Below, in pieces: positions 1 through 64,000 of a DNA stretch of 64,000 nt (its first letter is position 1; every line of letters begins with the position of its first letter). The stretch is from a virus. The notes under the pieces are model-generated. The model was given only the letters and a program-made list of their open reading frames with translations, was not told the origin of the DNA and ran no database searches. Made by a program: the position numbers and the translations under genes. The stretch lies in the IMG/VR virus record IMGVR_UViG_3300027754_005988, positions 62,001-126,000 of that record; one strand, given 5' to 3'.

Positions 1-464
1 CTTTCCAAGCAATTGTTAACTTTAAAATACCTTCTAGTCGTTCTGAAGATAGTGAGTTTACAAATACAATGATTTGTGTTCAAAAGATTTGGTTAGATAA
101 TATGAATGGAACCGTTGTTAAACATAAAGGTGGTGAGTTCATGTTCTTTAATTCTAGAATTATTGTACATATTGGTGGTATTTTAACACATGGTACTAAA
201 AAATTAACAGCTAAAGCTTTGAATCAAGATTTTCAATATGGAACTGAAGCTAAAATTAGGTGTGAGAAGAACCATGTTACAGGCATTGAAAGAAATGGTA
301 CTATTGCATCAACACCACATGGATATATCAACCCAGATGAGCTAGATGCTTATAAAACACAGAAAAGAAAATTCATACATGATGCATTAAATGTTAGTTA
401 TGATACATCAATTGAATATGGTGAAGAAGATGGAACACTTGAAGGTGATGATATTAGAGAATAG
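1..464 (+). CDS. Probable UvsX/RecA-like recombinase, C-terminal part (5' end outside window)
   Basis: The frame is open from base 3, so the ATG at 69 is internal and the gene begins upstream of the window. The visible part, about 153 residues, resembles the end of a RecA-type core: GGEFMFFNSRIIVHIGG, then a KNHVTG segment and STPHGYI, followed by an acidic tail as in many ssDNA-binding recombinases. A role in strand exchange and recombination-dependent replication is inferred. The setting agrees with this: the next replication genes are a 5'-3' exonuclease and the gp41-type helicase, and in T4 uvsX lies just before 40-41. The Walker A and B motifs are not in the window, so the assignment rests on the C-terminal pattern and on synteny. 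Confidence 0.55.
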   Translation, partial: FQAIVNFKIPSSRSEDSEFTNTMICVQKIWLDNMNGTVVKHKGGEFMFFNSRIIVHIGGILTHGTKKLTAKALNQDFQYGTEAKIRCEKNHVTGIERNGTIASTPHGYINPDELDAYKTQKRKFIHDALNVSYDTSIEYGEEDGTLEGDDIRE

Positions 465-491
465 ATTGTTTAACCCATTAAAAATGGAACT

Positions 492-1529
492 GTGAATAAA
501 AGACCATCACGCAATGGTGAAATAATAGAAAAAAAACAAAATACACTTTTGGTAGACGGAAATGCCCTGTTTAAGACAGGCTTTTTCGGTGCCAAAAGCA
601 TGTATAATTCAGAAGGTAAGCCAATAGGTGGTATTTATCAATTCCTTACAGTTATCCGTAAATTATTAACTGAAGACCTTTATCACAGAGTATATGTATT
701 CTGGGATGGTAACTATAGTGGTAAATTAAGATATGAAATCTATAGTCCATACAAAAGTGGTAGGGGTAAAGACTATAAAAAAGGAACACAACCCACAGAT
801 GAATCAGAGTTACAACAACGTAATAGAGTATGGGATTATTTAGCTGAAATGCACATCAGACAATTAAAACATGAAATCATCGAAAGTGATGATTTAATTG
901 CTTATTATTGTTTAAATAAAAAACATAATGAAAAAATAACTATCGTAACAAACGATAGAGATATGGCACAATTAATAGATGATGAGATACAAATTTATTT
1001 TTGTGACCCAGCAATTAAAAATTATGTTGATAAATCAAATTTTTCTTCGTACTTTTGTTACCATCAAGAAAACGCAGCACTAATTAAAACAATGATTGGT
1101 GATAAAAGCGACACGATAAAAGGTATTAAAGGGTTAGGAGAGAAGAAATTGGTATCACTATTCCCGATGTTAAAAGAAAGTAAATTAACCTTAAACCAAA
1201 TAATAGATGAAGCTAAAAAACAAAAATTAGAAAGAATATCGGAAAAGAAACCTAATCTATTGATATTAGATAATATCATTAATGGTGTCACTGAAGGTGT
1301 TCAAGGTAAAGATATCTATGAAATAAATCATAAATTAGTTAACCTTAAAGAACCAATGATGACAGAAGATGGGATTAAACAATTACATGATTTGATAAAT
1401 GAACCATTAGAAAGAGGCGAATTTAGAAAAATATATGTTATGATGAAAAAAGATGGGTTAAATAAAGAAATGAGTGAATATAGATACGAAGATTTCTTAA
1501 TACCTTTTAAAAGTTTAATAACGAGATAA
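492..1529 (+). CDS. rnh: 5'-3' exonuclease / RNase H (T4 Rnh-like, FEN family)
   Basis: Structure-specific 5' nuclease that would remove RNA primers and flaps during lagging-strand synthesis. The FEN/PIN motifs occur in order: VDGNALF (Asp22), FWDGN (Asp72), ESDDLIAYY (Glu131, Asp133, Asp134), TNDRDMAQL (Asp155, Asp157) and GDKSDTIKGIKGLGEKK (203-219), which holds a metal-binding Asp and the helix-hairpin-helix (H3TH) element. At 345 residues it is close to T4 Rnh in length. The start is GTG at 492. The ATG at 484 is in another frame and soon meets a stop, and the next in-frame ATG (codon 37) would remove the first catalytic Asp. It lies between the UvsX-like gene and the helicase, probably in one transcription unit. 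Confidence 0.9.
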   Translation: MNKRPSRNGEIIEKKQNTLLVDGNALFKTGFFGAKSMYNSEGKPIGGIYQFLTVIRKLLTEDLYHRVYVFWDGNYSGKLRYEIYSPYKSGRGKDYKKGTQPTDESELQQRNRVWDYLAEMHIRQLKHEIIESDDLIAYYCLNKKHNEKITIVTNDRDMAQLIDDEIQIYFCDPAIKNYVDKSNFSSYFCYHQENAALIKTMIGDKSDTIKGIKGLGEKKLVSLFPMLKESKLTLNQIIDEAKKQKLERISEKKPNLLILDNIINGVTEGVQGKDIYEINHKLVNLKEPMMTEDGIKQLHDLINEPLERGEFRKIYVMMKKDGLNKEMSEYRYEDFLIPFKSLITR

Positions 1530-1553
1530 ATAATTAATTTAAAACAATAAAAA

Positions 1554-2048
1554 ATGGCAACATCAGAAACTAAAACAACAGAAGTAACAAACACAAATGA
1601 TTACGCAAAAAAAAATGAAGAAAGATTTGAATTTGTGTTATTTATAAATGACCACATTATATGTCAACGATATCTTAATATCAGAGATTACAATGAAGAT
1701 GCTATAAAATCATTAGAATTAAAAGACCTTGCAGATAGTATCGTAGGTGTTAATAATGGTTCATTTGGTGAAGTAGGTATTATACCTAAACATTTAAAGA
1801 ATAAAGCAATAGAATATTTGTGGAGTAATTATAACCCATATTATACTAAACCTGAAACAACAACTGATAAAATTGATAACTTTCAATTTGAAGTTAGAGT
1901 TGATAAAAAAGTGGTTTTAAGTTCTGGTTTTTCAGGTAATTTATTTCCTCCAAGAGTTAGATATGCTGTGGATATCAAAGAAATTATACCGTCTATTATG
2001 AGTGAGATTAGATATTATTTGAGTCAAAAAAATTATACTATTGTATAG
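1554..2048 (+). CDS. Conserved hypothetical protein, 164 residues
   Basis: I do not recognise a family. After a Thr/Glu/Asn-rich, probably disordered first 20 residues the protein reads as a compact alpha/beta domain. It begins with ERFEFVLFINDHIICQRYFN-like strands (residues 23-42) and contains a second related stretch, NFQFEVRVDKKVVLSSGFSG, near residues 108-127. The two halves therefore look like a weak internal duplication of a strand-turn-strand unit. It follows the exonuclease by 24 bases and precedes the helicase, so a role in DNA metabolism is possible, but only its position supports that. Confidence 0.7.
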   Translation: MATSETKTTEVTNTNDYAKKNEERFEFVLFINDHIICQRYLNIRDYNEDAIKSLELKDLADSIVGVNNGSFGEVGIIPKHLKNKAIEYLWSNYNPYYTKPETTTDKIDNFQFEVRVDKKVVLSSGFSGNLFPPRVRYAVDIKEIIPSIMSEIRYYLSQKNYTIV

Positions 2049-2068
2049 TATAAGTTATCACTTTAATA

Positions 2069-2075
2069 TATTTAT
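2069..2075 (+). promoter_or_regulatory. TATTTAT box (putative phage late-type promoter)
   Basis: TATATTTATT (2067-2076) lies 34 bases before the helicase start in a 61-base gap. There is no TTG 19-20 bases upstream, unlike the host-type promoters in this window. It is the only TATTTAT box that precedes a replication gene, so it is among the weaker members of the set. Confidence 0.3.
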
Positions 2076-2109
2076 TAATACAGTAGTTTTAAAATTTAAA
2101 AACAAATAG

Positions 2110-3513
2110 ATGGCAAAAATAGACAAGGATACATTAGGATATTTAGGGATGGAGTACCAATTAAGATTATTGGCACAAATATTAACAGATAAAAGATTTG
2201 CTAACTCAATAATTGATATTGTTGACCCAAATTATTTTGAAGAACAATACTTAAGAATAATAGCCGCCACTATTAAAGATGCAAAAAATAAATCAGATAT
2301 AATACCAGATTTTGGTAGTATTGAGTTTAGATTGTTAGAAGAAATAAGCGATGTACAACAAAGGAAGTTTGTACTCGCTCAACTTCGCAAGATTAAAGAA
2401 GCTAATTTAAACGATACTGAAAAGATTCAAGAGATTGCCATGACTTTTTGTAAACAACAAGAGTTAAAGAAGTCAATAAAAGAAATACAAAAAATTATTG
2501 ACAAGGGTAATTTAGAGGATTATGAGAAATGTGAATCCATCCTTAGAAAAGCACTAGAACATGGTGATAACAAAGATGATGGTATGGATATCTTTGAAAG
2601 TATTAACACAGTATTAGATGAAGATTTTAGAAAACCTATTAAAACAGGTATCAAAGGTCTTGATGAAATAATGGATGGTGGGCTATCAAAAGGTGAATTG
2701 GCGGTTATATTAGCGCCATTTGGCGTTGGAAAAACCACAATGATGACTAAAATAGCTAATACAGCTATGCTTGATGGTCATAAAGTGTTACAAATATTTT
2801 TTGAAGATATGCCAAAAGTTATTCAAAGAAAACATTTAGCTTGTTGGTCTGGATATGATTTAAATAGTTTATCTTTACACAAAGATGAATTAATGCAAAT
2901 GTGTAAAGATATGGAAAATGGCACTAAAGGTAATAGCGGTGTTTTAAGGCTTAAAAAATTCCCAAGTGATGGAACAACAATACCTGTGATTAAACAATAC
3001 ATTAGAAAGCAAATTGCTGGTGGTTTTAGACCAGATATTATATTGTTAGACTATATTGATTGTGTTCAACCATCAAAACACCATGATGATGCTAATGTTG
3101 GAGAAGGTGCAGTTATGAGACAATTTGAAACAATGTTATCAGAATTAGATTTGGCTGGATGGACAGCTGTTCAAGGTAATAGAAGTTCAATATCTGCTGA
3201 AGTTGTTGAAGCCAATCAAATGGGTGGTTCAATTAAAAAAGGACAAATTGGTCACTTTATTGTTTCTATTGCTAAAACACTTGAACAAAAAGAAGAAGGT
3301 ACTGCAACACTTGCAATTCTTAAATCTAGATTTGGTAAAGATGGGGTTATATTCCCTAACGTAATTTTTGACAATGCTAGAATACAAATAGAGATGGGTC
3401 AGAATCAAACAGGTGGCAGTACAAGAAAAGAACACAAAAAAGATACTGATAATAGTAACCAAGAACGCCTTAATGCATTATTTGATGCAAGGAAAAAAGC
3501 AACAAACAATTAA
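2110..3513 (+). CDS. 41: Replicative DNA helicase (T4 gp41 / DnaB-like)
   Basis: Hexameric 5'-3' helicase expected to unwind the replication fork together with the primase encoded at 33107-34063. The N-terminal about 150 residues are helical like the DnaB/gp41 N domain. The RecA-like motor begins at TGIKGLDEIMDGGLSKGE. It has Walker A at about residues 202-210 (APFGVGKTT) and a Walker B-like run PDIILLDYIDCV near 305-316. An arginine-bearing segment, AILKSRFGKDG, occurs near 400. The last 40 residues are polar and probably disordered. Length (467) fits T4 gp41 (475). nrdB follows after 12 bases, suggesting one operon of replication and nucleotide-supply genes. Confidence 0.9.
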   Translation: MAKIDKDTLGYLGMEYQLRLLAQILTDKRFANSIIDIVDPNYFEEQYLRIIAATIKDAKNKSDIIPDFGSIEFRLLEEISDVQQRKFVLAQLRKIKEANLNDTEKIQEIAMTFCKQQELKKSIKEIQKIIDKGNLEDYEKCESILRKALEHGDNKDDGMDIFESINTVLDEDFRKPIKTGIKGLDEIMDGGLSKGELAVILAPFGVGKTTMMTKIANTAMLDGHKVLQIFFEDMPKVIQRKHLACWSGYDLNSLSLHKDELMQMCKDMENGTKGNSGVLRLKKFPSDGTTIPVIKQYIRKQIAGGFRPDIILLDYIDCVQPSKHHDDANVGEGAVMRQFETMLSELDLAGWTAVQGNRSSISAEVVEANQMGGSIKKGQIGHFIVSIAKTLEQKEEGTATLAILKSRFGKDGVIFPNVIFDNARIQIEMGQNQTGGSTRKEHKKDTDNSNQERLNALFDARKKATNN

Positions 3514-3525
3514 TAATAAAATAAA

Positions 3526-4479
3526 ATGACAGAACCAATTTTAAAAAGCAATCCAGACAGATTTGTGTTATTTCCAATAGTACATCAAGATTTATGGGAT
3601 TATTATGAAACAGAGTTAGATGCAATGTGGACAGTTAAGGAAATTGACTTATCAAAAGACATTGACCATTGGAATAATAAATTAACAGATAATGAAAGAT
3701 TCTTCATTAAAAACGTATTAGCTTTTTTTGCAGCATCTGACGGTATTGTTAATGAAAATCTAGCGGAGAACTTTTTAAAAGAAGTTCAGTATACAGAAGC
3801 TAAATTCTTTTATGGTTTCCAAGTAATGATGGAAAATATACATAGTCATATGTATTCATTACTTATCGATACATACATAAAAGACGTTGAAGAACGCAAG
3901 AAATGTTTTAAAGCGATAGAATATATGCCACCAGTAAAGAAAAAGGCTGAGTGGGCTTTAAAATGGATTGAATCTAAATCATTTGCTGAAAGGCTTGTTG
4001 CATTTGCAGCTGTTGAAGGTGTTTTCTTTTCTGGTTCATTCTGTAGTATATTTTATTTGAAATCTAGAGGGTTAATGCCAGGGTTATGTGATACCAATGC
4101 ATTTATATCAAGAGATGAAGCTTTACATTGTGATTTTGCAATTCATTTATTTAATAATCATATTATAAATAAACCATCAAAGGATAGAATTCGTGAAATA
4201 CTGTTATCTGCATTAGATATCGAAAAAGAGTTTATTACTGAATCATTACCAGTATCTCTTATTGGCATGAATTCTGATTTAATGAAACAATATTTAGAAT
4301 TTGTCGTTGATGGTTTATTATCACAATTTAATTGTGAAAAAGAGTTCAATTCAAAGAACCCATTTGAGTTTATGAATCAAATAGCATTAAAAACAAAACA
4401 AAACTTTTTTGAGGGCCGTTCAACAGAATATAAATCAGCAGACTTAAGTGGTCCAATATCATTTGATGAAGAAATCTAA
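3526..4479 (+). CDS. nrdB: Ribonucleotide reductase class Ia, beta subunit NrdB
   Basis: Holds the di-iron/tyrosyl radical cofactor used by NrdA to make deoxyribonucleotides. Visible ligands and radical site: MENIHSHMY gives Glu103, His106 and Tyr110, corresponding to E115/H118/Y122 of E. coli Nrd[12 protein letters not shown] and [14 protein letters not shown] supply the later Glu and Glu/His ligands. At 317 residues it is slightly shorter than E. coli NrdB. It is directly followed by nrdA (12-base gap), so the subunits are probably co-translated. No intein or truncation is seen in this subunit. Confidence 0.96.
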
Positions 4480-4491
4480 AAATTTAAAAAT

Positions 4492-7400
4492 ATGCAAGTA
4501 ATAAAAAGAAACGGAAATAAAATAGATTTTAATCCTAGTAGAATACTTACTAGGATTAAAAAACAAGCTGAAGGGTTAAAAGTTAATGCTGATGAAGTGT
4601 TTATTAAAGTAACACAAGGTTTGGCTGATAATATGACTACTAACCAATTAGATGATTTGATTTCAGTAGTTGCTGAATCATTGGCTATGAATCACCCAGA
4701 TTATTCTAAATTAGCGGCTAACATAGCAATTAGTAAGTTACATAAAGAAACTGAAGATAGTTTTATAAAAGCTACTAAAAAAATGTACAATAATGGTTTG
4801 TTAAGTGAAACATATTATAATAAAGTTAAAGAAAATATAGACATTATAGAATCTATTATTGATTATAGTAGAGATTATCAATTTGATTATTTTGGGTGGT
4901 GTTCATTAAAAGATATCTATCTATTGAAATTATCTAATGGTATGATAGTAGAAAGACCGCAACATATGTATATTAGAGTTGCGTTAATGATTACTAATAA
5001 TGAAGCAGACTTTAAAGAAAAATATAATGATTTAAGTAATCAAAAAGAAAGCCCAGCAACACCTATTAAAATTAATATTGGTACTAAAATTGGACAAATA
5101 GCTTCATGTTTTGATGAAAATACTGAAGTATATATTCATAATAAAGGTTTAATACCAATAAAAGATGTTAAAGTTGGTGATAAAACAATAACACATAAAA
5201 ATAATTTAAAAAATATTACTAATGTTTGGGTTAATGACGTAAACGATAGAGAAGTTGTTACATTTAAAACTTATAGAAGTAGACCAATAACTTGTACATC
5301 TAACCATGAATTTTATTCAATATCTAACGAACAATTAAAATGGGGTTTAAAACCAAGTTTTAATTCTATTGAATATTTAAGAGAAGGTGATTACATTAAA
5401 TTAGGTTATAATGTTGGTGAAACATCTGTTGAAGTAATTGATTTATTTAATATTTTAAAAGATGTTGATGGATATGAATTAACATGTGATAATGAATATA
5501 TTTATGGTGTTAAAAAATGGGAACAAACCGTTCATAATGTAAAAGATACAGTTGTAAATCATAAAAATTTAGATAAAATTAAAAGATTTTTGATAATTGA
5601 TGGTGATATGGCTAAATTTATTGGGCATTGGTATGGTGATGGTACGTTACTTAAACGAAATGGTAATATTAGAGGTATTTCTTTAGTAGCACATACGAAA
5701 CAAAAAGGTATTTGTGAATTTATAAGAAATATTATTACTAATAATATTGGATTACATTTTACTGATTATCTAAATAAACACAATAAAAATGATAGTGAAT
5801 GGTATAGTTTTTCAATAAACAATAATTTATTAGGGTTATGTTTTGAAAAACTATTTGGTAGTTATTTTGATGGTAAAAAAATAAATTCCTTTATGTATGA
5901 TTGGGATAAAAACTTAGTTGATAATTTTTTAATAGGGTTAATAAATTCTGATGGATGTGTCACCAATAAATTAGATGTTAATTTATCCATGAAAAATTTA
6001 GATTTAATAAAAAATCTTTCTATTATTTTAAAAAAACATGGGTATAATACTGGTTATTCAATGACTAAAAAAGGTCTATACCGATTAGATTTAGGTAAAA
6101 ATTTAGATTTAATAAAAATGGTTACCAAACATTATAATGACGATAGGTTAACTAGAGATTATAAATTAGTGAATAGTAGAAAATATGTTATTAAAATTAA
6201 CGGTGAAACATATTCTCAAATTATTAGTAAATCAATTATAAGTTATAATAAAACTAAAGTTTATAATTTGGAAGTAGAAGATGACCATTCATACAACGTT
6301 GAAGGTATTATAGCTAAAAATTGTAATTTGTCTATTATTCCTGATGATTCAACAGAAGGATTACTTAATATGCTTGGTAGAATATCTGTATCTTCTTCAA
6401 AAGCTGAAGGTATTGGTCTTGCTATATCAAACATTCGTTCTAAAGAAAGTAATGTTGGTAATTCAGATGGTAAAGCTGGTGGTATTTTAAAATACTTGAA
6501 AGTTGTTAATGAAGCATTAAGATATTGGAACCAAAGAGGTAAAAGACCAGGTTCATGTGCTGTTTATATCGAACCATGGCATAAAGATATTTATGATGTT
6601 TTAGATATTAGAAAGAAAACTGGTGATGAAACACTTAGAGCACGTGATTTGTTTTCAGCGCTATGGGTTCCAAATAACTTTATGAAAGCCGTTGAAACAA
6701 ATAGTGATTGGTATTTATTCTGTCCACACGATATTAAAAAAGCTGGTTTAAAACCATTTTATGAAATATATGGTGAAGAATATGAAACAGAATATAATAA
6801 AGCAGTAGAATTAGGTATTGGTACTAAAATTAAAGCACATGATTTATGGATAAAAATCATTGAATCACAAATTGAAAGCGGTATGCCATATATGTGTTTC
6901 AAAGACCACGCTAATGAAAAATCTAATCAAAAGAATTTTGGGGTTATTCATTCTAGTAATCTTTGTTCAGAAATTATGGAAGTGACTGATAGTCAGACAA
7001 CTGCAATATGTACACTTACATCAATACCAGTTCAAAAATTTGTTACGGATGGTAAATATGATTTTAATGAATTAGGCAGGGTTAGTCGTTCAATTACTAA
7101 ATCACTTAATATAGCTGTTGATGTTAATGAGTATTCAACTGTAGAGGGTAGAAAAGGTGGTTTAGAGCAAAGAGCATTAGGTATAGGCATTCAAGGTCTT
7201 GCTGATGTGTATGCTATTCTTAAATTAGCGTTTACATCACAGGAATCTAGAAAGTTAAATAAAGAGATATTTGAGACGATTTATTTTAATGCTTTAAGAC
7301 AATCATGTGATTTGGCTAAAGAAACTGGTTTAACTTATGACCATTATGAAGGTTCTCCAATTTCAAAGGGTATTTTTCAATGGGAAATGTGGGGATTAAA

Positions 7401-8019
7401 AGAAGAGGATTTAAGTGGTATGTATGATTGGAAACAATTAAGAGAAGATATCTTATTATATGGTGTTAGAAACTCTCTTGTTACAACATGTCCACCAACA
7501 GCTAGTTCGGCTCGTGTAATAGGTTCTAATGAAGCGTTTGAACCATTTACATCTAACTTATATGTTCGTAAGGTAACTGGTGGTGAATTTGCTATGGTAA
7601 ATAAACATTTGGTTAGAGATTTAGAAGAATTAGGATTATGGAATAGAGAAATTCTTAATGAATTGATTAAATATGAGGGTAGCCTTCAAAAAATACCAGT
7701 GATACCACAAGATATTAAAGATAGATATAGAACGGTATGGGAGATATCTCAAAAATCACTTATTGAAATGTCAGCAGACAGGGGTCCATTTATTGACCAA
7801 TCACAAAGTCTTAATATCTTTTTTGACACACCAACTGTTGCAAAATTAACAACAGCTCACACATTAGGGTGGAGGTTAGGGTTAAAGACTGGTCAATATT
7901 ACTTAAGGAGTCAACCAGTTGAAAATAAAGCAAAACATTTAGCTATTGATATGGTAAAACAAAACAAACCAGAAAAACCAATAGATAGTCAATTTGAATG
8001 CTTTGGATGTTCAAGTTAA
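4492..8019 (+). CDS. nrdA: Ribonucleotide reductase class Ia, alpha subunit NrdA, interrupted by an intein
   Basis: The catalytic subunit, which reduces NDPs to dNDPs. Residues 1-90 form an ATP-cone allosteric domain beginning MQVIKRNGNKIDF. The extein sequence GQIAS is followed by an intein (residues 206-610) and resumes at CNLSIIPDDS, where the first Cys is the equivalent of E. coli Cys225. The radical-site motif SNLCSEI, the redox Cys of AICTLTSI, the Tyr pair in GQYYLRSQ and the C-terminal CFGCSS thiols are all present. Removing 405 intein residues leaves about 770, the usual class Ia length, so the spliced enzyme should be complete. A rho-independent terminator follows. Confidence 0.95.
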   Translation: MQVIKRNGNKIDFNPSRILTRIKKQAEGLKVNADEVFIKVTQGLADNMTTNQLDDLISVVAESLAMNHPDYSKLAANIAISKLHKETEDSFIKATKKMYNNGLLSETYYNKVKENIDIIESIIDYSRDYQFDYFGWCSLKDIYLLKLSNGMIVERPQHMYIRVALMITNNEADFKEKYNDLSNQKESPATPIKINIGTKIGQIASCFDENTEVYIHNKGLIPIKDVKVGDKTITHKNNLKNITNVWVNDVNDREVVTFKTYRSRPITCTSNHEFYSISNEQLKWGLKPSFNSIEYLREGDYIKLGYNVGETSVEVIDLFNILKDVDGYELTCDNEYIYGVKKWEQTVHNVKDTVVNHKNLDKIKRFLIIDGDMAKFIGHWYGDGTLLKRNGNIRGISLVAHTKQKGICEFIRNIITNNIGLHFTDYLNKHNKNDSEWYSFSINNNLLGLCFEKLFGSYFDGKKINSFMYDWDKNLVDNFLIGLINSDGCVTNKLDVNLSMKNLDLIKNLSIILKKHGYNTGYSMTKKGLYRLDLGKNLDLIKMVTKHYNDDRLTRDYKLVNSRKYVIKINGETYSQIISKSIISYNKTKVYNLEVEDDHSYNVEGIIAKNCNLSIIPDDSTEGLLNMLGRISVSSSKAEGIGLAISNIRSKESNVGNSDGKAGGILKYLKVVNEALRYWNQRGKRPGSCAVYIEPWHKDIYDVLDIRKKTGDETLRARDLFSALWVPNNFMKAVETNSDWYLFCPHDIKKAGLKPFYEIYGEEYETEYNKAVELGIGTKIKAHDLWIKIIESQIESGMPYMCFKDHANEKSNQKNFGVIHSSNLCSEIMEVTDSQTTAICTLTSIPVQKFVTDGKYDFNELGRVSRSITKSLNIAVDVNEYSTVEGRKGGLEQRALGIGIQGLADVYAILKLAFTSQESRKLNKEIFETIYFNALRQSCDLAKETGLTYDHYEGSPISKGIFQWEMWGLKEEDLSGMYDWKQLREDILLYGVRNSLVTTCPPTASSARVIGSNEAFEPFTSNLYVRKVTGGEFAMVNKHLVRDLEELGLWNREILNELIKYEGSLQKIPVIPQDIKDRYRTVWEISQKSLIEMSADRGPFIDQSQSLNIFFDTPTVAKLTTAHTLGWRLGLKTGQYYLRSQPVENKAKHLAIDMVKQNKPEKPIDSQFECFGCSS
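5107..6321 (+). mobile_element. Intein with LAGLIDADG homing endonuclease inside NrdA
   Basis: The insert (NrdA residues 206-610) starts with Cys1 in CFDENTEVYIHNKGLIPIKD, a typical splicing block A. It has a block B-like TSNHEFYS (Thr and His) and ends VEDDHSYNVEGIIAKN before Cys+1. The terminal Asn and the +1 Cys are intact; the penultimate residue is Lys rather than the common His. Two DOD endonuclease motifs are visible, FIGHWYGDGTL and FLIGLINSDGC, each keeping an acidic residue. Both splicing and homing therefore look functional. The insertion site is the active-site cysteine codon, a highly conserved target. Confidence 0.93.
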
Positions 8020-8024
8020 AATAA

Positions 8025-8050
8025 AAAGGTCCTTTAAGGGCCTTTTTTTT
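8025..8050 (+). terminator. Rho-independent terminator after nrdA
   Basis: An 8-bp stem (AAAGGTCC with GGGCCTTT, one G-T pair), a loop of TTTAA and a run of T. It separates the nucleotide-metabolism unit from the tail genes. Confidence 0.85.
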
Positions 8051-8087
8051 ATTTAACACATTTACTTATAAAAAATAAATATTATAA

Positions 8088-8094
8088 TATTTAT
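8088..8094 (+). promoter_or_regulatory. TATTTAT box before the gp25-like gene
   Basis: AATATTTATTAAAAA lies 18 bases before the start codon and just after the nrdA terminator, so a new transcript must begin here. There is no TTG at the spacing used by the host-type promoters. Confidence 0.5.
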
Positions 8095-8112
8095 TAAAAA
8101 AGAAACTAAACA

Positions 8113-8499
8113 ATGGCTGAAGGACGTTATATAAACATAAATTACCCATTTAGGAATAGTCCAAATGGATTTTTCTTAGAAATGAATTCTGATGACAATT
8201 CAGCTATTAAAGCTGACCTTGTACATTTAATACTAACAAGAAAAGGTCAAAGACTTTATTTACCAGACTTTGGCACTGATTTAGTTAAATTCATATTTGA
8301 CCAAAATGATGACATCACATTAAGTTTAGTTAAAGAAGAAATAAAAACAGTTGTTAAAAAATACTTACCAAATCTAACGATAACAAATTTAACAGTTACT
8401 TATTCAGATGAAAGTGAATATGCTGCTGTTATTACTATAGAATATATAGTAACTGAAGGAGCATTTCAAACAAGTGACTCTGTAGTTATTAATCTTTAA
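8113..8499 (+). CDS. 25: Baseplate wedge protein gp25-like (GPW/gp25 family)
   Basis: A small baseplate wedge component that in contractile tails links the inner baseplate to the sheath. The 128-residue protein has the family pattern: NSDDNSAIKADLVHLILTRKGQRLYLPDFG, in which the LLT..G.R...PdfG core is clear, then VKEEIKTVVKKYLPNLTI and a C-terminal strand pair. The length matches T4 gp25 (132). It opens the tail block. Its stop codon overlaps the stop of the antisense homing endonuclease by three bases. Confidence 0.88.
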   Translation: MAEGRYININYPFRNSPNGFFLEMNSDDNSAIKADLVHLILTRKGQRLYLPDFGTDLVKFIFDQNDDITLSLVKEEIKTVVKKYLPNLTITNLTVTYSDESEYAAVITIEYIVTEGAFQTSDSVVINL

Positions 8500-10133
8500 C
8501 ATAATAAACTATATCTTTTATTACCAGAGTCATATATTCTATATATTCCTCTTGTTAACATAATAGAGTGTTCTGATTCATTTTCATCAAAACCTTGTTT
8601 AACTAGAATATCTTTCCTAAATTTGAAGCGATATTCTCTTTTTTTATTTAATATATAGTAATAATTAGGTATTGTATCGTATATAAATTTAAAACCTAAT
8701 TTCTCATATAAATCACCTAGTGACCATCTTCTATCGGCATAACTAATAATTTCGATAGGTTTATATGTTTTAATAAAGTGTTTTAATAATTTGTCAGCAC
8801 CGCCAATAACATTTGTGTTTAATTTATTACAAAATCTAACTAATTCATATAAACCTTCTGATGAATTATGACCCATTATCTTACGTAATTTACCAAATGT
8901 CATAATACTAACTAATTCATCATTATAATATAGTCCTAATTTTATTTTAGAATTAACATTACCCTGTAGATGATTTTTATTTAAAAATATTTTTGTTTCT
9001 TTAGAAGATACTTCTTTTATTTCTGTTTTTCTTCCATATATCTTATAATTGGTCATACCAAGTATATTACGTATTCTAGATTTAACGATATCTTGTTTAT
9101 GTACCCACTCATCTTCAAATATATGTACTAACTGTATACCTAATTGTTCACATTCATTTGTTTTATTTAAATGATAATCATTATTTAAGTATTCTTCTGA
9201 GTGCCAATAAAGACCATTAAATTCAACAGCTATTTTTTTAGAAGGTATGTATATATCTAATTCTTTACCATTAAGTATTGATTTATTGTTTTCAATCATA
9301 TCAATATTTAGTGACTTAATAAAATTAGTTACTTCTTTTTCATTATTAGAAACTCCGTTATTAGAACATTTAGCACAACCGTTACCATTTCTATGTGAAT
9401 CACAACGCTGTTCAAATTCACCATGTATAGGACATATTATTTTTACTTTATCTGTTATTTTATTATAATCGACAAAAGAATAATCATATTTATTATTATG
9501 TACAAAAGAACAAAAAGTATTAAATGTTTTAGTGTCATATATTTTTTCTAAACATTTAAAACAACCTTGTTGTTTTGATATATGGTTATTTGGTGTTTGT
9601 TCAAAAACACCGTGTTCTGGGCAAATAATTTTAATTTTATCGTGTGATGTATCATATTTCACTAAAGAATAATCGTATTTATTATCATGAATTTCTTTAG
9701 CTTTTAATATAAACATGTTAGTATCCATTTTACTAGTACCACCACAATACAAACACCCTCTACCATTTAAATGATTACTAGGTATTTGTTCAAAAATACC
9801 GTGCTCTCGACAAATGATTTTAATTTTTGTTTTTGAATTAATGTAGTTAACAATAGAATAATCGTATACATCACCATGAACTTTTTTTGCGTCTGAAATA
9901 AATACATCTATATTTTTTCTTTGTTTATTATGTAATATGGTAGTTGAACACTTAGGGCAATTTTGTTTTGCATTAACATGTTTACTTGGTGTCTGTTCAA
10001 AAACACCATGTATTGGACATATTATTTTAATCATTGAATCATTTTTAAAATATTCAACCAATGAATAATCATACCTATCACCATGAATTTTCTTTGCTGA
10101 TAAAATAAATTCTTTAGATGTTTTCTTTTTCAT
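8496..10133 (-). CDS. Free-standing homing endonuclease with four zinc-finger-like repeats and a Vsr-like nuclease domain
   Basis: A mobile DNA endonuclease lodged antisense between two baseplate genes. Residues 1-258 hold four repeats of about 62 residues with the pattern GDRYDYSLVxY...KIKIICPxHGxFEQxPxxH...GCxKC, consistent with the DUF723 type; each has paired Cys/His, probably for DNA recognition. A nuclease domain with KELDIYIPSKKIAVEFNG and YWHSEE (about 285-310) resembles the Vsr/EDxHD-type PD-(D/E)XK fold. A C-terminal acetyltransferase-like or recognition region follows, with YADRRWSLGDLYEKLGF. No damage is visible. The target is likely a neighbouring gp25 or gp6 allele in related phages. 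Confidence 0.88.
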   Translation of the reverse strand: MKKKTSKEFILSAKKIHGDRYDYSLVEYFKNDSMIKIICPIHGVFEQTPSKHVNAKQNCPKCSTTILHNKQRKNIDVFISDAKKVHGDVYDYSIVNYINSKTKIKIICREHGIFEQIPSNHLNGRGCLYCGGTSKMDTNMFILKAKEIHDNKYDYSLVKYDTSHDKIKIICPEHGVFEQTPNNHISKQQGCFKCLEKIYDTKTFNTFCSFVHNNKYDYSFVDYNKITDKVKIICPIHGEFEQRCDSHRNGNGCAKCSNNGVSNNEKEVTNFIKSLNIDMIENNKSILNGKELDIYIPSKKIAVEFNGLYWHSEEYLNNDYHLNKTNECEQLGIQLVHIFEDEWVHKQDIVKSRIRNILGMTNYKIYGRKTEIKEVSSKETKIFLNKNHLQGNVNSKIKLGLYYNDELVSIMTFGKLRKIMGHNSSEGLYELVRFCNKLNTNVIGGADKLLKHFIKTYKPIEIISYADRRWSLGDLYEKLGFKFIYDTIPNYYYILNKKREYRFKFRKDILVKQGFDENESEHSIMLTRGIYRIYDSGNKRYSLLC

Positions 10134-10217
10134 ACCTTATGGTGTTTAATTATAACTATGTAAAGTTAGTAAAAAAAAATAATAAAAGAAATGTTTATTA
10201 TTTTTTTTTATTAGTTA

Positions 10218-10224
10218 TATTTAT
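10218..10224 (+). promoter_or_regulatory. TATTTAT box before the gp6-like gene
   Basis: GTTATATTTATTATT is 15 bases upstream of the gp6-like start. It lies on the far side of the homing endonuclease gene, so the downstream tail block keeps a promoter of its own. Confidence 0.5.
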
Positions 10225-10239
10225 TATTAAAAGAATAAT

Positions 10240-12060
10240 ATGGCAAATCAAGGGATTAATTATACTTCACGTAACTTCGCAGACATAAGGTCTGGGCTAA
10301 TAGATATGGTTAAACAATATTACCCAGACATCTTTAATGATTTTAATGATGCATCTGTTGGTATGATGTTACTAGAATTAAATGCAGCTGTTGGTGATAT
10401 GTTATCAGTCAATACTGATAGGATGTTTCAAGAAACACAAATAGATTACGCTAAAGAGTCAAAATCTGTTCGTTCATTAGCTAGGACATTTGGTTTAAAG
10501 ATACCAGGTAAACGACCAAGTATAACAATAGTTGATTTTAGTGTTAAAGTTCCAGTTTTTGGTGATACATATGATTCTTCATATGCTCCTATTATTAGAG
10601 CTGGTGCACAGGTAAATGGTGCAGGTAAGGTATTTGAAACAACAGGTGATATTGATTTTACTAATCCATTTACTGTTGGTGGTATACCAAATAGAAAAAT
10701 AATACCTAATTTTGATTCAAATGGTACTATTATTAACTATACTATTGTAAAAAGGGAAATTGTTATAAATGGTTTTACCAAAGTATTCAAAAGAATAATA
10801 ACAGCTAACGATGTTAAACCATTTTTAGAAGTTATATTACCAGATGACAATGTTTTATCTATAGATTCAATTATATCATTACAAGGTACTAATTTTTCAA
10901 CACAACCAAGCAATAGTCAATTCTTAGATATACAAAATAGATGGTTTGAAATGGATGCATTGGCTGAAGATAAAGTATTCATCGAAGATACTGCAAAGGT
11001 TTCAGATAATGCTGGTGTTAGACCAGGAAAATGGATAACAGTAACAAAAAAATTCATAAGAGAATATACTGATTTAGGTTTTACAAAACTAATATTTGGT
11101 GGTGGTACGCAAGACACTAGTAGCCTTTCTGATTTTGACACAAACAAAGCTTTGGTTAATCAAATAGGTGACTTTATAAATAATATGTCATTAGGTGTTA
11201 CACCAACAGCAAATACTACTATGTTTATTAAATATAGAGTTGGTGGTGGTACTGATACCAATTTGGGTGTTAATGTATTGACATCTGTTGGCTTGGCTGA
11301 TATTAGTGTAATAGGTAGTGATGCTCAAATAAATCAAGCTGTTAGAAATTCATTAACAGTTAATAATGCATTACCTGCTTTAGGTGGTAGAGATGTTCCT
11401 AGTGTTGAAGAAATAAGGAATATGGTTAGATATAATTTTGCCTCACAAAATAGAGCAGTAACTATTAAAGATTACCAAACAAGAATAACACAAATGCCAG
11501 GCAAATTTGGTGTTCCATTTAGATGTGGTGTTTTTGAAGAACAAAATAAAATCAATATATACGTATTAGGTTTAAATGGTAACGGTAATTTATCTAATTC
11601 ATCAACTAGCGCATTAAAAGATAATATAGCAACATATTTAGCTGATTATAGAATGCTAAATGATTATATTCAAATGACTGATGGTAGAATAATAAATTTA
11701 GCATTTGAAGTTGATTTATATACTGATAAAAAAATACCACAATCACAAGTTATTAGTGAAGTAATTAATAACATACAAACATATATGGATATTAATAATT
11801 TCCAAATGGGTGATAATATATACATATCTAATTTACTTAATAAAATAAATGATGTTGGTGGTGTTATAAACGTAATTGATTTGAGGATATATAATAAAGT
11901 TGGTGGAATATATAGTATTAATGAAATATCACAACCTTATTTAGATGCTGAAACAAGACAAATAGACCTATCAAGTGATTATACTTTATTTGGTGAACCT
12001 ACTAGTATGTTTGAAATATTACAACCAACTAAAGATATAATGGTTAGGGTTAAATCTTAG
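10240..12060 (+). CDS. 6: Baseplate wedge protein gp6-like (baseplate J family)
   Basis: A structural protein expected to form the ring of wedge dimers that drives baseplate opening. The N-terminal NYTSRNFADIRSGLIDMVKQ and FNDASVGMMLLELNAAVGDM match the opening of T4 gp6 and its relatives. The centre holds the baseplate-J pattern with AVTIKDYQTRITQMPG and a C-terminal domain with NNIQTYMDINNFQMGDNIY. At 606 residues it is close to T4 gp6 (660). It follows the gp25-like gene, as in many contractile tails. Confidence 0.9.
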   Translation: MANQGINYTSRNFADIRSGLIDMVKQYYPDIFNDFNDASVGMMLLELNAAVGDMLSVNTDRMFQETQIDYAKESKSVRSLARTFGLKIPGKRPSITIVDFSVKVPVFGDTYDSSYAPIIRAGAQVNGAGKVFETTGDIDFTNPFTVGGIPNRKIIPNFDSNGTIINYTIVKREIVINGFTKVFKRIITANDVKPFLEVILPDDNVLSIDSIISLQGTNFSTQPSNSQFLDIQNRWFEMDALAEDKVFIEDTAKVSDNAGVRPGKWITVTKKFIREYTDLGFTKLIFGGGTQDTSSLSDFDTNKALVNQIGDFINNMSLGVTPTANTTMFIKYRVGGGTDTNLGVNVLTSVGLADISVIGSDAQINQAVRNSLTVNNALPALGGRDVPSVEEIRNMVRYNFASQNRAVTIKDYQTRITQMPGKFGVPFRCGVFEEQNKINIYVLGLNGNGNLSNSSTSALKDNIATYLADYRMLNDYIQMTDGRIINLAFEVDLYTDKKIPQSQVISEVINNIQTYMDINNFQMGDNIYISNLLNKINDVGGVINVIDLRIYNKVGGIYSINEISQPYLDAETRQIDLSSDYTLFGEPTSMFEILQPTKDIMVRVKS

Positions 12061-12122
12061 TATTTCCTTATTATATTAAAAATACTAAATTTAATAAAAT
12101 AACATTATTTAAAAATAAAAAT

Positions 12123-12482
12123 ATGAGTTGTAATTGTAAAAAAGAAAATAATAAAATAGAAAATAATGAAGAAACTAATATAATAACAACAATATTTAAA
12201 CACTTTTTAAATTTTTTTATTTTTGCTATTTCATTAATGTTTTCTCCTGTTGCATTGGTTGGATATGTGATAGTTATGTTTAGAGTTATCGTTTTGAATA
12301 AAAACGTTGATATCCTTAGTTTAACTACCAATTTTATTTCTAATTATAGGAAATATAAAGAAATTAAATCACTTGAAGATAGTGATGATGAAGATGATGA
12401 CTATGATTATTCTGAATTAGAGGTAGATGCTGATGATTACGAAATGGTTGATGTTGAAGTTATAACAAAAGAGACAAAATAA
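12123..12482 (+). CDS. Small membrane protein with Cys-rich N-terminus and acidic tail
   Basis: 119 residues of unknown family. It begins MSCNCKKEN, then has one long or two short hydrophobic segments (about residues 25-60) ending in basic VMFRVIVLNKN. The last 40 residues are very acidic (DSDDEDDDYDYSELEVDADD). It sits between the gp6-like gene and the 1373-residue tail protein, four bases before the latter, so it is probably a late product. A role in the envelope is possible; an assembly role cannot be excluded. Confidence 0.65.
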   Translation: MSCNCKKENNKIENNEETNIITTIFKHFLNFFIFAISLMFSPVALVGYVIVMFRVIVLNKNVDILSLTTNFISNYRKYKEIKSLEDSDDEDDDYDYSELEVDADDYEMVDVEVITKETK

Positions 12483-12486
12483 ATAT

Positions 12487-15400
12487 ATGTCAAAAACAGT
12501 AAGAATTAGAACATCACCAAATGGTGATGACCAATATATTAAAGTTAAATTAGAACAAGATTTTGATTTTATTGAAATATTATCATTAAAGATTTCACAA
12601 GAAGATACATATCTTAAATTTTGTTCTGATTATGGTGTTGTTGTAGGAAGAGTTAATGTTAATGGTGGTTTTGGTGTTCCTAATGCTAAAGTTAGTGTTT
12701 TTATACCACTGGATGATAACGATAAAAATAATCCAGATATAAGCAATATATATCCGTATGAGATTATAACAGATAAAACTGATGAAGGTATTAGGTATAA
12801 TTTATTACCAAAAGATGGTAATCCAAATGATATATGCTCAACACCAGTAGGTACATTCCCAAATAAAAGAGAAGTACTGGATAACCCAACAATGTTGGAG
12901 ATTTATCAAAAATATTATAAATTCACAACTACAACAAATTTTGCTGGTGACTTTATGTTATTTGGTGTGCCACTTGGAACACATATAATACATGTTGATG
13001 CTGATTTATCTGATATTGGTTTGATATCACAAAAACCATATGATTTTATTGAGCAAGGTAGCCCAGAAAATTTGTTTGAAAGTCCTACCAAGTTTAAAAA
13101 AGATATTAATTTAGATAAATTACCACAGATAAAATCATTTAATATCGGTGTTAATGTTGAGCCTTTTTGGGGTGATGTTGATAATTGTGAAATAGGTATT
13201 ACTAGGTTAGACATACCATTAAATTATACAGTGGCCCCATCTGCAATCTTTATGGGTAATATTTTTGGTGACCAAGCGCAAAGTAAAGCTAAAATCAAAA
13301 GAAATTGTAAACCTAGTAATAAATTGGGGTATATATGTGACCAAGTAACCAATAGTGGTACTATTGAGATGATTAGAAAAACAATAACTGGAGATATTGA
13401 AAGATTCGATATTGGAAATGTTATTGATGAAGATGGTTCATGGGCTTGTCAAATACCAATGAATTTAGATTATGTTATAACTGATGAAACTGGTAAGTTC
13501 ATTTATTCACAAGACCCAAATATAGGCATTCCAACAAGAGCTAGTGTTAGATTTAGAATAGGTATGGATGACGCTGGTGGTTCAGCTAGATTAGCAACAA
13601 GGGCAAAATATTTGATACCTAATAATCCTTATAATAAAAATGAGATAGATTATAATTTTGGACCAGAAAGCAATGAATTTAAAGCAACAAAAGATTCTAG
13701 TTTTAAAGAATTATTCTGGAATAAAATATATACTGTTTCAAACTACATACCTAGATTTCAAAATAATTCAATAATAAAAAATGATTTTATTACTGGCATC
13801 AAAAATGTTGATGGTTGTGTAGGTGATAAAACACCATTCCCATATAATAGAGTTTCATCACAATATAACCTTTTATTTGTTTTCATTTGTTTTTTAGTGT
13901 TATTATTAGAAGCTTTAATTGGTGTCGTTAACCTTATAATTACTGCAATTAATGAAACCATTATATTTTATATTAATTTTGTTATAATTGGGTTTATAAA
14001 TTTAATTTTTTCGTTTATTTCTTTTCTTGGGGTACCAAAGATTGAAATCCCTCCAATACCTTATATATCTTGTATAAGTGTTAAATGTCCTAATGGAGAC
14101 CCAGATGCTTTGAATTGTGCTCCTGGATGTGTTCCTGGTAGTCATGGGTATAATAAATTAAAAGCAACGTTAGGTACCATAGCGACTACACCATCAGCAT
14201 TAAGTGATTGTATGGCTTTTCAATTGGCTAAATCATTTGGTGTATATGAGTTATCTTTTTATAATGACTGGGTAAACGGTAGTCTTTATAGTTTTTTATT
14301 ACAATACAAAAAAAGAAACTCATTAAAAAATAGATTAGGTTCTGAAACTTTTTGTGAATATGATTGTTCTGAATTTGTTAATGATGAAAATTACACAGGT
14401 GTTAAAGCTAATAAAAATGGACAACCAGATAACAAATGTTCATATAATTATTTAGCTGATACAATGTTAACAACCGACACAGAAACAATAGACGTACGAT
14501 TATCAGGTGAAACATCTGATGCAATTAGAGAAGGGTTAGTTAAAAAAGTTGGTAATGAGTATATTTATGCTGCAACAACACATGATGCTAAATATAAATT
14601 ATTTGCTACTGATATAGTATGTTTAGGTTCTATTTCTAATTATGATTGGCAAGGTATTCCAAAAATAAACGATTTATTGGTACCAACAACTTATAAAATT
14701 TCACCAGACGTTCCAGATATTATAGATGGTGTTACCGATGTGAGTGGCGTTGTTAATATAGTTAAAAATACTCAAATGTTTAGTGGTATACTTGGTGGTG
14801 GTGTAGACACTCCTTTTGTCTTTTTCGATATAAATTGTCTAGGTGTATTTATACCATATAAAGGTGGTTTAAATTTAAGGCATCAATGTGAATTTGGTGT
14901 TGATATTGACCAAACAACGCTAAAGTCAGATAACACAACACTACCACCAAATGGTATACTTGGTGCTGATGATATAGATGATGATAATGGTAAATATTTT
15001 AGAGACATTTTTCTTGTTTTAAATAGATTAAAAGATATTCCAAAACCATTTCCTATAATTAAAAGTGGTGGTCAATCAAGTATAACTAGTAATTTTAATT
15101 TAAACAATTCACCAACAGCTAACTTTACATCATATGCTGATAATGGTGTTGATTATATTAATTTTAGACATTATTCTGTAAATGGTGTATTAGTAGGTAG
15201 TGACAAATTTGGTCAGACACAACATTCATTTTATTTTTACTTTGGTGTTAAGCCAGGTAAAACAGCGTTAGATAAAATGAATTCAAAATACTTTACTAAG
15301 TGTATTAAAGAAAAAATAGATGAATTTACCATTCAAGCATCAACAACTCCAACTGCTAAAAACGCAAAGACTGGTACTATAATGTTTAATTTTATTGGTG

Positions 15401-16608
15401 GTGCATCTCCAATAAAATATACAGTAACTGGACCTAATACAGTAAAAAAAGGTGTTACACAACCAAACGCATCTATATTCATAGATTCATTAGGCGTTGG
15501 TGAATACAAAATAGAAGGTGTTGATTCACTTGGTGTTGTTGTTGTTAAAATTCTTAATATATATGGTCCAAACCCTTTATCTGCTTTAGTTCAAGTAACA
15601 TCAAATGCGTCAACTGTTGTTAGTTCGGATGGTGAGATAACAATAGAAGCAATATCTAATGGTGTTCAACCTTACACATATACACTTAAAAACTCTTCTG
15701 GTACTATAGTAGCAGGTCCTTCAACTGCAACACCTCCAGTAGTATTAGGTGGTTTGGTTAAAGATGCACCAATTGGTTATACTATGCAAATAAAAGATAG
15801 TGCTAATGAAACAATAACAATATCAAAATTGGTTTTAATTGGTATTTCAGAACAATTAAGCGCTAAAATTGATAAAAAGGATACAACATGTTACGATGGT
15901 AAAGATGGTACAATCACTATATCAAATAATGGCGGTAAACCACCATATACTTTCAAAACAGTTGGGCCAAATGGTTATGTTAATACTAGTAATCTATTAG
16001 AAGGTTTAGGTATAGGTACTTATACTACAACATTAACTGATAGTAGTAAAACTCCAGTAACTTTAGTGTACAATACAGTAATTAATTCAGTTAACCCAAA
16101 AATGACATTAAGAGCTGGTTCTACTGCTGAGTTGAAAAAACAATGTAGTAATACAATGCATAAGATAACTGTTTATTTAGAGTATTCATTTGGAGCTCCA
16201 AATGTGGCTAATTTAGAATACAGAACATCTAATGGTAGTTGGGTTACTTTACCGCCACTTACTTACGTTAATAAAGATACTAAGTTAGAATTTGACATAC
16301 CGTCAGTTTTGGTTAATAATGATTTAGTACTTAGGTCTAAAATGTATCCTCAATTATGCTATAGTAATGAATTATCAATAAACAAATCTAGCATTACATT
16401 ACCTACAGCTAATTTAACTGGTAATATAACCACAACAAATGGCACTGGAGCGTATAAAGGAAAATACAAACAGGATATTAGAGTAGTTGGTGGGTTTAGC
16501 TCATATACTGGAAGTCCATATGGGCCAGGTATTACATATACAGATGCTAAATCAATAACAACAACAATAACTGATAATGTTGGATGTACTGTAACACTTA
16601 AATCATAA
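12487..16608 (+). CDS. Very large baseplate/tail protein with N-terminal carboxypeptidase-regulatory-like domain and SprB-like repeats
   Basis: A 1373-residue structural protein. Near residue 50 a small beta-sandwich, YGVVVGRVNVNGGFGVPNAK, resembles regulatory domains of carboxypeptidases. Around 458-515 lies a strongly hydrophobic stretch with LLFVFICFLVLLLEALIGVV, unusual in a tail protein, followed by a Cys-rich segment. Residues about 955-1205 hold three beta repeats; the last (from about 1131, TCYDGKDGTITISNNGGKPP) is a canonical SprB-type repeat with CxG.dGsI...GG.pPY. SprB repeats are known from flavobacterial gliding adhesins. The gene overlaps the next start by one base. A host-contacting baseplate or fibre hub is inferred. 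Confidence 0.75.
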   Translation: MSKTVRIRTSPNGDDQYIKVKLEQDFDFIEILSLKISQEDTYLKFCSDYGVVVGRVNVNGGFGVPNAKVSVFIPLDDNDKNNPDISNIYPYEIITDKTDEGIRYNLLPKDGNPNDICSTPVGTFPNKREVLDNPTMLEIYQKYYKFTTTTNFAGDFMLFGVPLGTHIIHVDADLSDIGLISQKPYDFIEQGSPENLFESPTKFKKDINLDKLPQIKSFNIGVNVEPFWGDVDNCEIGITRLDIPLNYTVAPSAIFMGNIFGDQAQSKAKIKRNCKPSNKLGYICDQVTNSGTIEMIRKTITGDIERFDIGNVIDEDGSWACQIPMNLDYVITDETGKFIYSQDPNIGIPTRASVRFRIGMDDAGGSARLATRAKYLIPNNPYNKNEIDYNFGPESNEFKATKDSSFKELFWNKIYTVSNYIPRFQNNSIIKNDFITGIKNVDGCVGDKTPFPYNRVSSQYNLLFVFICFLVLLLEALIGVVNLIITAINETIIFYINFVIIGFINLIFSFISFLGVPKIEIPPIPYISCISVKCPNGDPDALNCAPGCVPGSHGYNKLKATLGTIATTPSALSDCMAFQLAKSFGVYELSFYNDWVNGSLYSFLLQYKKRNSLKNRLGSETFCEYDCSEFVNDENYTGVKANKNGQPDNKCSYNYLADTMLTTDTETIDVRLSGETSDAIREGLVKKVGNEYIYAATTHDAKYKLFATDIVCLGSISNYDWQGIPKINDLLVPTTYKISPDVPDIIDGVTDVSGVVNIVKNTQMFSGILGGGVDTPFVFFDINCLGVFIPYKGGLNLRHQCEFGVDIDQTTLKSDNTTLPPNGILGADDIDDDNGKYFRDIFLVLNRLKDIPKPFPIIKSGGQSSITSNFNLNNSPTANFTSYADNGVDYINFRHYSVNGVLVGSDKFGQTQHSFYFYFGVKPGKTALDKMNSKYFTKCIKEKIDEFTIQASTTPTAKNAKTGTIMFNFIGGASPIKYTVTGPNTVKKGVTQPNASIFIDSLGVGEYKIEGVDSLGVVVVKILNIYGPNPLSALVQVTSNASTVVSSDGEITIEAISNGVQPYTYTLKNSSGTIVAGPSTATPPVVLGGLVKDAPIGYTMQIKDSANETITISKLVLIGISEQLSAKIDKKDTTCYDGKDGTITISNNGGKPPYTFKTVGPNGYVNTSNLLEGLGIGTYTTTLTDSSKTPVTLVYNTVINSVNPKMTLRAGSTAELKKQCSNTMHKITVYLEYSFGAPNVANLEYRTSNGSWVTLPPLTYVNKDTKLEFDIPSVLVNNDLVLRSKMYPQLCYSNELSINKSSITLPTANLTGNITTTNGTGAYKGKYKQDIRVVGGFSSYTGSPYGPGITYTDAKSITTTITDNVGCTVTLKS

Positions 16609-18392
16609 TGGCTACTTATAGAACTAAACAAAAATTAAATTCAGAGGTTTCTAAACAATCGGTAAATACTGATACATTTTTAAAAATTAAAATGGATGGT
16701 AAAGAAAAACTTTTGCCATACGATTCTATTAATGAAATTGTAAATGTAGGTGAACAATTTAATATTGAAAGACAAAACAGTAAATTTTATAGGATATTAG
16801 GAACTATTAATTTAACTGTTTCAAATGTATTATTTAATTTAAGTAATATAACTAATAGAAATTTTAGAACTTGGAGTGGGTTTAACGATATTCTTTTTTT
16901 AGATACAGATAAACCTAGAGATTATGCTACTACTAGTTCGACTGATTATAATTATAATGAATCAATTACTAACAACTTAAAAGAATTGAATGGTTGGTTT
17001 GGTTTTTATAATAATTTTTCATGGGAAACTATGGTTACCACATATGATAATGTGTTTTATGATATGGAACCACAAAGAAGTAGATTTTCATTCATACCAG
17101 ATAAAGCATCATTTAATAATAGTAAAACACCAGTTAAAAATTGGGAATTAACAATAACATACCCACATCATTCAGATAAAAATCATGAAATGGTTAAGGG
17201 TGGTTTATTAATAATAGACACATTACCAGCAATTGTTGCAACAAAATCTATGACTGCTTTCGGAATGGCTTGTTTACATAATTTATCTATAGGGGATACC
17301 ATTAAAATAACTGGAACAACTGGTTATGATGGAATACACACTGTAATTAGAACGGGTTTAGATGATGGTAGTTTTAAAGGTTATTATTTTGTATTGGATT
17401 TACCAACTACTGGTTTAATTGGTGGTACATCTAGAATTAAGAAAATAATAGCTGGTAATGAATCAGAATATTATTTTAGAGTGTTTAAAAAAATAAAAAC
17501 TAGGTCCGCTTCAACAATTGAAGTTGATGATTACGAAACATATAAATTAGCTTTTAGTGAAAACATATATGCTGATAATATTTGTCAATATGTTTTTAAT
17601 GAAGATATTGATGTAACTGATTTAGTTGATAATTTAGGTAGACCATTAAGTGAATTATACGTAACAAAGGTTAAAACTAGTAGTGATTCATTATTTAGAA
17701 AAGTATCTTCTGGTATTGAAACACCATTTATGGCTAGACTTAAAAAAAGCAAAACAATTCCATATCTTATAAATGTACCAGCTATTAATATGATACATAA
17801 TGGAGGTAACACCCCTTTCCCTACACATAAACCATTGGAGAGTCAATTAAATATTTATGGTGAATACTTTTATGGTGATTTGGTTGAGTATAATACGTAT
17901 GAAGTTAAGGAAACTATTTTAGCTAATATAGCGCATAGATTTAATACTGTAAACAGAGAATCTACATCTAGCTTAACTTACTTAGACACAAAAGGTTTTT
18001 CACCAACAACTAAAACAATCGATTTAGGACCAAGACAGGAAGGATATTTTTATTATCCGCATCAATTGGTTAGAATAAGAGAGTTTTCTTCTTATATTGA
18101 ACAAGGTGATGAAAAAACAGAAGGTGTACCTAGTTATGCTGTTAATATTGGTGACAATACATATTTATGGAGAGACTTATTGGACATAGGGTATAATCAA
18201 AGTGATGAAACCGCATTAAATTATCCATTTTTAAATGGGTGTCATTATATGTATCAGAATGAAAATTTTTTAGTTAGAAGACAAGACCCATTTAATAATT
18301 GGGAATTATATTATAATAAATTTCCATCTGACCCGATAGGTGATAGAATTTCAGATAAAAACTCATTTAATTCAGAAGAAGATGTTTGCTAA
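16608..18392 (+). CDS. Tail/baseplate structural protein, 594 residues, unknown family
   Basis: The start overlaps the preceding stop (TAATG), implying translational coupling within the tail operon. No cysteine-rich or membrane segment is seen. The protein is rich in beta-prone, aromatic and Asn residues (for example NGWFGFYNNFSWETM and QEGYFYYPHQLVRIREF), which is typical of a virion protein. The N-terminal 40 residues are polar. I cannot name a T4 counterpart; the location between baseplate genes suggests a wedge or peripheral baseplate part. Confidence 0.65.
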   Translation: MATYRTKQKLNSEVSKQSVNTDTFLKIKMDGKEKLLPYDSINEIVNVGEQFNIERQNSKFYRILGTINLTVSNVLFNLSNITNRNFRTWSGFNDILFLDTDKPRDYATTSSTDYNYNESITNNLKELNGWFGFYNNFSWETMVTTYDNVFYDMEPQRSRFSFIPDKASFNNSKTPVKNWELTITYPHHSDKNHEMVKGGLLIIDTLPAIVATKSMTAFGMACLHNLSIGDTIKITGTTGYDGIHTVIRTGLDDGSFKGYYFVLDLPTTGLIGGTSRIKKIIAGNESEYYFRVFKKIKTRSASTIEVDDYETYKLAFSENIYADNICQYVFNEDIDVTDLVDNLGRPLSELYVTKVKTSSDSLFRKVSSGIETPFMARLKKSKTIPYLINVPAINMIHNGGNTPFPTHKPLESQLNIYGEYFYGDLVEYNTYEVKETILANIAHRFNTVNRESTSSLTYLDTKGFSPTTKTIDLGPRQEGYFYYPHQLVRIREFSSYIEQGDEKTEGVPSYAVNIGDNTYLWRDLLDIGYNQSDETALNYPFLNGCHYMYQNENFLVRRQDPFNNWELYYNKFPSDPIGDRISDKNSFNSEEDVC

Positions 18393-19197
18393 TCAAGTTC
18401 AAATAAATTTAACAACACTTGGTAGTGGTGCAACAGCTACTACAATAAACATACCTATCACAATGGAATACCAATTGGTTGACCAAACTGATATAATAAA
18501 TACTGTTTTTGTTGATAGTGAAGTTAAAAAAGCAATAAACCCAATAATTGATAATGAAAAAACTAGATTTTTACCTATAAACAAAATAGGTGAAACTATT
18601 AATAAAATAACATATCAATTGAACTTAAATGGTAAATTGACATATGCGGATATTGGATTCACTGATAATGATATAAAATTTAATGTTGAAAGTTTTAAAC
18701 AAACATTTCTTAATTTAGCTTTTTATGATTCAGATAATCAGTTAACACAAAATCTAATTAGCTTTATTACAATATATCCAACATTAACAAGTATGGATTT
18801 ATATCAAGCTGGTGAGAACGGTCCACTTGGACAACCAAAACCAGCAAGTCAAATATTTTTAACATTTGTTGTTGAGAACCCAATAATTAACCCAAGAGGT
18901 AATAGTCAAGGTTATCATATTTATGATTATAAAGATGATGTGACATTAAGTGGGGCCCCAAAAGAATTATATATGAGGGGCACATTTAAAAACGCTAAAA
19001 CAGGTAAATCAACTAATTTAATGGTTAATAATAAAGCATTACCTATAGATGATTTAATAAATAATTTACATACTAAGTATATATTGGTTAAAAAGAATAA
19101 TGGGTTTTATTATACTATTGATAATACTTATTCAAAAAACATATCATACATAACAAATAATGTAATTGTTAAATTATATGAAATATTAGCGCTATAA
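18382..19197 (+). CDS. Tail/baseplate structural protein, 271 residues, unknown family
   Basis: The ATG at 18382 is preferred over a GTG at 18340. It gives MFANQVQINLTTLG and an 11-base overlap with the preceding gene, like the other tight junctions here. The body is beta-rich, with a QIFLTFVVENPIINPRG segment and a GYHIYDYKDDV segment. No motif points to an enzyme. It is coupled to the next gene by a TAATG overlap, so these proteins are probably made in fixed proportion. Confidence 0.65.
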   Translation: MFANQVQINLTTLGSGATATTINIPITMEYQLVDQTDIINTVFVDSEVKKAINPIIDNEKTRFLPINKIGETINKITYQLNLNGKLTYADIGFTDNDIKFNVESFKQTFLNLAFYDSDNQLTQNLISFITIYPTLTSMDLYQAGENGPLGQPKPASQIFLTFVVENPIINPRGNSQGYHIYDYKDDVTLSGAPKELYMRGTFKNAKTGKSTNLMVNNKALPIDDLINNLHTKYILVKKNNGFYYTIDNTYSKNISYITNNVIVKLYEILAL

Positions 19198-20075
19198 TGG
19201 ATACAATAAATAGAAAAATATTACTAGAGGATAGTATTGACAGAACATATAATAGCCCAACATGGGGAACTATTACTGCAACTACATTTTATTTAAAAAT
19301 TAATATAAATCAAAATGTTGATGATATGGGAATGTTCACTAATATTGAATATTTTCCAGATAATAAAGTAACGTCAACTAAAGCTGATTATACTGTATTG
19401 GTTAATAAATTAAGCGCTAGTGGTATAACATTTCCATTTATGAATGGTGCAACGTCACCAACAATGACAGGTATAACTGGTACGACAAAACTTGTATTAA
19501 GAATGCCATCTAGCGTTGAGTCTGATTATTACGTCTTTGGAAATTTAGTTATAACTGGTTTCACTGATAGTAAAATAGAAGATGTTACATCATATAGTTC
19601 GATAAACACACATAGGATTGGTTTTAATACTAATACCGATACATATGTAAATTATTTAGGTAACACTATAAATGGTGTCGATAGGATTAAAAACACTAGT
19701 GAACCAACTGTTTATGTTTTTGATACACCTAACGATGTTAATTTAGGTACAAGCAATCAAAAATATGGGTTACAATATTCTGATTATACAGGAAAAACAA
19801 GAGTAGTTTTAATAGATAATGTTGAAACTTCAATACCAGAAACTGATTTTAGGTTTATCGGTGAAGGTTTTAATCAAACAAATGTGTCATTATCAGCATT
19901 AACAAAAGAAGAATATTTATTTGGTATAATTTCTTTACCAGAAGTAGAAAGTGACGTATTTATAGATAGAGGTTTAACAAGTGTTATGGATATGCATTTA
20001 AGGATGTCTGAAATAAAAAATTTAGATGAATTAGCTAAATACGGTAACGGATTCTATAATTTAAATAAACAATAA
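19197..20075 (+). CDS. Tail/baseplate structural protein, 292 residues, unknown family
   Basis: Starts inside the preceding stop codon. The sequence is beta-rich with many Thr, Asn and Asp residues. It carries a distinctive end, FIDRGLTSVMDMHLRMSEIKNLDELAKYGNGFYNL: an Arg-containing loop followed by a helix, which I read as a conserved C-terminal interaction motif. No signal peptide, metal-binding or catalytic pattern is seen. Assignment to the virion rests on its position in the tail operon. Confidence 0.65.
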   Translation: MDTINRKILLEDSIDRTYNSPTWGTITATTFYLKININQNVDDMGMFTNIEYFPDNKVTSTKADYTVLVNKLSASGITFPFMNGATSPTMTGITGTTKLVLRMPSSVESDYYVFGNLVITGFTDSKIEDVTSYSSINTHRIGFNTNTDTYVNYLGNTINGVDRIKNTSEPTVYVFDTPNDVNLGTSNQKYGLQYSDYTGKTRVVLIDNVETSIPETDFRFIGEGFNQTNVSLSALTKEEYLFGIISLPEVESDVFIDRGLTSVMDMHLRMSEIKNLDELAKYGNGFYNLNKQ

Positions 20076-20150
20076 AATATACTTTGTTAAAAATAAGGCT
20101 ATATTAATAAAAATAGACAATAACAATATAAAAATTAATAAACGAATAAA

Positions 20151-21074
20151 ATGGCAACTGGTACATATGGTGTAGTTCGTGGGGCAGATATTAGCCCAGA
20201 TGATGTAGAGATATTTTATCATTACACACCATCAAGAGATAAGGTAGGTAATAATACGTTAATAAAATTAGACCCTAATGAAGTATTAATAAAAATTGAT
20301 AACCCAAATAAAACACAATCTGGGGTGTCATCATTTGAGATATTTGGTGGGATGTATACGCTTAAATTACCTGTAGCTACTTTTGGTGTTAAAGGATTTT
20401 ATACTATAATGATAAAACCAGTTGAAATTAGAACAAAAATTGTTGATTGTGGTGTGCTTTCGGCATATCCAGATATCAAGGGTATTTTATTCGATATTTC
20501 AACAATACCTACTAATTTTACTAATAAATTTGAAAATAATGGATTGGTTGGATATAGAATTGAATATCTAAACAGTGAGGCAACTGCTACTGATGCTAAA
20601 ATTAATAATTTTTTTAGAATTATTACATCAAATAACAGAGCAGAACCAGTTAATGAAAATTTAACAAATAGCAATCAAAAATCTATTCGTTATAGATTTA
20701 ATGATAACTCATCACTTACCTATTGTACTGTATCGCCTAGTTCAGCCCCAAATGTTAAACCAAATGCTTTACCATTTATCGGTCAACCTAATCAACAAGT
20801 TATAATTACCAACACCTTTTTTAACCCAATAATGATTGAAGTTGAAATGGTACAATATGACGTTGAGACACTTGCATTTGGAATACTTGGAAATCAAACT
20901 AAATCAATTGAAGATGGTATTTATACAATATATAACTTTAATAATGATATTTATAAACAATATAACTTATACGAAATAAAAGACCAATTTACTGGTAAAC
21001 CATTATTCGAAGTTAGAGAAGAAAGAAATAGTATTGATTTTTCTAAAGCATTTACAAATATCACAAATATATAA
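20151..21074 (+). CDS. Tail/baseplate structural protein, 307 residues, unknown family
   Basis: Begins MATGTYGVVRGADISPDDVEIFYHY and ends with a charged segment, IDFSKAFTNITNI. It is beta-rich with a likely central domain, YTLKLPVATFGVKGFYTIMI, followed by VEIRTKIVDCGVLS. It follows a 75-base gap that holds no box I would call, so it probably depends on read-through. Proteins of this outline recur in T4-like phages of Bacteroidetes, but I cannot attach a T4 gene number. Confidence 0.65.
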   Translation: MATGTYGVVRGADISPDDVEIFYHYTPSRDKVGNNTLIKLDPNEVLIKIDNPNKTQSGVSSFEIFGGMYTLKLPVATFGVKGFYTIMIKPVEIRTKIVDCGVLSAYPDIKGILFDISTIPTNFTNKFENNGLVGYRIEYLNSEATATDAKINNFFRIITSNNRAEPVNENLTNSNQKSIRYRFNDNSSLTYCTVSPSSAPNVKPNALPFIGQPNQQVIITNTFFNPIMIEVEMVQYDVETLAFGILGNQTKSIEDGIYTIYNFNNDIYKQYNLYEIKDQFTGKPLFEVREERNSIDFSKAFTNITNI

Positions 21075-21081
21075 TTAAAAA

Positions 21082-23781
21082 ATGGGTAATAAAATTAAAG
21101 TTGTTGGTTATTCAAAGAAAGAATTTTTTGGTAACGGTATAGAATACAGACCATTCTCACCAGATTTAGTTGGGTTACAATTATCTAGTCATGGTGGTAC
21201 ACCATTGTTTACAATGGGTAATTTTGCAATAACAACAAACATGGAACCAAAAAGTGATAAAACTTTTGTCACTACTAAGTTCTCTAATTTTATATCTTTA
21301 ACTGATTTAAATTTAACAGTAACAGAAACCCAAACTTTATTATCTAATAATGCTGGTGTTTATCTTAATTTAGATAAAAAGAATTTAAAAAACTATGCAT
21401 TATTTGGTTCATTAACCGAATTTGTTAGAGTTTCTTTAGAGGATATAATAACCAAATGGCCAGCTTCATTATATACAACAGCAAACAGTGTTGATAGTAA
21501 TGGAAATCAAATAACTGGTTATACTATTGAGAATTACACATATGATTCAGTAACTCAAGAAGCATCATTTAAATTAAATAATAGTTTTTTAATAAATAAA
21601 TTTCAAATAAACTATTTGAAAAATGGAACTATCTTAAACACATTTAACGAAAGTAATCCATTAAGAGATTTAACAAGTGGGTATTTATCGTATTCAATAA
21701 CAAACAATGGTGTTGAATATCCGTTAATTGACTTTACTGGTTCAACATATCAAGTTAATGATTATTTATACTTTAAAGTAAAAGGTAATGTGTTTAGTGG
21801 TGTAACCAATTCAAATATTTCTTACCATATTAAACCAAACAAAACGCAACAAGATACATTTTTTAATGCGTTACCAGAATTTGAGTATTACCTTTTAAAT
21901 AGAAAAGTAACACCAATTTATACATCAACATTTAATTACCCAATACTAGGTAGTAATGGTGCTATATTATATATCAGTGAATCAATAACATGGCCAGTAT
22001 CTGATGGTTATAACATAGATTTTGATACATCAGAATATTTTAATTACATCACTAAATTATTAGACATATCAAAAAGTAATGATACGAATTCTAGTGATTT
22101 GATAAATAGATTTTTAGTAACAGAATCAATCACTGCATTTGATACAGCACCTATAGTTATTGACCAAAGCCAAATTGACCAAACAGGTCAAAAAGTTAAT
22201 AAAACACTAAGAATATACGGTAGGGAATTTGATGATATAAATAAATTCATAAGTGGTATTGCTTTAGCTAATACAGTAACTTATGATAAAGAAGATAACA
22301 CACCAGATGCATATTTAAAAAATATAGCTAGAGTGTTAGGTTGGGAATTAATATCTTCAGTTATTGAAAATGATTTACTGTCTAATTACGTTAATTCAGC
22401 TGAATCAACATATTCAGGTGAAAGTGTTGGCTTAACACCAGCAGAGGCAGATATTGAATTATGGAGAAGATTAATATTAAACACACCATGGATTTGGAAA
22501 TCAAAAGGAGCTAGGAAATCTGTTGAGTTTTTACTTAAATTTATTGGCGCACCGCAAGGTCTAGTTAAATTTAACGAATATATCTATAAAGCAGATGCCC
22601 CTATAGATATTGAATTATTTAAACAAATATTAGCGTTAAATGGGTTAGATACTGACATATCAATATATCCAATGGATTCAGATGGTTACCCTAGACCTTT
22701 AGCAGATACAGCAGATATGTACTTCCAAAATAATGGTTTATGGTATAGACAAACTGGTGGATTAAATTCTGATTCTGATATATTAACAGGTAATAACCCA
22801 CATTTAGGTCCTTATGATGGCGGTTATAAATACATAAACCAATTTAGAAAATTAATAACTGATTTTTCAGCAGTTACACTTTCAAGTGTAACAATAACTA
22901 CAGGAACAACTAATTTATATACAAATAACCAATCAGGTACATTTGACCAAACATCTGCTTATACAACAGTAAACACAGTTGAAATAGCGGATGAAGATTT
23001 ATCAAGTTGTTATGTTGTTAAGGCAACTGTATTACCTGACCCATATAGTGGAGGTACAATACTTAATAATTGTGGGTGTCCATGTGAAGGTACTGATAAT
23101 GTATTAAGTGTATGTGTTGATAAAGCACCAGAAATTAAAAAAACACCATGTGGTCCAAATCTAATTTCAAAACCTACAGTAGATGCTGAAGATGGTCTTT
23201 ACTATTTTAGTTATTACCAGTATAATATGGACGGCAGTATTTATAAATATAATAATGTTATTGTACCATCAGTTACAAAGTATTCAACACAAGAATGCTG
23301 TAAAGCAAATAATGGCACACCGTTTTTATATGAAGAATTTGAGTTAATTGGTACTAATTATGTTACTTGGAATTCTGGTTATATTTGTTGTGATAAATCT
23401 GGTAAATGTGGTTGTACTTTAGGTTGTAAATGGACAACAAGTACAGATACATATACAATAACTAATAACACAGGCACAAGTCAATTTGGTTTTGATTCAT
23501 CTTCTAGCGCTGTTCAATATTTAATATTTAACAAACAGAACGGTGAAAAAGGTGTTGTTACTACAGATGGTTGTAATTGTATTGATAAATACACTATAAA
23601 AGTACCTAACATTGTTGACCCATATACAAATAAAGTTGGTGTTGGTTGTCAATTAACATCATTAGGGTTAAGAGATTTAAGTGAACCATCAACTAGTACA
23701 ATATTAAGCACGTATAAGGCTAGAAAAGATGGTGTAATAGGTTGTAGTGCAACATATAGAACTGTTGTGTCAAGTTGGTAA
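21082..23781 (+). CDS. Large Cys-rich tail protein, 899 residues
   Basis: A virion protein with two halves. Residues about 370-560 carry a segment with ELWRRLILNTPWIWKSKGAR and SVEFLLKFIGAPQGLVKFNE, which looks like a conserved tail/baseplate core. Residues about 655-790 are extremely cysteine-rich, with NCGCPCEG, ECCKANNG, YICCDKSGKCGCTLGCKW and GCNC. Such Cys density suggests a disulfide-stabilised or metal-binding outer domain exposed on the baseplate. The C-terminus (LSTYKARKDGVIGCSATY) is again ordered. It follows the 307-residue gene by seven bases. Confidence 0.7.
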   Translation: MGNKIKVVGYSKKEFFGNGIEYRPFSPDLVGLQLSSHGGTPLFTMGNFAITTNMEPKSDKTFVTTKFSNFISLTDLNLTVTETQTLLSNNAGVYLNLDKKNLKNYALFGSLTEFVRVSLEDIITKWPASLYTTANSVDSNGNQITGYTIENYTYDSVTQEASFKLNNSFLINKFQINYLKNGTILNTFNESNPLRDLTSGYLSYSITNNGVEYPLIDFTGSTYQVNDYLYFKVKGNVFSGVTNSNISYHIKPNKTQQDTFFNALPEFEYYLLNRKVTPIYTSTFNYPILGSNGAILYISESITWPVSDGYNIDFDTSEYFNYITKLLDISKSNDTNSSDLINRFLVTESITAFDTAPIVIDQSQIDQTGQKVNKTLRIYGREFDDINKFISGIALANTVTYDKEDNTPDAYLKNIARVLGWELISSVIENDLLSNYVNSAESTYSGESVGLTPAEADIELWRRLILNTPWIWKSKGARKSVEFLLKFIGAPQGLVKFNEYIYKADAPIDIELFKQILALNGLDTDISIYPMDSDGYPRPLADTADMYFQNNGLWYRQTGGLNSDSDILTGNNPHLGPYDGGYKYINQFRKLITDFSAVTLSSVTITTGTTNLYTNNQSGTFDQTSAYTTVNTVEIADEDLSSCYVVKATVLPDPYSGGTILNNCGCPCEGTDNVLSVCVDKAPEIKKTPCGPNLISKPTVDAEDGLYYFSYYQYNMDGSIYKYNNVIVPSVTKYSTQECCKANNGTPFLYEEFELIGTNYVTWNSGYICCDKSGKCGCTLGCKWTTSTDTYTITNNTGTSQFGFDSSSSAVQYLIFNKQNGEKGVVTTDGCNCIDKYTIKVPNIVDPYTNKVGVGCQLTSLGLRDLSEPSTSTILSTYKARKDGVIGCSATYRTVVSSW

Positions 23782-23812
23782 TAAATAATTGAAAAAATAA
23801 AATATAGTGAAG

Positions 23813-23819
23813 TATTTAT
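23813..23819 (+). promoter_or_regulatory. TATTTAT box before the 930-residue tail gene
   Basis: AGTATTTATATAC, 19 bases before the start. It may boost the distal half of the tail block. Confidence 0.45.
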
Positions 23820-23838
23820 ATACAAAAGATAAAATATA

Positions 23839-26631
23839 ATGGGTTATTTTTACGGTAAAAAAGGATGTGTTAGCTTGGCTTCAATAACGAGAGCTAATGG
23901 CGTTGTTGTCAAGAATAATGATGGAACATTATCTGTTTATATTCCAAATAAAACAGGGATAATGGGTGCACCTATTTTATTAAACAAATTTTGTTGTGAA
24001 ATTTTAGGGAATCCAATAAATGAAACTTATACATACGATAATGACACACAAGAATGTAGATGGGCGGCCAAAAACACAGAAACTTGTAGTGTTGACCCAT
24101 TTAAAATAGCGCTAAACTCTAATGGCAATGATGGTTCAATATTTTATATTGATGGAAGTGATGAAACATGCTCATTGAATATTAATTTTGATTATTTGAT
24201 TAAACTAAATTGTGAAAAACTTAGTAATATATTAAATGGTGTTGCTAAAACACAAGAACAACTAGATGCAGAAGACCAAATTAGAACATTACAATTATTA
24301 ATTGATAAAAAAACAGTTGATTGTGGTAGTATAACAACTAGTATAAATCAATTAAATCAAAATATAAATAATACTAGTTATAGTATTACTTGTACTCAAA
24401 GTGCTTATTCAACACCACAAAATACAACAGTATCAACTTCTTCGATAATTCCTTTTAAGAATACGGGTTTTTATAACACATCATTATATGCGTTTAATAC
24501 TTATGAAGGTAAGGTTACTGGTCAAGTAACTGTTAATTATTGTTTAACAACTGCTGGTTTATCTGTATGGTCTTCTATTTTAGGTAGCAGGTATCAAGCC
24601 TTTTTAAATGGTGACCCTAATTCATATGGTTGTGTTCAAGTAAATGATATAGTAAACAGACACGTTTTAGCTGTTGAAAATGGTACCCCAGCATTGATAT
24701 TTGAATGTACAACACCTTTTGGTACAAAGTCTGCATTGATTAATCAATTGTCATTGTTAGAAGAACAACAAACAACATGTAACAATGAACTATCAGCTTT
24801 AAATAATCAACTTACAACGCTACAAACAACACAAAATGAATCATCAGCCCTAACTAAGTGTAAAACACCAGTAGAAGTGTTAGAAACGCTTGATATATCA
24901 TTAACATTAGATATTGTAGGTGCAGATAATAAATTAACAACGCTTGCAACATATCCTTTATTAGAACCAATTGGAGCTGGAAATCTTTATAACTATTTAA
25001 TTGAAAATAAAGAAAGTGGGTTATTAGTTTGTGGTGAATCAAATACTACTGAATTAGCGTATGGAATTACTGGTTGTACACCAATGTACTTAAACGTTGA
25101 ACAAACAACTGTTGGTTTAGAAGATTATCCTGTAAAATATAATGTTTATTCTTGTAATCAAGTAATGAATAGCATATTGAATGATTTATTTATAGAATCT
25201 GGATTGGATGGTACATCAAAAACAAATACTACATTTAAAGGTAATATAAATCCAGATGCGTTAGCTTCTAAGTGGCTACGTTATGAAACAGTAGTAACTG
25301 ATGCTACAATATTAGCAGCTATAAAAAATAAAAAGATTAAAATCACTCTTAAGATTAATAATTCTTGTTCTGATTTTTGTGTTTTATTAGATAACATAAA
25401 ACTTAATAAGGATTGTACTATTATAGCTGAGAATAAATTATTTATAACACAATCACCTGGTTTTGAATTAGAAAGATTGATTGATAATAAAAAATCATGG
25501 ATTGCTAATACAACACCACAAAATAGGTTTTTTTCTATTTTTAATAATGTTGCTGCAAATCCAATCAGACAGACAAATTATGATGTTAACGATGAGCGAT
25601 TGGTTATCAATACAAAAGAAATTGATTTAGATATAAGCATAGCATCAGCAATAGAAACAGATGTATGGGCATATGTTGTAGATAATCCTTGTTTATTAAC
25701 TGGTGATACATGTACAATTACGTATCCAATACAGACTACAGATTTTTATGATAATGCAATTGAATTACCAGAAAATGATACAGAACCATTTAGAGGTGAT
25801 ATTGAAGATTATTATACGTGTTATCGTGCATTTAGAGATGCTGAAAGAACTGCTTTTAAAGATGGTGATATGGGTACTTTTTTACCTTCTCAAATTAAAA
25901 TAGAAGATATAAATTGTGGTCGGTTATTTAAAATTATAACACCTGGTGATTGTGAATTTATTGTTTTAGAAAAACAAAATGGTTGTTTTGAATTTTATTA
26001 TAAGGACTATCTTGGTTGGGTAAAATTTGGTGACCCATTTGTTATTGAATTTGCAAATGGTTTTATAAATTCACATAATACTCTTTTGCTTGATTATGAT
26101 GTAAATAACGAATATAGTGAATATTATATTGGACCTGTTAAATCATGTGGTGACGGAACTGTTGATTATAGTAAATTATTAAGCCAACCAATATCAGACG
26201 TTAAAACAATTGAAGATTTTGAATATTATATGACTTCTGAGTTGATTGATGCTAAATCTAGAAAAACACTTTCTGGATATCCAACATTAAGAGGCGTATA
26301 TGATAGATATCTAAATAGTTCAATGTATTGCTCAACAGTTAGTTCAGCGTTTGATTATGAACAAATGGACCAATTTGCAAAATTAATTGATAGTTATTGG
26401 GTTGATATTGTTGAACAAGTAGTTCCAGCAACAACTATATGGGGAAGTGTAAAAATATATGGTAATACTATATTTGACGAACAAAAATTCACATATAGAA
26501 AAAGCTCACTATTTACCTGTGTTGATAGTGCAAATAAATGTTCTAGCAGTATTGAAAATTTAGAGTTTGTTAACAATTGTATTGGTAATATTCTTGATAA
26601 ATTTTATTTCAATAATTGTGGGCCAATATAA
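23839..26631 (+). CDS. Large Cys-rich tail protein, 930 residues
   Basis: A probable baseplate or fibre protein. The N-terminus MGYFYGKKGCVSLASITRA resembles that of a tail-attached adaptor. Residues about 130-175 and 300-330 form helical coiled-coil-like stretches (EDQIRTLQLLIDKKTV and ALINQLSLLEEQQTTCNNEL) flanking a beta domain. The C-terminal third has RTAFKDGDMGTFLPSQIKIED and a terminal domain with YWVDIVEQVVPATTIWGSVK, which looks like a virion assembly domain. Cysteines are frequent along the length, as in the neighbour upstream. No enzyme motif is found. Confidence 0.7.
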   Translation: MGYFYGKKGCVSLASITRANGVVVKNNDGTLSVYIPNKTGIMGAPILLNKFCCEILGNPINETYTYDNDTQECRWAAKNTETCSVDPFKIALNSNGNDGSIFYIDGSDETCSLNINFDYLIKLNCEKLSNILNGVAKTQEQLDAEDQIRTLQLLIDKKTVDCGSITTSINQLNQNINNTSYSITCTQSAYSTPQNTTVSTSSIIPFKNTGFYNTSLYAFNTYEGKVTGQVTVNYCLTTAGLSVWSSILGSRYQAFLNGDPNSYGCVQVNDIVNRHVLAVENGTPALIFECTTPFGTKSALINQLSLLEEQQTTCNNELSALNNQLTTLQTTQNESSALTKCKTPVEVLETLDISLTLDIVGADNKLTTLATYPLLEPIGAGNLYNYLIENKESGLLVCGESNTTELAYGITGCTPMYLNVEQTTVGLEDYPVKYNVYSCNQVMNSILNDLFIESGLDGTSKTNTTFKGNINPDALASKWLRYETVVTDATILAAIKNKKIKITLKINNSCSDFCVLLDNIKLNKDCTIIAENKLFITQSPGFELERLIDNKKSWIANTTPQNRFFSIFNNVAANPIRQTNYDVNDERLVINTKEIDLDISIASAIETDVWAYVVDNPCLLTGDTCTITYPIQTTDFYDNAIELPENDTEPFRGDIEDYYTCYRAFRDAERTAFKDGDMGTFLPSQIKIEDINCGRLFKIITPGDCEFIVLEKQNGCFEFYYKDYLGWVKFGDPFVIEFANGFINSHNTLLLDYDVNNEYSEYYIGPVKSCGDGTVDYSKLLSQPISDVKTIEDFEYYMTSELIDAKSRKTLSGYPTLRGVYDRYLNSSMYCSTVSSAFDYEQMDQFAKLIDSYWVDIVEQVVPATTIWGSVKIYGNTIFDEQKFTYRKSSLFTCVDSANKCSSSIENLEFVNNCIGNILDKFYFNNCGPI

Positions 26632-26664
26632 TTATAAATAATAAGATAACAAAAACTAATATAT

Positions 26665-27240
26665 ATGTATTTTTTTGACCCAAATGATTTTAATTGTAAT
26701 GAAATACCAACAGCTGAAAAATGGGCTGAGTATTGTGTTACGTTAAGAACATTATACACTAATTATAAAAATTGTTTCACAGATTGGTATCAATCACAAG
26801 ATAAAGATTCATTGGGTGAACCATGTAAAACTAAAATAACAGGACAATACAGTAGTTGGGGTAGTCTTACATATTCATTTAATGTTACTTTAAATAATTT
26901 AATAACTGAGATACAATCACTGTCTTCAGGAACGACATGTGGTTTTGATAAACAAGTATATATTAATTATGATATTGCTTATAACAACATGATTGAAAAA
27001 TCTGACGAAATAAGTTTAATGTTTACAACTGGATGTAAATTAGTTGGTTTTAATAGATATGTTGGTGTTGATACAACAGATATTACTGGTGATAATAAAA
27101 TGCAAAGATGTTCTGGAACATATATTAAACAAATAAACAATGGTTCTGAATTTATTGGAAGTATAAATGTTACTGGTGGTAATGATATAGCTAATAAAAG
27201 TGGTAATGGTTTAATAATAATAAGTGAAAATAGAACATAA
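26665..27240 (+). CDS. Small Cys-containing tail-associated protein, 191 residues
   Basis: The protein opens MYFFDPNDFNCNEIPTAEKW, then has a helical region (residues 20-110) with five or six scattered cysteines, and ends in a Gly/Asn-rich beta segment (VTGGNDIANKSGNGLIII). It lies between two large tail genes with short gaps on both sides. It may be a chaperone-like or structural partner of the 930-residue protein; nothing in the sequence decides this. Confidence 0.6.
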   Translation: MYFFDPNDFNCNEIPTAEKWAEYCVTLRTLYTNYKNCFTDWYQSQDKDSLGEPCKTKITGQYSSWGSLTYSFNVTLNNLITEIQSLSSGTTCGFDKQVYINYDIAYNNMIEKSDEISLMFTTGCKLVGFNRYVGVDTTDITGDNKMQRCSGTYIKQINNGSEFIGSINVTGGNDIANKSGNGLIIISENRT

Positions 27241-27255
27241 ATTAATACAAGTTAA

Positions 27256-27262
27256 TATTTAT
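27256..27262 (+). promoter_or_regulatory. TATTTAT box very close to a start codon
   Basis: TTAATATTTATAAAC directly precedes the 80-residue gene, with four bases between the box and the ATG. The same spacing occurs at 48518 and 52267. If it is a promoter, the transcript would have almost no leader. Confidence 0.35.
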
Positions 27263-27266
27263 AAAC

Positions 27267-27509
27267 ATGCCACAATTAATTAAATCAGTAGAAGGTATAA
27301 TACACTCAACACCTATATCTGAAGTTATATATGTTAAATCTGTAACTGGTGAGATACAAAGAGAAGATTATATAAATTTAAATGGCTTTGTTGCTTATTT
27401 ACAAAACTTTAGCAAAACCGAACTAACACAATTATTAACAAAACCAATAACATATGGTTTAGCTAATCAATATAATTTAGACATTGAAACAATAGAAATT
27501 AGTTACTAA
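27267..27509 (+). CDS. Small tail-block protein, 80 residues
   Basis: A compact protein with IKSVEGIIHSTPISEVIYVKS followed by GFVAYLQNFSKTELTQLLTK. It is co-translated with the 475-residue gene through a TAATG overlap. I see no family signature; it may be a small adaptor or chaperone for the next protein. Confidence 0.6.
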   Translation: MPQLIKSVEGIIHSTPISEVIYVKSVTGEIQREDYINLNGFVAYLQNFSKTELTQLLTKPITYGLANQYNLDIETIEISY

Positions 27510-28936
27510 TGAGATACCAAGAGAGAATATATATACAAAATGAAAATGGTGGTGTTAGGAATAGAGATATTTTAAATGTTAACATGAGTTCAGATATTTG
27601 TGTTTTTGAAAATCCATTATATAATCTTAGTGGTGCCTCAAAACTTGATTGTACTGGCTATACTGGTACAACATATGTTATTTCTACAGCTACCACAATA
27701 CCATTAACATTCCAATTTACTGCAAATACAAATTCATTCTCAGCTAATTCAGCATCATTTAGTTACGAAATATATAAATATGATACAGATGCTGGTGCTT
27801 TTTTCATTCCACCTGTTTATACTTCAGGCGTTATAGAGTATTCAGGATTTAGCGCTACTAGTAGCATTTATCAAGCAATACCTGTCAGTGGTCTATCAAT
27901 GGATGGTGAGTATCTTGTTAAAGGATATTTTGATTATACTGTATGTACTGAATACATGAGTAGATTAGGTAAGAAAATAGATACATTACTTTATAGAACT
28001 GGTACTGAATATGGGTTATATGATGGTAATGAAGATTATTTCTTTAGAGCAATAACAGAAGCAGCAGAACCAATATTTCAACCAATTGCAGGTAATGTAA
28101 TTACAGCAGCAGGGTTAAAACAAGTGGTTATATTACCAGAAGAAGGTATTACTGATGTAGTTATACCAACAACTATAATTGGTGCTATGGTATTAACACT
28201 TAACGGTTTAATATTAGCTGACGGTTATGATTATTCAGTTTCTGGAGGTGTTATTACATTATCATCGTCAACAATTTATGATGATATAATAACTATAATA
28301 TGTAATACAGAAGGTTCTAGTAGGACTATAGTAAGTGAAAATATAATAATATCTTCAGCAATTTCTAGCGGTACAACAGGTAATGAAGGAAGTAACATGG
28401 CTTACTTTAATACAACAACTGGTAAGTATGAAATATATACACAAGTAACGCCAAGCCAAAATGATGATGTATTGGTAATGCTTAATGGTGCGACATTAGC
28501 AATTAATGTTGATTATTATCCATCAATAACTAACCCAAAAAGAATGATACTTGAAGGTGATTTGCAAATTGGTGATATTTTAACTTTAATTTATTATGCT
28601 AAAACAAATATTGTTGGTGGTATATATGTAAATTATCCAACAGTAGGTTGGGGAGTAACACCAATACCAGAACTTGCAAATGGTGTGTTTTCATTGGAAG
28701 TGAGTACTGGTAACACATTTACTAGTTTTTATTACACTGGTACAACACCATATGTAGCTGGTCAGGATTTTTACACTGATGGTTTTACAGCTTCTGGAAC
28801 AATAGGTACTACTTTATATTATAGAGTTAAAAACACTAAAAATTACGAAACAATTTGTGGTGATATTGTTACTAGCACTGCGTATAGTGAAATAATACCT
28901 ATTGTTATTCAAAGTAATGCGATAAATTCGTATTAA
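27509..28936 (+). CDS. Tail fibre-like structural protein, 475 residues, with two related beta domains
   Basis: A beta-rich, Thr/Ser/Gly-rich protein. Two segments have the same build, residues about 220-270 (MVLTLNGLILADGYDYSVSG) and about 320-375 (VLVMLNGATLAINVDYYPSI). Each has the pattern v.vmLNG..L..g.DY....g.i.l......gD.it.iyy. This repeated module is common in phage receptor-binding and fibre proteins. The start lies inside the preceding stop codon. The protein probably belongs to a peripheral fibre. Confidence 0.7.
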   Translation: MRYQERIYIQNENGGVRNRDILNVNMSSDICVFENPLYNLSGASKLDCTGYTGTTYVISTATTIPLTFQFTANTNSFSANSASFSYEIYKYDTDAGAFFIPPVYTSGVIEYSGFSATSSIYQAIPVSGLSMDGEYLVKGYFDYTVCTEYMSRLGKKIDTLLYRTGTEYGLYDGNEDYFFRAITEAAEPIFQPIAGNVITAAGLKQVVILPEEGITDVVIPTTIIGAMVLTLNGLILADGYDYSVSGGVITLSSSTIYDDIITIICNTEGSSRTIVSENIIISSAISSGTTGNEGSNMAYFNTTTGKYEIYTQVTPSQNDDVLVMLNGATLAINVDYYPSITNPKRMILEGDLQIGDILTLIYYAKTNIVGGIYVNYPTVGWGVTPIPELANGVFSLEVSTGNTFTSFYYTGTTPYVAGQDFYTDGFTASGTIGTTLYYRVKNTKNYETICGDIVTSTAYSEIIPIVIQSNAINSY

Positions 28937-28953
28937 TATTATTTACTATTGTA

Positions 28954-28988
28954 TATTTATAACTAAAATAAAAGAAAAACATATTTAT
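28954..28988 (+). promoter_or_regulatory. Two TATTTAT boxes before the fibre-like paralogues
   Basis: Boxes at 28954-28960 (GTATATTTATAAC) and 28982-28988 (ATATTTATAAC) are 28 bases apart in the 57-base gap before the 715-residue gene. They share ten bases, TATTTATAAC plus the preceding A. The second is five bases from the start codon. Confidence 0.45.
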
Positions 28989-28993
28989 AACAT

Positions 28994-31141
28994 ATGAGCT
29001 ATATAATTAAAAACACAAACCCATTCGTTAGCATAAAATTAACAGAAAAAGGGAGAGAACAATTGGCACAAGGTAAACTAACCTTTTCTTATTGGGGCAT
29101 TGGTGATTCTGAACTTAATTACGACAGAGAAGCTATTGTTGATGCTGCAATATTGGCTAATGACACTACATTGAACGAAACAAGTAGGATAATGAGACCA
29201 TTTGACAGACAACCAAACTTTAAGTCTTATATCACACCAGATGGTGCAACAACTCCTTATCAAGACCTTACAGCTGGAAATATAAATGTAATAAAAGCTG
29301 TTGTTAATAATGCTGCAACTGAAAGAGGATTTTTTAGTGTATCTGGTAGTGTTTTTACAACACTTACAGGTCAAACTTATATATCATATAATAATATAAT
29401 AAGCAATACAAATTTCACTGGTGGAACGAAATTAAATATTAGTGGTACATCATGGGTGTCGGTTGGTGATTTAATATTAATTAAATTAACAAACAATACT
29501 ACTGGAAATATCATACAAAATGAAAATACTAGACCATTACCAAATTTGTGGTATAAAATCCAATCAATTGTTGATAGTAATAATGTAACGGTTGATAGGG
29601 ATTTACCTAATTTAGTAAGTAATACTGCAACATCACAAATATTTGTTTATAGAGGTGGTGAAGTATATGATACAATAGCTACTGGAAATACAACAGCATA
29701 TTGGGATACTGGAACTTTATCTTTTGATTCAGCATGTAATGTTTCTTGTTTTGATGTTCCAGTTTGGAATATGAATAATGTTTGGTGTGAAGATTTAGCT
29801 GGTGTAACTGGTTTAACAACAACAAAGCTTTATGAAAACTTTACAAAATATGGTTCATATACTTATTTAGGCGCTAAAAACCCTTATTTTGAATATCTTT
29901 GTCAGAGCACAGCAACAACAATATCTTTTAGTTGTAATGGTCCTGGATTAAGTTATCCAGATGATATTAGTAAATCAATATCTATTATACATTATACCAA
30001 TAATACTATATCAAATCTATATGGTGATTTCTTTTATGTTGATGCAACAAACAATAAAATTGTTTCATTAGATATACCAGACCTTATGTACCATAGAAGA
30101 GATTTTGGTACAGGAAGTGGTACAACTATGGGTATGAGATTCATAGCTAGTGGGGCAACAAAATATGTTGGTGTTAGTGATGTAGAGTACATTGATTTGA
30201 TTGAAGACTCAACATATATTTCAAGTAGTTTAACTCCGTTAACTATAGGTAGAGTTTATCCACAGTTAAAAACAATTGTAATACATGATGATGAAATTGT
30301 TGCTGCAATATCTTACAAATCAAATAGAAACTGGACACTTCCAGAACTATCTGCTAATCTTGCATCACCTAGTGGTGGAACATCAACTGGTGTTTTACCA
30401 GTAAATAATACAATATATTTAACTTATAGTTTACAAAATTCAGGCGCAACTGGTTTAACAACTAGTTTACCTTGTCAAAATTATGTGAAACTAACCAACG
30501 AAACAAATTCAGCTAAAGATGTTGCATTTAAAATAAATGAAACTGATTTATTACCTTATATGCGTAAGTCTGAATCTGCTTTATACGATGGATATGGTTT
30601 TTATGCTAATAGGTTTAAATTATTATATCAGATAGTTCAAGACCCAAGTGCTAGACCAGATGCTGGTTCATGGAAAGAATATGATTTCACATCTACAGTT
30701 ATTTCTAGTGTTGCTGGCCAAACAATCAACCCTAAATTACTAGAAATACAAACACCAACAACAACTGGATTTATATTAGATTTGATAAAAGATTCATCAG
30801 CTGTAACATTTAATCTTATTAATATATTAAATATGCCAGCAAATACAGCGCCAACAACATTACAGTTTGGTGATGAAAGATTCTTCTATGGTAATTTTAA
30901 CACATATATTGGTTCTACAATTTACAAAACAATATTTAACTTAAATGTTAATGCGGCAACATTTAATGCAACAACAAACCCAACTAGAAGTAAAGATTCT
31001 GCTACCAACCCACCAAACATTAAAATTAGTGAAGTTGGTATTTATGATTCAGATAAAAACCTAGTATGTATTGGTAAAGTTAGCACACCGATAACACTCG
31101 CATCAAACACAATAACAATAGAACTTAGTATGGATTTTTAA
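28994..31141 (+). CDS. Tail fibre/collar-like protein, 715 residues
   Basis: The N-terminal segment KLTEKGREQLAQGKLTFSYW with IGDSELNYD resembles the start of phage tail-collar fibre proteins of the DUF3751/P2 gpH type. The C-terminus closes with the matching ISEVGIYDSDKNLVCIGKV motif. The large interior (about 560 residues) is beta-rich and differs completely from the next gene. It is a paralogue of the following gene at both ends. Such proteins normally attach fibres to the baseplate or form receptor-binding fibres. Confidence 0.75.
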   Translation: MSYIIKNTNPFVSIKLTEKGREQLAQGKLTFSYWGIGDSELNYDREAIVDAAILANDTTLNETSRIMRPFDRQPNFKSYITPDGATTPYQDLTAGNINVIKAVVNNAATERGFFSVSGSVFTTLTGQTYISYNNIISNTNFTGGTKLNISGTSWVSVGDLILIKLTNNTTGNIIQNENTRPLPNLWYKIQSIVDSNNVTVDRDLPNLVSNTATSQIFVYRGGEVYDTIATGNTTAYWDTGTLSFDSACNVSCFDVPVWNMNNVWCEDLAGVTGLTTTKLYENFTKYGSYTYLGAKNPYFEYLCQSTATTISFSCNGPGLSYPDDISKSISIIHYTNNTISNLYGDFFYVDATNNKIVSLDIPDLMYHRRDFGTGSGTTMGMRFIASGATKYVGVSDVEYIDLIEDSTYISSSLTPLTIGRVYPQLKTIVIHDDEIVAAISYKSNRNWTLPELSANLASPSGGTSTGVLPVNNTIYLTYSLQNSGATGLTTSLPCQNYVKLTNETNSAKDVAFKINETDLLPYMRKSESALYDGYGFYANRFKLLYQIVQDPSARPDAGSWKEYDFTSTVISSVAGQTINPKLLEIQTPTTTGFILDLIKDSSAVTFNLINILNMPANTAPTTLQFGDERFFYGNFNTYIGSTIYKTIFNLNVNAATFNATTNPTRSKDSATNPPNIKISEVGIYDSDKNLVCIGKVSTPITLASNTITIELSMDF

Positions 31142-31143
31142 TC

Positions 31144-32364
31144 ATGGGATTTAATAGCACAGCTTCAACAATATCATTAACTGCAAAGTTAACACCAATA
31201 GGTAGACAATTACTAGTATCAAGTAATAACGCACTAATAACTAGTTTTAGTTTAGGTGATTCTGATGCTAATTATGATGTAACACCAACATTATCAACTG
31301 GGCAAGTGCCATCAGAAAGTGGTAGTGTAGGTCCTAACTCAACTGTTGGTAATGGGACAAGTCCAAATACAAATTTTAAAAGTGTATTGATAGTTACTAG
31401 CAATGGAATACTAACAAAACAAGTTGAATCACAATCAAGACAAATTATTGTTGAAACAGTTAGCAATGGTGTTACAACAGTTTCTGGTACTAGTTTAACA
31501 AGAAACTTAATAAATAGAAATAATTACACAACTGATTCATTAGTTAATTTATTTTATTCATTTGGTTTGTCATTAAACACTTTAACCGATGCTAACTATA
31601 CTGGAGTTACTTATGCGAATGGTGGTTATTCAGACACTGCTTTATCTGCTATAGCTAAATCAAATATATTTGTTATTGGTATTGATAACTCAAAATATGG
31701 TGAATCAATTGATGGTAAAACAATAAAACTAACATTACCAACAACTGGTGGTACATATGATATTTATAGCACATTCCAAAACAAAGGAGAATCAACGCAA
31801 ATTGAAGATGCAAATATTAATGATACATCAACAATAACTGAGTTTATCGGAAATGATATTGCATTCTTATTTTCAGATGGTATAAAAAGACCAAATGGTG
31901 GTGACGCATCACTTAGTTGGTCAACTGGTTATAATTTAGATAAACCATTCTCAATAAACGGAAAAGAACTATATAACTTACAAACAAATAGTAACGTTTC
32001 ACAAAGTGCTGATACTATAGTTGGTATTGCTTATTTAGCTAAAGGGTTCTTAGTTATAACAGACCCTACAATACTAGCAAATATTGGCCTTAGCTCAACA
32101 CTAACAACTGGTAGTACAACAGGTGCAACAGTAACATTTAATAACGTATCAACGTCAGTATATCAAAGTATTACATGTATTGCCGCTAGAGGTGAGTTTG
32201 GTGGTTCAACCAATCCATCATTTACTGGTAGTGATATACCTAGAATTACCGAAGTTGGATTATATGATACAAATGGTAATTTAATTGCAATGGCTAAAAC
32301 TGATAGACAGATTAGTAAAAATGTTAATGAATTCTTAGCATTATCAATAAAAATTACACTATAG
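31144..32364 (+). CDS. Tail fibre/collar-like protein, 406 residues, paralogue of the preceding gene
   Basis: It begins KLTPIGRQLLVSSNNALITS with LGDSDANYD, aligning with the upstream protein, and ends ITEVGLYDTNGNLIAMAKTD, the same closing motif. The interior is shorter and unrelated, rich in Ser, Thr and Gly. Only two bases separate the genes. Shared ends around different centres suggest duplication followed by replacement of the specificity region. This fits a host-range role. Confidence 0.75.
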   Translation: MGFNSTASTISLTAKLTPIGRQLLVSSNNALITSFSLGDSDANYDVTPTLSTGQVPSESGSVGPNSTVGNGTSPNTNFKSVLIVTSNGILTKQVESQSRQIIVETVSNGVTTVSGTSLTRNLINRNNYTTDSLVNLFYSFGLSLNTLTDANYTGVTYANGGYSDTALSAIAKSNIFVIGIDNSKYGESIDGKTIKLTLPTTGGTYDIYSTFQNKGESTQIEDANINDTSTITEFIGNDIAFLFSDGIKRPNGGDASLSWSTGYNLDKPFSINGKELYNLQTNSNVSQSADTIVGIAYLAKGFLVITDPTILANIGLSSTLTTGSTTGATVTFNNVSTSVYQSITCIAARGEFGGSTNPSFTGSDIPRITEVGLYDTNGNLIAMAKTDRQISKNVNEFLALSIKITL

Positions 32365-32368
32365 GCTT

Positions 32369-32376
32369 TATTTTTG
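32369..32376 (+). promoter_or_regulatory. Possible host-type promoter before the RuvC-like gene
   Basis: TATTTTTG fits the Bacteroidetes -7 element TAnnTTTG and marks the passage from tail genes to replication genes. No TTG is found 19-20 bases upstream, so it is weaker than the twelve complete examples. Confidence 0.35.
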
Positions 32377-32412
32377 TAAAAAGTTATTTAGATTAATAAA
32401 AAAATAATTTTT

Positions 32413-33063
32413 ATGTCAAAAGAACCAGAGTTTCTATTAGCGTTAGATGTATCAACTAGTACCATAGGTATAGCGTTATTTCAAGATATGGGAGAACATG
32501 GTGAACTAAAATTGCTTCACCATGTTAGTCCAAAAGTAAAACCACAACCAAGTAGTAAAATGGAAGAATTATTCCGTAAGGTTGAGATTTTTGAAAAAGA
32601 ATTTTTAGTAAATTATAGTGATTTTGGAATTACTAGAGTTGTTATTGAAGAACCCTTATTACAATCAAACAACGTATATACTATTGCAACATTATTACGA
32701 TTTAACGGTATGATATCTAAATCGGTATATGACACACTAGGAGTCGTTCCAGAGTTCATTTCATCATATGATGCTCGTAAGTATGCTTTCCCAGAATTAA
32801 TGGCTGTAAGACGCTTTAAAAAGGATGGGACACCATTAACTGAAAAAGCTATAGAAAAAAATACACCTGTATTATTCGGTGATTACCCTTTCGATATAGA
32901 TAAGAAAATGGTAATTTTTGAAAAAGTTTGTGATTTAGAACCACAAGTAGTTTGGTTTTATGATAAAAAATACAAACTAAAAAAAGAAACCTTTGATACT
33001 TCAGATGCATATGCGTGTGGTATTGGTTATATGAATAAAATAGGTGTTTGGCAAATTAAATAA
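32413..33063 (+). CDS. RuvC-like Holliday junction resolvase
   Basis: Predicted to cut branched DNA during replication and packaging, the task of endonuclease VII in T4. The RNase H-type fold is visible: LALDVSTSTIGIALF gives the first Asp (about residue 12), RVVIEEPLL supplies the Glu, and FDTSDAYACGIGY near the C-terminus supplies the last Asp. The 216-residue length is a little above bacterial RuvC. It is the first gene of the recombination/replication block and is followed by the primase under a separate promoter. Confidence 0.8.
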   Translation: MSKEPEFLLALDVSTSTIGIALFQDMGEHGELKLLHHVSPKVKPQPSSKMEELFRKVEIFEKEFLVNYSDFGITRVVIEEPLLQSNNVYTIATLLRFNGMISKSVYDTLGVVPEFISSYDARKYAFPELMAVRRFKKDGTPLTEKAIEKNTPVLFGDYPFDIDKKMVIFEKVCDLEPQVVWFYDKKYKLKKETFDTSDAYACGIGYMNKIGVWQIK

Positions 33064-33070
33064 CCAAAAA

Positions 33071-33102
33071 TTTGTAAAATAGGAATTGGTTTAGTATATT
33101 TG
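33071..33102 (+). promoter_or_regulatory. Host-type promoter of the primase gene
   Basis: TTTG at 33071-33074 and TATATTTG at 33095-33102 are separated by 20 bases, matching the Bacteroidetes primary sigma consensus. Only four bases lie between the -7 element and the primase ATG, so the mRNA should be leaderless or nearly so. Confidence 0.85.
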
Positions 33103-33106
33103 TGCC

Positions 33107-34063
33107 ATGTCACATTTATTAGTTAATATACTAGAATCGTTTTTAGGTGAACACCGCAAGTTGAATGAAGATACTGGACAAGTAGCATTCGATTGTCCTG
33201 CGTGTTCAGATGAGAAAGGATTGTCTGAAGGTGACGGTAAAGGTAATCTAGAAATAAACTACGATAAAAACATTTTTAAATGCTGGGTTTGCTGTGATAC
33301 CAATTACATGCATGGCCCAGTTACCAAATTAATCAAAAAATATGGTTCTAATAAAAATCTACGTGATTATTTATTGGTTAAACCAGATGCTAACGAATTT
33401 TCTAAAAAAGAACATGCTGAAATAATAGTTGAATTACCAGAAGGTTATAAAAAACTTTCTAATTGTACTTCTAAAGATTTCAAGTATGATTTGGCCATGA
33501 ACTATCTAAGAAAACGTGGCATTACTGATGAAATAATAAAATATTATGATATAGGTTATACAATTAAAGGACCTTTTTTTAATAGAATAATAATACCATC
33601 ATATGATAGTGATGGGAAGTTAAATTATTTTATTGCTAGATGGTTTGCTAATGAATATACAAAACTTAAATACGTAAATCCAATTGCTGAAAAGCAAGAA
33701 ATAGTCTTCAACGAATCAAAGATAAATTGGGATGCTACAATATATCTAGTAGAAGGTGTAACTGACCATATTGTTACACCAAACTCAATACCACTATTAG
33801 GTAAATTCATATCCCCAATGCTATTAGAAATGCTTCACGATAAAGCAGCTGCTAATGTAGTAGTTGTTTTAGATGATGATGCAACAAAAGATGCTATTAA
33901 TTTATATAAACAACTTAATTTTAGTGATTTATATAATAGAATAAGAATATGCATACCACCAAAAGATTATGACCCATCAAAGTTATTTGAAGAGTATGGT
34001 GCCAAAGGTATAATTAATTTATTAAAAACTTCTAGAAAATTAAGTGAATCTGAAATGTATTAA
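33107..34063 (+). CDS. 61: DNA primase (T4 gp61 / DnaG-like)
   Basis: Synthesises RNA primers at the fork together with the gp41-type helicase. The N-terminal zinc-binding site is Cys30/Cys33 and Cys59/Cys62 (FDCPACSDEKG and FKCWVCC). The TOPRIM domain has the Glu motif IYLVEGVTDH near residue 215 and the acidic VVVLDDDATKDA near 252. At 318 residues it is close to T4 gp61 (342). It is transcribed from its own host-type promoter, consistent with expression before the phage sigma is made. Confidence 0.9.
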   Translation: MSHLLVNILESFLGEHRKLNEDTGQVAFDCPACSDEKGLSEGDGKGNLEINYDKNIFKCWVCCDTNYMHGPVTKLIKKYGSNKNLRDYLLVKPDANEFSKKEHAEIIVELPEGYKKLSNCTSKDFKYDLAMNYLRKRGITDEIIKYYDIGYTIKGPFFNRIIIPSYDSDGKLNYFIARWFANEYTKLKYVNPIAEKQEIVFNESKINWDATIYLVEGVTDHIVTPNSIPLLGKFISPMLLEMLHDKAAANVVVVLDDDATKDAINLYKQLNFSDLYNRIRICIPPKDYDPSKLFEEYGAKGIINLLKTSRKLSESEMY

Positions 34064-34065
34064 TA

Positions 34066-34097
34066 TTTGCACATGGTGTAAAGATTTGGTATATTTG
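34066..34097 (+). promoter_or_regulatory. Host-type promoter of the PD-(D/E)XK nuclease gene
   Basis: TTTG at 34066-34069, a 20-base spacer and TATATTTG at 34090-34097; the start codon is 16 bases further on. It overlaps the end of the primase transcript. Confidence 0.85.
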
Positions 34098-34113
34098 TAA
34101 TTAAAAAAAACAT

Positions 34114-34896
34114 ATGAGTAAAGCAAAAAGATGGGAAGGTCCTGTTTATTTAGAACCTATAGAACATAAGTATCACCATAGAGTTACAGGTAAAATATAT
34201 AAATCTGTAACTACTACTTTAACATCTATCGAACCACATTTTGATTCAGAGTCTGTATCAATGGCTATTGTAAATCAAGCTGATGATAAAAAACAAGAAC
34301 GTTATGTTGGGTTAAGTCAACAACAAATACTTGATTATTGGCAATTGCTTAATGATGAGGCAAATATCTATGGTTCAAAAGTTCATGATATTGTTGAAAG
34401 ATATTTATTAGCTAATAAATGGTATTTTCCAGATGATTCTGAAGATGGTTTATTTGAGCAAAGAGTTATTGAAGGATTTGAAGCTCTTAAAGTTGATGAA
34501 GGTGTTGCCATGTGGCCAGAAAGAATCCTTTTTGCTGAACAATATGAGTTAGCTGGTATGTCAGATTTAATAATAGATATTGATGATGTTTATTTTGATG
34601 TATGGGATTGGAAAACAAATAGAGAATTTAATTTCTTTGACCAATTTGGTTATAAGACTTTATTTAAGCCGTTTGACCACATGCAATCATGCCAATGGTC
34701 AATATATACCCTTCAATTATCAGTATATGCTTATATGTACGAATTGGAATTCCCTAAAAGAAAATGTAGGCAAATAAAGATTGGTTATTGGGATAAAGAA
34801 AAAATGTCATTTGAAAAGATACAAATAATGTATATGAAACATGAAGCACGTAAATTAATAGAGATGCATCACTATAATTTAATGAAAAATAGTTAA
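34114..34896 (+). CDS. PD-(D/E)XK family nuclease (RecB/Cas4-like)
   Basis: A predicted DNA exonuclease. It shows the RecB-type order: GSKVHDIVERYL (helix with His), a central Glu, GMSDLIIDI (Asp151), DVWDWKTN (Asp165 and Lys167 of the D-x-K element) and QLSVYAYMYE, the Q...Y motif of the RecB/Cas4 group. There are no Cys residues arranged for a 4Fe-4S cluster, so it is not a Cas4 in the strict sense. The neighbours are primase and gp47/gp46, and a role in processing ends for recombination or in degrading host DNA is plausible. Confidence 0.8.
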   Translation: MSKAKRWEGPVYLEPIEHKYHHRVTGKIYKSVTTTLTSIEPHFDSESVSMAIVNQADDKKQERYVGLSQQQILDYWQLLNDEANIYGSKVHDIVERYLLANKWYFPDDSEDGLFEQRVIEGFEALKVDEGVAMWPERILFAEQYELAGMSDLIIDIDDVYFDVWDWKTNREFNFFDQFGYKTLFKPFDHMQSCQWSIYTLQLSVYAYMYELEFPKRKCRQIKIGYWDKEKMSFEKIQIMYMKHEARKLIEMHHYNLMKNS

Positions 34897-35003
34897 AATT
34901 CATCTTTTTTTATGTCTCTATTAACATAAGAACATAAAGGTTGAAGATTACTGAAGTGATTTAATTTCAGTAATTCTTCTTCTGTCCAAGTATTTTTTTT
35001 CAT
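34893..35003 (-). CDS. Small antisense protein, 36 residues
   Basis: A short frame between two + strand genes starts MKKNTWTEEELLKLNHFSNL and ends with a charged DIKKDEF; its stop overlaps that of the nuclease gene. The TWTEEELLKL opening recalls the first helix of Myb/SANT-like domains, but too little remains to claim the fold. A TATTTAT box in the same orientation lies 41 bases upstream (35045-35051), and the leader is A-rich as for real starts here. It could also be a remnant of a larger gene. Confidence 0.45.
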   Translation of the reverse strand: MKKNTWTEEELLKLNHFSNLQPLCSYVNRDIKKDEF

Positions 35004-35044
35004 AATATTTTTTTTCACTTATTGTTATTCATATTATTAAATAT

Positions 35045-35051
35045 ATAAATA
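35045..35051 (-). promoter_or_regulatory. Minus-strand TATTTAT box before the 36-residue gene
   Basis: Read on the minus strand it is AGTTATTTATATATT, 41 bases upstream of the small gene. It lies next to the TTG of the divergent gp47 promoter. Confidence 0.35.
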
Positions 35052-35053
35052 AC

Positions 35054-35084
35054 TTGCAAAAAACATAAAAAATTAGTATATTTG
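35054..35084 (+). promoter_or_regulatory. Host-type promoter of the gp47-gp46 operon
   Basis: TTG at 35054-35056, a 20-base spacer and TATATTTG at 35077-35084. The leader to the gp47 ATG is 17 bases. Confidence 0.85.
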
Positions 35085-35101
35085 TAATAAAAATATATAT
35101 T

Positions 35102-35914
35102 ATGGTCAAAGCCGTTATCCATTTAGCTGATATTCACATTAGAACAATGAGAATGCATGATGAATATAAAGAAGTATTTGTAAAATTAATAAGTCAAGTA
35201 ACTGACCTAGTTAAAGAATATAAAAGAGAAGAAGTTAGGATAGTAATTGCTGGTGACCTAGTTCATCAAAAAATTATAATATCTAATGAACAGTTAATAT
35301 TAGGTACGTGGTTACTTAGAAAACTAGAAGAAATTGCTCCGCTTATTATAATTGCTGGAAATCATGATTTGTTAGAAAATAATAAAGATAGAATGGATAG
35401 TATTACACCAATGGTACAATTCTTACCAGATGCTGAAATAAACTATTTTAAAGATTCAAATTGTTTTTTAGATGATAATATAGTATGGTGTGTTTATTCA
35501 ATTTTTGAAGAAAACAAGAGACCAGATATTGAATCCGCTAGAGTTGAATTTGGTGATAATAAAACATATATTGGATTATTCCATGCACCATTGGTAAATG
35601 CTAAAACAGACATTGGTTATGAGATTGACCATGGTGCTGGATTAGATATATTTGAAGGTTGCGATATTGCAATGCTAGGTGATATACATAAAAGACAAAT
35701 TTTTAACCATAAGGGTATTTTGATAGCATATCCATCTAGCTTAATACAACAAAATTTTGGTGAGAATGTAAGTAAGCATGGATTTTTGTTGTGGGATATT
35801 GAAACAAAAACATTTACTGAACATGATGTTGATAATAGATTTCTATATTATCAATTCAAGATAAAATCGCTTGAAGATATTGAAAACGGTACAGAACAAT
35901 TAACAAATAAATAA
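35102..35914 (+). CDS. 47: Recombination endonuclease subunit gp47 (SbcD/Mre11-like)
   Basis: The nuclease subunit of the gp46-gp47 complex, which resects DNA ends for recombination-dependent replication. The calcineurin-like metallophosphoesterase motifs are complete: LADIHIR (Asp10, His12), IAGDLVHQ, IAGNHDLL, GLFHAP and MLGDIHKRQ. The length, 270 residues, is at the short end for the family but includes all metal ligands. It begins a four-gene operon with the gp46-like subunit, separated from it by two small genes. Confidence 0.93.
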   Translation: MVKAVIHLADIHIRTMRMHDEYKEVFVKLISQVTDLVKEYKREEVRIVIAGDLVHQKIIISNEQLILGTWLLRKLEEIAPLIIIAGNHDLLENNKDRMDSITPMVQFLPDAEINYFKDSNCFLDDNIVWCVYSIFEENKRPDIESARVEFGDNKTYIGLFHAPLVNAKTDIGYEIDHGAGLDIFEGCDIAMLGDIHKRQIFNHKGILIAYPSSLIQQNFGENVSKHGFLLWDIETKTFTEHDVDNRFLYYQFKIKSLEDIENGTEQLTNK

Positions 35915-35915
35915 T

Positions 35916-36140
35916 ATGACATTAGGAGAACTAAAAGAATTTGTAAATTCATTACCAGAAAAAATGGATGAATTTTACGTTATTAATGGGGAAGTTGGAT
36001 ATATTGACCCAGATGATGCGGATAGTGCGGTATATCGATTAGATAAGCCAATTATAGCTATATATGTTGATGAGAAAGAAGGCGAAATTTGTTTTTTCCA
36101 TCAAACACAAGAAGATGTTAATAAAGTATTGCCAAAATAG
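35916..36140 (+). CDS. Small acidic protein, 74 residues, between gp47 and gp46
   Basis: Starts one base after the gp47 stop. It opens MTLGELKEFVNSLPEKMDEF, a pattern like the small acidic TLGELI..L..lpeD family of phage proteins, followed by YRLDKPIIAIYVDEKEGEIC. No catalytic residues are apparent. Its place within the nuclease operon suggests a regulatory or accessory role, but that is inference. Confidence 0.65.
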   Translation: MTLGELKEFVNSLPEKMDEFYVINGEVGYIDPDDADSAVYRLDKPIIAIYVDEKEGEICFFHQTQEDVNKVLPK

Positions 36141-36147
36141 AATAAAT

Positions 36148-36546
36148 ATGAAAATACCTTATGATTTGGAGCAAGATATTCTACAGTATTGTAAAGCTAA
36201 TGATATAACAGATATCGATAACTATTTAATCAGAATAGTTAAAACAGCTCAGACTATTGAAAAATTTGGTGCGACTCCAACAATAAAAGAAAAGATTGTT
36301 GAGAAGATTGTTGAAGTTACTGTTGATAAGATTGTAGAAGTTGAAAAAATAGTTGAGTTACCTGTTGAAAAAAATGTATACATTACGGATGATTCACAAA
36401 TAGGTTTATTAACTGATGAGATTAACACTCTAAAAGCTGAACGTGATGATTATAAAAAAAAATTAGATGATTTATCTAAAGAGTTAGAGCTAAACCAAGA
36501 AAAATTAAAAATAGAAAAAAATAGAAAAGACATTTATGGAGAGTAA
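36148..36546 (+). CDS. Coiled-coil protein with a Val/Glu/Lys repeat, 132 residues
   Basis: The ATG at 36148 is preferred because it follows a normal AT-rich leader, whereas an upstream ATG at 36064 would overlap the preceding gene. Residues 1-45 form a small helical domain. Residues about 48-78 repeat the motif (I/V)VEKIVEV; residues about 88-130 are a long coiled coil. It overlaps the gp46 start by 11 bases. The unit may be an adaptor of the SbcC-like protein, itself a coiled-coil ATPase; no name can be given. Confidence 0.65.
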   Translation: MKIPYDLEQDILQYCKANDITDIDNYLIRIVKTAQTIEKFGATPTIKEKIVEKIVEVTVDKIVEVEKIVELPVEKNVYITDDSQIGLLTDEINTLKAERDDYKKKLDDLSKELELNQEKLKIEKNRKDIYGE

Positions 36547-38905
36547 CATCGAAGTCGTTGATAAGATATCAATATCGTCACATTCAAAAATAAAAGTGTA
36601 TTGGGATGACCAACCACATAACTATAGCAAAGAAAATAAGTTAAAAGTTAGAAATTATTTTGCTAGCAAATATGGTGTTAATAGAAATAACATAAATGTA
36701 GTTTATAGACCTGTTAAGAAAAATGAAAAGGGTGAGTTAATTGAAATTAGCGGTGCTGGTATTGATAATATCATGGATGTTAACTATCAAAGAGCTCTTA
36801 TGAAAGAAATAATTGAGCGAGATAGTAAATCAATTGATTTTGAAAGGATTATATCATTAGATAATCGTATAAATGGCGAGTTAAATGTTGATTTGACAGT
36901 ATCACAACATAAAAAATGGCAGATAAAGTGGTTAATGATAGATAATTTCTTATCATTTGGTGAAAACAACTATGTACCTTTTTCCAAGATTAAGGGTTTA
37001 ACTATAGTTAATTCAATACCTGCAAATACTGGTGGTAAAACTACGCTTACAATTGATGCTATTAAGTTTTTATTACATGGTACTACAACAAAAACTGATA
37101 AGAATGAACAAATTTTTAACACATATAGTGATAAAAATGAGTTAGTTGTTCGTGGGATGATTGATATTGAAGGTGATGAGATTATTATCGAACGTAAAAT
37201 GAGACGTTCTCAAAAGAAAACTGGAGAATGGACTGTTGTTAATAAATTACATTATTATGAATTGCTTCCAGATGGCAGTGAAAAGGAAATGGAGGAAGAG
37301 AATGCTAAAGAAACTACTAAAAAGATAAAAGAAACTATTGGTAGTGAAAAAGACTTTGAGTTATTAGTATTAGCTACTGAAAAGAATTTGGATGATTTGA
37401 TTGGTTTAACAACTAATGAATCTGGTAAGGTGTTAACTAGACTAATAGGATTAGAGATACTTGAATTAAAAGAGGCGGCTGCTAGAACTATGTATAATGA
37501 GTTTGCCAAAAAGAAAAAATCTAATGAGTTTGATGTTATTACATTAGGTAATGATATTGAAGACCATAAACAAAATGTAATTGATTCTACTGAGTTATTA
37601 GGTACTCTTAATGAGCGACTAGAATCAACAAAAAAAGAACTAATTGATTTAGGTAATGAGAATGATAGGTTAATAAATAGCAAAGAAAAGATTGATGTAA
37701 CAATATCTGAATTAAACCCATCTAAACTAGAAGAAGAGATTGCTGAGCTAACTAAAACAGGTGTTACATTAAAACAGACTGTTAATGAATTGGTTACTAA
37801 AATCGATGCGATTGGTGATATCATATTTGATGAGGATAGGCACCATGAATTAGGTAAAATTAGTTTAGCGTTATCAAATGGAATTGCTGTTACTACAGCT
37901 GAAATAAAAAGACTTGAAACTGCTGTATCTGACTTAATAGCTGGTGGTATTTGTAAATCATGTAATAGAAAATTAGACAATGTTGATAATAGTGAACATA
38001 TTTCTAAACATAATCTAGGTATTCAAAATCTATTTAAAAAATTAAATTCAGATGGTAAAAAATTAAAAAAGGTTGAGGAAGAATTAACAAATTTAAATAA
38101 TACCAAAACACTTATTGATAATAAAAATAAATTAGAATTAGCTAGGGATAGAACTGATGTTGAAATTGGTACTTTAAGGAATAAGGTTGTTGGTAAAATG
38201 AATGACCTTAAAAAATATAAACTTAATTTAGATTCAATTGAATTAAATAAGAGAGTTGATTCTGAAATTGAAAACGTTAAAACAAAATTGGTTGTTTCTA
38301 ATTTAACAAAAGACAGCACGATAATTAATCTTGAAAGAGTAATTACTGATATTAAAACTAATAATGCGTCAATAGATACAAAGACAAAACTAATTGAGAC
38401 AATAAAGAAAGAAGAAGAGGTTGATAAAATTTTTAAGGTTTATATTGATTTGGTTGGTAAGAAAGGTATTAGTAAATTGGTATTAAGGTCAGTATTACCT
38501 ATTATAAATTCAGAAGTACAAAGATTATTAGAAGATGTTTGTGATTTCGAAATCGAGATATTTATGGATGATAAGAATGATGTTCAATTTTTAATAAATA
38601 AGGATGAGATATCCAAATTATTAAAATCTGGAAGTGGTTTTGAGAAAACAGCATCTAGTCTTGCTTTAAGGAGTGTATTAGGTAAGATATCTACATTACC
38701 AATGCCAAATTTCATTACATTTGATGAAGTATTGGGTAAAGTAGCGCCAGAGAATATTGAAAAACTTAAGCCATTATTTGATAAGATAAAAGACATGTAT
38801 GATATTGTTTTCTTCATTACACACAATGATTTGGTTAAAGATTGGTCAACTTCTATCGTAACTGTAGTAAAAGAAAATAACTTATCTATGGTTAAAATAA
38901 CATAA
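36536..38905 (+). CDS. 46: Recombination endonuclease ATPase subunit gp46 (SbcC/Rad50-like)
   Basis: The ATPase partner of gp47. Unlike T4 gp46 (560 residues) it has 789, with an extra 125-residue N-terminal domain before the ATPase begins at MIDNFLSFGENNYV. Walker A is NTGGKTTL (Gly166-Lys168-Thr169); the usual first Gly of GxxGxGK is replaced by Pro/Ala (SIPANTGGKT). The zinc hook CKSC (473-476) sits between two coiled-coil arms. The signature-like LKSGSGFEKTASSLALRSVL and the Walker B NFITFDEVLGK near residue 725 are present. Function is expected to be intact. Confidence 0.93.
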   Translation: MESNIEVVDKISISSHSKIKVYWDDQPHNYSKENKLKVRNYFASKYGVNRNNINVVYRPVKKNEKGELIEISGAGIDNIMDVNYQRALMKEIIERDSKSIDFERIISLDNRINGELNVDLTVSQHKKWQIKWLMIDNFLSFGENNYVPFSKIKGLTIVNSIPANTGGKTTLTIDAIKFLLHGTTTKTDKNEQIFNTYSDKNELVVRGMIDIEGDEIIIERKMRRSQKKTGEWTVVNKLHYYELLPDGSEKEMEEENAKETTKKIKETIGSEKDFELLVLATEKNLDDLIGLTTNESGKVLTRLIGLEILELKEAAARTMYNEFAKKKKSNEFDVITLGNDIEDHKQNVIDSTELLGTLNERLESTKKELIDLGNENDRLINSKEKIDVTISELNPSKLEEEIAELTKTGVTLKQTVNELVTKIDAIGDIIFDEDRHHELGKISLALSNGIAVTTAEIKRLETAVSDLIAGGICKSCNRKLDNVDNSEHISKHNLGIQNLFKKLNSDGKKLKKVEEELTNLNNTKTLIDNKNKLELARDRTDVEIGTLRNKVVGKMNDLKKYKLNLDSIELNKRVDSEIENVKTKLVVSNLTKDSTIINLERVITDIKTNNASIDTKTKLIETIKKEEEVDKIFKVYIDLVGKKGISKLVLRSVLPIINSEVQRLLEDVCDFEIEIFMDDKNDVQFLINKDEISKLLKSGSGFEKTASSLALRSVLGKISTLPMPNFITFDEVLGKVAPENIEKLKPLFDKIKDMYDIVFFITHNDLVKDWSTSIVTVVKENNLSMVKIT

Positions 38906-38909
38906 ATAG

Positions 38910-38940
38910 TTGTGTGGTTAGATAATTATTAGTATATTTG
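38910..38940 (+). promoter_or_regulatory. Host-type promoter after gp46
   Basis: TTG at 38910-38912, a 20-base spacer and TATATTTG at 38933-38940, 18 bases before the ATG at 38959. Confidence 0.85.
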
Positions 38941-38958
38941 TTTAAAATATTTAATGTT

Positions 38959-39489
38959 ATGAAATTTAGAAATTATTGTATAGTGGTTATGGGTACCATG
39001 GATGGTTCCGATGTTAGACTAGAAATTGAAAAGATTGCTGAATCTAAAATTAATGTTTTGGATGCCAGAGGACTATTAATTGCTACATTCACATCTGGTG
39101 TTTCACCCAAAGAATTGACTGATTGGTTTAAGTTAAATAAGAGAAATTTTTTATTATTTGATTTAAATGACGATAATTCTGGCTTTAATATCACAAAAAA
39201 AGATATACACGAAGGTTTATTTGGTTTCTTAAGCGAAATGAGTAATAAAGACCTAGAAGATAAAACCGTTGAGTTTTTAAAAGATATTGAAATGACATCT
39301 GACACTAAAAACTTTACATCTTTTGTTAAAGAAAATCGTAAAAAGGTAAAAGTTAAGAAAATAACCAAAGAAGATGTCAAAAAAATGACAATAAAAGAAA
39401 AGCAAGAATTACAAGATAGTATCATTGATAACGGTGTTGAAAACATGACAGAATATGATAAAGAAATTTTAAGTTTTTTGTGGTTATAA
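38959..39489 (+). CDS. Conserved hypothetical protein, 176 residues
   Basis: A TTG start at 38938 lies inside the promoter, so the ATG at 38959 is the start; it gives MKFRNYCIVVMGTMDGSDVR. The N-terminal about 75 residues look like a small alpha/beta domain; the middle (residues 75-125) is charged and helical. The C-terminal third is strongly basic (KENRKKVKVKKITKEDVKK), then acidic. A nucleic-acid or protein contact is possible. Its position between gp46 and the sigma gene corresponds to the small open frames near T4 gene 55. Confidence 0.65.
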   Translation: MKFRNYCIVVMGTMDGSDVRLEIEKIAESKINVLDARGLLIATFTSGVSPKELTDWFKLNKRNFLLFDLNDDNSGFNITKKDIHEGLFGFLSEMSNKDLEDKTVEFLKDIEMTSDTKNFTSFVKENRKKVKVKKITKEDVKKMTIKEKQELQDSIIDNGVENMTEYDKEILSFLWL

Positions 39490-39502
39490 ACACTAAAAAC
39501 AC

Positions 39503-39533
39503 TTGACTTTAAAGGGTTTTATGCGTATATTTG
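39503..39533 (+). promoter_or_regulatory. Host-type promoter of the sigma factor gene
   Basis: TTGAC (39503), a 20-base spacer and TATATTTG at 39526-39533. The leader to the ATG is 43 bases. This means the phage sigma can be made by the unmodified host polymerase. Confidence 0.87.
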
Positions 39534-39576
39534 TATAATCAAACATAACGAAGAGAATGTAAATGTATTAGTTTTA

Positions 39577-40410
39577 ATGAGTAAAAAATATGTAAATTTT
39601 AGTGATGACAATAGCGTATCGAGATATTTTAAAGACGTTAGGAAATCTAATCTATTAACTATTGAACAAGAAGTTAAATTAGCTAAAAGGATTAAAAAAG
39701 GGGATGATAATGCGGTTAACGAATTGGTTAACGCTAATCTTAAATTTGTTATCTCAATAGCCAAAGAATACCAGAATCAAGGATTGCCACTTTCTGATTT
39801 AATAAATGAAGGTAATTTAGGTTTGATAAAAGCTGCCAGAAAATTTGACCACAAAAGAGGTTTTAGGTTTATATCATATGCTGTATGGTGGGTAAGACAA
39901 TCAATATTACAGAGTTTGAATGATAATGCTAGAATAGTTAGATTACCATCAAACATAATAAACAAATTATCTTATTTGAATAAAGAAATAAGTAAATTTG
40001 AATATGTTAATGAAAGAGAACCTGTATTTGGTGAAATATTAGATAAAGATAAAAATGTTTGTATGTTATTATCTTATCCAAAATGTGCATCTTTAAATGA
40101 TGTCATAAATGAAGACGGTGATGAATTTATTGAATTGATACCTAGTGATGATGATGATTTAGATGACCAATTGTTAATTGATAATAGAATAAAAGATGAA
40201 ATAAATAAAACACTAGCGGTTTTAGATGAAAGAGAAAGAACAATTATTGAATCTTATTTTGGTATCAATACGACACATGAAGCCATGACACTTGAAGCTA
40301 TTGGTGAAAGATATGGTTTAACAAAAGAAAGAATTAGACAGATTAAAGAAAAAGCTATTAGAAAGTTAAGACATAATGCACATGATTTATTCACTTTGTT
40401 AAACGAGTAA
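39577..40410 (+). CDS. RNA polymerase sigma factor, RpoD-like (sigma-70 family)
   Basis: 277 residues with the organisation of a Bacteroidetes primary sigma lacking region 1.1. Region 1.2 is FSDDNSVSRYFKDVRKSNLL, region 2.1-2.2 NANLKFVISIAKEYQNQGLP then DLINEGNLGLIKAA, and region 2.3-2.4 RGFRFISYAVWWVRQSILQS. Region 3 is followed by region 4.2, LEAIGERYGLTKERIRQIKE. Host RpoD has almost the same blocks, so this is a captured housekeeping-type sigma, not a short gp55 homologue. It occupies the position of T4 gene 55, after 46/47. It probably redirects host polymerase to late genes through the TATTTAT boxes. Its region 4 linker is acidic (PSDDDDLDDQLL). Confidence 0.9.
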   Translation: MSKKYVNFSDDNSVSRYFKDVRKSNLLTIEQEVKLAKRIKKGDDNAVNELVNANLKFVISIAKEYQNQGLPLSDLINEGNLGLIKAARKFDHKRGFRFISYAVWWVRQSILQSLNDNARIVRLPSNIINKLSYLNKEISKFEYVNEREPVFGEILDKDKNVCMLLSYPKCASLNDVINEDGDEFIELIPSDDDDLDDQLLIDNRIKDEINKTLAVLDERERTIIESYFGINTTHEAMTLEAIGERYGLTKERIRQIKEKAIRKLRHNAHDLFTLLNE

Positions 40411-40417
40411 TATTTAT
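40411..40417 (+). promoter_or_regulatory. TATTTAT box after the sigma gene
   Basis: AATATTTATATTAAA begins right after the sigma stop codon and lies 13 bases before the next ATG. It would start transcription of the membrane protein, endolysin, spanin and tube genes. Confidence 0.5.
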
Positions 40418-40430
40418 ATTAAAATTAAAA

Positions 40431-41630
40431 ATGAAGATAAGATTTAGTTACCTTATGTTACTACTAGCGCTATCCGTTGCAGGATGCGCTGCTTATTTTT
40501 CAATATGTGGTTTAAGTCAATTATTTGCTGGTGCTAGCGTTGCTGTTATTATAATGGCTAGCGTATTGGAAGTTGGTAAAATAATTACAACAACAGCGTT
40601 ACACACTTACTGGGATTATTTGGCTAGACCCCTTAAAATTTATTTAACTATAAGTGTTGGTGTTTTAATGATAATAACATCAGCTGGGATATATGGATTT
40701 TTATCAAATGCTTATCAAAAGACTGCTAATAAATTAGAAATGCATGATGGTGAAGTTGGTGTGTTGAATGGTAAAAAAGAAATATTTGATAATGCTATAA
40801 AAGATAATAAGGAAATAATAGATACAAAAAATAAAAGGATAGACCAATTATCTAACCTTAGAATCAATCAAGAAAATAGAATTGACCAAACCAAAGGTAA
40901 TCGAAATAAAGATAAAGTTAGAAAAGATATTGAAGGGGCTAATATAGAAATTCAAAAACTATCATCAGAGATTGATTTGTTAAACGCTAAAAACATGGTG
41001 TTGTCTGATTCTGTTAGCAAATATAATGTTTCTGTTTTGGGATTAAAATCTAGTAGTGATGTTGCTGGTGAAGTAGGTCCTTTAAAATATGTTTCAGCGT
41101 TAACTGGTATTCCAATGGCTAATGTTGTTAACTATATGATTCTTTTACTTATTTTTGTATTTGACCCATTAGCTATTGCATTGGTTTTAGTAACAAATAA
41201 AGTATTTGAACTAGAAGGTAGACAAACACCTTTAGAACCAAAAAAAGAATATGTTACTGAACCAACAACTAGTATTGTAGAGTTTAATGATGGTTATGAT
41301 AATGATGACTATGATAGTGATGAATCATTGGAAGATGTTTATGTAAGATATGATGATTTAATTGGGTTGAAAAACAAAGAGGTAATTGTTAATGAGATAT
41401 CTGAAGAAGAGAGTAAAGTAGTTAGCGAATCACAAATAGAGGTTCCTGTTTATAAAAAAGAACCAGTAATACCAACTGGTAAAATAGAAGTTGAAGACAT
41501 TAAAGAAATAAAAGAAAATAGAGGTTATTCAGTACCTATTCCAAAAAACACGAATACAATAGAAAGGATTGGTTCTAATAAACACATTAAAGATGGCGAT
41601 AACAATAGATTTTTTTTCAAACGTAAGTAA
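40431..41630 (+). CDS. Polytopic membrane protein with central coiled coil, 399 residues
   Basis: Four membrane segments are visible: about residues 5-25, 28-50 and 68-92 at the N-terminus, and about 228-258 after the coiled coil (residues 95-200). The final 140 residues are polar and acidic and probably cytoplasmic. The first segment contains VAGC, but the further membrane segments argue against a lipoprotein. Proteins of this outline are common in T4-like phages; the function is unknown. The gene overlaps the endolysin gene by one base, hinting at a role in the envelope during lysis or in host take-over. Confidence 0.7.
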   Translation: MKIRFSYLMLLLALSVAGCAAYFSICGLSQLFAGASVAVIIMASVLEVGKIITTTALHTYWDYLARPLKIYLTISVGVLMIITSAGIYGFLSNAYQKTANKLEMHDGEVGVLNGKKEIFDNAIKDNKEIIDTKNKRIDQLSNLRINQENRIDQTKGNRNKDKVRKDIEGANIEIQKLSSEIDLLNAKNMVLSDSVSKYNVSVLGLKSSSDVAGEVGPLKYVSALTGIPMANVVNYMILLLIFVFDPLAIALVLVTNKVFELEGRQTPLEPKKEYVTEPTTSIVEFNDGYDNDDYDSDESLEDVYVRYDDLIGLKNKEVIVNEISEEESKVVSESQIEVPVYKKEPVIPTGKIEVEDIKEIKENRGYSVPIPKNTNTIERIGSNKHIKDGDNNRFFFKRK

Positions 41631-42241
41631 TGATTATTGATGGAGAAAAATATAAATTACCTAATAACAATTTTTTACAAATTGAAAATGTTAAAAAGCA
41701 AATAGTTATCGGCCACACATTTAACCGTGATATGAGACATTTTCATGGTTGGATTCATAGGCATAGTAATAAGTATCTTAAAACAGCTGCATTCACAATT
41801 GATGCGGCTGGTGTTATTTATAAGCATTTTGAACCAAAGTATCAATCAAAATACTTTAACGATTTAAATTTAGATAGTAAATCAATTGTTATTTTATTAG
41901 AAAATGAGGGTTGGTTGGTAAAAGATATTTCAAAAAATAGATATATTAATTGGGTTGGAGATATTTATAAAAAACCAAACGAGGTTATTGAAAAAAAATG
42001 GAGAGGTTATAGTTATTGGGCACCTTATTCTAATGAACAAATTGAATCAAGCAAATTTTTGGTTAAGATGTTATGTGAAGAGTTTAATATTACTATGACA
42101 TCTGTTATGCATAATACTAAAATAGATAGCTTTAATGGTTATGAAGGTGTTATTTATAAAAGTAATTTAGAAAAACAATACACAGATTTATCGCCAGCAT
42201 GGGATTGTGCAATATTTAAAGAAAAAATTGAGAATGACTAA
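41630..42241 (+). CDS. Probable endolysin, N-acetylmuramoyl-L-alanine amidase-like
   Basis: A 203-residue protein that resembles the amidase_2/PGRP fold. It has a histidine strand KQIVIGHTFN, a hydrophobic strand followed by Asn and Gly, SKSIVILLENEGWL, and a C-terminal region LSPAWDCAIF corresponding to the usual DPG..F.W segment. There is no signal peptide. It starts inside the stop codon of the membrane protein and is followed by spanin-like genes, a natural lysis cassette. Zinc ligands are not all certain, so the reaction is not proven. Confidence 0.6.
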   Translation: MIIDGEKYKLPNNNFLQIENVKKQIVIGHTFNRDMRHFHGWIHRHSNKYLKTAAFTIDAAGVIYKHFEPKYQSKYFNDLNLDSKSIVILLENEGWLVKDISKNRYINWVGDIYKKPNEVIEKKWRGYSYWAPYSNEQIESSKFLVKMLCEEFNITMTSVMHNTKIDSFNGYEGVIYKSNLEKQYTDLSPAWDCAIFKEKIEND

Positions 42242-42261
42242 CAAATAAATAAATAAAAATT

Positions 42262-42804
42262 ATGAAAGAGAATATAAACGAACATGACAAAACAAAAGAG
42301 ATGATGGATATCATTAGGAATGGGTTTAAATCTAAACTTATTAAAGAAGCTGATGAATTACCACAAACTATTAATCAAGAACCAACAATGGAAGCTGGTG
42401 ATGATTTACCAGAAGAAGATAATCAAGAAGATACTATAGTTGCGTCTGATGACATAAAAAACCAAGAATTAAAAAAATTGGCAGATACTATCGACCCAAG
42501 AGTTGAAATAACTGATTTAATAATATATCCTTATGATTCTAACGTTAGAATGGAAGGTATAATAATGAAAGGTGGGGAAATAACTAGTTATACTTCTGAA
42601 GCTAGAAAATATTCAGGTCTTTATTTTCAATTTGATATTAATGATGGTTATAAAGAACCAGAATTGATTAATTTAAAAGGTGATGTTAAAGTAACTGAAA
42701 TACTTAAAAAAATACCTGGTGTTTATGATGTATGGAGAGATTATTGGGTTGAAGAATTAAACACAAATAATGATTACAAACCTGCAAAAGAAGAGGGCGA
42801 ATAA
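42262..42804 (+). CDS. Hypothetical acidic protein, 180 residues
   Basis: The first 30 residues are a charged helix (KTKEMMDIIRNGFKSKLIKE), followed by an acidic low-complexity stretch to residue 75. A folded C-terminal domain with TDLIIYPYDSNVRMEGIIMK and FQFDINDGYKEPELINLKG follows. The leader ends LIKEADELP. The cleavage-like N-terminus and acidic linker resemble other late proteins here, but no T4-type LxE site is clear. It lies in the lysis cassette, 3 bases before the i-spanin-like gene. Confidence 0.6.
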   Translation: MKENINEHDKTKEMMDIIRNGFKSKLIKEADELPQTINQEPTMEAGDDLPEEDNQEDTIVASDDIKNQELKKLADTIDPRVEITDLIIYPYDSNVRMEGIIMKGGEITSYTSEARKYSGLYFQFDINDGYKEPELINLKGDVKVTEILKKIPGVYDVWRDYWVEELNTNNDYKPAKEEGE

Positions 42805-42807
42805 GAT

Positions 42808-43188
42808 ATGAAATTAGATGTTAAAAATATACTTATAGTAATCCTAGGTGGCTGTTTAATAATAAGTTTCATGTTAGGTAAGAAAATAGTAACAGATGAA
42901 GCTGAAAGTAAAATAAAACTATTGCATGAAGCTAACAAAGATTTACTTGAAGATAATGATAGGCTATTTTCAATAATTATTGAAAAAGATATTGAAATTG
43001 AAAAAACAAATAAATTATTGGAAGTTAATAATAATGAATTAGAAAAATCAAGAATAGAAATAAAAAGACTAAAAAATGAAAAAAACAAAATTTACCCTAT
43101 TACTAAGCGCATGTCTGCTGATAACGTTGCAATCACTTTCTCAAAATATCTCGATAAAAGAACCGAGGGTAAAGACATCTGCAAATAA
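42808..43188 (+). CDS. i-spanin-like protein (N-terminal membrane anchor and coiled coil), 126 residues
   Basis: An N-terminal transmembrane helix (residues 8-24, ILIVILGGCLIISFMLG) is followed by a long charged coiled coil (residues 30-95) and a basic tail. This topology, placed after an endolysin gene, is that of an inner-membrane spanin. Its last 113 bases overlap, in another frame, the next gene, whose product has an outer-membrane-type signal, the classic nested spanin arrangement. Spanins fuse inner and outer membranes at the last step of lysis in Gram-negative hosts. Confidence 0.6.
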   Translation: MKLDVKNILIVILGGCLIISFMLGKKIVTDEAESKIKLLHEANKDLLEDNDRLFSIIIEKDIEIEKTNKLLEVNNNELEKSRIEIKRLKNEKNKIYPITKRMSADNVAITFSKYLDKRTEGKDICK

Positions 43189-43540
43189 TAGCGATACTTT
43201 AATATTGATTAAATTATTTGATGCTAAAATTATATTAGCTGATGTATTAGAAAGAGAAATTTTAGATAGTTTGGTAACAGCTTACCAAGTGAGTGATTCT
43301 TTAAAAGATGTTGCTATTGAATTGCATAATAATAAGTTTAAAGCTTCAGAAGCTAAATGTAATAATCAAGTTAAGATTATCGATAACATGAATAGTATCA
43401 TTGTAAACAATGGTGAGGAGATTGGAATTCTAAATGATACAATTGAAAAACAAAAAAAAGAAATAAAAAAACAAAAGTTTTTAAAAATAATAGGCTTCGC
43501 AGCTGCAATTGTGATACCGATAACAATGTTAATATTATAA
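43076..43540 (+). CDS. o-/u-spanin-like protein with signal peptide and C-terminal membrane helix, 154 residues
   Basis: Begins MKKTKFTLLLSAC, which fits a short lipoprotein signal with lipobox LSA|C (Cys13); cleavage after SLSQ is an alternative. The middle is a coiled coil with two Leu/Ile-rich arms. The last 20 residues (FLKIIGFAAAIVIPITMLIL) are a transmembrane helix preceded by a basic patch. A lipoprotein N-terminus with a C-terminal membrane helix is the architecture of a unimolecular spanin, yet the gene also overlaps an i-spanin-like gene. It may act alone or with that neighbour. Confidence 0.55.
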   Translation: MKKTKFTLLLSACLLITLQSLSQNISIKEPRVKTSANNSDTLILIKLFDAKIILADVLEREILDSLVTAYQVSDSLKDVAIELHNNKFKASEAKCNNQVKIIDNMNSIIVNNGEEIGILNDTIEKQKKEIKKQKFLKIIGFAAAIVIPITMLIL

Positions 43541-43544
43541 AAAA

Positions 43545-44180
43545 ATGGGAAGCAATCACATGAGTGAACAATTCAATGACTCAAAAATAAAAGAAAAGAA
43601 ATCAAAAGCATCAAAAGAAGATGTAATTTATTCTTTTGAAAAAAAGAATGAGATACCAATGTATGACCCTCAAACTGGTGAGCCTAATTATGAATATGAA
43701 AAATTAACTGGGAAACCAAACCCTTTGATTTATAAAAAGATAACTTCTAAAAGTGATTATTTACTTCCTAGGGATTTCCAAATTAAACAGAAAAATAGGT
43801 TTTTAGTTCATTTACCAGAAAGTTTTAATATAAAACCATGGTTTATTCGTTCAATCTCAAGCCCTAAATTTAAAAATAAAGAATATACTTTTTTAGGTTT
43901 TAAATATGCTAGCTCAAAAACTATTGAACCAACAAAAATACAAATCAATGATAATGTTACTTCAAATGTTAATCAAAAACTTATGATGGTTTTTAACACT
44001 ATGAGTAGATTTGATTTTGAATTAGAGGTAATAGACCCAGCTGGTGTTCTACTTGAAAAATGGAAATATGTTGATTGTATTATTGAAGAAATTAATTTTG
44101 GTGATTTTAGCTATGCAGATTCTGATTTATTAACCATAAATATGGTTATTCAGGCCAATGACATTATATTATTATTATAA
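43545..44180 (+). CDS. Tail tube-like protein (T4 gp19/gp54 family)
   Basis: The C-terminal 150 residues show the tube fold pattern: NRFLVHLPESFNIKPWFIRS, then FDFELEVIDPAGVLLEKWKY, CIIEEINFGDFSYADSDLLT and a final beta strand. In T4 the tail tube (gp19) and its initiator gp54 share such a domain. The N-terminal 60 residues are charged and may be an extension for the baseplate end, which would favour a gp54-like role. The ATG at 43545 or the one at 43560 could be the start. A terminator follows directly. Confidence 0.7.
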   Translation: MGSNHMSEQFNDSKIKEKKSKASKEDVIYSFEKKNEIPMYDPQTGEPNYEYEKLTGKPNPLIYKKITSKSDYLLPRDFQIKQKNRFLVHLPESFNIKPWFIRSISSPKFKNKEYTFLGFKYASSKTIEPTKIQINDNVTSNVNQKLMMVFNTMSRFDFELEVIDPAGVLLEKWKYVDCIIEEINFGDFSYADSDLLTINMVIQANDIILLL

Positions 44181-44202
44181 GATAATAAACCTTTGTGAAA
44201 TT

Positions 44203-44224
44203 AAGCCCTATATGGGCTTTTTTT
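44203..44224 (+). terminator. Rho-independent terminator after the tube-like gene
   Basis: Stem AAGCCC/GGGCTT with loop TATAT and a run of seven T. It ends the lysis/tube transcript. Confidence 0.85.
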
Positions 44225-44237
44225 AGTTTACATGATA

Positions 44238-44244
44238 TATTTAT
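44238..44244 (+). promoter_or_regulatory. TATTTAT box before the 84-residue gene
   Basis: GATATATTTATATATA, 12 bases before the ATG and just after a terminator, so a new transcript is expected here. Confidence 0.5.
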
Positions 44245-44256
44245 ATATAAAAAGAA

Positions 44257-44511
44257 ATGAAACCTAACAATACTAAAAATATTAACGAAGATTTGACCAA
44301 ATCTGATGTATCCAAAGAAATAAAAGGATATATCGATACAAAAGAATTCAAATCTAAAATTGAAAAAATTGTTAAAGATAAACTTAAAGATGATAAGGAA
44401 TTGGAAGATAAGGTGGTAGAGATTACTAAAAATGTCATATCTAGTTTATATAAAACACTTTGGGATAAAAGAAGTCTTTGGAAAAATAACTTAAGCAATA
44501 AAAATAATTAA
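44257..44511 (+). CDS. Small charged helical protein, 84 residues
   Basis: Helical and Lys/Asp/Glu-rich, it ends with the motif TLWDKRSLWKNNLSNKNN. The N-terminus is MKPNNTKNINEDLTKSDVS. It is the first gene after a TATTTAT box and three bases before the 573-residue protein. It is likely a small virion or head-assembly protein; no homologue is recognised with certainty. Confidence 0.6.
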   Translation: MKPNNTKNINEDLTKSDVSKEIKGYIDTKEFKSKIEKIVKDKLKDDKELEDKVVEITKNVISSLYKTLWDKRSLWKNNLSNKNN

Positions 44512-44514
44512 AAC

Positions 44515-46236
44515 ATGAAAAAAATAAAAATCACTGAAAAACAGGCTCAACTATTAGGTTTAATTAAAAAACCGTTAACTGAAGGTGTTAAGAATAAACT
44601 TAAGATTACCCAAGAACAATATGATAGAATATTTGGTAGAGCAATAAATGAAGCTATGTTTTCACCAGAAGTTAATATAAGAGGTGGTGAGGCTAGAAAC
44701 GATAAATCATTTAAAAAAAGCTTTCCAACCAACAGTGATGTTTTAAATTTAAACCCTATTGGTGAAGAAGAAGAAGGAACACCTCTTAACATCAAAAAAC
44801 CAAACAAATCAGGTAACCCTAAAATACCTGCTGATATTCAAACTTTCAATAAACCAATATTTGAAAATGAATCAAACACACATGACGAATTAAAAGGGTT
44901 AATTGAAAGACTTTACGGTAAGTCTAAAGAACTTTCACCATTTTGGGAACAAAATGGTTTAACATATGATAAAATATGCTTAGAATTGCTTAAAAACAAT
45001 CCACCACTTATTAAAAGTACTGGTGATGAAACATATGTTATAACAAAAGCTATTGGTGATAAAGATGCAACACTTAAAGCAATTGAAGATAAATTAGTAT
45101 CTATTATAAAACCAAAAGAAGAAGCTTTAGATGAAATTGATACATTTGATTACTTATCGGATAATCCAGTTAATGAACCAGAAGATGAATATAGTGATAG
45201 AACAATAACTAAAGAATCTGGATTTGAAACATTAGCATTTAATCGTGATATTGCTATCTTAAAAAGTAAAAAAGGCGATTTGATTCTATTCAATTATAGT
45301 CATTTAACAGCTGACGATGAAAAAGGTTTTAGAGAAATAGCTATGGATTTAGGTAAAGTAACTAAAAAATATGTTGGCACTTATCAAGGAGCGCCTGACT
45401 TTGATTATGGTGATTTTGAAATTGATAAAGAAATCATTTCTGCTTATGTAGATAAAAATATGGGTAAGTTAACAAAAGGTGTTGGTGTTGATGGGTTAAT
45501 GGATGGTGACGAAATCATATCTATTAATGATGAATTAAAAAATAAAATATTAGAATTATATTGGCTTGATGGAGAGATAAAAGGAGCTTTAGGTAGTGAA
45601 CAATTAAAAGAAGAAGATAAGATAGACCCAACAAGAGAAAGAATTAAAAGAGACATGGCTGCTGGTTTTGTTCAAAAACCTGATTATGTTGAAAAATCTG
45701 ATGAAGAAAAATTGGCCGCACTTAAAAGACTTAGAGCTAAAGAACTTGAGAGAAGAAAAGAAACTGGGGAATTAGAAGAAACTTCACTAGGTGGTGGGGC
45801 TATGGGTGGTACAAGTACTAGTCATGTTTTTGGGTCACCAGGAAATCAACCAGTTGGTAAATTTGGAGAACCACTTAAAAGAACATTTAAAGAAGGCGTT
45901 GAAGATTCTGTTGGTCAATATACTGCACCAGCAATTAAAATGAAAAAAAACCATACTGATTTTGCTGAAACAAACCCAAAAGCTTTTCAGAAGACTCAAT
46001 GGGCTGATGGTGGTTTTGTAGAATTTGATGATTGTACAAAATTAAACAATAAACCAGCTGGTTCTGGTTGTAGTGCTGGCGCTATTGATAATGTTGTTAA
46101 GATTAAAAAAACAAAAGGAAATATTAACGCACCATCATTATCTGAGAATAAAATATATAAAACAATAGCTGAACAGACTGGCAAGTCAATTTATGAAATA
46201 AAAAGAATAATTAAAGCAAAAAACAATAAAGCCTAA
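44515..46236 (+). CDS. Putative internal head or virion-associated protein, 573 residues
   Basis: Opens with a basic helix, MKKIKITEKQAQLLGLIKKP, ending in LTE|G, a match to the T4 prohead protease site (L/I)xE. The related phrase KITQEQYDRIF follows. Residues 60-400 are acidic and helical; residues about 420-440 are Gly/Ser-rich (SLGGGAMGGTSTSHVFG). The C-terminal 100 residues look like a small ordered domain with three Cys. It is late-type transcribed. A capsid-targeting leader with an internal passenger is inferred. It could instead be scaffold. Confidence 0.55.
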   Translation: MKKIKITEKQAQLLGLIKKPLTEGVKNKLKITQEQYDRIFGRAINEAMFSPEVNIRGGEARNDKSFKKSFPTNSDVLNLNPIGEEEEGTPLNIKKPNKSGNPKIPADIQTFNKPIFENESNTHDELKGLIERLYGKSKELSPFWEQNGLTYDKICLELLKNNPPLIKSTGDETYVITKAIGDKDATLKAIEDKLVSIIKPKEEALDEIDTFDYLSDNPVNEPEDEYSDRTITKESGFETLAFNRDIAILKSKKGDLILFNYSHLTADDEKGFREIAMDLGKVTKKYVGTYQGAPDFDYGDFEIDKEIISAYVDKNMGKLTKGVGVDGLMDGDEIISINDELKNKILELYWLDGEIKGALGSEQLKEEDKIDPTRERIKRDMAAGFVQKPDYVEKSDEEKLAALKRLRAKELERRKETGELEETSLGGGAMGGTSTSHVFGSPGNQPVGKFGEPLKRTFKEGVEDSVGQYTAPAIKMKKNHTDFAETNPKAFQKTQWADGGFVEFDDCTKLNNKPAGSGCSAGAIDNVVKIKKTKGNINAPSLSENKIYKTIAEQTGKSIYEIKRIIKAKNNKA

Positions 46237-46257
46237 CAACTTTATTAAAAAATTATA

Positions 46258-46264
46258 TATTTAT
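46258..46264 (+). promoter_or_regulatory. TATTTAT box before the 723-residue gene
   Basis: TATATATTTATAATAAA lies 16 bases before the ATG; there is no host-type -33 element. Confidence 0.5.
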
Positions 46265-46280
46265 AATAAAACCTATAAAA

Positions 46281-48452
46281 ATGGATAAAAATAAAATAAA
46301 AAAATACTTAACCACTAAGTTTATTTCTGAAGAGACTACTCCTGGTATTAGTGTTACTGCTTCTGCTAGAAAAAAATCTGGGGAATCAAACAAAAAAGGT
46401 GTTAAAGATATTGATAAGAACTTAAGTGATTATGAAAAATCTTTAGAAAAAGGTATGGAAACAACAAAAACTCCTAATAAATTTAATTATGAGGATAAAT
46501 TTGAAGAAACATACCATAATGAGATGGAAATCATGAATGGTCAAGAGATGGTTCAGTATGATAGCAAACCTAGCGCTTTATTTAGTGAAAGAGCTGAAGA
46601 AGCAATCGTTGGTTCATCTAGAATGGGTAACAATCCAGAATGGGCTAATGTTATGCCAGAACAACAAGGATTCGTTGGACCTGATTTTGGTAAAAACTTA
46701 GTAAAAAACATAAAAGCTTCTGTTGAAAAAAGAAATGACCAAACACCTACACTTAACTTAAGAGGTAGGGATATACAAGCTGATATTAAAGATTCTGGAA
46801 ACAGACCTTATGCTTTACAAGAAAATAATAATAACAATAAAAATAATAATAATATGGAAAAAAATAAAGTTAATGAATTAACAAAAGGATTTGTTAATAA
46901 AGTACGTGATGCTGCTGTGGATAAAAGAGACAATACTCCAAGTGAAGACCCATTCACAAAAAATAGATTGAGTTTAGGTATCAGAAACTTAGGTGGATAT
47001 ATGAATCCAGAGATTAAAGCGTATGTTGAAAAATTAGGTGGTGAAATTAGTGAAGATTCTAAATCTGGTCAAATAGTTATAAAGTTCCATTCTGAAGGCG
47101 GTAATGCTAATTACATTTTTATTCTGATAACAGCTGATAGAGCTGAATTTAAAAACGGAGCACTTACAGACTTAAATCAAAATGTGCAAAGATTATTACC
47201 AAAACTTATCAAAAAAATTCAAGATGATTTTAATAGTCAAAATGATAACCAATCTGAAATAAAAGAATCAATGAAAAGACTTAAATTTAAAAATCCATTT
47301 AATGGTGTTGGAAACGCACTTAAAATGATACCAGAGTCATATAGAGTAGATAACAAACAATTCGAAATGACTGATGGTAATGAATCATATAAAATACGTT
47401 GGGAAGGTAACTTAACCGAAGGTAGAGCTGTTGTTCTTATGGCATCTGATAAAAATCTAGTTAACGAAGATATGGCACATATGAAACATCTTATGGGTTA
47501 CAAATCTAACGAAACTTTAGGACTTGTAAAAGGTAAATCAAGAATTGATGAAAATGCTGTATTTGGTGATATCTATAACAAAACAAAAGCTTTATTAGAA
47601 GGTGAAGATATCGAAAGTGTAAAAGTAAAAACTGGAAACTTTGCTGATGTTAAGAAAAAAGCACCTGAAGCAACTAAACATGTACAAGGAAAAGTATCTA
47701 AAGATAAAATGGAAGCTAGTGCTAAAGAAGGTGATTTAGATGATGCTGTATCACATGCACCAGAAGCTAAAAAACACGTTGCTGGTTCAGTATCTAAAGA
47801 TAAAGGAACAAAAGCACCAGCTGCAAAAACTGGAAACTGGAGTGATGTTAAGAAAAAAGCTGCTGAAGCAACTAAACATGTAACGATGAAAGAATCTTTC
47901 AATGCTGAAGAAGAAAATGAAGAAGAAGTAACAACTGAAAACGTTGAAGCTTCAGAATCAAGCGCTAAAGGTGTTAAAAAAGGTGAATGGGATAAAATAA
48001 AAGTTCCTCATGCTGCTGAAGCAAAAAAACATATCCACATGGGTAAAGAATCTAAAGCTAAAGTAGAGACTGAAGCCAAAGAAGAAATGAACGAAGGTAT
48101 TACCATTAACGGTATTAGATTTGAACCAATAAATGAAGGTATGTATGAAGAAGGTATGTATGAAGAAGGTATTGGCGAACAATATTATGTTGCTATAGAA
48201 GATATGGATGAGCCAGGAGAAGCAAATGCTCACATAGTTTCATCTAATGATGTTCATGAATATGAACAAAATGGTTGGGATTTAAGAGGACCTTTTTCTG
48301 AAGAAGAAGCTAATAAATACTTAGATAAAATACACCAATCTAATAGAGATTTTAGATATTATGATTCTATGGATGATAGAGAAGGTAAATCAAACCTTTA
48401 TATCGACCCATTAGATAAATTTGAAAAAGGTGGATTAGATACTAATTGGTAG
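46281..48452 (+). CDS. Putative internal head protein with poly-Asn junction and KHV repeats, 723 residues
   Basis: N-terminal leader MDKNKIKKYLTTKFISEETT contains an ISE|E site. Residues 1-180 form a helical polar domain. A 10-residue poly-Asn/Lys stretch (182-191) leads into an internal Met192 (MEKNKVNELTKGF), where a second gene appears to have been fused. Residues 210-390 look like a globular domain (LGGYMNPEIKAYVEKLGGEI). Residues about 450-600 hold four copies of (P/A)EAxKH(V/I) within charged repeats, then an EGMYEE duplication and an acidic end. DNA contact by the basic repeats is possible. The gene ends in a terminator. Confidence 0.55.
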   Translation: MDKNKIKKYLTTKFISEETTPGISVTASARKKSGESNKKGVKDIDKNLSDYEKSLEKGMETTKTPNKFNYEDKFEETYHNEMEIMNGQEMVQYDSKPSALFSERAEEAIVGSSRMGNNPEWANVMPEQQGFVGPDFGKNLVKNIKASVEKRNDQTPTLNLRGRDIQADIKDSGNRPYALQENNNNNKNNNNMEKNKVNELTKGFVNKVRDAAVDKRDNTPSEDPFTKNRLSLGIRNLGGYMNPEIKAYVEKLGGEISEDSKSGQIVIKFHSEGGNANYIFILITADRAEFKNGALTDLNQNVQRLLPKLIKKIQDDFNSQNDNQSEIKESMKRLKFKNPFNGVGNALKMIPESYRVDNKQFEMTDGNESYKIRWEGNLTEGRAVVLMASDKNLVNEDMAHMKHLMGYKSNETLGLVKGKSRIDENAVFGDIYNKTKALLEGEDIESVKVKTGNFADVKKKAPEATKHVQGKVSKDKMEASAKEGDLDDAVSHAPEAKKHVAGSVSKDKGTKAPAAKTGNWSDVKKKAAEATKHVTMKESFNAEEENEEEVTTENVEASESSAKGVKKGEWDKIKVPHAAEAKKHIHMGKESKAKVETEAKEEMNEGITINGIRFEPINEGMYEEGMYEEGIGEQYYVAIEDMDEPGEANAHIVSSNDVHEYEQNGWDLRGPFSEEEANKYLDKIHQSNRDFRYYDSMDDREGKSNLYIDPLDKFEKGGLDTNW
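46824..46856 (+). repeat. AAT-rich microsatellite encoding a poly-Asn linker, ending at an internal ATG
   Basis: A run of AATAATAATAACAATAA followed by AATAATAATAAT and ATGG. The run is indistinguishable from the A/T-rich leaders that precede start codons elsewhere in the window. Confidence 0.8.
47630..48040 (+). repeat. Four degenerate repeats coding for (P/A)EAxKH(V/I) units
   Basis: Copies encode APEATKHV, APEAKKHV, AAEATKHV and AAEAKKHI. The first and third are preceded by TGNF/W.DVKKKA, giving an alternating arrangement with spacers of SKDK type. Confidence 0.8.
48138..48167 (+). repeat. Tandem 15-base direct repeat
   Basis: Two exact copies of GGTATGTATGAAGAA encode GMYEE twice. The repeat could change copy number by slippage. 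Confidence 0.9.
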
Positions 48453-48477
48453 TAAAATAATGAAACAATAAATAAAA

Positions 48478-48506
48478 AAAGAGATATTTGATATATCTCT
48501 TTTTTA
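48478..48506 (+). terminator. Rho-independent terminator
   Basis: Ten-bp stem AAAGAGATAT/ATATCTCTTT with a five-base loop and a T run, 26 bases after the 723-residue gene. Confidence 0.85.
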
Positions 48507-48517
48507 TTTAGTTTAAA

Positions 48518-48524
48518 TATTTAT
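48518..48524 (+). promoter_or_regulatory. TATTTAT box before the 338-residue gene
   Basis: AAATATTTATTAATATG places the box four bases from the start codon, directly behind a terminator. Confidence 0.45.
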
Positions 48525-48528
48525 TAAT

Positions 48529-49545
48529 ATGAAAGATTTGATAAAAAAACTACTAAGGGAGAATACAAACCAATTAAAATTTAATAAAATTGAAGTTGAG
48601 TTATTTACTAGTTCAGAAGGAACAAGTACTGATTATGAATCTGGTTCTAGTTCTAGTTCTAGTTATTCAACACCTAAAGATAAACGTGTTAAAATAAGAA
48701 TAACACCAATTATTGATTTGACGCATAAATATGACCGAAATAAATCTCAAGCTGTTACTAAACATGGTGAAGAATATGATGATTTTTTTGATTATGATAA
48801 TATCGATTTAAGTGGTATTGTAAAATTTTATAGTAGTGATAATGGTGCTAATACTGTAGTATTATGTCAAGAAGGTATATTAACATATGAAATTGATAGT
48901 GATGCTGATTGTGATGGTAGTTCATATATTTTTACAGGTAATTTTATTCCTCATAGTAAAATCAGTGAATGGGAAAAAATAAAAGAATTTATTAAACCTA
49001 GGTTAAAACAAAGTGATATTAATGATGCGATAAGAACTATTGGTAAAGAAAAAGAATTTTGTAAAGTAACTAATTATACTGGAAAATACAATCAAAATAG
49101 CGCTTGTGACTATTTAAAAAAATTAAAAAAAGAAAATAAAATTGATTCGTTTTCACCATTAGCTGATTCATGGGATTGTAGCAAAAGAACTATCATAAAA
49201 ATAAATGGTAAATATGGGGTAGGTTATGTCAGAAATAATACATATGTATTAATAACAATGATACCATATATACATGATAAATATGAATATAACGAAAAAA
49301 CCAAAGAATTAACTATGGTTAAAGGTGATATTAGTTATGTTTATGGTTATAAAAATGGTAAATTTGGAGTTGTTGATAAATTTAACCTTAAAGAAAAAAG
49401 AATGCAAGTAGATAAAAGCATAAAAATAATTGAAGATTTGTATCAAAGAAAAATTGATAAAAATGAATATAAAGGTAGTTTCAGGCAATGGTTAAAAGAT
49501 TATGGTCTTTATGATGATTACGATAATCTTTTAAAACAACTTTGA
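48529..49545 (+). CDS. Putative packaged protein with LRE leader and Ser-rich linker, 338 residues
   Basis: Begins MKDLIKKLLRENT, an amphipathic basic leader ending in LRE|N that fits T4-type prohead cleavage. A Ser run follows (residues about 38-47). The remainder divides into an acidic N-terminal domain and a C-terminal domain with IIKINGKYGVGYVRNNTYVL and a related YVYGYKNGKFGVVDKF, a small beta repeat. No enzymatic motif is recognised. It forms its own late transcription unit, bounded by terminators. Packaging in the head for injection is a hypothesis only. Confidence 0.55.
   Translation: MKDLIKKLLRENTNQLKFNKIEVELFTSSEGTSTDYESGSSSSSSYSTPKDKRVKIRITPIIDLTHKYDRNKSQAVTKHGEEYDDFFDYDNIDLSGIVKFYSSDNGANTVVLCQEGILTYEIDSDADCDGSSYIFTGNFIPHSKISEWEKIKEFIKPRLKQSDINDAIRTIGKEKEFCKVTNYTGKYNQNSACDYLKKLKKENKIDSFSPLADSWDCSKRTIIKINGKYGVGYVRNNTYVLITMIPYIHDKYEYNEKTKELTMVKGDISYVYGYKNGKFGVVDKFNLKEKRMQVDKSIKIIEDLYQRKIDKNEYKGSFRQWLKDYGLYDDYDNLLKQL
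48645..48662 (+). repeat. (TTCTAG)3 microsatellite in a Ser-rich linker
   Basis: Three perfect hexamers encode part of a serine run, so unit gain or loss would keep the frame and change linker length by two residues. Confidence 0.85.
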
Positions 49546-49560
49546 AAATAGAATATAATA

Positions 49561-49590
49561 AAAAAGGTGCTCATAATGGGTACCTTTTTT
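49561..49590 (+). terminator. Rho-independent terminator
   Basis: Eight-bp stem AAAAAGGT/ACCTTTTT around a 13-base loop, ending in T residues. Confidence 0.75.
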
Positions 49591-49600
49591 ATTTTTAGGA

Positions 49601-49607
49601 TATTTAT
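49601..49607 (+). promoter_or_regulatory. TATTTAT box before the GH19-like gene
   Basis: GGATATTTATACTTA, 31 bases before the start codon and immediately after a terminator. Confidence 0.5.
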
Positions 49608-49638
49608 ACTTAAATAACGTTTTTAAAAAAAATAAATT

Positions 49639-50250
49639 ATGAGTTTAATAAAATTACAAGAAAAGATTGGCGCTAAAGCCGATGGTTCATTTGGACCAGA
49701 CACATTAAAAAAAGCAATGGCTTATTTTAAAATGACACCTGAAAGAGCTGCTCATTTTTTTGGTCAGACTTCACATGAGACTGGTGGTTTCAGTACCTTT
49801 AGTGAAAATCTTAATTATTCAGCTGCTGGATTACAAACAACATTTGGTAAGTATTTCCCAGGAAATCTAGAAGAATCTTATGCTAGACAACCAGTTAAAA
49901 TTGCGTCAAGAGTATATGCTGATAGAATGGGTAACGGAAATGAAGCATCACAAGAAGGTTGGAAATTTAGAGGTAGAGGAGCCTTACAAACAACAGGTAA
50001 AGATAATTACAAACAATTTTCTGAATACCTAAAAAATCCAGAGATATTGAATAACCCTGATTTAGTTGCAACTGATTTTGCTTTTGAATCAGCTATTTTT
50101 TATTTTGAAAAAAACAATCTTTGGAAATTAACTGATAAAGGTATTAATGATGCTGCTATTTTATCTGTTACTAAAGCCATTAATGGTGGCACTAATGGGT
50201 TAGAAGATAGAAGCTCATTAACCAAAAGATATTATACTTGGTTAAAATAA
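49639..50250 (+). CDS. GH19-type chitinase/lysozyme-like endolysin
   Basis: A 203-residue peptidoglycan hydrolase. Residues 1-30 form a short peptidoglycan-binding-like repeat (QEKIGAKADGSFGPDTLKKA). The catalytic domain carries AHFFGQTSHETGGF with Glu47 as the likely acid, then WKFRGRGALQTTGKDNY (about 112-128) and the ending KAINGGTNGLEDR. These are the conserved blocks of GH19 chitinase-like phage endolysins. There is no signal peptide, so export would need a holin; the holin-like gene at 61112 is a candidate. It duplicates the role of the amidase-like protein at 41630. Confidence 0.88.
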   Translation: MSLIKLQEKIGAKADGSFGPDTLKKAMAYFKMTPERAAHFFGQTSHETGGFSTFSENLNYSAAGLQTTFGKYFPGNLEESYARQPVKIASRVYADRMGNGNEASQEGWKFRGRGALQTTGKDNYKQFSEYLKNPEILNNPDLVATDFAFESAIFYFEKNNLWKLTDKGINDAAILSVTKAINGGTNGLEDRSSLTKRYYTWLK

Positions 50251-50257
50251 TATTTAT
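50251..50257 (+). promoter_or_regulatory. TATTTAT box before the 159-residue gene
   Basis: ATATTTATTTTTT begins one base after the GH19-like gene, 35 bases before the next ATG. Confidence 0.4.
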
Positions 50258-50292
50258 TTTTTTTATGTTGATATTATATTAATATAAAAAAT

Positions 50293-50772
50293 ATGGTAAT
50301 GAATAAAAAAAATAATAAACTTAATTTTTTGACTTATATAAACAGTCCAATGAGCAAAGAGAGTATTGATGTACTCTATAATGCTAATAATATAAAGTAT
50401 GAGAAATGCGAGCTATATAATGATTTCGTACAATCATTATTGATGCTTGCATTCGATACTTATATGGGTGATGATGTTACTGAATTAAAAGACCAAATAA
50501 AACACTTTAAATGGTGTTGGGATACTAATGTTTCTAATTTTAAAGGTGAAGGTGTTTCATTTGAAAGCGATAAACTATATAGCTATTTTTTAGAATTCAT
50601 GCTAGAGGTTTATTATTCTGCTGTAGATAAATCATTATTTGAGAAGGCAAACAAAAACGTTTTAATATTATGGGATGATATATTCAACTATAATAAAATC
50701 AAAACAAATGCTGACATGGATACATTGTTAGAAATATATAAATTGTTTAACTCTGCGTTAAAAATAATATAA
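50293..50772 (+). CDS. Hypothetical helical protein, 159 residues
   Basis: Family not recognised. The sequence is mostly helical, rich in aromatic and acidic residues, with a central QIKHFKWCWDTNVSNFKGEG and a C-terminal NADMDTLLEIYKLFNSALKI. The start could be the ATG at 50293 or the one at 50299. It is preceded by a TATTTAT box and followed by a host-type promoter, so its transcript probably ends or overlaps there. Confidence 0.6.
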   Translation: MVMNKKNNKLNFLTYINSPMSKESIDVLYNANNIKYEKCELYNDFVQSLLMLAFDTYMGDDVTELKDQIKHFKWCWDTNVSNFKGEGVSFESDKLYSYFLEFMLEVYYSAVDKSLFEKANKNVLILWDDIFNYNKIKTNADMDTLLEIYKLFNSALKII

Positions 50773-50787
50773 AAATACGTTATACTA

Positions 50788-50817
50788 TTGATTTTTATAA
50801 ATAGTTTAGTATTTTTG
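50788..50817 (+). promoter_or_regulatory. Host-type promoter before the histone-like gene cluster
   Basis: TTG at 50788-50790, a 19-base spacer and TATTTTTG at 50810-50817. Only five bases separate it from the next ATG, so the transcript is nearly leaderless. Confidence 0.8.
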
Positions 50818-50822
50818 TTGAT

Positions 50823-51047
50823 ATGAACGGGGAAAGACTTTTTAAAATTGTGATGATGGAATTAACTTCTGATAGTTTAAAGCTAGAAGAAGAGCTTGAA
50901 TTCACAATAAACTCTGACATGGATGTCAATAGTAAAACAACAAAAATAAAAGAATTGCTATTTAACATAGCAACTATTGAAATTAGTATTAGTAAATTTA
51001 CTAGTATGGTTTCAACAAATCAAAATAACAATGAAATAAAAAATTAA
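50823..51047 (+). CDS. Small helical protein, 74 residues
   Basis: A charged, probably dimeric helical protein (KLEEELEFTINSDMDVNSKT and KIKELLFNIATIEISISKFT). It is the first gene after a host-type promoter and lies two bases before the histone H1-like gene. No function can be named. Its size, helical character and company with a DNA-binding protein suggest an accessory role. Confidence 0.6.
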   Translation: MNGERLFKIVMMELTSDSLKLEEELEFTINSDMDVNSKTTKIKELLFNIATIEISISKFTSMVSTNQNNNEIKN

Positions 51048-51049
51048 AA

Positions 51050-51226
51050 ATGGAAAATTTTAACGAATTAAAAAAAATCGTTTCTGGATTAGAAGAAGAC
51101 ACTATTAAGTTTTATGAAAAAGACAATAAAGCAGCTGGTGTGAGAATTAGAAAAGCGTTACAAGAAATTAAAACTCTTGCTCAAACAATTAGAATAGAAG
51201 TTTCTAATAAAAACAAAAAAGCTTAA
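51050..51226 (+). CDS. Histone H1-like (Hc1-type) DNA-binding protein, 58 residues
   Basis: A short gene that is easy to overlook. The protein opens MENFNELKKIVSGLEEDTIK and continues FYEKDNKAAGVRIRKALQEI, ending in a basic KNKKA. This matches the compact histone H1 proteins carried by Bacteroidetes, whose core is FYEKgNkAAGtRvRKglQelK..AqeIR. All signature residues of that core are kept, with conservative changes. It would bind DNA and could compact the phage genome or affect host nucleoid structure. It shares a host-type promoter with the preceding gene, so expression early in infection is expected. It was probably acquired from a host. Confidence 0.85.
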   Translation: MENFNELKKIVSGLEEDTIKFYEKDNKAAGVRIRKALQEIKTLAQTIRIEVSNKNKKA

Positions 51227-51237
51227 TAATAAAAAAT

Positions 51238-51450
51238 ATGATTATAGATATACTCAATAAAATATTAGTGGTGTTGTTTTTTATGTCTTGTTTAACGACA
51301 ATAAGACATAGTTATTACTTTATTCAAGCTATATTGACATCGACAGAAGAACAACCAATAAAATATAAATTATCAAATCAATCATTGGTTTTATTGTGTA
51401 TATCTGTTTCATATATTTTATCAGTATTAATTACTGGCATTACATTATAA
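51238..51450 (+). CDS. Small membrane protein with two transmembrane segments, 70 residues
   Basis: Hydrophobic segments at about residues 6-22 and 50-68 flank a polar loop with HSYYFIQAILTSTEEQPIKY. The start is the ATG after AATAATAAAAAAT. It is 12 bases from the histone-like gene and 15 from the next gene, in one operon. Such pairs can form small pores or anchors, but nothing specific is visible. Confidence 0.65.
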   Translation: MIIDILNKILVVLFFMSCLTTIRHSYYFIQAILTSTEEQPIKYKLSNQSLVLLCISVSYILSVLITGITL

Positions 51451-51464
51451 ATAAAACATGACCT

Positions 51465-52223
51465 ATGTCAAAAATACAAGAAACATTAGACAATTTACAA
51501 CCATATGTTATCGGAATTAGATACCTAGAAGGTGCTGTAGTTGTTGATGCAGTTTTTAAAGAAGGCTGGACCGTTCCAGATGATGCTAACATTAAAAAAG
51601 TCAAAGGTAACGATGAACTTAATTACTACATGATATTTAGTGAAGTAAAAAATGTTGGATTAGATGATTTATTAAATTATGTTGATAAAACAATTAAGGT
51701 TAATCTTGAAAGAGAGAAAAAACATGATTTATTACGTGAAAAGGTAAATGAATTAAAAGAAATCTTCAAAAAAAATAGTTTAACTAAATTACAAAGACTT
51801 AAATTCACATTTAATGAAGAAGAGTTATTACCTAATCTAAATGATTTTGATATTGATGATGAATTTATTTTACCTGAGTTACCAAAAAAAGAATTGCCAA
51901 CATATGAAGACGAAAATGAATATCATGAAGAAGAAACACAAATAACCAATGAACCTATTGGTTATGTCGATGAGAACGGTAATCAAATCGAAATGACTGA
52001 AGAAGAATTAGAAATATTAGCAGAAGAAGCTAGGGCTGAAAAAAATAGAAAAGCAATCGAAGCCAAAAAACAAAAATCTGGTGTTAATAATGTGGCTAAA
52101 AAAATTGAGTTACCACCTAAAAGAAAAGTGGAAATGGCAATAAGTGAAAGCGATTATGAAACTGATTGTGATTGTGGACCAAATGATGCTTGTGAAAAAT
52201 GCATAGATTCTAAAGATTATTAA
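51465..52223 (+). CDS. Hypothetical protein with acidic linker and Cys-rich C-terminus, 252 residues
   Basis: The N-terminal 100 residues form a compact domain (YVIGIRYLEGAVVVDAVFKE) followed by a long charged helix. An acidic, low-complexity stretch covers residues 130-200. The C-terminal tail has DYETDCDCGPNDACEKC, a CxC...CxxC pattern that could bind zinc. Family and function are unknown. It closes the operon begun at 50810 and is followed by a terminator. Confidence 0.65.
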   Translation: MSKIQETLDNLQPYVIGIRYLEGAVVVDAVFKEGWTVPDDANIKKVKGNDELNYYMIFSEVKNVGLDDLLNYVDKTIKVNLEREKKHDLLREKVNELKEIFKKNSLTKLQRLKFTFNEEELLPNLNDFDIDDEFILPELPKKELPTYEDENEYHEEETQITNEPIGYVDENGNQIEMTEEELEILAEEARAEKNRKAIEAKKQKSGVNNVAKKIELPPKRKVEMAISESDYETDCDCGPNDACEKCIDSKDY

Positions 52224-52230
52224 ACATAAA

Positions 52231-52255
52231 AAAGAGCCTTATAAGCTCTTTTTTT
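52231..52255 (+). terminator. Rho-independent terminator
   Basis: Seven-bp stem AAAGAGC/GCTCTTT, loop CTTATAA, followed by a T run. Confidence 0.85.
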
Positions 52256-52266
52256 GTTTTATAAAG

Positions 52267-52273
52267 TATTTAT
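52267..52273 (+). promoter_or_regulatory. TATTTAT box before the metallopeptidase-like gene
   Basis: AAGTATTTATAAGTATG puts the box four bases from the ATG, directly behind a terminator. Confidence 0.45.
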
Positions 52274-52277
52274 AAGT

Positions 52278-53183
52278 ATGAAAGAGTTTATTAAATTAAG
52301 ACTTATTGAGTACGTAGAAAAAATCGAAGAATCAAACATAATTGATATTGATAAGATAGCACCAAACGCTGATGATATCACTGAGGAAAAGCTATATCCA
52401 ATATTAAATGATTTATTTAGAGGTATTAATAAAATAAAAAGAAATCAATTTGATAAGTTATCAGATAGTGAAAAATCAATAATATTTAATACATTTCCCA
52501 ATATTATTAATAAAAAGACCAAAGAATATAATAAAGCATTTAAAGTTACTTACGATAATTCAGTTATAAACGATAATTTAATTTATATATACAATGTAAA
52601 AACGCTTAAGGGTGTTGATAAAAAAATATCAGTAGGGTTATTTTATGACAATGATAATCTAGCTTATATGAAAGATAGCTTATTACTTTTAAACATTAAG
52701 AATATAGGTATAAATGGTCTAAACAATTTAAAACTAACTGTAAGACATGAATTAATCCATGCCGCTGACCCTAAAGTAGATAACGCTAAACCAATAGTAA
52801 AAGATAAAAATAAGCGTAAGCAATATGTGAGATACACTAAATTAGATTATGAATTTGATTCTTTTAGTCATGAATTAATAACTGTAGTGAAAGATAATGT
52901 GAATAATATTGCTAATGAAGAAAAGAAATTAGAAATAATTAAAAAATTATGGGAGGTAATTGATTCTGTAAAAACAAAAACCAAAGAAGAATTAAGTTAT
53001 GAATATGCTTCTGATAGTGTAATAAGACTTTTTACACCTGACGGACTCACTAGTACTAATAATACAATGTTAAGAAGTAATTTTTGGCAGGCATTAAATT
53101 TATTAGAAGCGTGGAAAACGAAACCAACATTATATAATATGTTCTACAAAAGATTAACTAGGTTTATACCATACATAAAATAA
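52278..53183 (+). CDS. Metallopeptidase-like protein (HELIH motif) with LIE leader, 301 residues
   Basis: Start chosen at ATG 52278, since an upstream TTG lies in the terminator. The leader MKEFIKLRLIEYVEKIEE ends in LIE|Y, fitting a prohead cleavage site. Near residue 163 the segment LTVRHELIHAADPKV contains HExxH, the zinc-binding and catalytic motif of many metallopeptidases; a helix with Glu (EELSYEYASDSV), about 75 residues on, could supply the third ligand. No signal peptide is seen, so an intracellular or injected enzyme is implied. Substrate unknown. It is a separate late unit between terminators. Confidence 0.6.
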   Translation: MKEFIKLRLIEYVEKIEESNIIDIDKIAPNADDITEEKLYPILNDLFRGINKIKRNQFDKLSDSEKSIIFNTFPNIINKKTKEYNKAFKVTYDNSVINDNLIYIYNVKTLKGVDKKISVGLFYDNDNLAYMKDSLLLLNIKNIGINGLNNLKLTVRHELIHAADPKVDNAKPIVKDKNKRKQYVRYTKLDYEFDSFSHELITVVKDNVNNIANEEKKLEIIKKLWEVIDSVKTKTKEELSYEYASDSVIRLFTPDGLTSTNNTMLRSNFWQALNLLEAWKTKPTLYNMFYKRLTRFIPYIK

Positions 53184-53202
53184 AGCCCTTAGAAAGGGCT
53201 TT
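53182..53202. terminator. Rho-independent terminator between converging genes
   Basis: Nine-bp stem AAAGCCCTT/AAGGGCTTT with loop AGA. The flanks carry T on the + strand and A on the other, so it could work in both directions for the + gene ending at 53183 and the - gene ending at 53225. Confidence 0.8.
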
Positions 53203-53224
53203 ATTAATTTAATGGTAAATAATA

Positions 53225-53566
53225 CTATTCTTTAACAAAGGCTCGTTCTAACGCCTCTTCAAAATTGTGGAATAACCAAACACCAGCTGTTGATAATAAT
53301 CCATTTAAAAATATCATTAAATAAAGATTATCAATACCATAGTAACCCATTGGTGTTAATTTAGCATAACCAAAATAAGTCATTATTGCTGATATGGCAA
53401 AACCCATCCAAGTCCCCAAACATAAAAAGCAAGTAAACAATTTATGTATACTATATCCACTAGTGCCAAATTTAGCTAATAGGTTTCTCCAACCTTCGAA
53501 TACTGAACCATAAATCATGTTGTTACAAGCACCGTAACAAATAAGAATAAAAATAAGTGTAATCAT
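53225..53566 (-). CDS. Membrane protein with CxxC motif, 113 residues
   Basis: Three hydrophobic segments are visible (about residues 2-20, 46-65 and 78-98). A FTCFLCLGTWMGF motif lies at the second segment. This C-x-x-C-x-G-x-W/F-x-x-F pattern at a membrane edge is typical of small DUF1360-like proteins in phage and bacteria, whose role is unknown. The C-terminus is charged (NFEEALERAFVKE). It is transcribed against its neighbours and ends near a bidirectional terminator. Confidence 0.65.
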   Translation of the reverse strand: MITLIFILICYGACNNMIYGSVFEGWRNLLAKFGTSGYSIHKLFTCFLCLGTWMGFAISAIMTYFGYAKLTPMGYYGIDNLYLMIFLNGLLSTAGVWLFHNFEEALERAFVKE

Positions 53567-53676
53567 ATGTTTTTATTTTAAATGTAATGATAATATGGGT
53601 AATAGTAAATATTTATTAATTGTAATCGTTGACTAATAAAAAAATTAACAATATATTAGCGAAATAAAATATTTGT

Positions 53677-53901
53677 ATGAAACCAAAAAAAGACGCAGTA
53701 AGTAGAGAGATAGAACAAATTGAAAGAGAAAATCTTTTAGATATGTATAAAACTGCTCAAACAAAAGTTAAATTAATTAGTGAATTAAAAAATGGTTTGG
53801 GTGAAGATATTAAGAAGAACCCAAATAAAGTTACCTTTATAAAAAAAACTTGGTATCAAAGGTTTATGATTACAATTAAGAATATTTTTACAAAATTTTA
53901 A
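53677..53901 (+). CDS. Small charged protein, 74 residues
   Basis: A helical N-terminal part, SREIEQIERENLLDMYKTAQ, is followed by a basic and aromatic end, KKTWYQRFMITIKNIFTKF. The latter could be an amphipathic membrane-contact helix. A sequence AATATTTG before the start resembles a host-type -7 element but begins AA rather than TA, and no TTG lies at the right distance. Function unknown. Confidence 0.55.
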   Translation: MKPKKDAVSREIEQIERENLLDMYKTAQTKVKLISELKNGLGEDIKKNPNKVTFIKKTWYQRFMITIKNIFTKF

Positions 53902-53904
53902 AAA

Positions 53905-54138
53905 ATGACATACGAAAAACTAATAGAAACAATATCAACAATTGTTGATAATGAAAACATATTCAAAGAAGGATTAACACTTGTTTATGAACTAGATGAA
54001 AAAAAACATAGACAAATAAATGAACATTTATTTTTTAAATCAAACCCATCAACAAATGAATTTGTTGCTACAGATGAATTTGAAGTAGAATTAGGTGGTA
54101 TACTAGTTAAATTCGTGAAAAATAAAAAAAAATACTAG
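53905..54138 (+). CDS. Small hypothetical protein, 77 residues
   Basis: Begins MTYEKLIETISTIVDNENIF and has a VYELDEKKHRQINEHLFFKS segment followed by an acidic strand and a basic tail (KFVKNKKKY). It lies three bases after its neighbour. Its build is similar to small immunity or regulatory phage proteins, but no assignment is possible. Confidence 0.6.
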   Translation: MTYEKLIETISTIVDNENIFKEGLTLVYELDEKKHRQINEHLFFKSNPSTNEFVATDEFEVELGGILVKFVKNKKKY

Positions 54139-54154
54139 TAGTTTATAATTATAA

Positions 54155-54185
54155 TTTGTTTTTTAACCATAATTAAGTATATTTG
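54155..54185 (+). promoter_or_regulatory. Host-type promoter of rnhB
   Basis: TTTG at 54155-54158, a 19-base spacer and TATATTTG at 54178-54185. The ATG follows after seven bases. Confidence 0.85.
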
Positions 54186-54192
54186 TGGTATT

Positions 54193-54885
54193 ATGAAAAC
54201 AAAAGAGAAAAAAATACTAGAAGATTTTGGCGATTATGAATTTGTCGCTGGTATTGATGAAGTAGGTAGAGGCTGTGGCGCTGGTCCAGTTGTAACCGCT
54301 TCTGTAATTATGCCAAAAGGTTTTAAATCACCTCTTATAAGAGATTCTAAGAAACTTTCAGAGAAACAAAGACTAGAAGCTTACCAATTGATATTGGATA
54401 ACGCTATAGCTATTTCATGTCAATCTGGTTTTGTGTCAGATATTGATGAACTAGGTATAAATCCAACTACATTTAACACAATGGTTAAAAACATAAATGA
54501 AATATCTGAAATTTTATCTAAAAGTTATTCTATAAGTGAAACTGTTTGGGACCAAGAAAAACAACTTAGAGAGTATAAAGACCCAAATAGAGAACCGTTA
54601 AAAATAGGTGCTGTTTTAGTAGATGGTACTGAATGGATTAAAGATTCAGATATTAAAGTAATCTTAGTCCCTAAAGGTGATGATACGTATACTTGTATAG
54701 CAGCTGCGGCTATAGTTGCAAAAGTTAGACGTGATAAGTATATGGCGCAGTTACATGAATTACATCCAGAATATAATTGGAACAAGAATAAAGGTTATTT
54801 AACACCAGAACATATAGATGCGTTAAAAAAATATGGCCCCAACAAATATCATAGAAAACAATATGTTAAAAATTTTATTAATTAG
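54193..54885 (+). CDS. rnhB: Ribonuclease HII
   Basis: Removes ribonucleotides from RNA-DNA hybrids and single embedded ribonucleotides. The canonical GIDEVGRGCGAGPVVTASVI block gives Asp22 and Glu23. The third acidic residue is in the AVLVDGTEWI strand and a fourth in the AIVAKVRRDKYM helix. The GYLTPEHIDALKKYGPN-like ending is typical of RNase HII. The length (230) is normal. As the gene at 492 encodes a different nuclease, the phage carries two enzymes able to remove RNA from DNA. Confidence 0.95.
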   Translation: MKTKEKKILEDFGDYEFVAGIDEVGRGCGAGPVVTASVIMPKGFKSPLIRDSKKLSEKQRLEAYQLILDNAIAISCQSGFVSDIDELGINPTTFNTMVKNINEISEILSKSYSISETVWDQEKQLREYKDPNREPLKIGAVLVDGTEWIKDSDIKVILVPKGDDTYTCIAAAAIVAKVRRDKYMAQLHELHPEYNWNKNKGYLTPEHIDALKKYGPNKYHRKQYVKNFIN

Positions 54886-54896
54886 TTAATTATATT

Positions 54897-55409
54897 ATGA
54901 AAGTAAAAAATAAATTATCTGTTAGTTTAATTGTTTTATTAATCACAACACTATTTCTTGTGTCCTGTGAGAAAGAAATTATAACACCAACCAAACAACC
55001 AGAACCAGTTGACACAACAAAATGGCAAGACCAATACACTGACAGTGGTACATTACCTAATTGGACTGTTAACCAAAACACAAATAATGAATTAGTGAAT
55101 ACCAATTGGGTGTTGACAAAAATAGTTGCTGCATTTGGTACAACAACAATGAATGACACAATACATTTTATTTCTAATAATAAGTATTATGTTGGTTCAG
55201 ACACAACAAATAGTGGTTTATATACGTTATACACATCTCAAAATAATGTTACTCTTACATTTAAACCATTTATACCAATGAATTATACACAATGTAGTAC
55301 AAATCAATTAGGTGTTGGTTTTTCTAAAGGTACTAATATTACTGGTGTTGAATTTGTAAATTTATATAATGTAACGTCAACATTTAAAGCTTGGTTTGTT
55401 AAAGTATAA
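54897..55409 (+). CDS. Phage-encoded lipoprotein, 170 residues
   Basis: A classical lipoprotein signal: KNKLSVSLIVLLITTLFLVS then Cys23, with lipobox LVS|C. The residues after the cysteine (EKEIITPTKQPEP) start with acidic/charged residues near position +2/+4, which in Bacteroidetes favours surface exposure. The rest is a soluble Thr/Asn-rich beta domain with a WVLTKIVAAFGTTTMNDTIH segment. It lies 12 bases after rnhB, so it may be made early. Surface lipoproteins of phages can block receptors (as Llp of T5 does); that function is a guess. Confidence 0.7.
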   Translation: MKVKNKLSVSLIVLLITTLFLVSCEKEIITPTKQPEPVDTTKWQDQYTDSGTLPNWTVNQNTNNELVNTNWVLTKIVAAFGTTTMNDTIHFISNNKYYVGSDTTNSGLYTLYTSQNNVTLTFKPFIPMNYTQCSTNQLGVGFSKGTNITGVEFVNLYNVTSTFKAWFVKV

Positions 55410-55513
55410 AAAAACAACAAATTTATTAATTTTTTTATTTTATTGTTTACTGTATTAATTAATTTAACTAATTTTAATTAATAACATAACAATATATTTA
55501 CAATGAGCAAGTA

Positions 55514-55756
55514 ATGATAAATAAAAAAATAATAATCAAAGAAATAGATAAATTATACAGTAAAAAATTCAAAGATAAGTTTGTAAGTGAATATATAATT
55601 TACTTAATGGAAAATGATGTTAAATTAGCGACATATACTGAAATTGGTGAGGAAGCTAAAAAAGAAAGGGTTAATAGTATTTTTTTAAATTACTTTCCAC
55701 ATACATTAAAATTAAATGAATATAAAAACATAATTGAAGAAATAACAAATAAATAA
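55514..55756 (+). CDS. Small hypothetical protein, 80 residues
   Basis: A helical, charged protein that begins MINKKIIIKEIDKLYSKKFK and includes a SIFLNYFPHTLKLNEYKNII segment. It follows a very AT-rich 104-base gap with inverted repeats of TTAATTAA type and heads a run of tightly packed small genes. No family is recognised. Confidence 0.6.
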   Translation: MINKKIIIKEIDKLYSKKFKDKFVSEYIIYLMENDVKLATYTEIGEEAKKERVNSIFLNYFPHTLKLNEYKNIIEEITNK

Positions 55757-55757
55757 T

Positions 55758-56102
55758 ATGGAAAAAGAAAATCCACTTATCATTGTTTTCTATCTAGATA
55801 GTGAAATGATGAAAATAAAAGAAATTATACAACCATTTGTCGAATCAGTTAACGATATGATTAAACAAAAAGAATCAAATGTAATGGCTTTCTTTTTGCC
55901 AACAAAAGGTGAGGAGAGAGTTGAATGCATAAATCCAAAAATAGTTGATAAAGCAGATATGGATAAAATATATAAAATGATTGAAGATATAAGAGAAACA
56001 TACTTAATAGGTATTAATCTTGACTTACCAGATGAAGAAATAATAATTGATAATAAACCATGTGAATGTGGTAAGAATCCAGATGGTTCTTGTAAATGCT
56101 AA
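55758..56102 (+). CDS. Hypothetical protein with Cys-rich tail, 114 residues
   Basis: An alpha/beta N-terminal domain (NPLIIVFYLDSEMMKIKEII) is followed by a helix and a C-terminal CECGKNPDGSCKC. The CxC...CxC end resembles that of the 252-residue protein at 51465 and may bind a metal. It is one base after the previous gene. Function unknown. Confidence 0.65.
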   Translation: MEKENPLIIVFYLDSEMMKIKEIIQPFVESVNDMIKQKESNVMAFFLPTKGEERVECINPKIVDKADMDKIYKMIEDIRETYLIGINLDLPDEEIIIDNKPCECGKNPDGSCKC

Positions 56103-56106
56103 TATT

Positions 56107-56436
56107 ATGATTGAATGGGATTATTTAGGTTTTAGAAAAGATAAATGTTTAGCTTCAGCTTATAACCAAAAAGATTGGAATCAAACACTTATAACTCGTT
56201 TAAATCGAGCTAATGCTGAATATCATAGAACAGAAGCTAAAATTGGTTCAACAACAATAACGGTTAATGATAAAATAAATACATTACTAAACACATTAGA
56301 AGATGTTATTGATGGTAAGCTTACACATAGAAAAATTATTATTGATAACAATGTGGATGATAAAACAATTATAATCGGAAATACATATTTTCCAGATATT
56401 AATATAGAAATAAAAATACTTAATTATGAAAAATGA
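56107..56436 (+). CDS. Hypothetical protein, 109 residues
   Basis: The ATG at 56107 is preferred over one at 56047, which lies inside the preceding gene. The product begins MIEWDYLGFRKDKCLASAYN and has a helical middle (LITRLNRANAEYHRTEAKIG) with a C-terminal beta part. It overlaps the next start by 11 bases. No family signature. Confidence 0.6.
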   Translation: MIEWDYLGFRKDKCLASAYNQKDWNQTLITRLNRANAEYHRTEAKIGSTTITVNDKINTLLNTLEDVIDGKLTHRKIIIDNNVDDKTIIIGNTYFPDINIEIKILNYEK

Positions 56437-56617
56437 AGATAAAGCACTTATTTATGATGAATGCCTAAGAGAAAGTGAAAAATTGCAAAGGATAAATTCT
56501 AAGATAAAATCAGAACATGCAACAAATATTCCACAACATTTACAAGAAGAAATTGACAGGAATAATGTTAAAATAAATTCGTTGGTTCGTAAATTAGAAT
56601 CATTATTTAATAACTAG
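56426..56617 (+). CDS. Small coiled-coil protein, 63 residues
   Basis: Almost wholly helical: YDECLRESEKLQRINSKIKS and EEIDRNNVKINSLVRKLESL. It is coupled to its upstream neighbour by overlap and followed after one base by a small membrane gene. Role unknown; it may be a partner of a neighbouring protein. Confidence 0.6.
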   Translation: MKNEDKALIYDECLRESEKLQRINSKIKSEHATNIPQHLQEEIDRNNVKINSLVRKLESLFNN

Positions 56618-56618
56618 T

Positions 56619-56795
56619 ATGTTATATTTTTTAAAAAAAGCAATACCAATATGTCGTGATATATCTAATTTCACGACATTATTGTTATTACATATATTCT
56701 TTATGAATTTATCGGCAGGTATTGAAATAGATAATTTATTTTTGGTTTTATTATCGGCATTATTAACCAATTTAATATATAGTTTTAAGGTCTAG
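56619..56795 (+). CDS. Small membrane protein with two transmembrane helices, 58 residues
   Basis: A short gene that starts one base after the preceding stop. The product begins MLYFLKKAIPICRDISNFTT; hydrophobic segments run from about 21 to 35 and from about 41 to 55, with a short acidic loop (GIEID) between. Its end overlaps the end of the antisense gene by 11 bases. It is similar in plan to small phage inner-membrane proteins of unknown function. Confidence 0.6.
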   Translation: MLYFLKKAIPICRDISNFTTLLLLHIFFMNLSAGIEIDNLFLVLLSALLTNLIYSFKV

Positions 56796-57441
56796 TAGAA
56801 GTCCTTCTAATCTTTGTATATGGCCAACCAGTCCTATTATGGATTAAATCATAAATATTCCCAATCATAACCTTACCAGCAGTCCCCATAAACATAAGAC
56901 TTTTAATTTTTTGTTTTTTAGCTATTTTAGCCAATGTATGGTGAAGTCTTTGTGCTTCTTCTAAATTTTTACAAATAATCATTTCAAATTGGTCTTCATT
57001 ATATATTATTAATTTATTATGTACAACAATTATTTGTTTAACCATTTTTTTTGAATGGGCACCAATTAATAATCTTTTGATTATTTCAGATATGGTTGGT
57101 CTGTTAATACTATGATGCAATCCATATACCCAAAATGTTTCCTCAATAAAGTATTCATCTGAAGCTAAAATAGTCCAATCACCTAATTGTTTTTCAGTAT
57201 ATAATTTACCATAATCATCTCTAAGGATTCTAAAGGTATCTGTATCTTCAGTTATTTTACTAACACATATTTCATATTTAACTGGTTTTATGCCATTTGC
57301 GTTTATAAATTTTTTTGGATAGAATACTTTATTGTTTTCTTTTATTTTGTGGTAATTGATAAACACTGTTTCTTTTGTTTTGCATCTGTATAGTGTTTTT
57401 TTATATTTTCCGTTTACAAGTAAAATTACTCTAAATGTCAT
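56785..57441 (-). CDS. Hypothetical protein with basic C-terminus, 218 residues
   Basis: A beta-rich N-terminal domain (TFRVILLVNGKYKKTLYRCK) is followed by a helical domain (TISEIIKRLLIGAHSKKMVK) and a basic tail, WPYTKIRRTSTRP. The centre contains NKLIIYNEDQFEMIICKNLE. Family unknown. It is one of only five minus-strand genes in the window and is preceded by a TATTTAT box in its own orientation, 46 bases from the start. Confidence 0.65.
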   Translation of the reverse strand: MTFRVILLVNGKYKKTLYRCKTKETVFINYHKIKENNKVFYPKKFINANGIKPVKYEICVSKITEDTDTFRILRDDYGKLYTEKQLGDWTILASDEYFIEETFWVYGLHHSINRPTISEIIKRLLIGAHSKKMVKQIIVVHNKLIIYNEDQFEMIICKNLEEAQRLHHTLAKIAKKQKIKSLMFMGTAGKVMIGNIYDLIHNRTGWPYTKIRRTSTRP

Positions 57442-57448
57442 GATTAAG

Positions 57449-57479
57449 TTGTTTTTTTAATTATAAGTTAGTATATTTG
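57449..57479 (+). promoter_or_regulatory. Host-type promoter of dnaJ
   Basis: TTG at 57449-57451, a 20-base spacer and TATATTTG at 57472-57479. It lies in the 59-base gap shared with the divergent gene. Confidence 0.85.
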
Positions 57480-57487
57480 TTTTAAAA

Positions 57488-57494
57488 ATAAATA
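57488..57494 (-). promoter_or_regulatory. Minus-strand TATTTAT box in the dnaJ intergenic gap
   Basis: On the minus strand it reads AGTATTTATTTTT, 46 bases before the divergent gene. It is inside the dnaJ leader, so early dnaJ and late antisense transcription would overlap. Confidence 0.35.
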
Positions 57495-57500
57495 CTTAAA

Positions 57501-58505
57501 ATGGCAAAAAGAGATTATTATGAAGTGTTAGGTGTAAATAAGAATTCCTCTGCTGATGAGATTAAGAAAAAATACAGACAGTTAGCCAAGGAATTACACC
57601 CAGATAAGAACAATGGTAGCAAAGAAGCTGAGGAGAAGTTTAAAGAAGTTTCTGAGGCTTATGAAATACTTTCCGACAACGATAAAAAGGCTAACTATGA
57701 TAGATTTGGTCATAGTAATGGTAGACAAAGCCAACAGGCCCAATATCATAGAACACAATATAGACAACCAGAAAGATTTGGTGAGAATATGCAGATGGTT
57801 GTTAAATTAACCTTAGATGAAATATATACTGGTGTTAAAAAAAGATTTAAGTACAATAGAAATGACAAATGTGAATCCTGTGATGGACATGGTGGTCATG
57901 GTAAAAAAGATTGTGGGACTTGTGGTGGTAGTGGGTTGGTAACACATGCGATTAATACACCTTTCGGTCAATTCTCAAATATAACACAATGTTATTCATG
58001 TAATGGTATCGGTTTAACATATGATAGTCAATGTGGTACTTGCAATGGTTCTGGTGTTAATGTAAAAGAAGAATTAATAGATATTGATATACCATCTGGT
58101 GTTATGGAAGGTATGTCGTTTATTATGCATGGAAAAGGTCATGCGATAAAAGCTGGTAATTCAGGTGATTTACATGTTAAAATAATGGAATTGGCGCATA
58201 AGGTTTATACTCGTAGCGGTAATGATTTAAAAATGGTTTTAAAACTAACATACCCACAATTGGTTTTAGGTAGTAAAGTTGAATTAGAAACCATAGACGG
58301 TAGTAAAATAAGGATAAACATACCAGAATATAGTGATATAGGTAATGATTTAAGAATACAACATAAAGGATTAAAACATTACAATAACGAAGAACGAGGA
58401 GATATATTGATTAAATTGGGAATTGATATGCCAAAAGAATTAGATGATGATACAAAAGCTGTTATTATTGATTTAAAAGAAAAATTAGAGCAAATAGAAA
58501 AATAA
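57501..58505 (+). CDS. dnaJ: DnaJ (Hsp40) chaperone
   Basis: A complete Hsp40 of 334 residues. The J domain has HPD at 33-35. A short Gln/Arg linker replaces the usual Gly/Phe-rich region. The zinc domain has all four CxxCxGxG modules ([24 protein letters not shown] and CGTCNGSG). The C-terminal substrate domain is intact. It should stimulate host DnaK and hold unfolded clients. It heads the window's protein quality control cluster and has a host-type promoter. Confidence 0.95.
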
Positions 58506-58517
58506 AAATATTTTTAG

Positions 58518-58548
58518 TTGCAAGATAAATAATTAAATAGTATATTTG
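58518..58548 (+). promoter_or_regulatory. Host-type promoter before the clpP operon
   Basis: TTG at 58518-58520, a 20-base spacer and TATATTTG at 58541-58548, with a 32-base leader. Confidence 0.85.
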
Positions 58549-58580
58549 TAAAAATAATATAAACAATAAAAATAAAACTT

Positions 58581-59036
58581 ATGGCAAAATACGAAGAAGT
58601 ATTCGAAGACACACAAGATTTGTACACTAGATTAATCAACGAAGCTAGTTTAAATCATGTTAACATTACAATCTTAGCTGATAATAAAGCTAAAGAAATT
58701 TATAAACTTAATAAAGCTAATGCATTATTAAAGTTCAGAAGTGGTGATGATATCATTATAGTTTTAAATGAAAAGATTTTTGAAAAACTAACACAAGAGC
58801 AACAAGTTATCATTGCTGAAGAATCATTGGCTGGTATTAGTTATGATGGTGAAAATGATAAAATTGAACTTAAAAAACCAGACTTTACTGCTTACACTGG
58901 TATTTTGCGTAAGTATAATTATGAAACTGTTGATACTTTAAGAGAATCAATTATATCATTGTATCAAGCTGAAAAACAAGCTGAAGATGAAGCTAAAAAT
59001 GCAAATACACCAAAAACAAAAAAACAATATTCATAA
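58581..59036 (+). CDS. Conserved phage protein, 151 residues, resembling an inactive phage metallopeptidase
   Basis: The order LTQEQQVIIAEESLAGISYD with IELKKPDFTAYTGILRKYNY resembles a family of putative phage metallopeptidases, in which HExxH is followed by a D-rich strand and a PD..F segment. Here the His positions read AEESLA, so zinc binding is lost. A non-catalytic role in protein binding is therefore more likely. The C-terminal 25 residues are polar. It overlaps the next gene by one base in the clpP operon. Confidence 0.6.
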   Translation: MAKYEEVFEDTQDLYTRLINEASLNHVNITILADNKAKEIYKLNKANALLKFRSGDDIIIVLNEKIFEKLTQEQQVIIAEESLAGISYDGENDKIELKKPDFTAYTGILRKYNYETVDTLRESIISLYQAEKQAEDEAKNANTPKTKKQYS

Positions 59037-59338
59037 TGACTAGAGAAGATGCAGAAGAATTAATAAGTGAGTTAAATCCAGAAGCGTTATTTCTAGATGG
59101 TTTCGATGATGCTATATTAGGTATAGCCGAAAGACCTAATTTAGGTCCAGTGGTGGCTTATGATGAAGAAAAGATAATAGCCATTCTTGTAGAACAAATG
59201 GAACCAGACTCTGAAGATTTAATTGATAGAGATGTTTTTGAACTTAAAATGGAAATGGCTCTGGATTATTATCATTATAACATCAAAAACGCATGGGTTG
59301 GTGAATATACACCAATGATTATAACAACAAATATTTAA
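59036..59338 (+). CDS. Conserved hypothetical phage protein, 100 residues
   Basis: Starts within the stop of its neighbour and has an acidic sequence with ELNPEALFLDGFDDAILGIA and a terminal ALDYYHYNIKNAWVGEYTP. Both phrases recur in small proteins of many tailed phages and some bacteria; no function is known to me. It is seven bases before clpP, so a functional connection with ClpP is possible but only by position. Confidence 0.7.
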   Translation: MTREDAEELISELNPEALFLDGFDDAILGIAERPNLGPVVAYDEEKIIAILVEQMEPDSEDLIDRDVFELKMEMALDYYHYNIKNAWVGEYTPMIITTNI

Positions 59339-59344
59339 TAAAAT

Positions 59345-60061
59345 ATGAATTTTACTAACGAATTTAGAGATTATGCTATTAAGCATATGGGGGTTTCTTC
59401 AATGGAATTATATTATTGGGAACAATTACAAGATAATATATATAATTCTACTAAAGTGTTTGGTAGTATGACACCTATGATTCTAGAAGAAAGAGAATTG
59501 AGAGTAACACAAATGTCAGTTTTCGATAGATTGATGATGGACCGTATTATTTGGTTAGCTGGTCCAGTTAATGATAGAATGAGTACAGTCGTACAAGCGC
59601 AGCTAATGTTCTTAGATAACTTAGAGGTAAAAGATATAACCCTTCATGTAGATAGTCCAGGAGGAAGCGTTAAAAGCGGTTTATCGATAGTTGATGTTAT
59701 GGATTATATTTCATCTGATTTGGTTACTATTAACACTGGGATGGCTGCATCTATGGGTAGTATTTTATTAGGTGCTGGTACAAAGGGTAAAAGACATACA
59801 CTTCCACATAGTAGAGTGATGTTACACCAAGTATCTACTGGTGCATCTGGTAATCTACAAGATATTAGAGTATCAATTGCTGAAGGTGAAAAATACAATA
59901 CTGAGTTATTCAGATTATTAGGTAAGTATACTGATAAAGACCCTAAACAAGTTTTAGATGATACCAATAGAGATATGTGGCTTAATGCTGATGAGGCTTT
60001 AGCTTATGGTATCGTTGATAATATTATAACAAAAAAACCCACTAAAAACGGTAAAAAATAA
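59345..60061 (+). CDS. clpP: ATP-dependent Clp protease proteolytic subunit ClpP-like
   Basis: A serine protease of peptidase family S14. Ser136 lies in NTGMAASMGSILL and His161 in RVMLHQVSTG, with an Asp in VLDDTNRDMWL. DSPGGSVKSGLSI is the usual oxyanion strand. At 238 residues it has a longer N-terminus than bacterial ClpP, with ELYYWEQLQDNIYNS-like extra helix. It could pair with host ClpX/ClpA or act as a capsid maturation protease, as ClpP-like enzymes do in some phages. The operon has a host-type promoter and lies beside tmRNA, which favours protein turnover. Confidence 0.9.
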   Translation: MNFTNEFRDYAIKHMGVSSMELYYWEQLQDNIYNSTKVFGSMTPMILEERELRVTQMSVFDRLMMDRIIWLAGPVNDRMSTVVQAQLMFLDNLEVKDITLHVDSPGGSVKSGLSIVDVMDYISSDLVTINTGMAASMGSILLGAGTKGKRHTLPHSRVMLHQVSTGASGNLQDIRVSIAEGEKYNTELFRLLGKYTDKDPKQVLDDTNRDMWLNADEALAYGIVDNIITKKPTKNGKK

Positions 60062-60063
60062 TA

Positions 60064-60085
60064 AATGGGGGTTAATCCCCCCATT
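60064..60085 (+). terminator. GC-rich hairpin after clpP
   Basis: Stem AATGGGG/CCCCATT with loop about GTTAATCC. There is no T run, so it may be an mRNA-stabilising hairpin rather than a terminator. Confidence 0.5.
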
Positions 60086-60133
60086 AATTAATTAGGTGGC
60101 TAATCAAAACTAAAAAAAAGAAAGGAAAATAAA

Positions 60134-60487
60134 ATGGAAACAATGATAATAGTATCAGTTTTAACTACTCTATGTGTTGGTGCAATAATTGCTTCACTTG
60201 TGATTGCGTATATGAAGTTAGATAGAAAAGTTGATGTTACAGAATATGATAATAATATTCTTGATGTTCGTAGAAGAATTAATGAAGAGTCAAAAATGAT
60301 ATTTGACCTAATAGATGCTAATGTTAGAAGCTTAAATTCAGACATTGAAGCTCTACATAGAAGAATTGATGAAGCAAAAAATCAACAAGATAAAATAGGT
60401 GAAGAGTTAAGAAGCCTTATTGATTCTAGATGTGATAAATTGGATAATAAAATAAAAAAGAGTGGTAAAACATTACTTAATGATTAA
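60134..60487 (+). CDS. Membrane-anchored coiled-coil protein, 117 residues
   Basis: An N-terminal membrane helix (residues 4-26, MIIVSVLTTLCVGAIIASLV) is followed by a charged coiled coil (residues 35-110) with heptad-like ISxxRRRINEE and SDIEALHRRIDEA segments. The topology is N-in or N-out with a soluble tail, like a spanin or a phage exclusion protein. It lies between clpP and the tmRNA gene and has its own terminator. Confidence 0.65.
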   Translation: METMIIVSVLTTLCVGAIIASLVIAYMKLDRKVDVTEYDNNILDVRRRINEESKMIFDLIDANVRSLNSDIEALHRRIDEAKNQQDKIGEELRSLIDSRCDKLDNKIKKSGKTLLND

Positions 60488-60495
60488 TAAAAAAT

Positions 60496-60513
60496 AAGGT
60501 TAGCCACCTTTTT
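60496..60513 (+). terminator. Weak terminator before the tmRNA promoter
   Basis: Five-bp stem AAGGT/ACCTT with loop TAGCC and a short T run. Its arms can also pair with GGTGGCTAAT near 60096. Confidence 0.5.
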
Positions 60514-60534
60514 AATAAAAAAAATAAAACATAC

Positions 60535-60564
60535 TTGCTTTTTATTAAAACTATAGTATATTTG
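60535..60564 (+). promoter_or_regulatory. ssrA: Host-type promoter of the tmRNA gene
   Basis: TTG at 60535-60537, a 19-base spacer and TATATTTG at 60557-60564. The tmRNA 5' end lies 26 bases after the -7 element, so a short 5' piece would be trimmed, presumably by RNase P. Confidence 0.87.
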
Positions 60565-60589
60565 TATAATAAAAGTTCTTTAAAATTCT

Positions 60590-60946
60590 GGGAATGCCAA
60601 GGTATTGATTAGGTATAGTCGTAAATGGTAAGCATGTAGTGCTAGATTGGAAGCACTTAAATCTGTCTATTAAACAATTGAATTGACAACGATTTCATCG
60701 TATCAGAAAATTTCCTTAACGAGTGCAGCATGTCTGTAATCGAGGGAGAGGTAGCAGCTGCCTAACAACTGTAAATGGTGGTAATCCACTAAATGATGGT
60801 ATCCCATCAATGGTAGTAATCTACTAGTGGGGCCAAAACCACTATAAAAGTAAGGAAGCTTTCGGATAGTTATAAAACTATGACCTAAACATGTAGAAGG
60901 CTATTGAAGAATATTTAAGACAGGAGTTCGAGTCTCCTCATTTCCA
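60590..60946 (+). ncRNA. ssrA: tmRNA (transfer-messenger RNA)
   Basis: The tRNA-like domain is complete: 5' GGGAATG pairs with 3' CATTTCC in a 7-bp acceptor stem. Pair three is G-U, the alanine identity element. The T arm (AGGAG, loop TTCGAGT, CTCCT) is at 60922-60938 and the discriminator is A60946; CCA is not encoded (ACA follows). GGTAAGCATGTAGTGC near the 5' end and CTAAACATGTAGAAGGC near the 3' end match conserved tmRNA segments. A small hairpin ACGAT-TTC-ATCGT (60691-60703) may be part of pseudoknot 1. The candidate tag ends EGEVAAA before TAA at 60763-60765. Length, about 357 nt, is normal. Confidence 0.92.
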
Positions 60947-60971
60947 CAGTGAATGTTTTGTGCTTTGTTGA

Positions 60972-60978
60972 TATTTAT
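60972..60978 (+). promoter_or_regulatory. TATTTAT box between tmRNA and terminator
   Basis: GATATTTATAGAGTA lies after the tmRNA and before a strong terminator, with no protein gene between them. Confidence 0.35.
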
Positions 60979-60984
60979 AGAGTA

Positions 60985-61072
60985 CAAAATTCTTTACAGA
61001 TTCTTCCCAACAATCACCTTATGGGATAGAAATTATAACCTCTAGTAAGTCGCTTTACTAGAGGTTTTTTTA
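60985..61072 (+). ncRNA. Possible late small RNA, about 85 nt
   Basis: The stretch between the TATTTAT box (60972) and the terminator hairpin contains no open frame of note. A short RNA could be produced here, ending in a stable 12-bp hairpin. It might equally be only the 3' trailer of the tmRNA transcript. Confidence 0.3.
61037..61072 (+). terminator. Strong rho-independent terminator after the tmRNA
   Basis: A perfect 12-bp stem AACCTCTAGTAA/TTACTAGAGGTT with a six-base loop GTCGCT, followed by a T run. It is among the longest stems in the window. Confidence 0.9.
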
Positions 61073-61089
61073 TAAAATAGATTTTCATA

Positions 61090-61096
61090 TATTTAT
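61090..61096 (+). promoter_or_regulatory. TATTTAT box before the holin-like gene
   Basis: CATATATTTATTGTAAA, 15 bases before the ATG and right after a terminator. A late box fits a lysis gene. Confidence 0.5.
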
Positions 61097-61111
61097 TGTA
61101 AAACAAAATAT

Positions 61112-61396
61112 ATGGACAAATTTTTAAACTTTATTAAACAGGCGCTTAGCTCTGGTAGCGATGTGTCAAGTAAAAGGTTAATTTCATTATTAGCTTTTGT
61201 TATGATGGTAATAGCTTTTCTATCTAATTTATATTTTAAATTTACGATAGAAGAACATATGTTTAAGTCTATGGAATGGATTGTTGAAATTGGTATGGGT
61301 ACTATCCTTATTGAGAAGTTCAGTAAGAAAAAAGATGAGCTAACTCAGGTACAATCAACTAACACACCTGATGATGAACAAACACCATTAAAATAA
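61112..61396 (+). CDS. Holin-like membrane protein, 94 residues
   Basis: An amphipathic N-terminus (FLNFIKQALSSGSDVSSKRL) leads into a membrane helix, LISLLAFVMMVIAFLSNLYF (23-42). A second, shorter one with WIVEIGMGTILIEKF (56-70) is followed by a charged tail. The SSKRLISL motif, two helices and small size are those of common phage holins of the sort that release GH19 and amidase endolysins. The TATTTAT box supports late expression. It is not beside the endolysins, as often in T4-like phages. Confidence 0.6.
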   Translation: MDKFLNFIKQALSSGSDVSSKRLISLLAFVMMVIAFLSNLYFKFTIEEHMFKSMEWIVEIGMGTILIEKFSKKKDELTQVQSTNTPDDEQTPLK

Positions 61397-61398
61397 AA

Positions 61399-61422
61399 AA
61401 AGGACTCAATTGAGTCCTTTTT
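61399..61422 (+). terminator. Perfect palindromic terminator
   Basis: AAAGGACTC/GAGTCCTTT with loop AATT and flanking A and T runs, so it can act on both strands: for the holin-like gene and for the minus-strand small gene. Confidence 0.88.
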
Positions 61423-61438
61423 AGTTATTCTGCAAATA

Positions 61439-61522
61439 TTAATTGCTTGGTGGCGGTGGTGGTGGTGTAGTTCCTTTTGGTTTTCCACAACCACAACCGA
61501 ACAATACATCTTGTCTAACCAT
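61439..61522 (-). CDS. Cys-Gly/poly-Pro micropeptide, 27 residues
   Basis: The frame encodes MVRQDVLFGCGCGKPKGTTP then a run of six Pro in all and SN. The GCGCGKPKG element could bind a metal or form a tight turn, and the proline tail is rigid. Support: it ends 17 bases from a bidirectional terminator, it has a TATTTAT box 36 bases upstream in its own direction, and its leader is A/T-rich. Against: very short. Function unknown. Confidence 0.5.
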   Translation of the reverse strand: MVRQDVLFGCGCGKPKGTTPPPPPPSN

Positions 61523-61557
61523 GATTTCTAGTTTTAATTTTTTAACGTTATGTTATC

Positions 61558-61564
61558 ATAAATA
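61558..61564 (-). promoter_or_regulatory. Minus-strand TATTTAT box before the 27-residue gene
   Basis: On the minus strand it reads AAGTATTTATGATAA and has the late-box form; there is no + strand late gene for it to serve. Confidence 0.4.
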
Positions 61565-61587
61565 CTTTATTATTGCTAAATAATTAG

Positions 61588-61595
61588 TATATTTG
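61588..61595 (+). promoter_or_regulatory. Partial host-type promoter
   Basis: TATATTTG fits the -7 element, but the nearest TTG is only 12 bases upstream. A 14-codon frame with ATG at 61600 begins four bases later and ends in the leader of the 73-residue gene. Confidence 0.45.
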
Positions 61596-61657
61596 TTCTA
61601 TGTTTGAAATTAAATATAGCAAACATATTTTGAATAGTAAATAAAAAAAATTAATGT

Positions 61658-61879
61658 ATGTTTAAAAAATATCACACGGTTACAATATTAGATTCTAAAT
61701 GGAAACCAATACTTACAAATGTAAAATTAACTGTTATACCAAGAGCCAATGAATACATCTATTTAAATAATCAATATTATCAAGTTATGAATATTATACA
61801 CACAATAGATAAAAAACAAGGTATTTTTATTGTTATAGGTGAAATTGTTCGACCTGATAATCATATGATTGTTGCATAA
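61658..61879 (+). CDS. Small hypothetical protein, 73 residues
   Basis: A beta-rich protein, MFKKYHTVTILDSKWKPILT and ANEYIYLNNQYYQVMNIIHT, with a SH3-like or OB-like alternation of strands and a terminal GEIVRPDNHMIVA. This outline recurs in small phage proteins with unknown functions. It is probably transcribed from the partial promoter at 61588. Confidence 0.6.
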   Translation: MFKKYHTVTILDSKWKPILTNVKLTVIPRANEYIYLNNQYYQVMNIIHTIDKKQGIFIVIGEIVRPDNHMIVA

Positions 61880-61902
61880 TTAAAAAAATAATAGTATATT
61901 TG
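61872..61902 (+). promoter_or_regulatory. Host-type promoter before the 85-residue gene
   Basis: TTG at 61872-61874 lies inside the end of the preceding gene; after a 20-base spacer TATATTTG is at 61895-61902. The leader is 14 bases. Confidence 0.85.
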
Positions 61903-61916
61903 TTAAAAAAATATTT

Positions 61917-62174
61917 ATGGAAAAATTAACTAATAAAAATGTTGAGGATTTTATTTATTCGTATCCAACAAAAAACAAAGAGGGATTTATTGCGTCTGAA
62001 ATAAATGACATATTAGAAAAGTATAGTATCGATAAAGATAAGTTCTATACTGCTTTAGGGGTAAATACATGTATGCTTATTGATGGTGAAGTTGTTACTT
62101 ATCATTGTGATGTACTTAAAGGGTTACGATGCGTAATTGAAAATAGAGAACAGAATTTTTTTGAATGGGATTAA
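61917..62174 (+). CDS. Small hypothetical protein, 85 residues
   Basis: Residues 1-50 look like a winged-helix-like or helical unit, FIASEINDILEKYSIDKDKF, followed by YTALGVNTCMLIDGEVVTYH and a charged end. Such a size and arrangement would suit a small regulatory protein, but no match is recognised. It overlaps the kinase-like gene only if the latter used the first ATG. Confidence 0.6.
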   Translation: MEKLTNKNVEDFIYSYPTKNKEGFIASEINDILEKYSIDKDKFYTALGVNTCMLIDGEVVTYHCDVLKGLRCVIENREQNFFEWD

Positions 62175-62185
62175 ATATAAATAAT

Positions 62186-62698
62186 ATGGAAAATAGAAAT
62201 TACCCTAAGCTTTTAATCATAGGAGCAGCTAGACATGGGAAAGATAGTTTAGCTGAATTATTGAATGAAGAATTTGGTTATACTTTTGAGTCATCATCTC
62301 AGTCAGCTTCGAACATATTCTTATATGATTTATTAAAAGACAAATATGGTTATAATACACCAGAAGAATGTTTTGAAGATAGAATAAATCATAGACAAGA
62401 ATGGTATGAAGCCATTTGTAATTACAATAAATATGATAAAGCTAGATTAGCTAAAGGTATCCTAGAACGTTCAGATTGTTATGTAGGAATGCGCGACAGG
62501 TATGAGATTGAAGAATGTATGAGACAAGGTATATTTGATTTAATCATATGGGTCGATGCTTCAAATAGATTACCAATGGAAGATGCTAGTTCATTTAATA
62601 TTGATAAATCATGTGCTGATATCATAATTGAGAATGATGGTACTTATGAGCAATTTAAGGAGAAAGTAATTAGATTAGGTAAATTATTAATAAAATAA
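62186..62698 (+). CDS. P-loop nucleotide kinase-like protein (deoxynucleoside monophosphate kinase type)
   Basis: A P-loop protein of 170 residues when begun at ATG 62186, which has a normal leader; an ATG at 62165 lies within the preceding gene. LLIIGAARHGKDSLAELLNE is the Walker A region with GKDS in place of GKST, as in T4 gene 1-type dNMP kinases and related phage kinases. CYVGMRDRYEIEECMRQGIF is an Arg-rich lid-like segment and FDLIIWVDASNR the following strand. It would phosphorylate dNMPs for DNA synthesis; the acceptor is not determined. Confidence 0.7.
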   Translation: MENRNYPKLLIIGAARHGKDSLAELLNEEFGYTFESSSQSASNIFLYDLLKDKYGYNTPEECFEDRINHRQEWYEAICNYNKYDKARLAKGILERSDCYVGMRDRYEIEECMRQGIFDLIIWVDASNRLPMEDASSFNIDKSCADIIIENDGTYEQFKEKVIRLGKLLIK

Positions 62699-62700
62699 AT

Positions 62701-62731
62701 TTGACATATATTATTTTTAATAGTATGTTTG
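62701..62731 (+). promoter_or_regulatory. Host-type promoter of the FKBP gene
   Basis: TTGAC at 62701, a 20-base spacer and TATGTTTG at 62724-62731, with a 30-base leader. One -7 base (G for A) differs from the usual TATATTTG but lies in the free nn positions. Confidence 0.83.
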
Positions 62732-62761
62732 TAAATAAATAATTTTAAAATAAATAAAAAT

Positions 62762-63178
62762 ATGACAGTAACAGAAAACAGTAATGTTAAAGTACATTAC
62801 ACAGGTAGATTAGAAGACAATACAATTTTTGATTCATCAGAAAATAAAGAACCATTATCCGTTGAATTGGGTAAAGGTGTATTAATTCCTGGTTTTGAAA
62901 AAGGGTTACAAGGTTTAAGTGTTGGTGAAAAAAGAACAGTAACCATACCAGCAGAGGAAGCTTATGGGCCAGTTAGAGTAGAAATGATTCAAGAAGTTGA
63001 AAAGAAATTTGTACCAGAAACAGTTGAAGTAGGTCAACAATTAACAGCTCAAGGACCACAAGGTCAAATGGTTGTTGTTGTAACTGAAGTTAAAGAAGAA
63101 TCAGTTGTTTTGGACGCTAATCACCCATTAGCTGGAAAAGCTTTAATATTTGACTTAGAAGTAGTTGAAATAGCTTAA
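62762..63178 (+). CDS. FKBP-type peptidyl-prolyl isomerase, SlyD-like
   Basis: 138 residues. The split FKBP domain is clear: NVKVHYTGRLEDNTIFDSSE, ELGKGVLIPGFEKGLQGLSV then GEKRTVTIPAEEAYGP and the closing LDANHPLAGKALIFDLEVVE. The residues between (about 83-118) form the inserted chaperone flap typical of SlyD. The metal-binding His-rich tail of E. coli SlyD is absent. It would speed proline isomerisation and prevent aggregation of newly made phage proteins. It has a host-type promoter, a terminator and no operon partners. Confidence 0.93.
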   Translation: MTVTENSNVKVHYTGRLEDNTIFDSSENKEPLSVELGKGVLIPGFEKGLQGLSVGEKRTVTIPAEEAYGPVRVEMIQEVEKKFVPETVEVGQQLTAQGPQGQMVVVVTEVKEESVVLDANHPLAGKALIFDLEVVEIA

Positions 63179-63194
63179 ACCATTAATGATAATT

Positions 63195-63217
63195 AAACCC
63201 AGATAAACTGGGTTTTT
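63195..63217 (+). terminator. Rho-independent terminator after the FKBP gene
   Basis: Eight-bp stem AAACCCAG/CTGGGTTT with loop ATAAA and a T run. Confidence 0.88.
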
Positions 63218-63269
63218 TTATTGTTGGTAAAAAATAAAAATAAATTGGTGTTATTTAACTATAGCACCA

Positions 63270-63276
63270 TATTTAT
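63270..63276 (+). promoter_or_regulatory. TATTTAT box before the 125-residue gene
   Basis: CCATATTTATTTTACA, 20 bases before the start, after a terminator. Confidence 0.5.
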
Positions 63277-63296
63277 TTTACATATAATTAAATAGA

Positions 63297-63674
63297 ATGG
63301 CAAAATATTTAGCAATTTTTAGTGATACTATTGATGAAATAGGTATTAATGGTTTCATCACAATGACAGACAAGGAAGTTGAGCAATATGAAGAATTGGC
63401 TTCTAGTATCACATGGTATTTTACTTATAGTGTGGGTGATAATTTTGAATTAGAATTTTCAAGTGGTGATGATTTATTAGGTAGGGTAGAATTTAAAGAA
63501 ATATCTAATGATGAATTTAAAGTTTTTAAAAAACTATTTGATGGTAAATTTGGTATTTTTGTTAGTGAAGACGATTTACATAACATTATAGGTGAAGAAG
63601 AATCAGAAATAGATGAAGATGATGAAGATGATGATTTTATTTATGATAATGATAGTGAAGATGACGATTATTAA
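63297..63674 (+). CDS. Hypothetical protein with very acidic C-terminus, 125 residues
   Basis: Residues 1-95 form a folded unit (FITMTDKEVEQYEELASSIT and FSSGDDLLGRVEFKEISNDE). The last 30 residues are nearly all Asp/Glu/Ser (SEIDEDDEDDDFIYDNDSED). An acidic tail can mimic DNA or bind basic proteins, but only the composition points there. It is preceded by a late-type box. Confidence 0.6.
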   Translation: MAKYLAIFSDTIDEIGINGFITMTDKEVEQYEELASSITWYFTYSVGDNFELEFSSGDDLLGRVEFKEISNDEFKVFKKLFDGKFGIFVSEDDLHNIIGEEESEIDEDDEDDDFIYDNDSEDDDY

Positions 63675-63686
63675 AATATTTAGTTA

Positions 63687-63693
63687 TATTTAT
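63687..63693 (+). promoter_or_regulatory. TATTTAT box before the last gene
   Basis: GTTATATTTATAATTAAA, 14 bases before the start; the same arrangement as in front of the gp6-like gene. Confidence 0.5.
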
Positions 63694-63707
63694 AATTAAA
63701 AACAACT

Positions 63708-64000
63708 ATGCGTAAATTTGATAAAAAGATTAATTTAGCTAGAATTAATATATTAGCCGAACAAAGATACTTAGAATCCAAAGGAATAATCAAAGAAACT
63801 ATTGAAGAAGAATATTTCGATTCACGTAAACCAGTTGAAGATTATGTTGATGCTGAAGAATTAGTTGGAAAACTTTATTGGTTCCATACTAACAGAACAC
63901 ATAGAAACCATGGTAAAAACGGTATGGTTGGTATTTACAGTGTTGGTAAAAATGGTGAAAGGGGTGAAGCTTTAAAAATGTATACCAACGAAGTTAGAAT
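63708..64000 (+). CDS. Hypothetical protein, N-terminal part (continues beyond window)
   Basis: The frame is open to the window end (97 codons). It starts MRKFDKKINLARINILAEQR, an amphipathic basic helix that contains a LAE|Q site resembling the prohead cleavage motif of the other late proteins. A charged segment, FDSRKPVEDYVDAEELVGKL, follows, then YWFHTNRTHRNHGKNG. Late-type box upstream. It may be another virion protein, but the end is missing. Confidence 0.6.
   Translation, partial: MRKFDKKINLARINILAEQRYLESKGIIKETIEEEYFDSRKPVEDYVDAEELVGKLYWFHTNRTHRNHGKNGMVGIYSVGKNGERGEALKMYTNEVR

Follow-up and report, generated by a model that had tools for sequence, protein, structure and literature searches.

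Gene content of the locus

The window (the whole stretch of viral DNA analyzed, 64,000 nucleotides, positions 62,001 to 126,000 of IMG/VR record IMGVR_UViG_3300027754_005988) carries a one-piece tmRNA (ssrA) gene shortly downstream of genes for a DnaJ co-chaperone and a ClpP serine peptidase, all on the same strand (Table 1). The window ClpP matches ClpP structures in the PDB (E 1.9e-46), and its Ser/His/Asp triad aligns with that of PDB 3q7h. The FKBP-type isomerase encoded further downstream is a candidate folding partner. A baseplate wedge protein is also encoded in the window. We considered and rejected a role for this ClpP as prohead (head maturation) protease: a separate PF03420 gp21-type (T4-type) protease is present in 9 of 12 contigs, so head maturation does not require ClpP, and the clpP neighbors are dnaJ and the tmRNA gene, not capsid genes.

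Table 1 Features in and around the tmRNA gene (window coordinates).
Feature	Position	Strand	Basis or remark
DnaJ co-chaperone (J, central and C-terminal domains)	57501–58505	+	PF00226, PF00684, PF01556
Phage ClpP (serine peptidase), tmRNA-linked	59345–60061	+	PF00574, 192 bits
Bacteroidetes-type promoter, TTG-N19-TATATTTG	60535–60564	+	Sequence
tmRNA (ssrA), one-piece, mature RNA without encoded CCA	60590–60946	+	RF00023 full-model match, 41 aligned homologues
Acceptor stem 5' strand, GGGAATG	60590–60596	+	G3 pairs with U70 at 60943
PK1 pseudoknot, AGTGCT/AGCACT and AGATT/AATCT	60638–60664	+	Sequence
A at −4 of the resume codon	60681	+	A in 41/41 homologues
Tag reading frame, resume codon GAC, DNDFIVSENFLNECSMSVIEGEVAAA, stop TAA at 60763–60765	60685–60765	+	
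T arm AGGAG-TTCGAGT-CTCCT (intact), acceptor 3' strand CATTTCC and discriminator A	60922–60946	+	
Intrinsic terminator, stem-loop then T run	61037–61066	+	90 nt beyond the tmRNA 3' end
FKBP-type peptidyl-prolyl isomerase	62762–63178	+	PF00254, 81.6 bits

Two side observations concern the surrounding DNA and the ClpP relatives. A lone 545-aa ORF on the minus strand (8496–10133), amid plus-strand structural genes, resembles by eye a repeat-bearing protein of the homing-endonuclease type. A ClpP 70% identical to the window protein occurs in the single-cell genome of Prochlorococcus sp. AG-409-L21 (locus L195, QCKH01000004.1); this contig and the viral record IMGVR_UViG_2716884754_000002 are both 83,794 bases long, and QCKH01000004.1 probably represents phage DNA within the single-cell assembly.

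Detection and anatomy of the tmRNA

An earlier sequence-only reading had described a complete phage tmRNA with a G3-U70 alanine signature and had named a covariance search with the Rfam tmRNA model as a check. This search returned a match at 60590–60949 (+) of 70.2 bits (E 2.8e-25), covering model positions 1–374 of 374 and exceeding the RF00023 gathering threshold of 47 bits, although Bacteroidota tmRNAs score higher (105–159 bits). No second RF00023 match was found in the whole 126,969-base record. The folded RNA has a minimum free energy of −94.1 kcal/mol (z −3.0) and is more stable than every shuffle. The acceptor stem GGGAATG/CATTTCC forms seven pairs including G3-U70, and the T arm and the conserved segments GGTAAGCATGTAGTG and ACATGTAGAAGG are present in the correct order, as had been described. 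The discriminator A is followed by CAG, so CCA is not encoded, again in line with the earlier description. PK1 stem 1 belongs to the RNAalifold consensus and shows compensatory changes, while PK1 stem 2 was read by eye; of the folding of PK1 to PK4 proposed as a check, PK1 stem 1 is supported, and hairpins are present 3' of the tag frame. The A at −4 of the resume codon corresponds to A86 of E. coli tmRNA.

The gene had also been credited with its own host-type promoter and its own terminator, and both are recovered here. An equivalent Bacteroidetes-type promoter lies at most 200 nt upstream of 32 of the 41 homologous tmRNAs described below, against 0.04 expected per region, a comparison that overstates independence because the sequences are related. 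The terminator scan found two terminators where 0.2 were expected. Together with covariation across the homologues, which strengthens the case, these features confirm 60590–60946 as a real tmRNA gene, as judged from sequence.

ARAGORN reported no tmRNA in the window. It detects 22 of the 41 homologous tmRNAs and misses the other 19, and since Rfam and the homologues agree, we take its silence as a limit of the tool. A check by ARAGORN alone would wrongly have spoken against this tmRNA, and censuses based on it undercount phage tmRNAs.

A clpP-linked tmRNA family in viral contigs

Searches of IMG/VR with the window ClpP yielded 80 loci and searches with the tmRNA segment GGTAAGCATGTAGTG yielded 39. 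From IMG/VR contigs at least 41 distinct homologous tmRNAs were obtained, almost all shortly 3' of a phage clpP; in 51 loci, the strictest motif search places the tmRNA 84–1974 nt 3' of clpP, with both genes in the same orientation. No relative turned up when the INPHARED phage collection was searched at the DNA level. Full-length RF00023 matches were observed in 38 of 48 long clpP-bearing phage contigs, 35 of them above the gathering score. For the present clade, this contradicts the earlier view that there is no reason to think a tmRNA routine in T4-like phages of Bacteroidetes.

All 41 homologues show complete pairing in both the acceptor stem and the T stem. Acceptor pairs 1–3, including G3-U70, are invariant (41/41), whereas pairs 5–7 and 49–50 vary among three to six pair types. 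RNAalifold, applied to 38 of the 41 tmRNAs, gives 44 consensus pairs, 25 of them with double compensatory change. CCA is encoded in four of the 41 only.

Two further contigs are worth noting. The 380-kb phage contig G033 contains two tmRNAs whose tags differ, GNEFDIDENFLDTASVEVGTGEVAFA and GNILENATVGHFVAEDAAVVA, at loci L181 (G033:C1:82000-84000) and L121 (G033:C1:326439-329835). The 735-kb huge phage LR756501 (locus L175) has a weak RF00023 match of 21 bits, of doubtful status as a tmRNA, in whose frame a tag of 33 aa with the end DLVLA would be read.

A long, conserved tag

The main point of the locus, which the sequence-only reading missed, is the tag frame. The window tag has 26 residues, ending in GEVAAA followed by TAA. 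The open frame spans 25 or 26 codons in 40 of the 41 homologues and 21 in the other, the stop is TAA in 40 of 41, and the consensus across the aligned tmRNAs is [DG]NDF[IV]VSENFL[DN]EA...GE[LV]A[VLF]A. An independent scan of IMG/VR with the tag-core DNA gave 44 stretches, of which 42 encode the long tag. The pN/pS ratio of the tag frame is 0.43 (25-aa set) or 0.53 (26-aa set), compared with 0.95–1.52 in the two remaining frames, both of which are interrupted by stops in almost all sequences. As low a ratio was obtained in 2 of 200 column shuffles, a figure that is no clean probability because the sequences are related. By these sequence measures, the tag frame is under purifying selection.

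The tag C-terminus is mostly AVA in the family, with AVV, ATV and ELV also seen; alanine occupies the last position in 36 of 41 tags and position −3 in 38. Since this end is not the usual LAA, degradation of tagged products is not assured.

Bacterial host tags have about nine residues. In Bacteroidota genomes with ClpP relatives, the tags that ARAGORN resolved (GENNYAMAA, GENNYALAA, GADNYALAA, GADNFAFAA and similar) have 8–9 aa and mostly end in A[LM]AA; one host call (locus L220) did not resemble a tag. These host tags bear on the origin of the gene. Integration at ssrA is frequent among temperate phages, which may carry pieces of the gene (PMC9004378), as might be expected if the window gene were a captured host ssrA or assembly contamination. 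We reject this explanation, to which we give almost no credence: the gene recurs next to clpP at one and the same place across dozens of viral contigs, no such tag occurs among the Bacteroidota tmRNAs read, and the contigs encode a T4-type prohead protease and the window a baseplate wedge protein. Moreover, the Bacteroidetes MAG G050 has its own tmRNA and SmpB and, on a separate phage-like contig of 254 kb, a further tmRNA (tag GNTTFWSLVNETVNTPVTEELLAA) together with SmpB and ClpP.

The tags also bear on whether the phage tmRNA simply adds rescue capacity during host mRNA breakdown, using host SmpB, with its tag read by host ClpXP and clpP serving otherwise. Phage tmRNAs with neither ClpC nor SmpB, or only one of them, on the same contig do exist (the contigs are fragments), and the tag shares with ssrA tags an end made up of small hydrophobic residues. 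However, with Bacteroidota tags of 8–9 aa, a tag read by the host need not keep 25–26 aa and a SENFL core. Lak phages, in which ClpP and SmpB are present, keep a short, host-like tag (DDEI[DE]FRMAA), so the short solution is open to phages, and the strong clpP linkage also speaks against this explanation. We consider this explanation unlikely.

SmpB and a ClpC-type unfoldase in larger relatives

The sequence-only reading had not noted the neighboring clpP and dnaJ, nor had it anticipated the SmpB and ClpC unfoldase of relatives. SmpB was found in 9 of 48 related contigs (E 1e-45 to 1e-55), mostly adjoining genes for a metallophosphoesterase and a phage sigma factor. Eight of the nine phage SmpBs group in a single supported clade (98/93) that is separate from Bacteroidota SmpB, so they are not recent acquisitions from hosts. 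ClpC-type double-AAA+ proteins of about 820–850 aa, with AAA_2 and ClpB_D2-small domains and Walker motifs, were found in 10 of 49 records, and each of the six contigs of at least 300 kb is among these. They contain a [VM]GF segment where the ClpP-binding loops presumably lie. An identity as ClpX (TIGR00382) was tried and dropped, as matches were weak only and the proteins turned out to be of the ClpC type. tmRNA, SmpB, ClpC and ClpP occur together in four of the six contigs of at least 300 kb (G009, G012, G016 and G041, the tmRNA match of G041 being 38 bits, below the gathering score); of the remaining two, one has neither tmRNA nor SmpB and one has no SmpB. Thus, relatives of up to 430 kb encode SmpB, a ClpC-type unfoldase and ClpP, and the clade can carry a near-complete pathway for trans-translation and tag disposal.

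Several details of these genes were also recorded. The ClpC gene of G016 is interrupted by about 2.8 kb of additional DNA (G016:C1:234257-239587), its second half lying in a 564-aa open frame, which suggests a homing element, an intron or an intein. The smpB frame of the 430-kb contig G041 (L155, 1232-1917) overlaps a small upstream ORF that appears by eye to encode a PTH2-type peptidyl-tRNA hydrolase, another enzyme of stalled translation. PHROG family phrog_6791 (‘unknown function’) matches phage SmpB with 169 bits (L151:1492-1932) and could be annotated.

SmpB and ClpC were not found in the window's own 127-kb fragment, which holds the tmRNA, ClpP and DnaJ. This fragment ends 4.9 kb downstream of clpP and holds 121 kb upstream of it, while in relatives SmpB lies 27–134 kb downstream of clpP, and ClpC lies 147–160 kb upstream in G012 and G009. 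Since these positions fall outside the fragment, and since the close large relative G002 (ClpP 82% identical) has both genes, it is likely that the window's phage encodes SmpB and ClpC, a prediction made from gene positions.

The same genes bear on whether the tag is degradative at all. Ribosomes could be freed and their products marked with a tag poorly recognized by host proteases, or with one that sends them elsewhere; the departure of the C-terminus from LAA fits this, and the strongly conserved tag interior suggests a binding partner. However, phage ClpP is the immediate neighbor, ClpC is encoded in large relatives, and the alanines at the last and −3 positions still resemble an ssrA-type degron. 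A non-degradative tag therefore seems improbable to us.

Comparison with known systems

Phage tmRNAs have been described previously, in mycobacteriophages such as Bxz1, in Bacillus phage G and in methylophage Melnitz (PMC4131195, PMC9004378), and a 2021 ARAGORN census found tmRNA in 402 of 18,146 phage genomes (PMC9004378). The Melnitz tmRNA is two-piece, whereas the present family is one-piece, clpP-linked and found in T4-like phages, with a long conserved tag. Huge phages with tmRNA and SmpB were reported by Al-Shayeb 2020 (PMC7162821), which lists both without tags and whose text does not mention ClpP; ClpP has been noted in jumbo phages (PMC7824862). Huge phages and Lak phages resemble the present clade in their large genomes with SmpB, ClpP and tmRNA. 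The tag in the 636-kb huge-phage record LR756504, DNVNSFEQSILNELFAPVEMAVAA, is long and resembles that of the present family; the Lak phages differ in their short one.

With bacterial one-piece tmRNAs (RF00023) the family shares the alanine-type tRNA-like domain, PK1, the A at −4, the tag frame and its stop. It differs from them in the length of its tag (25–26 aa against the 8–9 aa resolved in Bacteroidota) and in the tag end (GE[LV]A[VLF]A against A[LM]AA), and it is often missed by ARAGORN and mostly lacks an encoded CCA. The nearest precedent, as cited in PMC8138137 and PMC9382460, comes from Mycoplasma/Mesoplasma, whose lengthened ssrA tag reportedly switched to Lon as its protease (Gur and Sauer 2008; Ge and Karzai 2009). 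Both cases would combine a longer, diverged tag with a protease other than the usual ClpXP; that system is cellular and Lon-based with a tag ending in NYAFA, whereas the present one is viral and probably uses ClpC/ClpP.

In the open-access literature, we found no report of the present tmRNA family, its long tag or a coupling to ClpP/ClpC. Phage tmRNA and phage SmpB are each known; what is new is the tmRNA family, with its long tag unlike those of hosts and its linkage to clpP, and the ClpC and ClpP set.

Proposed mechanism and implications

Charging by AlaRS, SmpB-dependent ribosome entry, template switching, tag addition and ribosome release are established steps of tmRNA biology. By analogy with these, host nucleotidyltransferase would add CCA to the phage RNA and host AlaRS would then charge it through the G3-U70 stem. 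With SmpB, it would enter ribosomes stalled on broken mRNA and become the template at the GAC resume codon, adding Ala and the 26-residue phage-specific tag, and the ribosome would be freed for phage translation. The tagged products would most likely be degraded by the phage Clp protease, with ClpP encoded beside the tmRNA and ClpC and SmpB elsewhere in larger relatives. We therefore consider it probable, given the RNA anatomy, covariation, tag conservation and gene linkage observed, that the locus encodes a functional phage one-piece tmRNA whose tagged products are most likely destined for a phage-supplied Clp protease; that the tagged chain goes specifically to phage ClpC-ClpP is our inference.

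A role in counter-defense, in which the phage would carry its own tmRNA (and SmpB) because the tmRNA or mRNAs of the host are cleaved by host defenses or by nucleases of the phage, would suit T4-like phages that carry spare translation parts, and the relatives do carry many tRNA-like partial matches to RF00023. Because it leaves the long conserved tag unexplained, we regard this role as very improbable.

A stricter form of the Clp-based reading is that these T4-like jumbo phages possess self-contained, orthogonal trans-translation, the tag added by phage tmRNA and SmpB being read solely by phage ClpC-ClpP. We put this forward only tentatively, as somewhat doubtful; if true, ribosomes and amino acids would be recovered under viral control, independently of host ClpXP. 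Such a virus would carry almost all the dedicated components of a cellular quality-control pathway together with its own tag code, paralleling Mycoplasma, where, according to the accounts cited above, a longer tag and a different protease evolved together. The question of why phages carry tmRNA thereby becomes testable, since the tag sequence predicts the protease, and the phage tag and Clp protease are a candidate orthogonal degron/protease pair.
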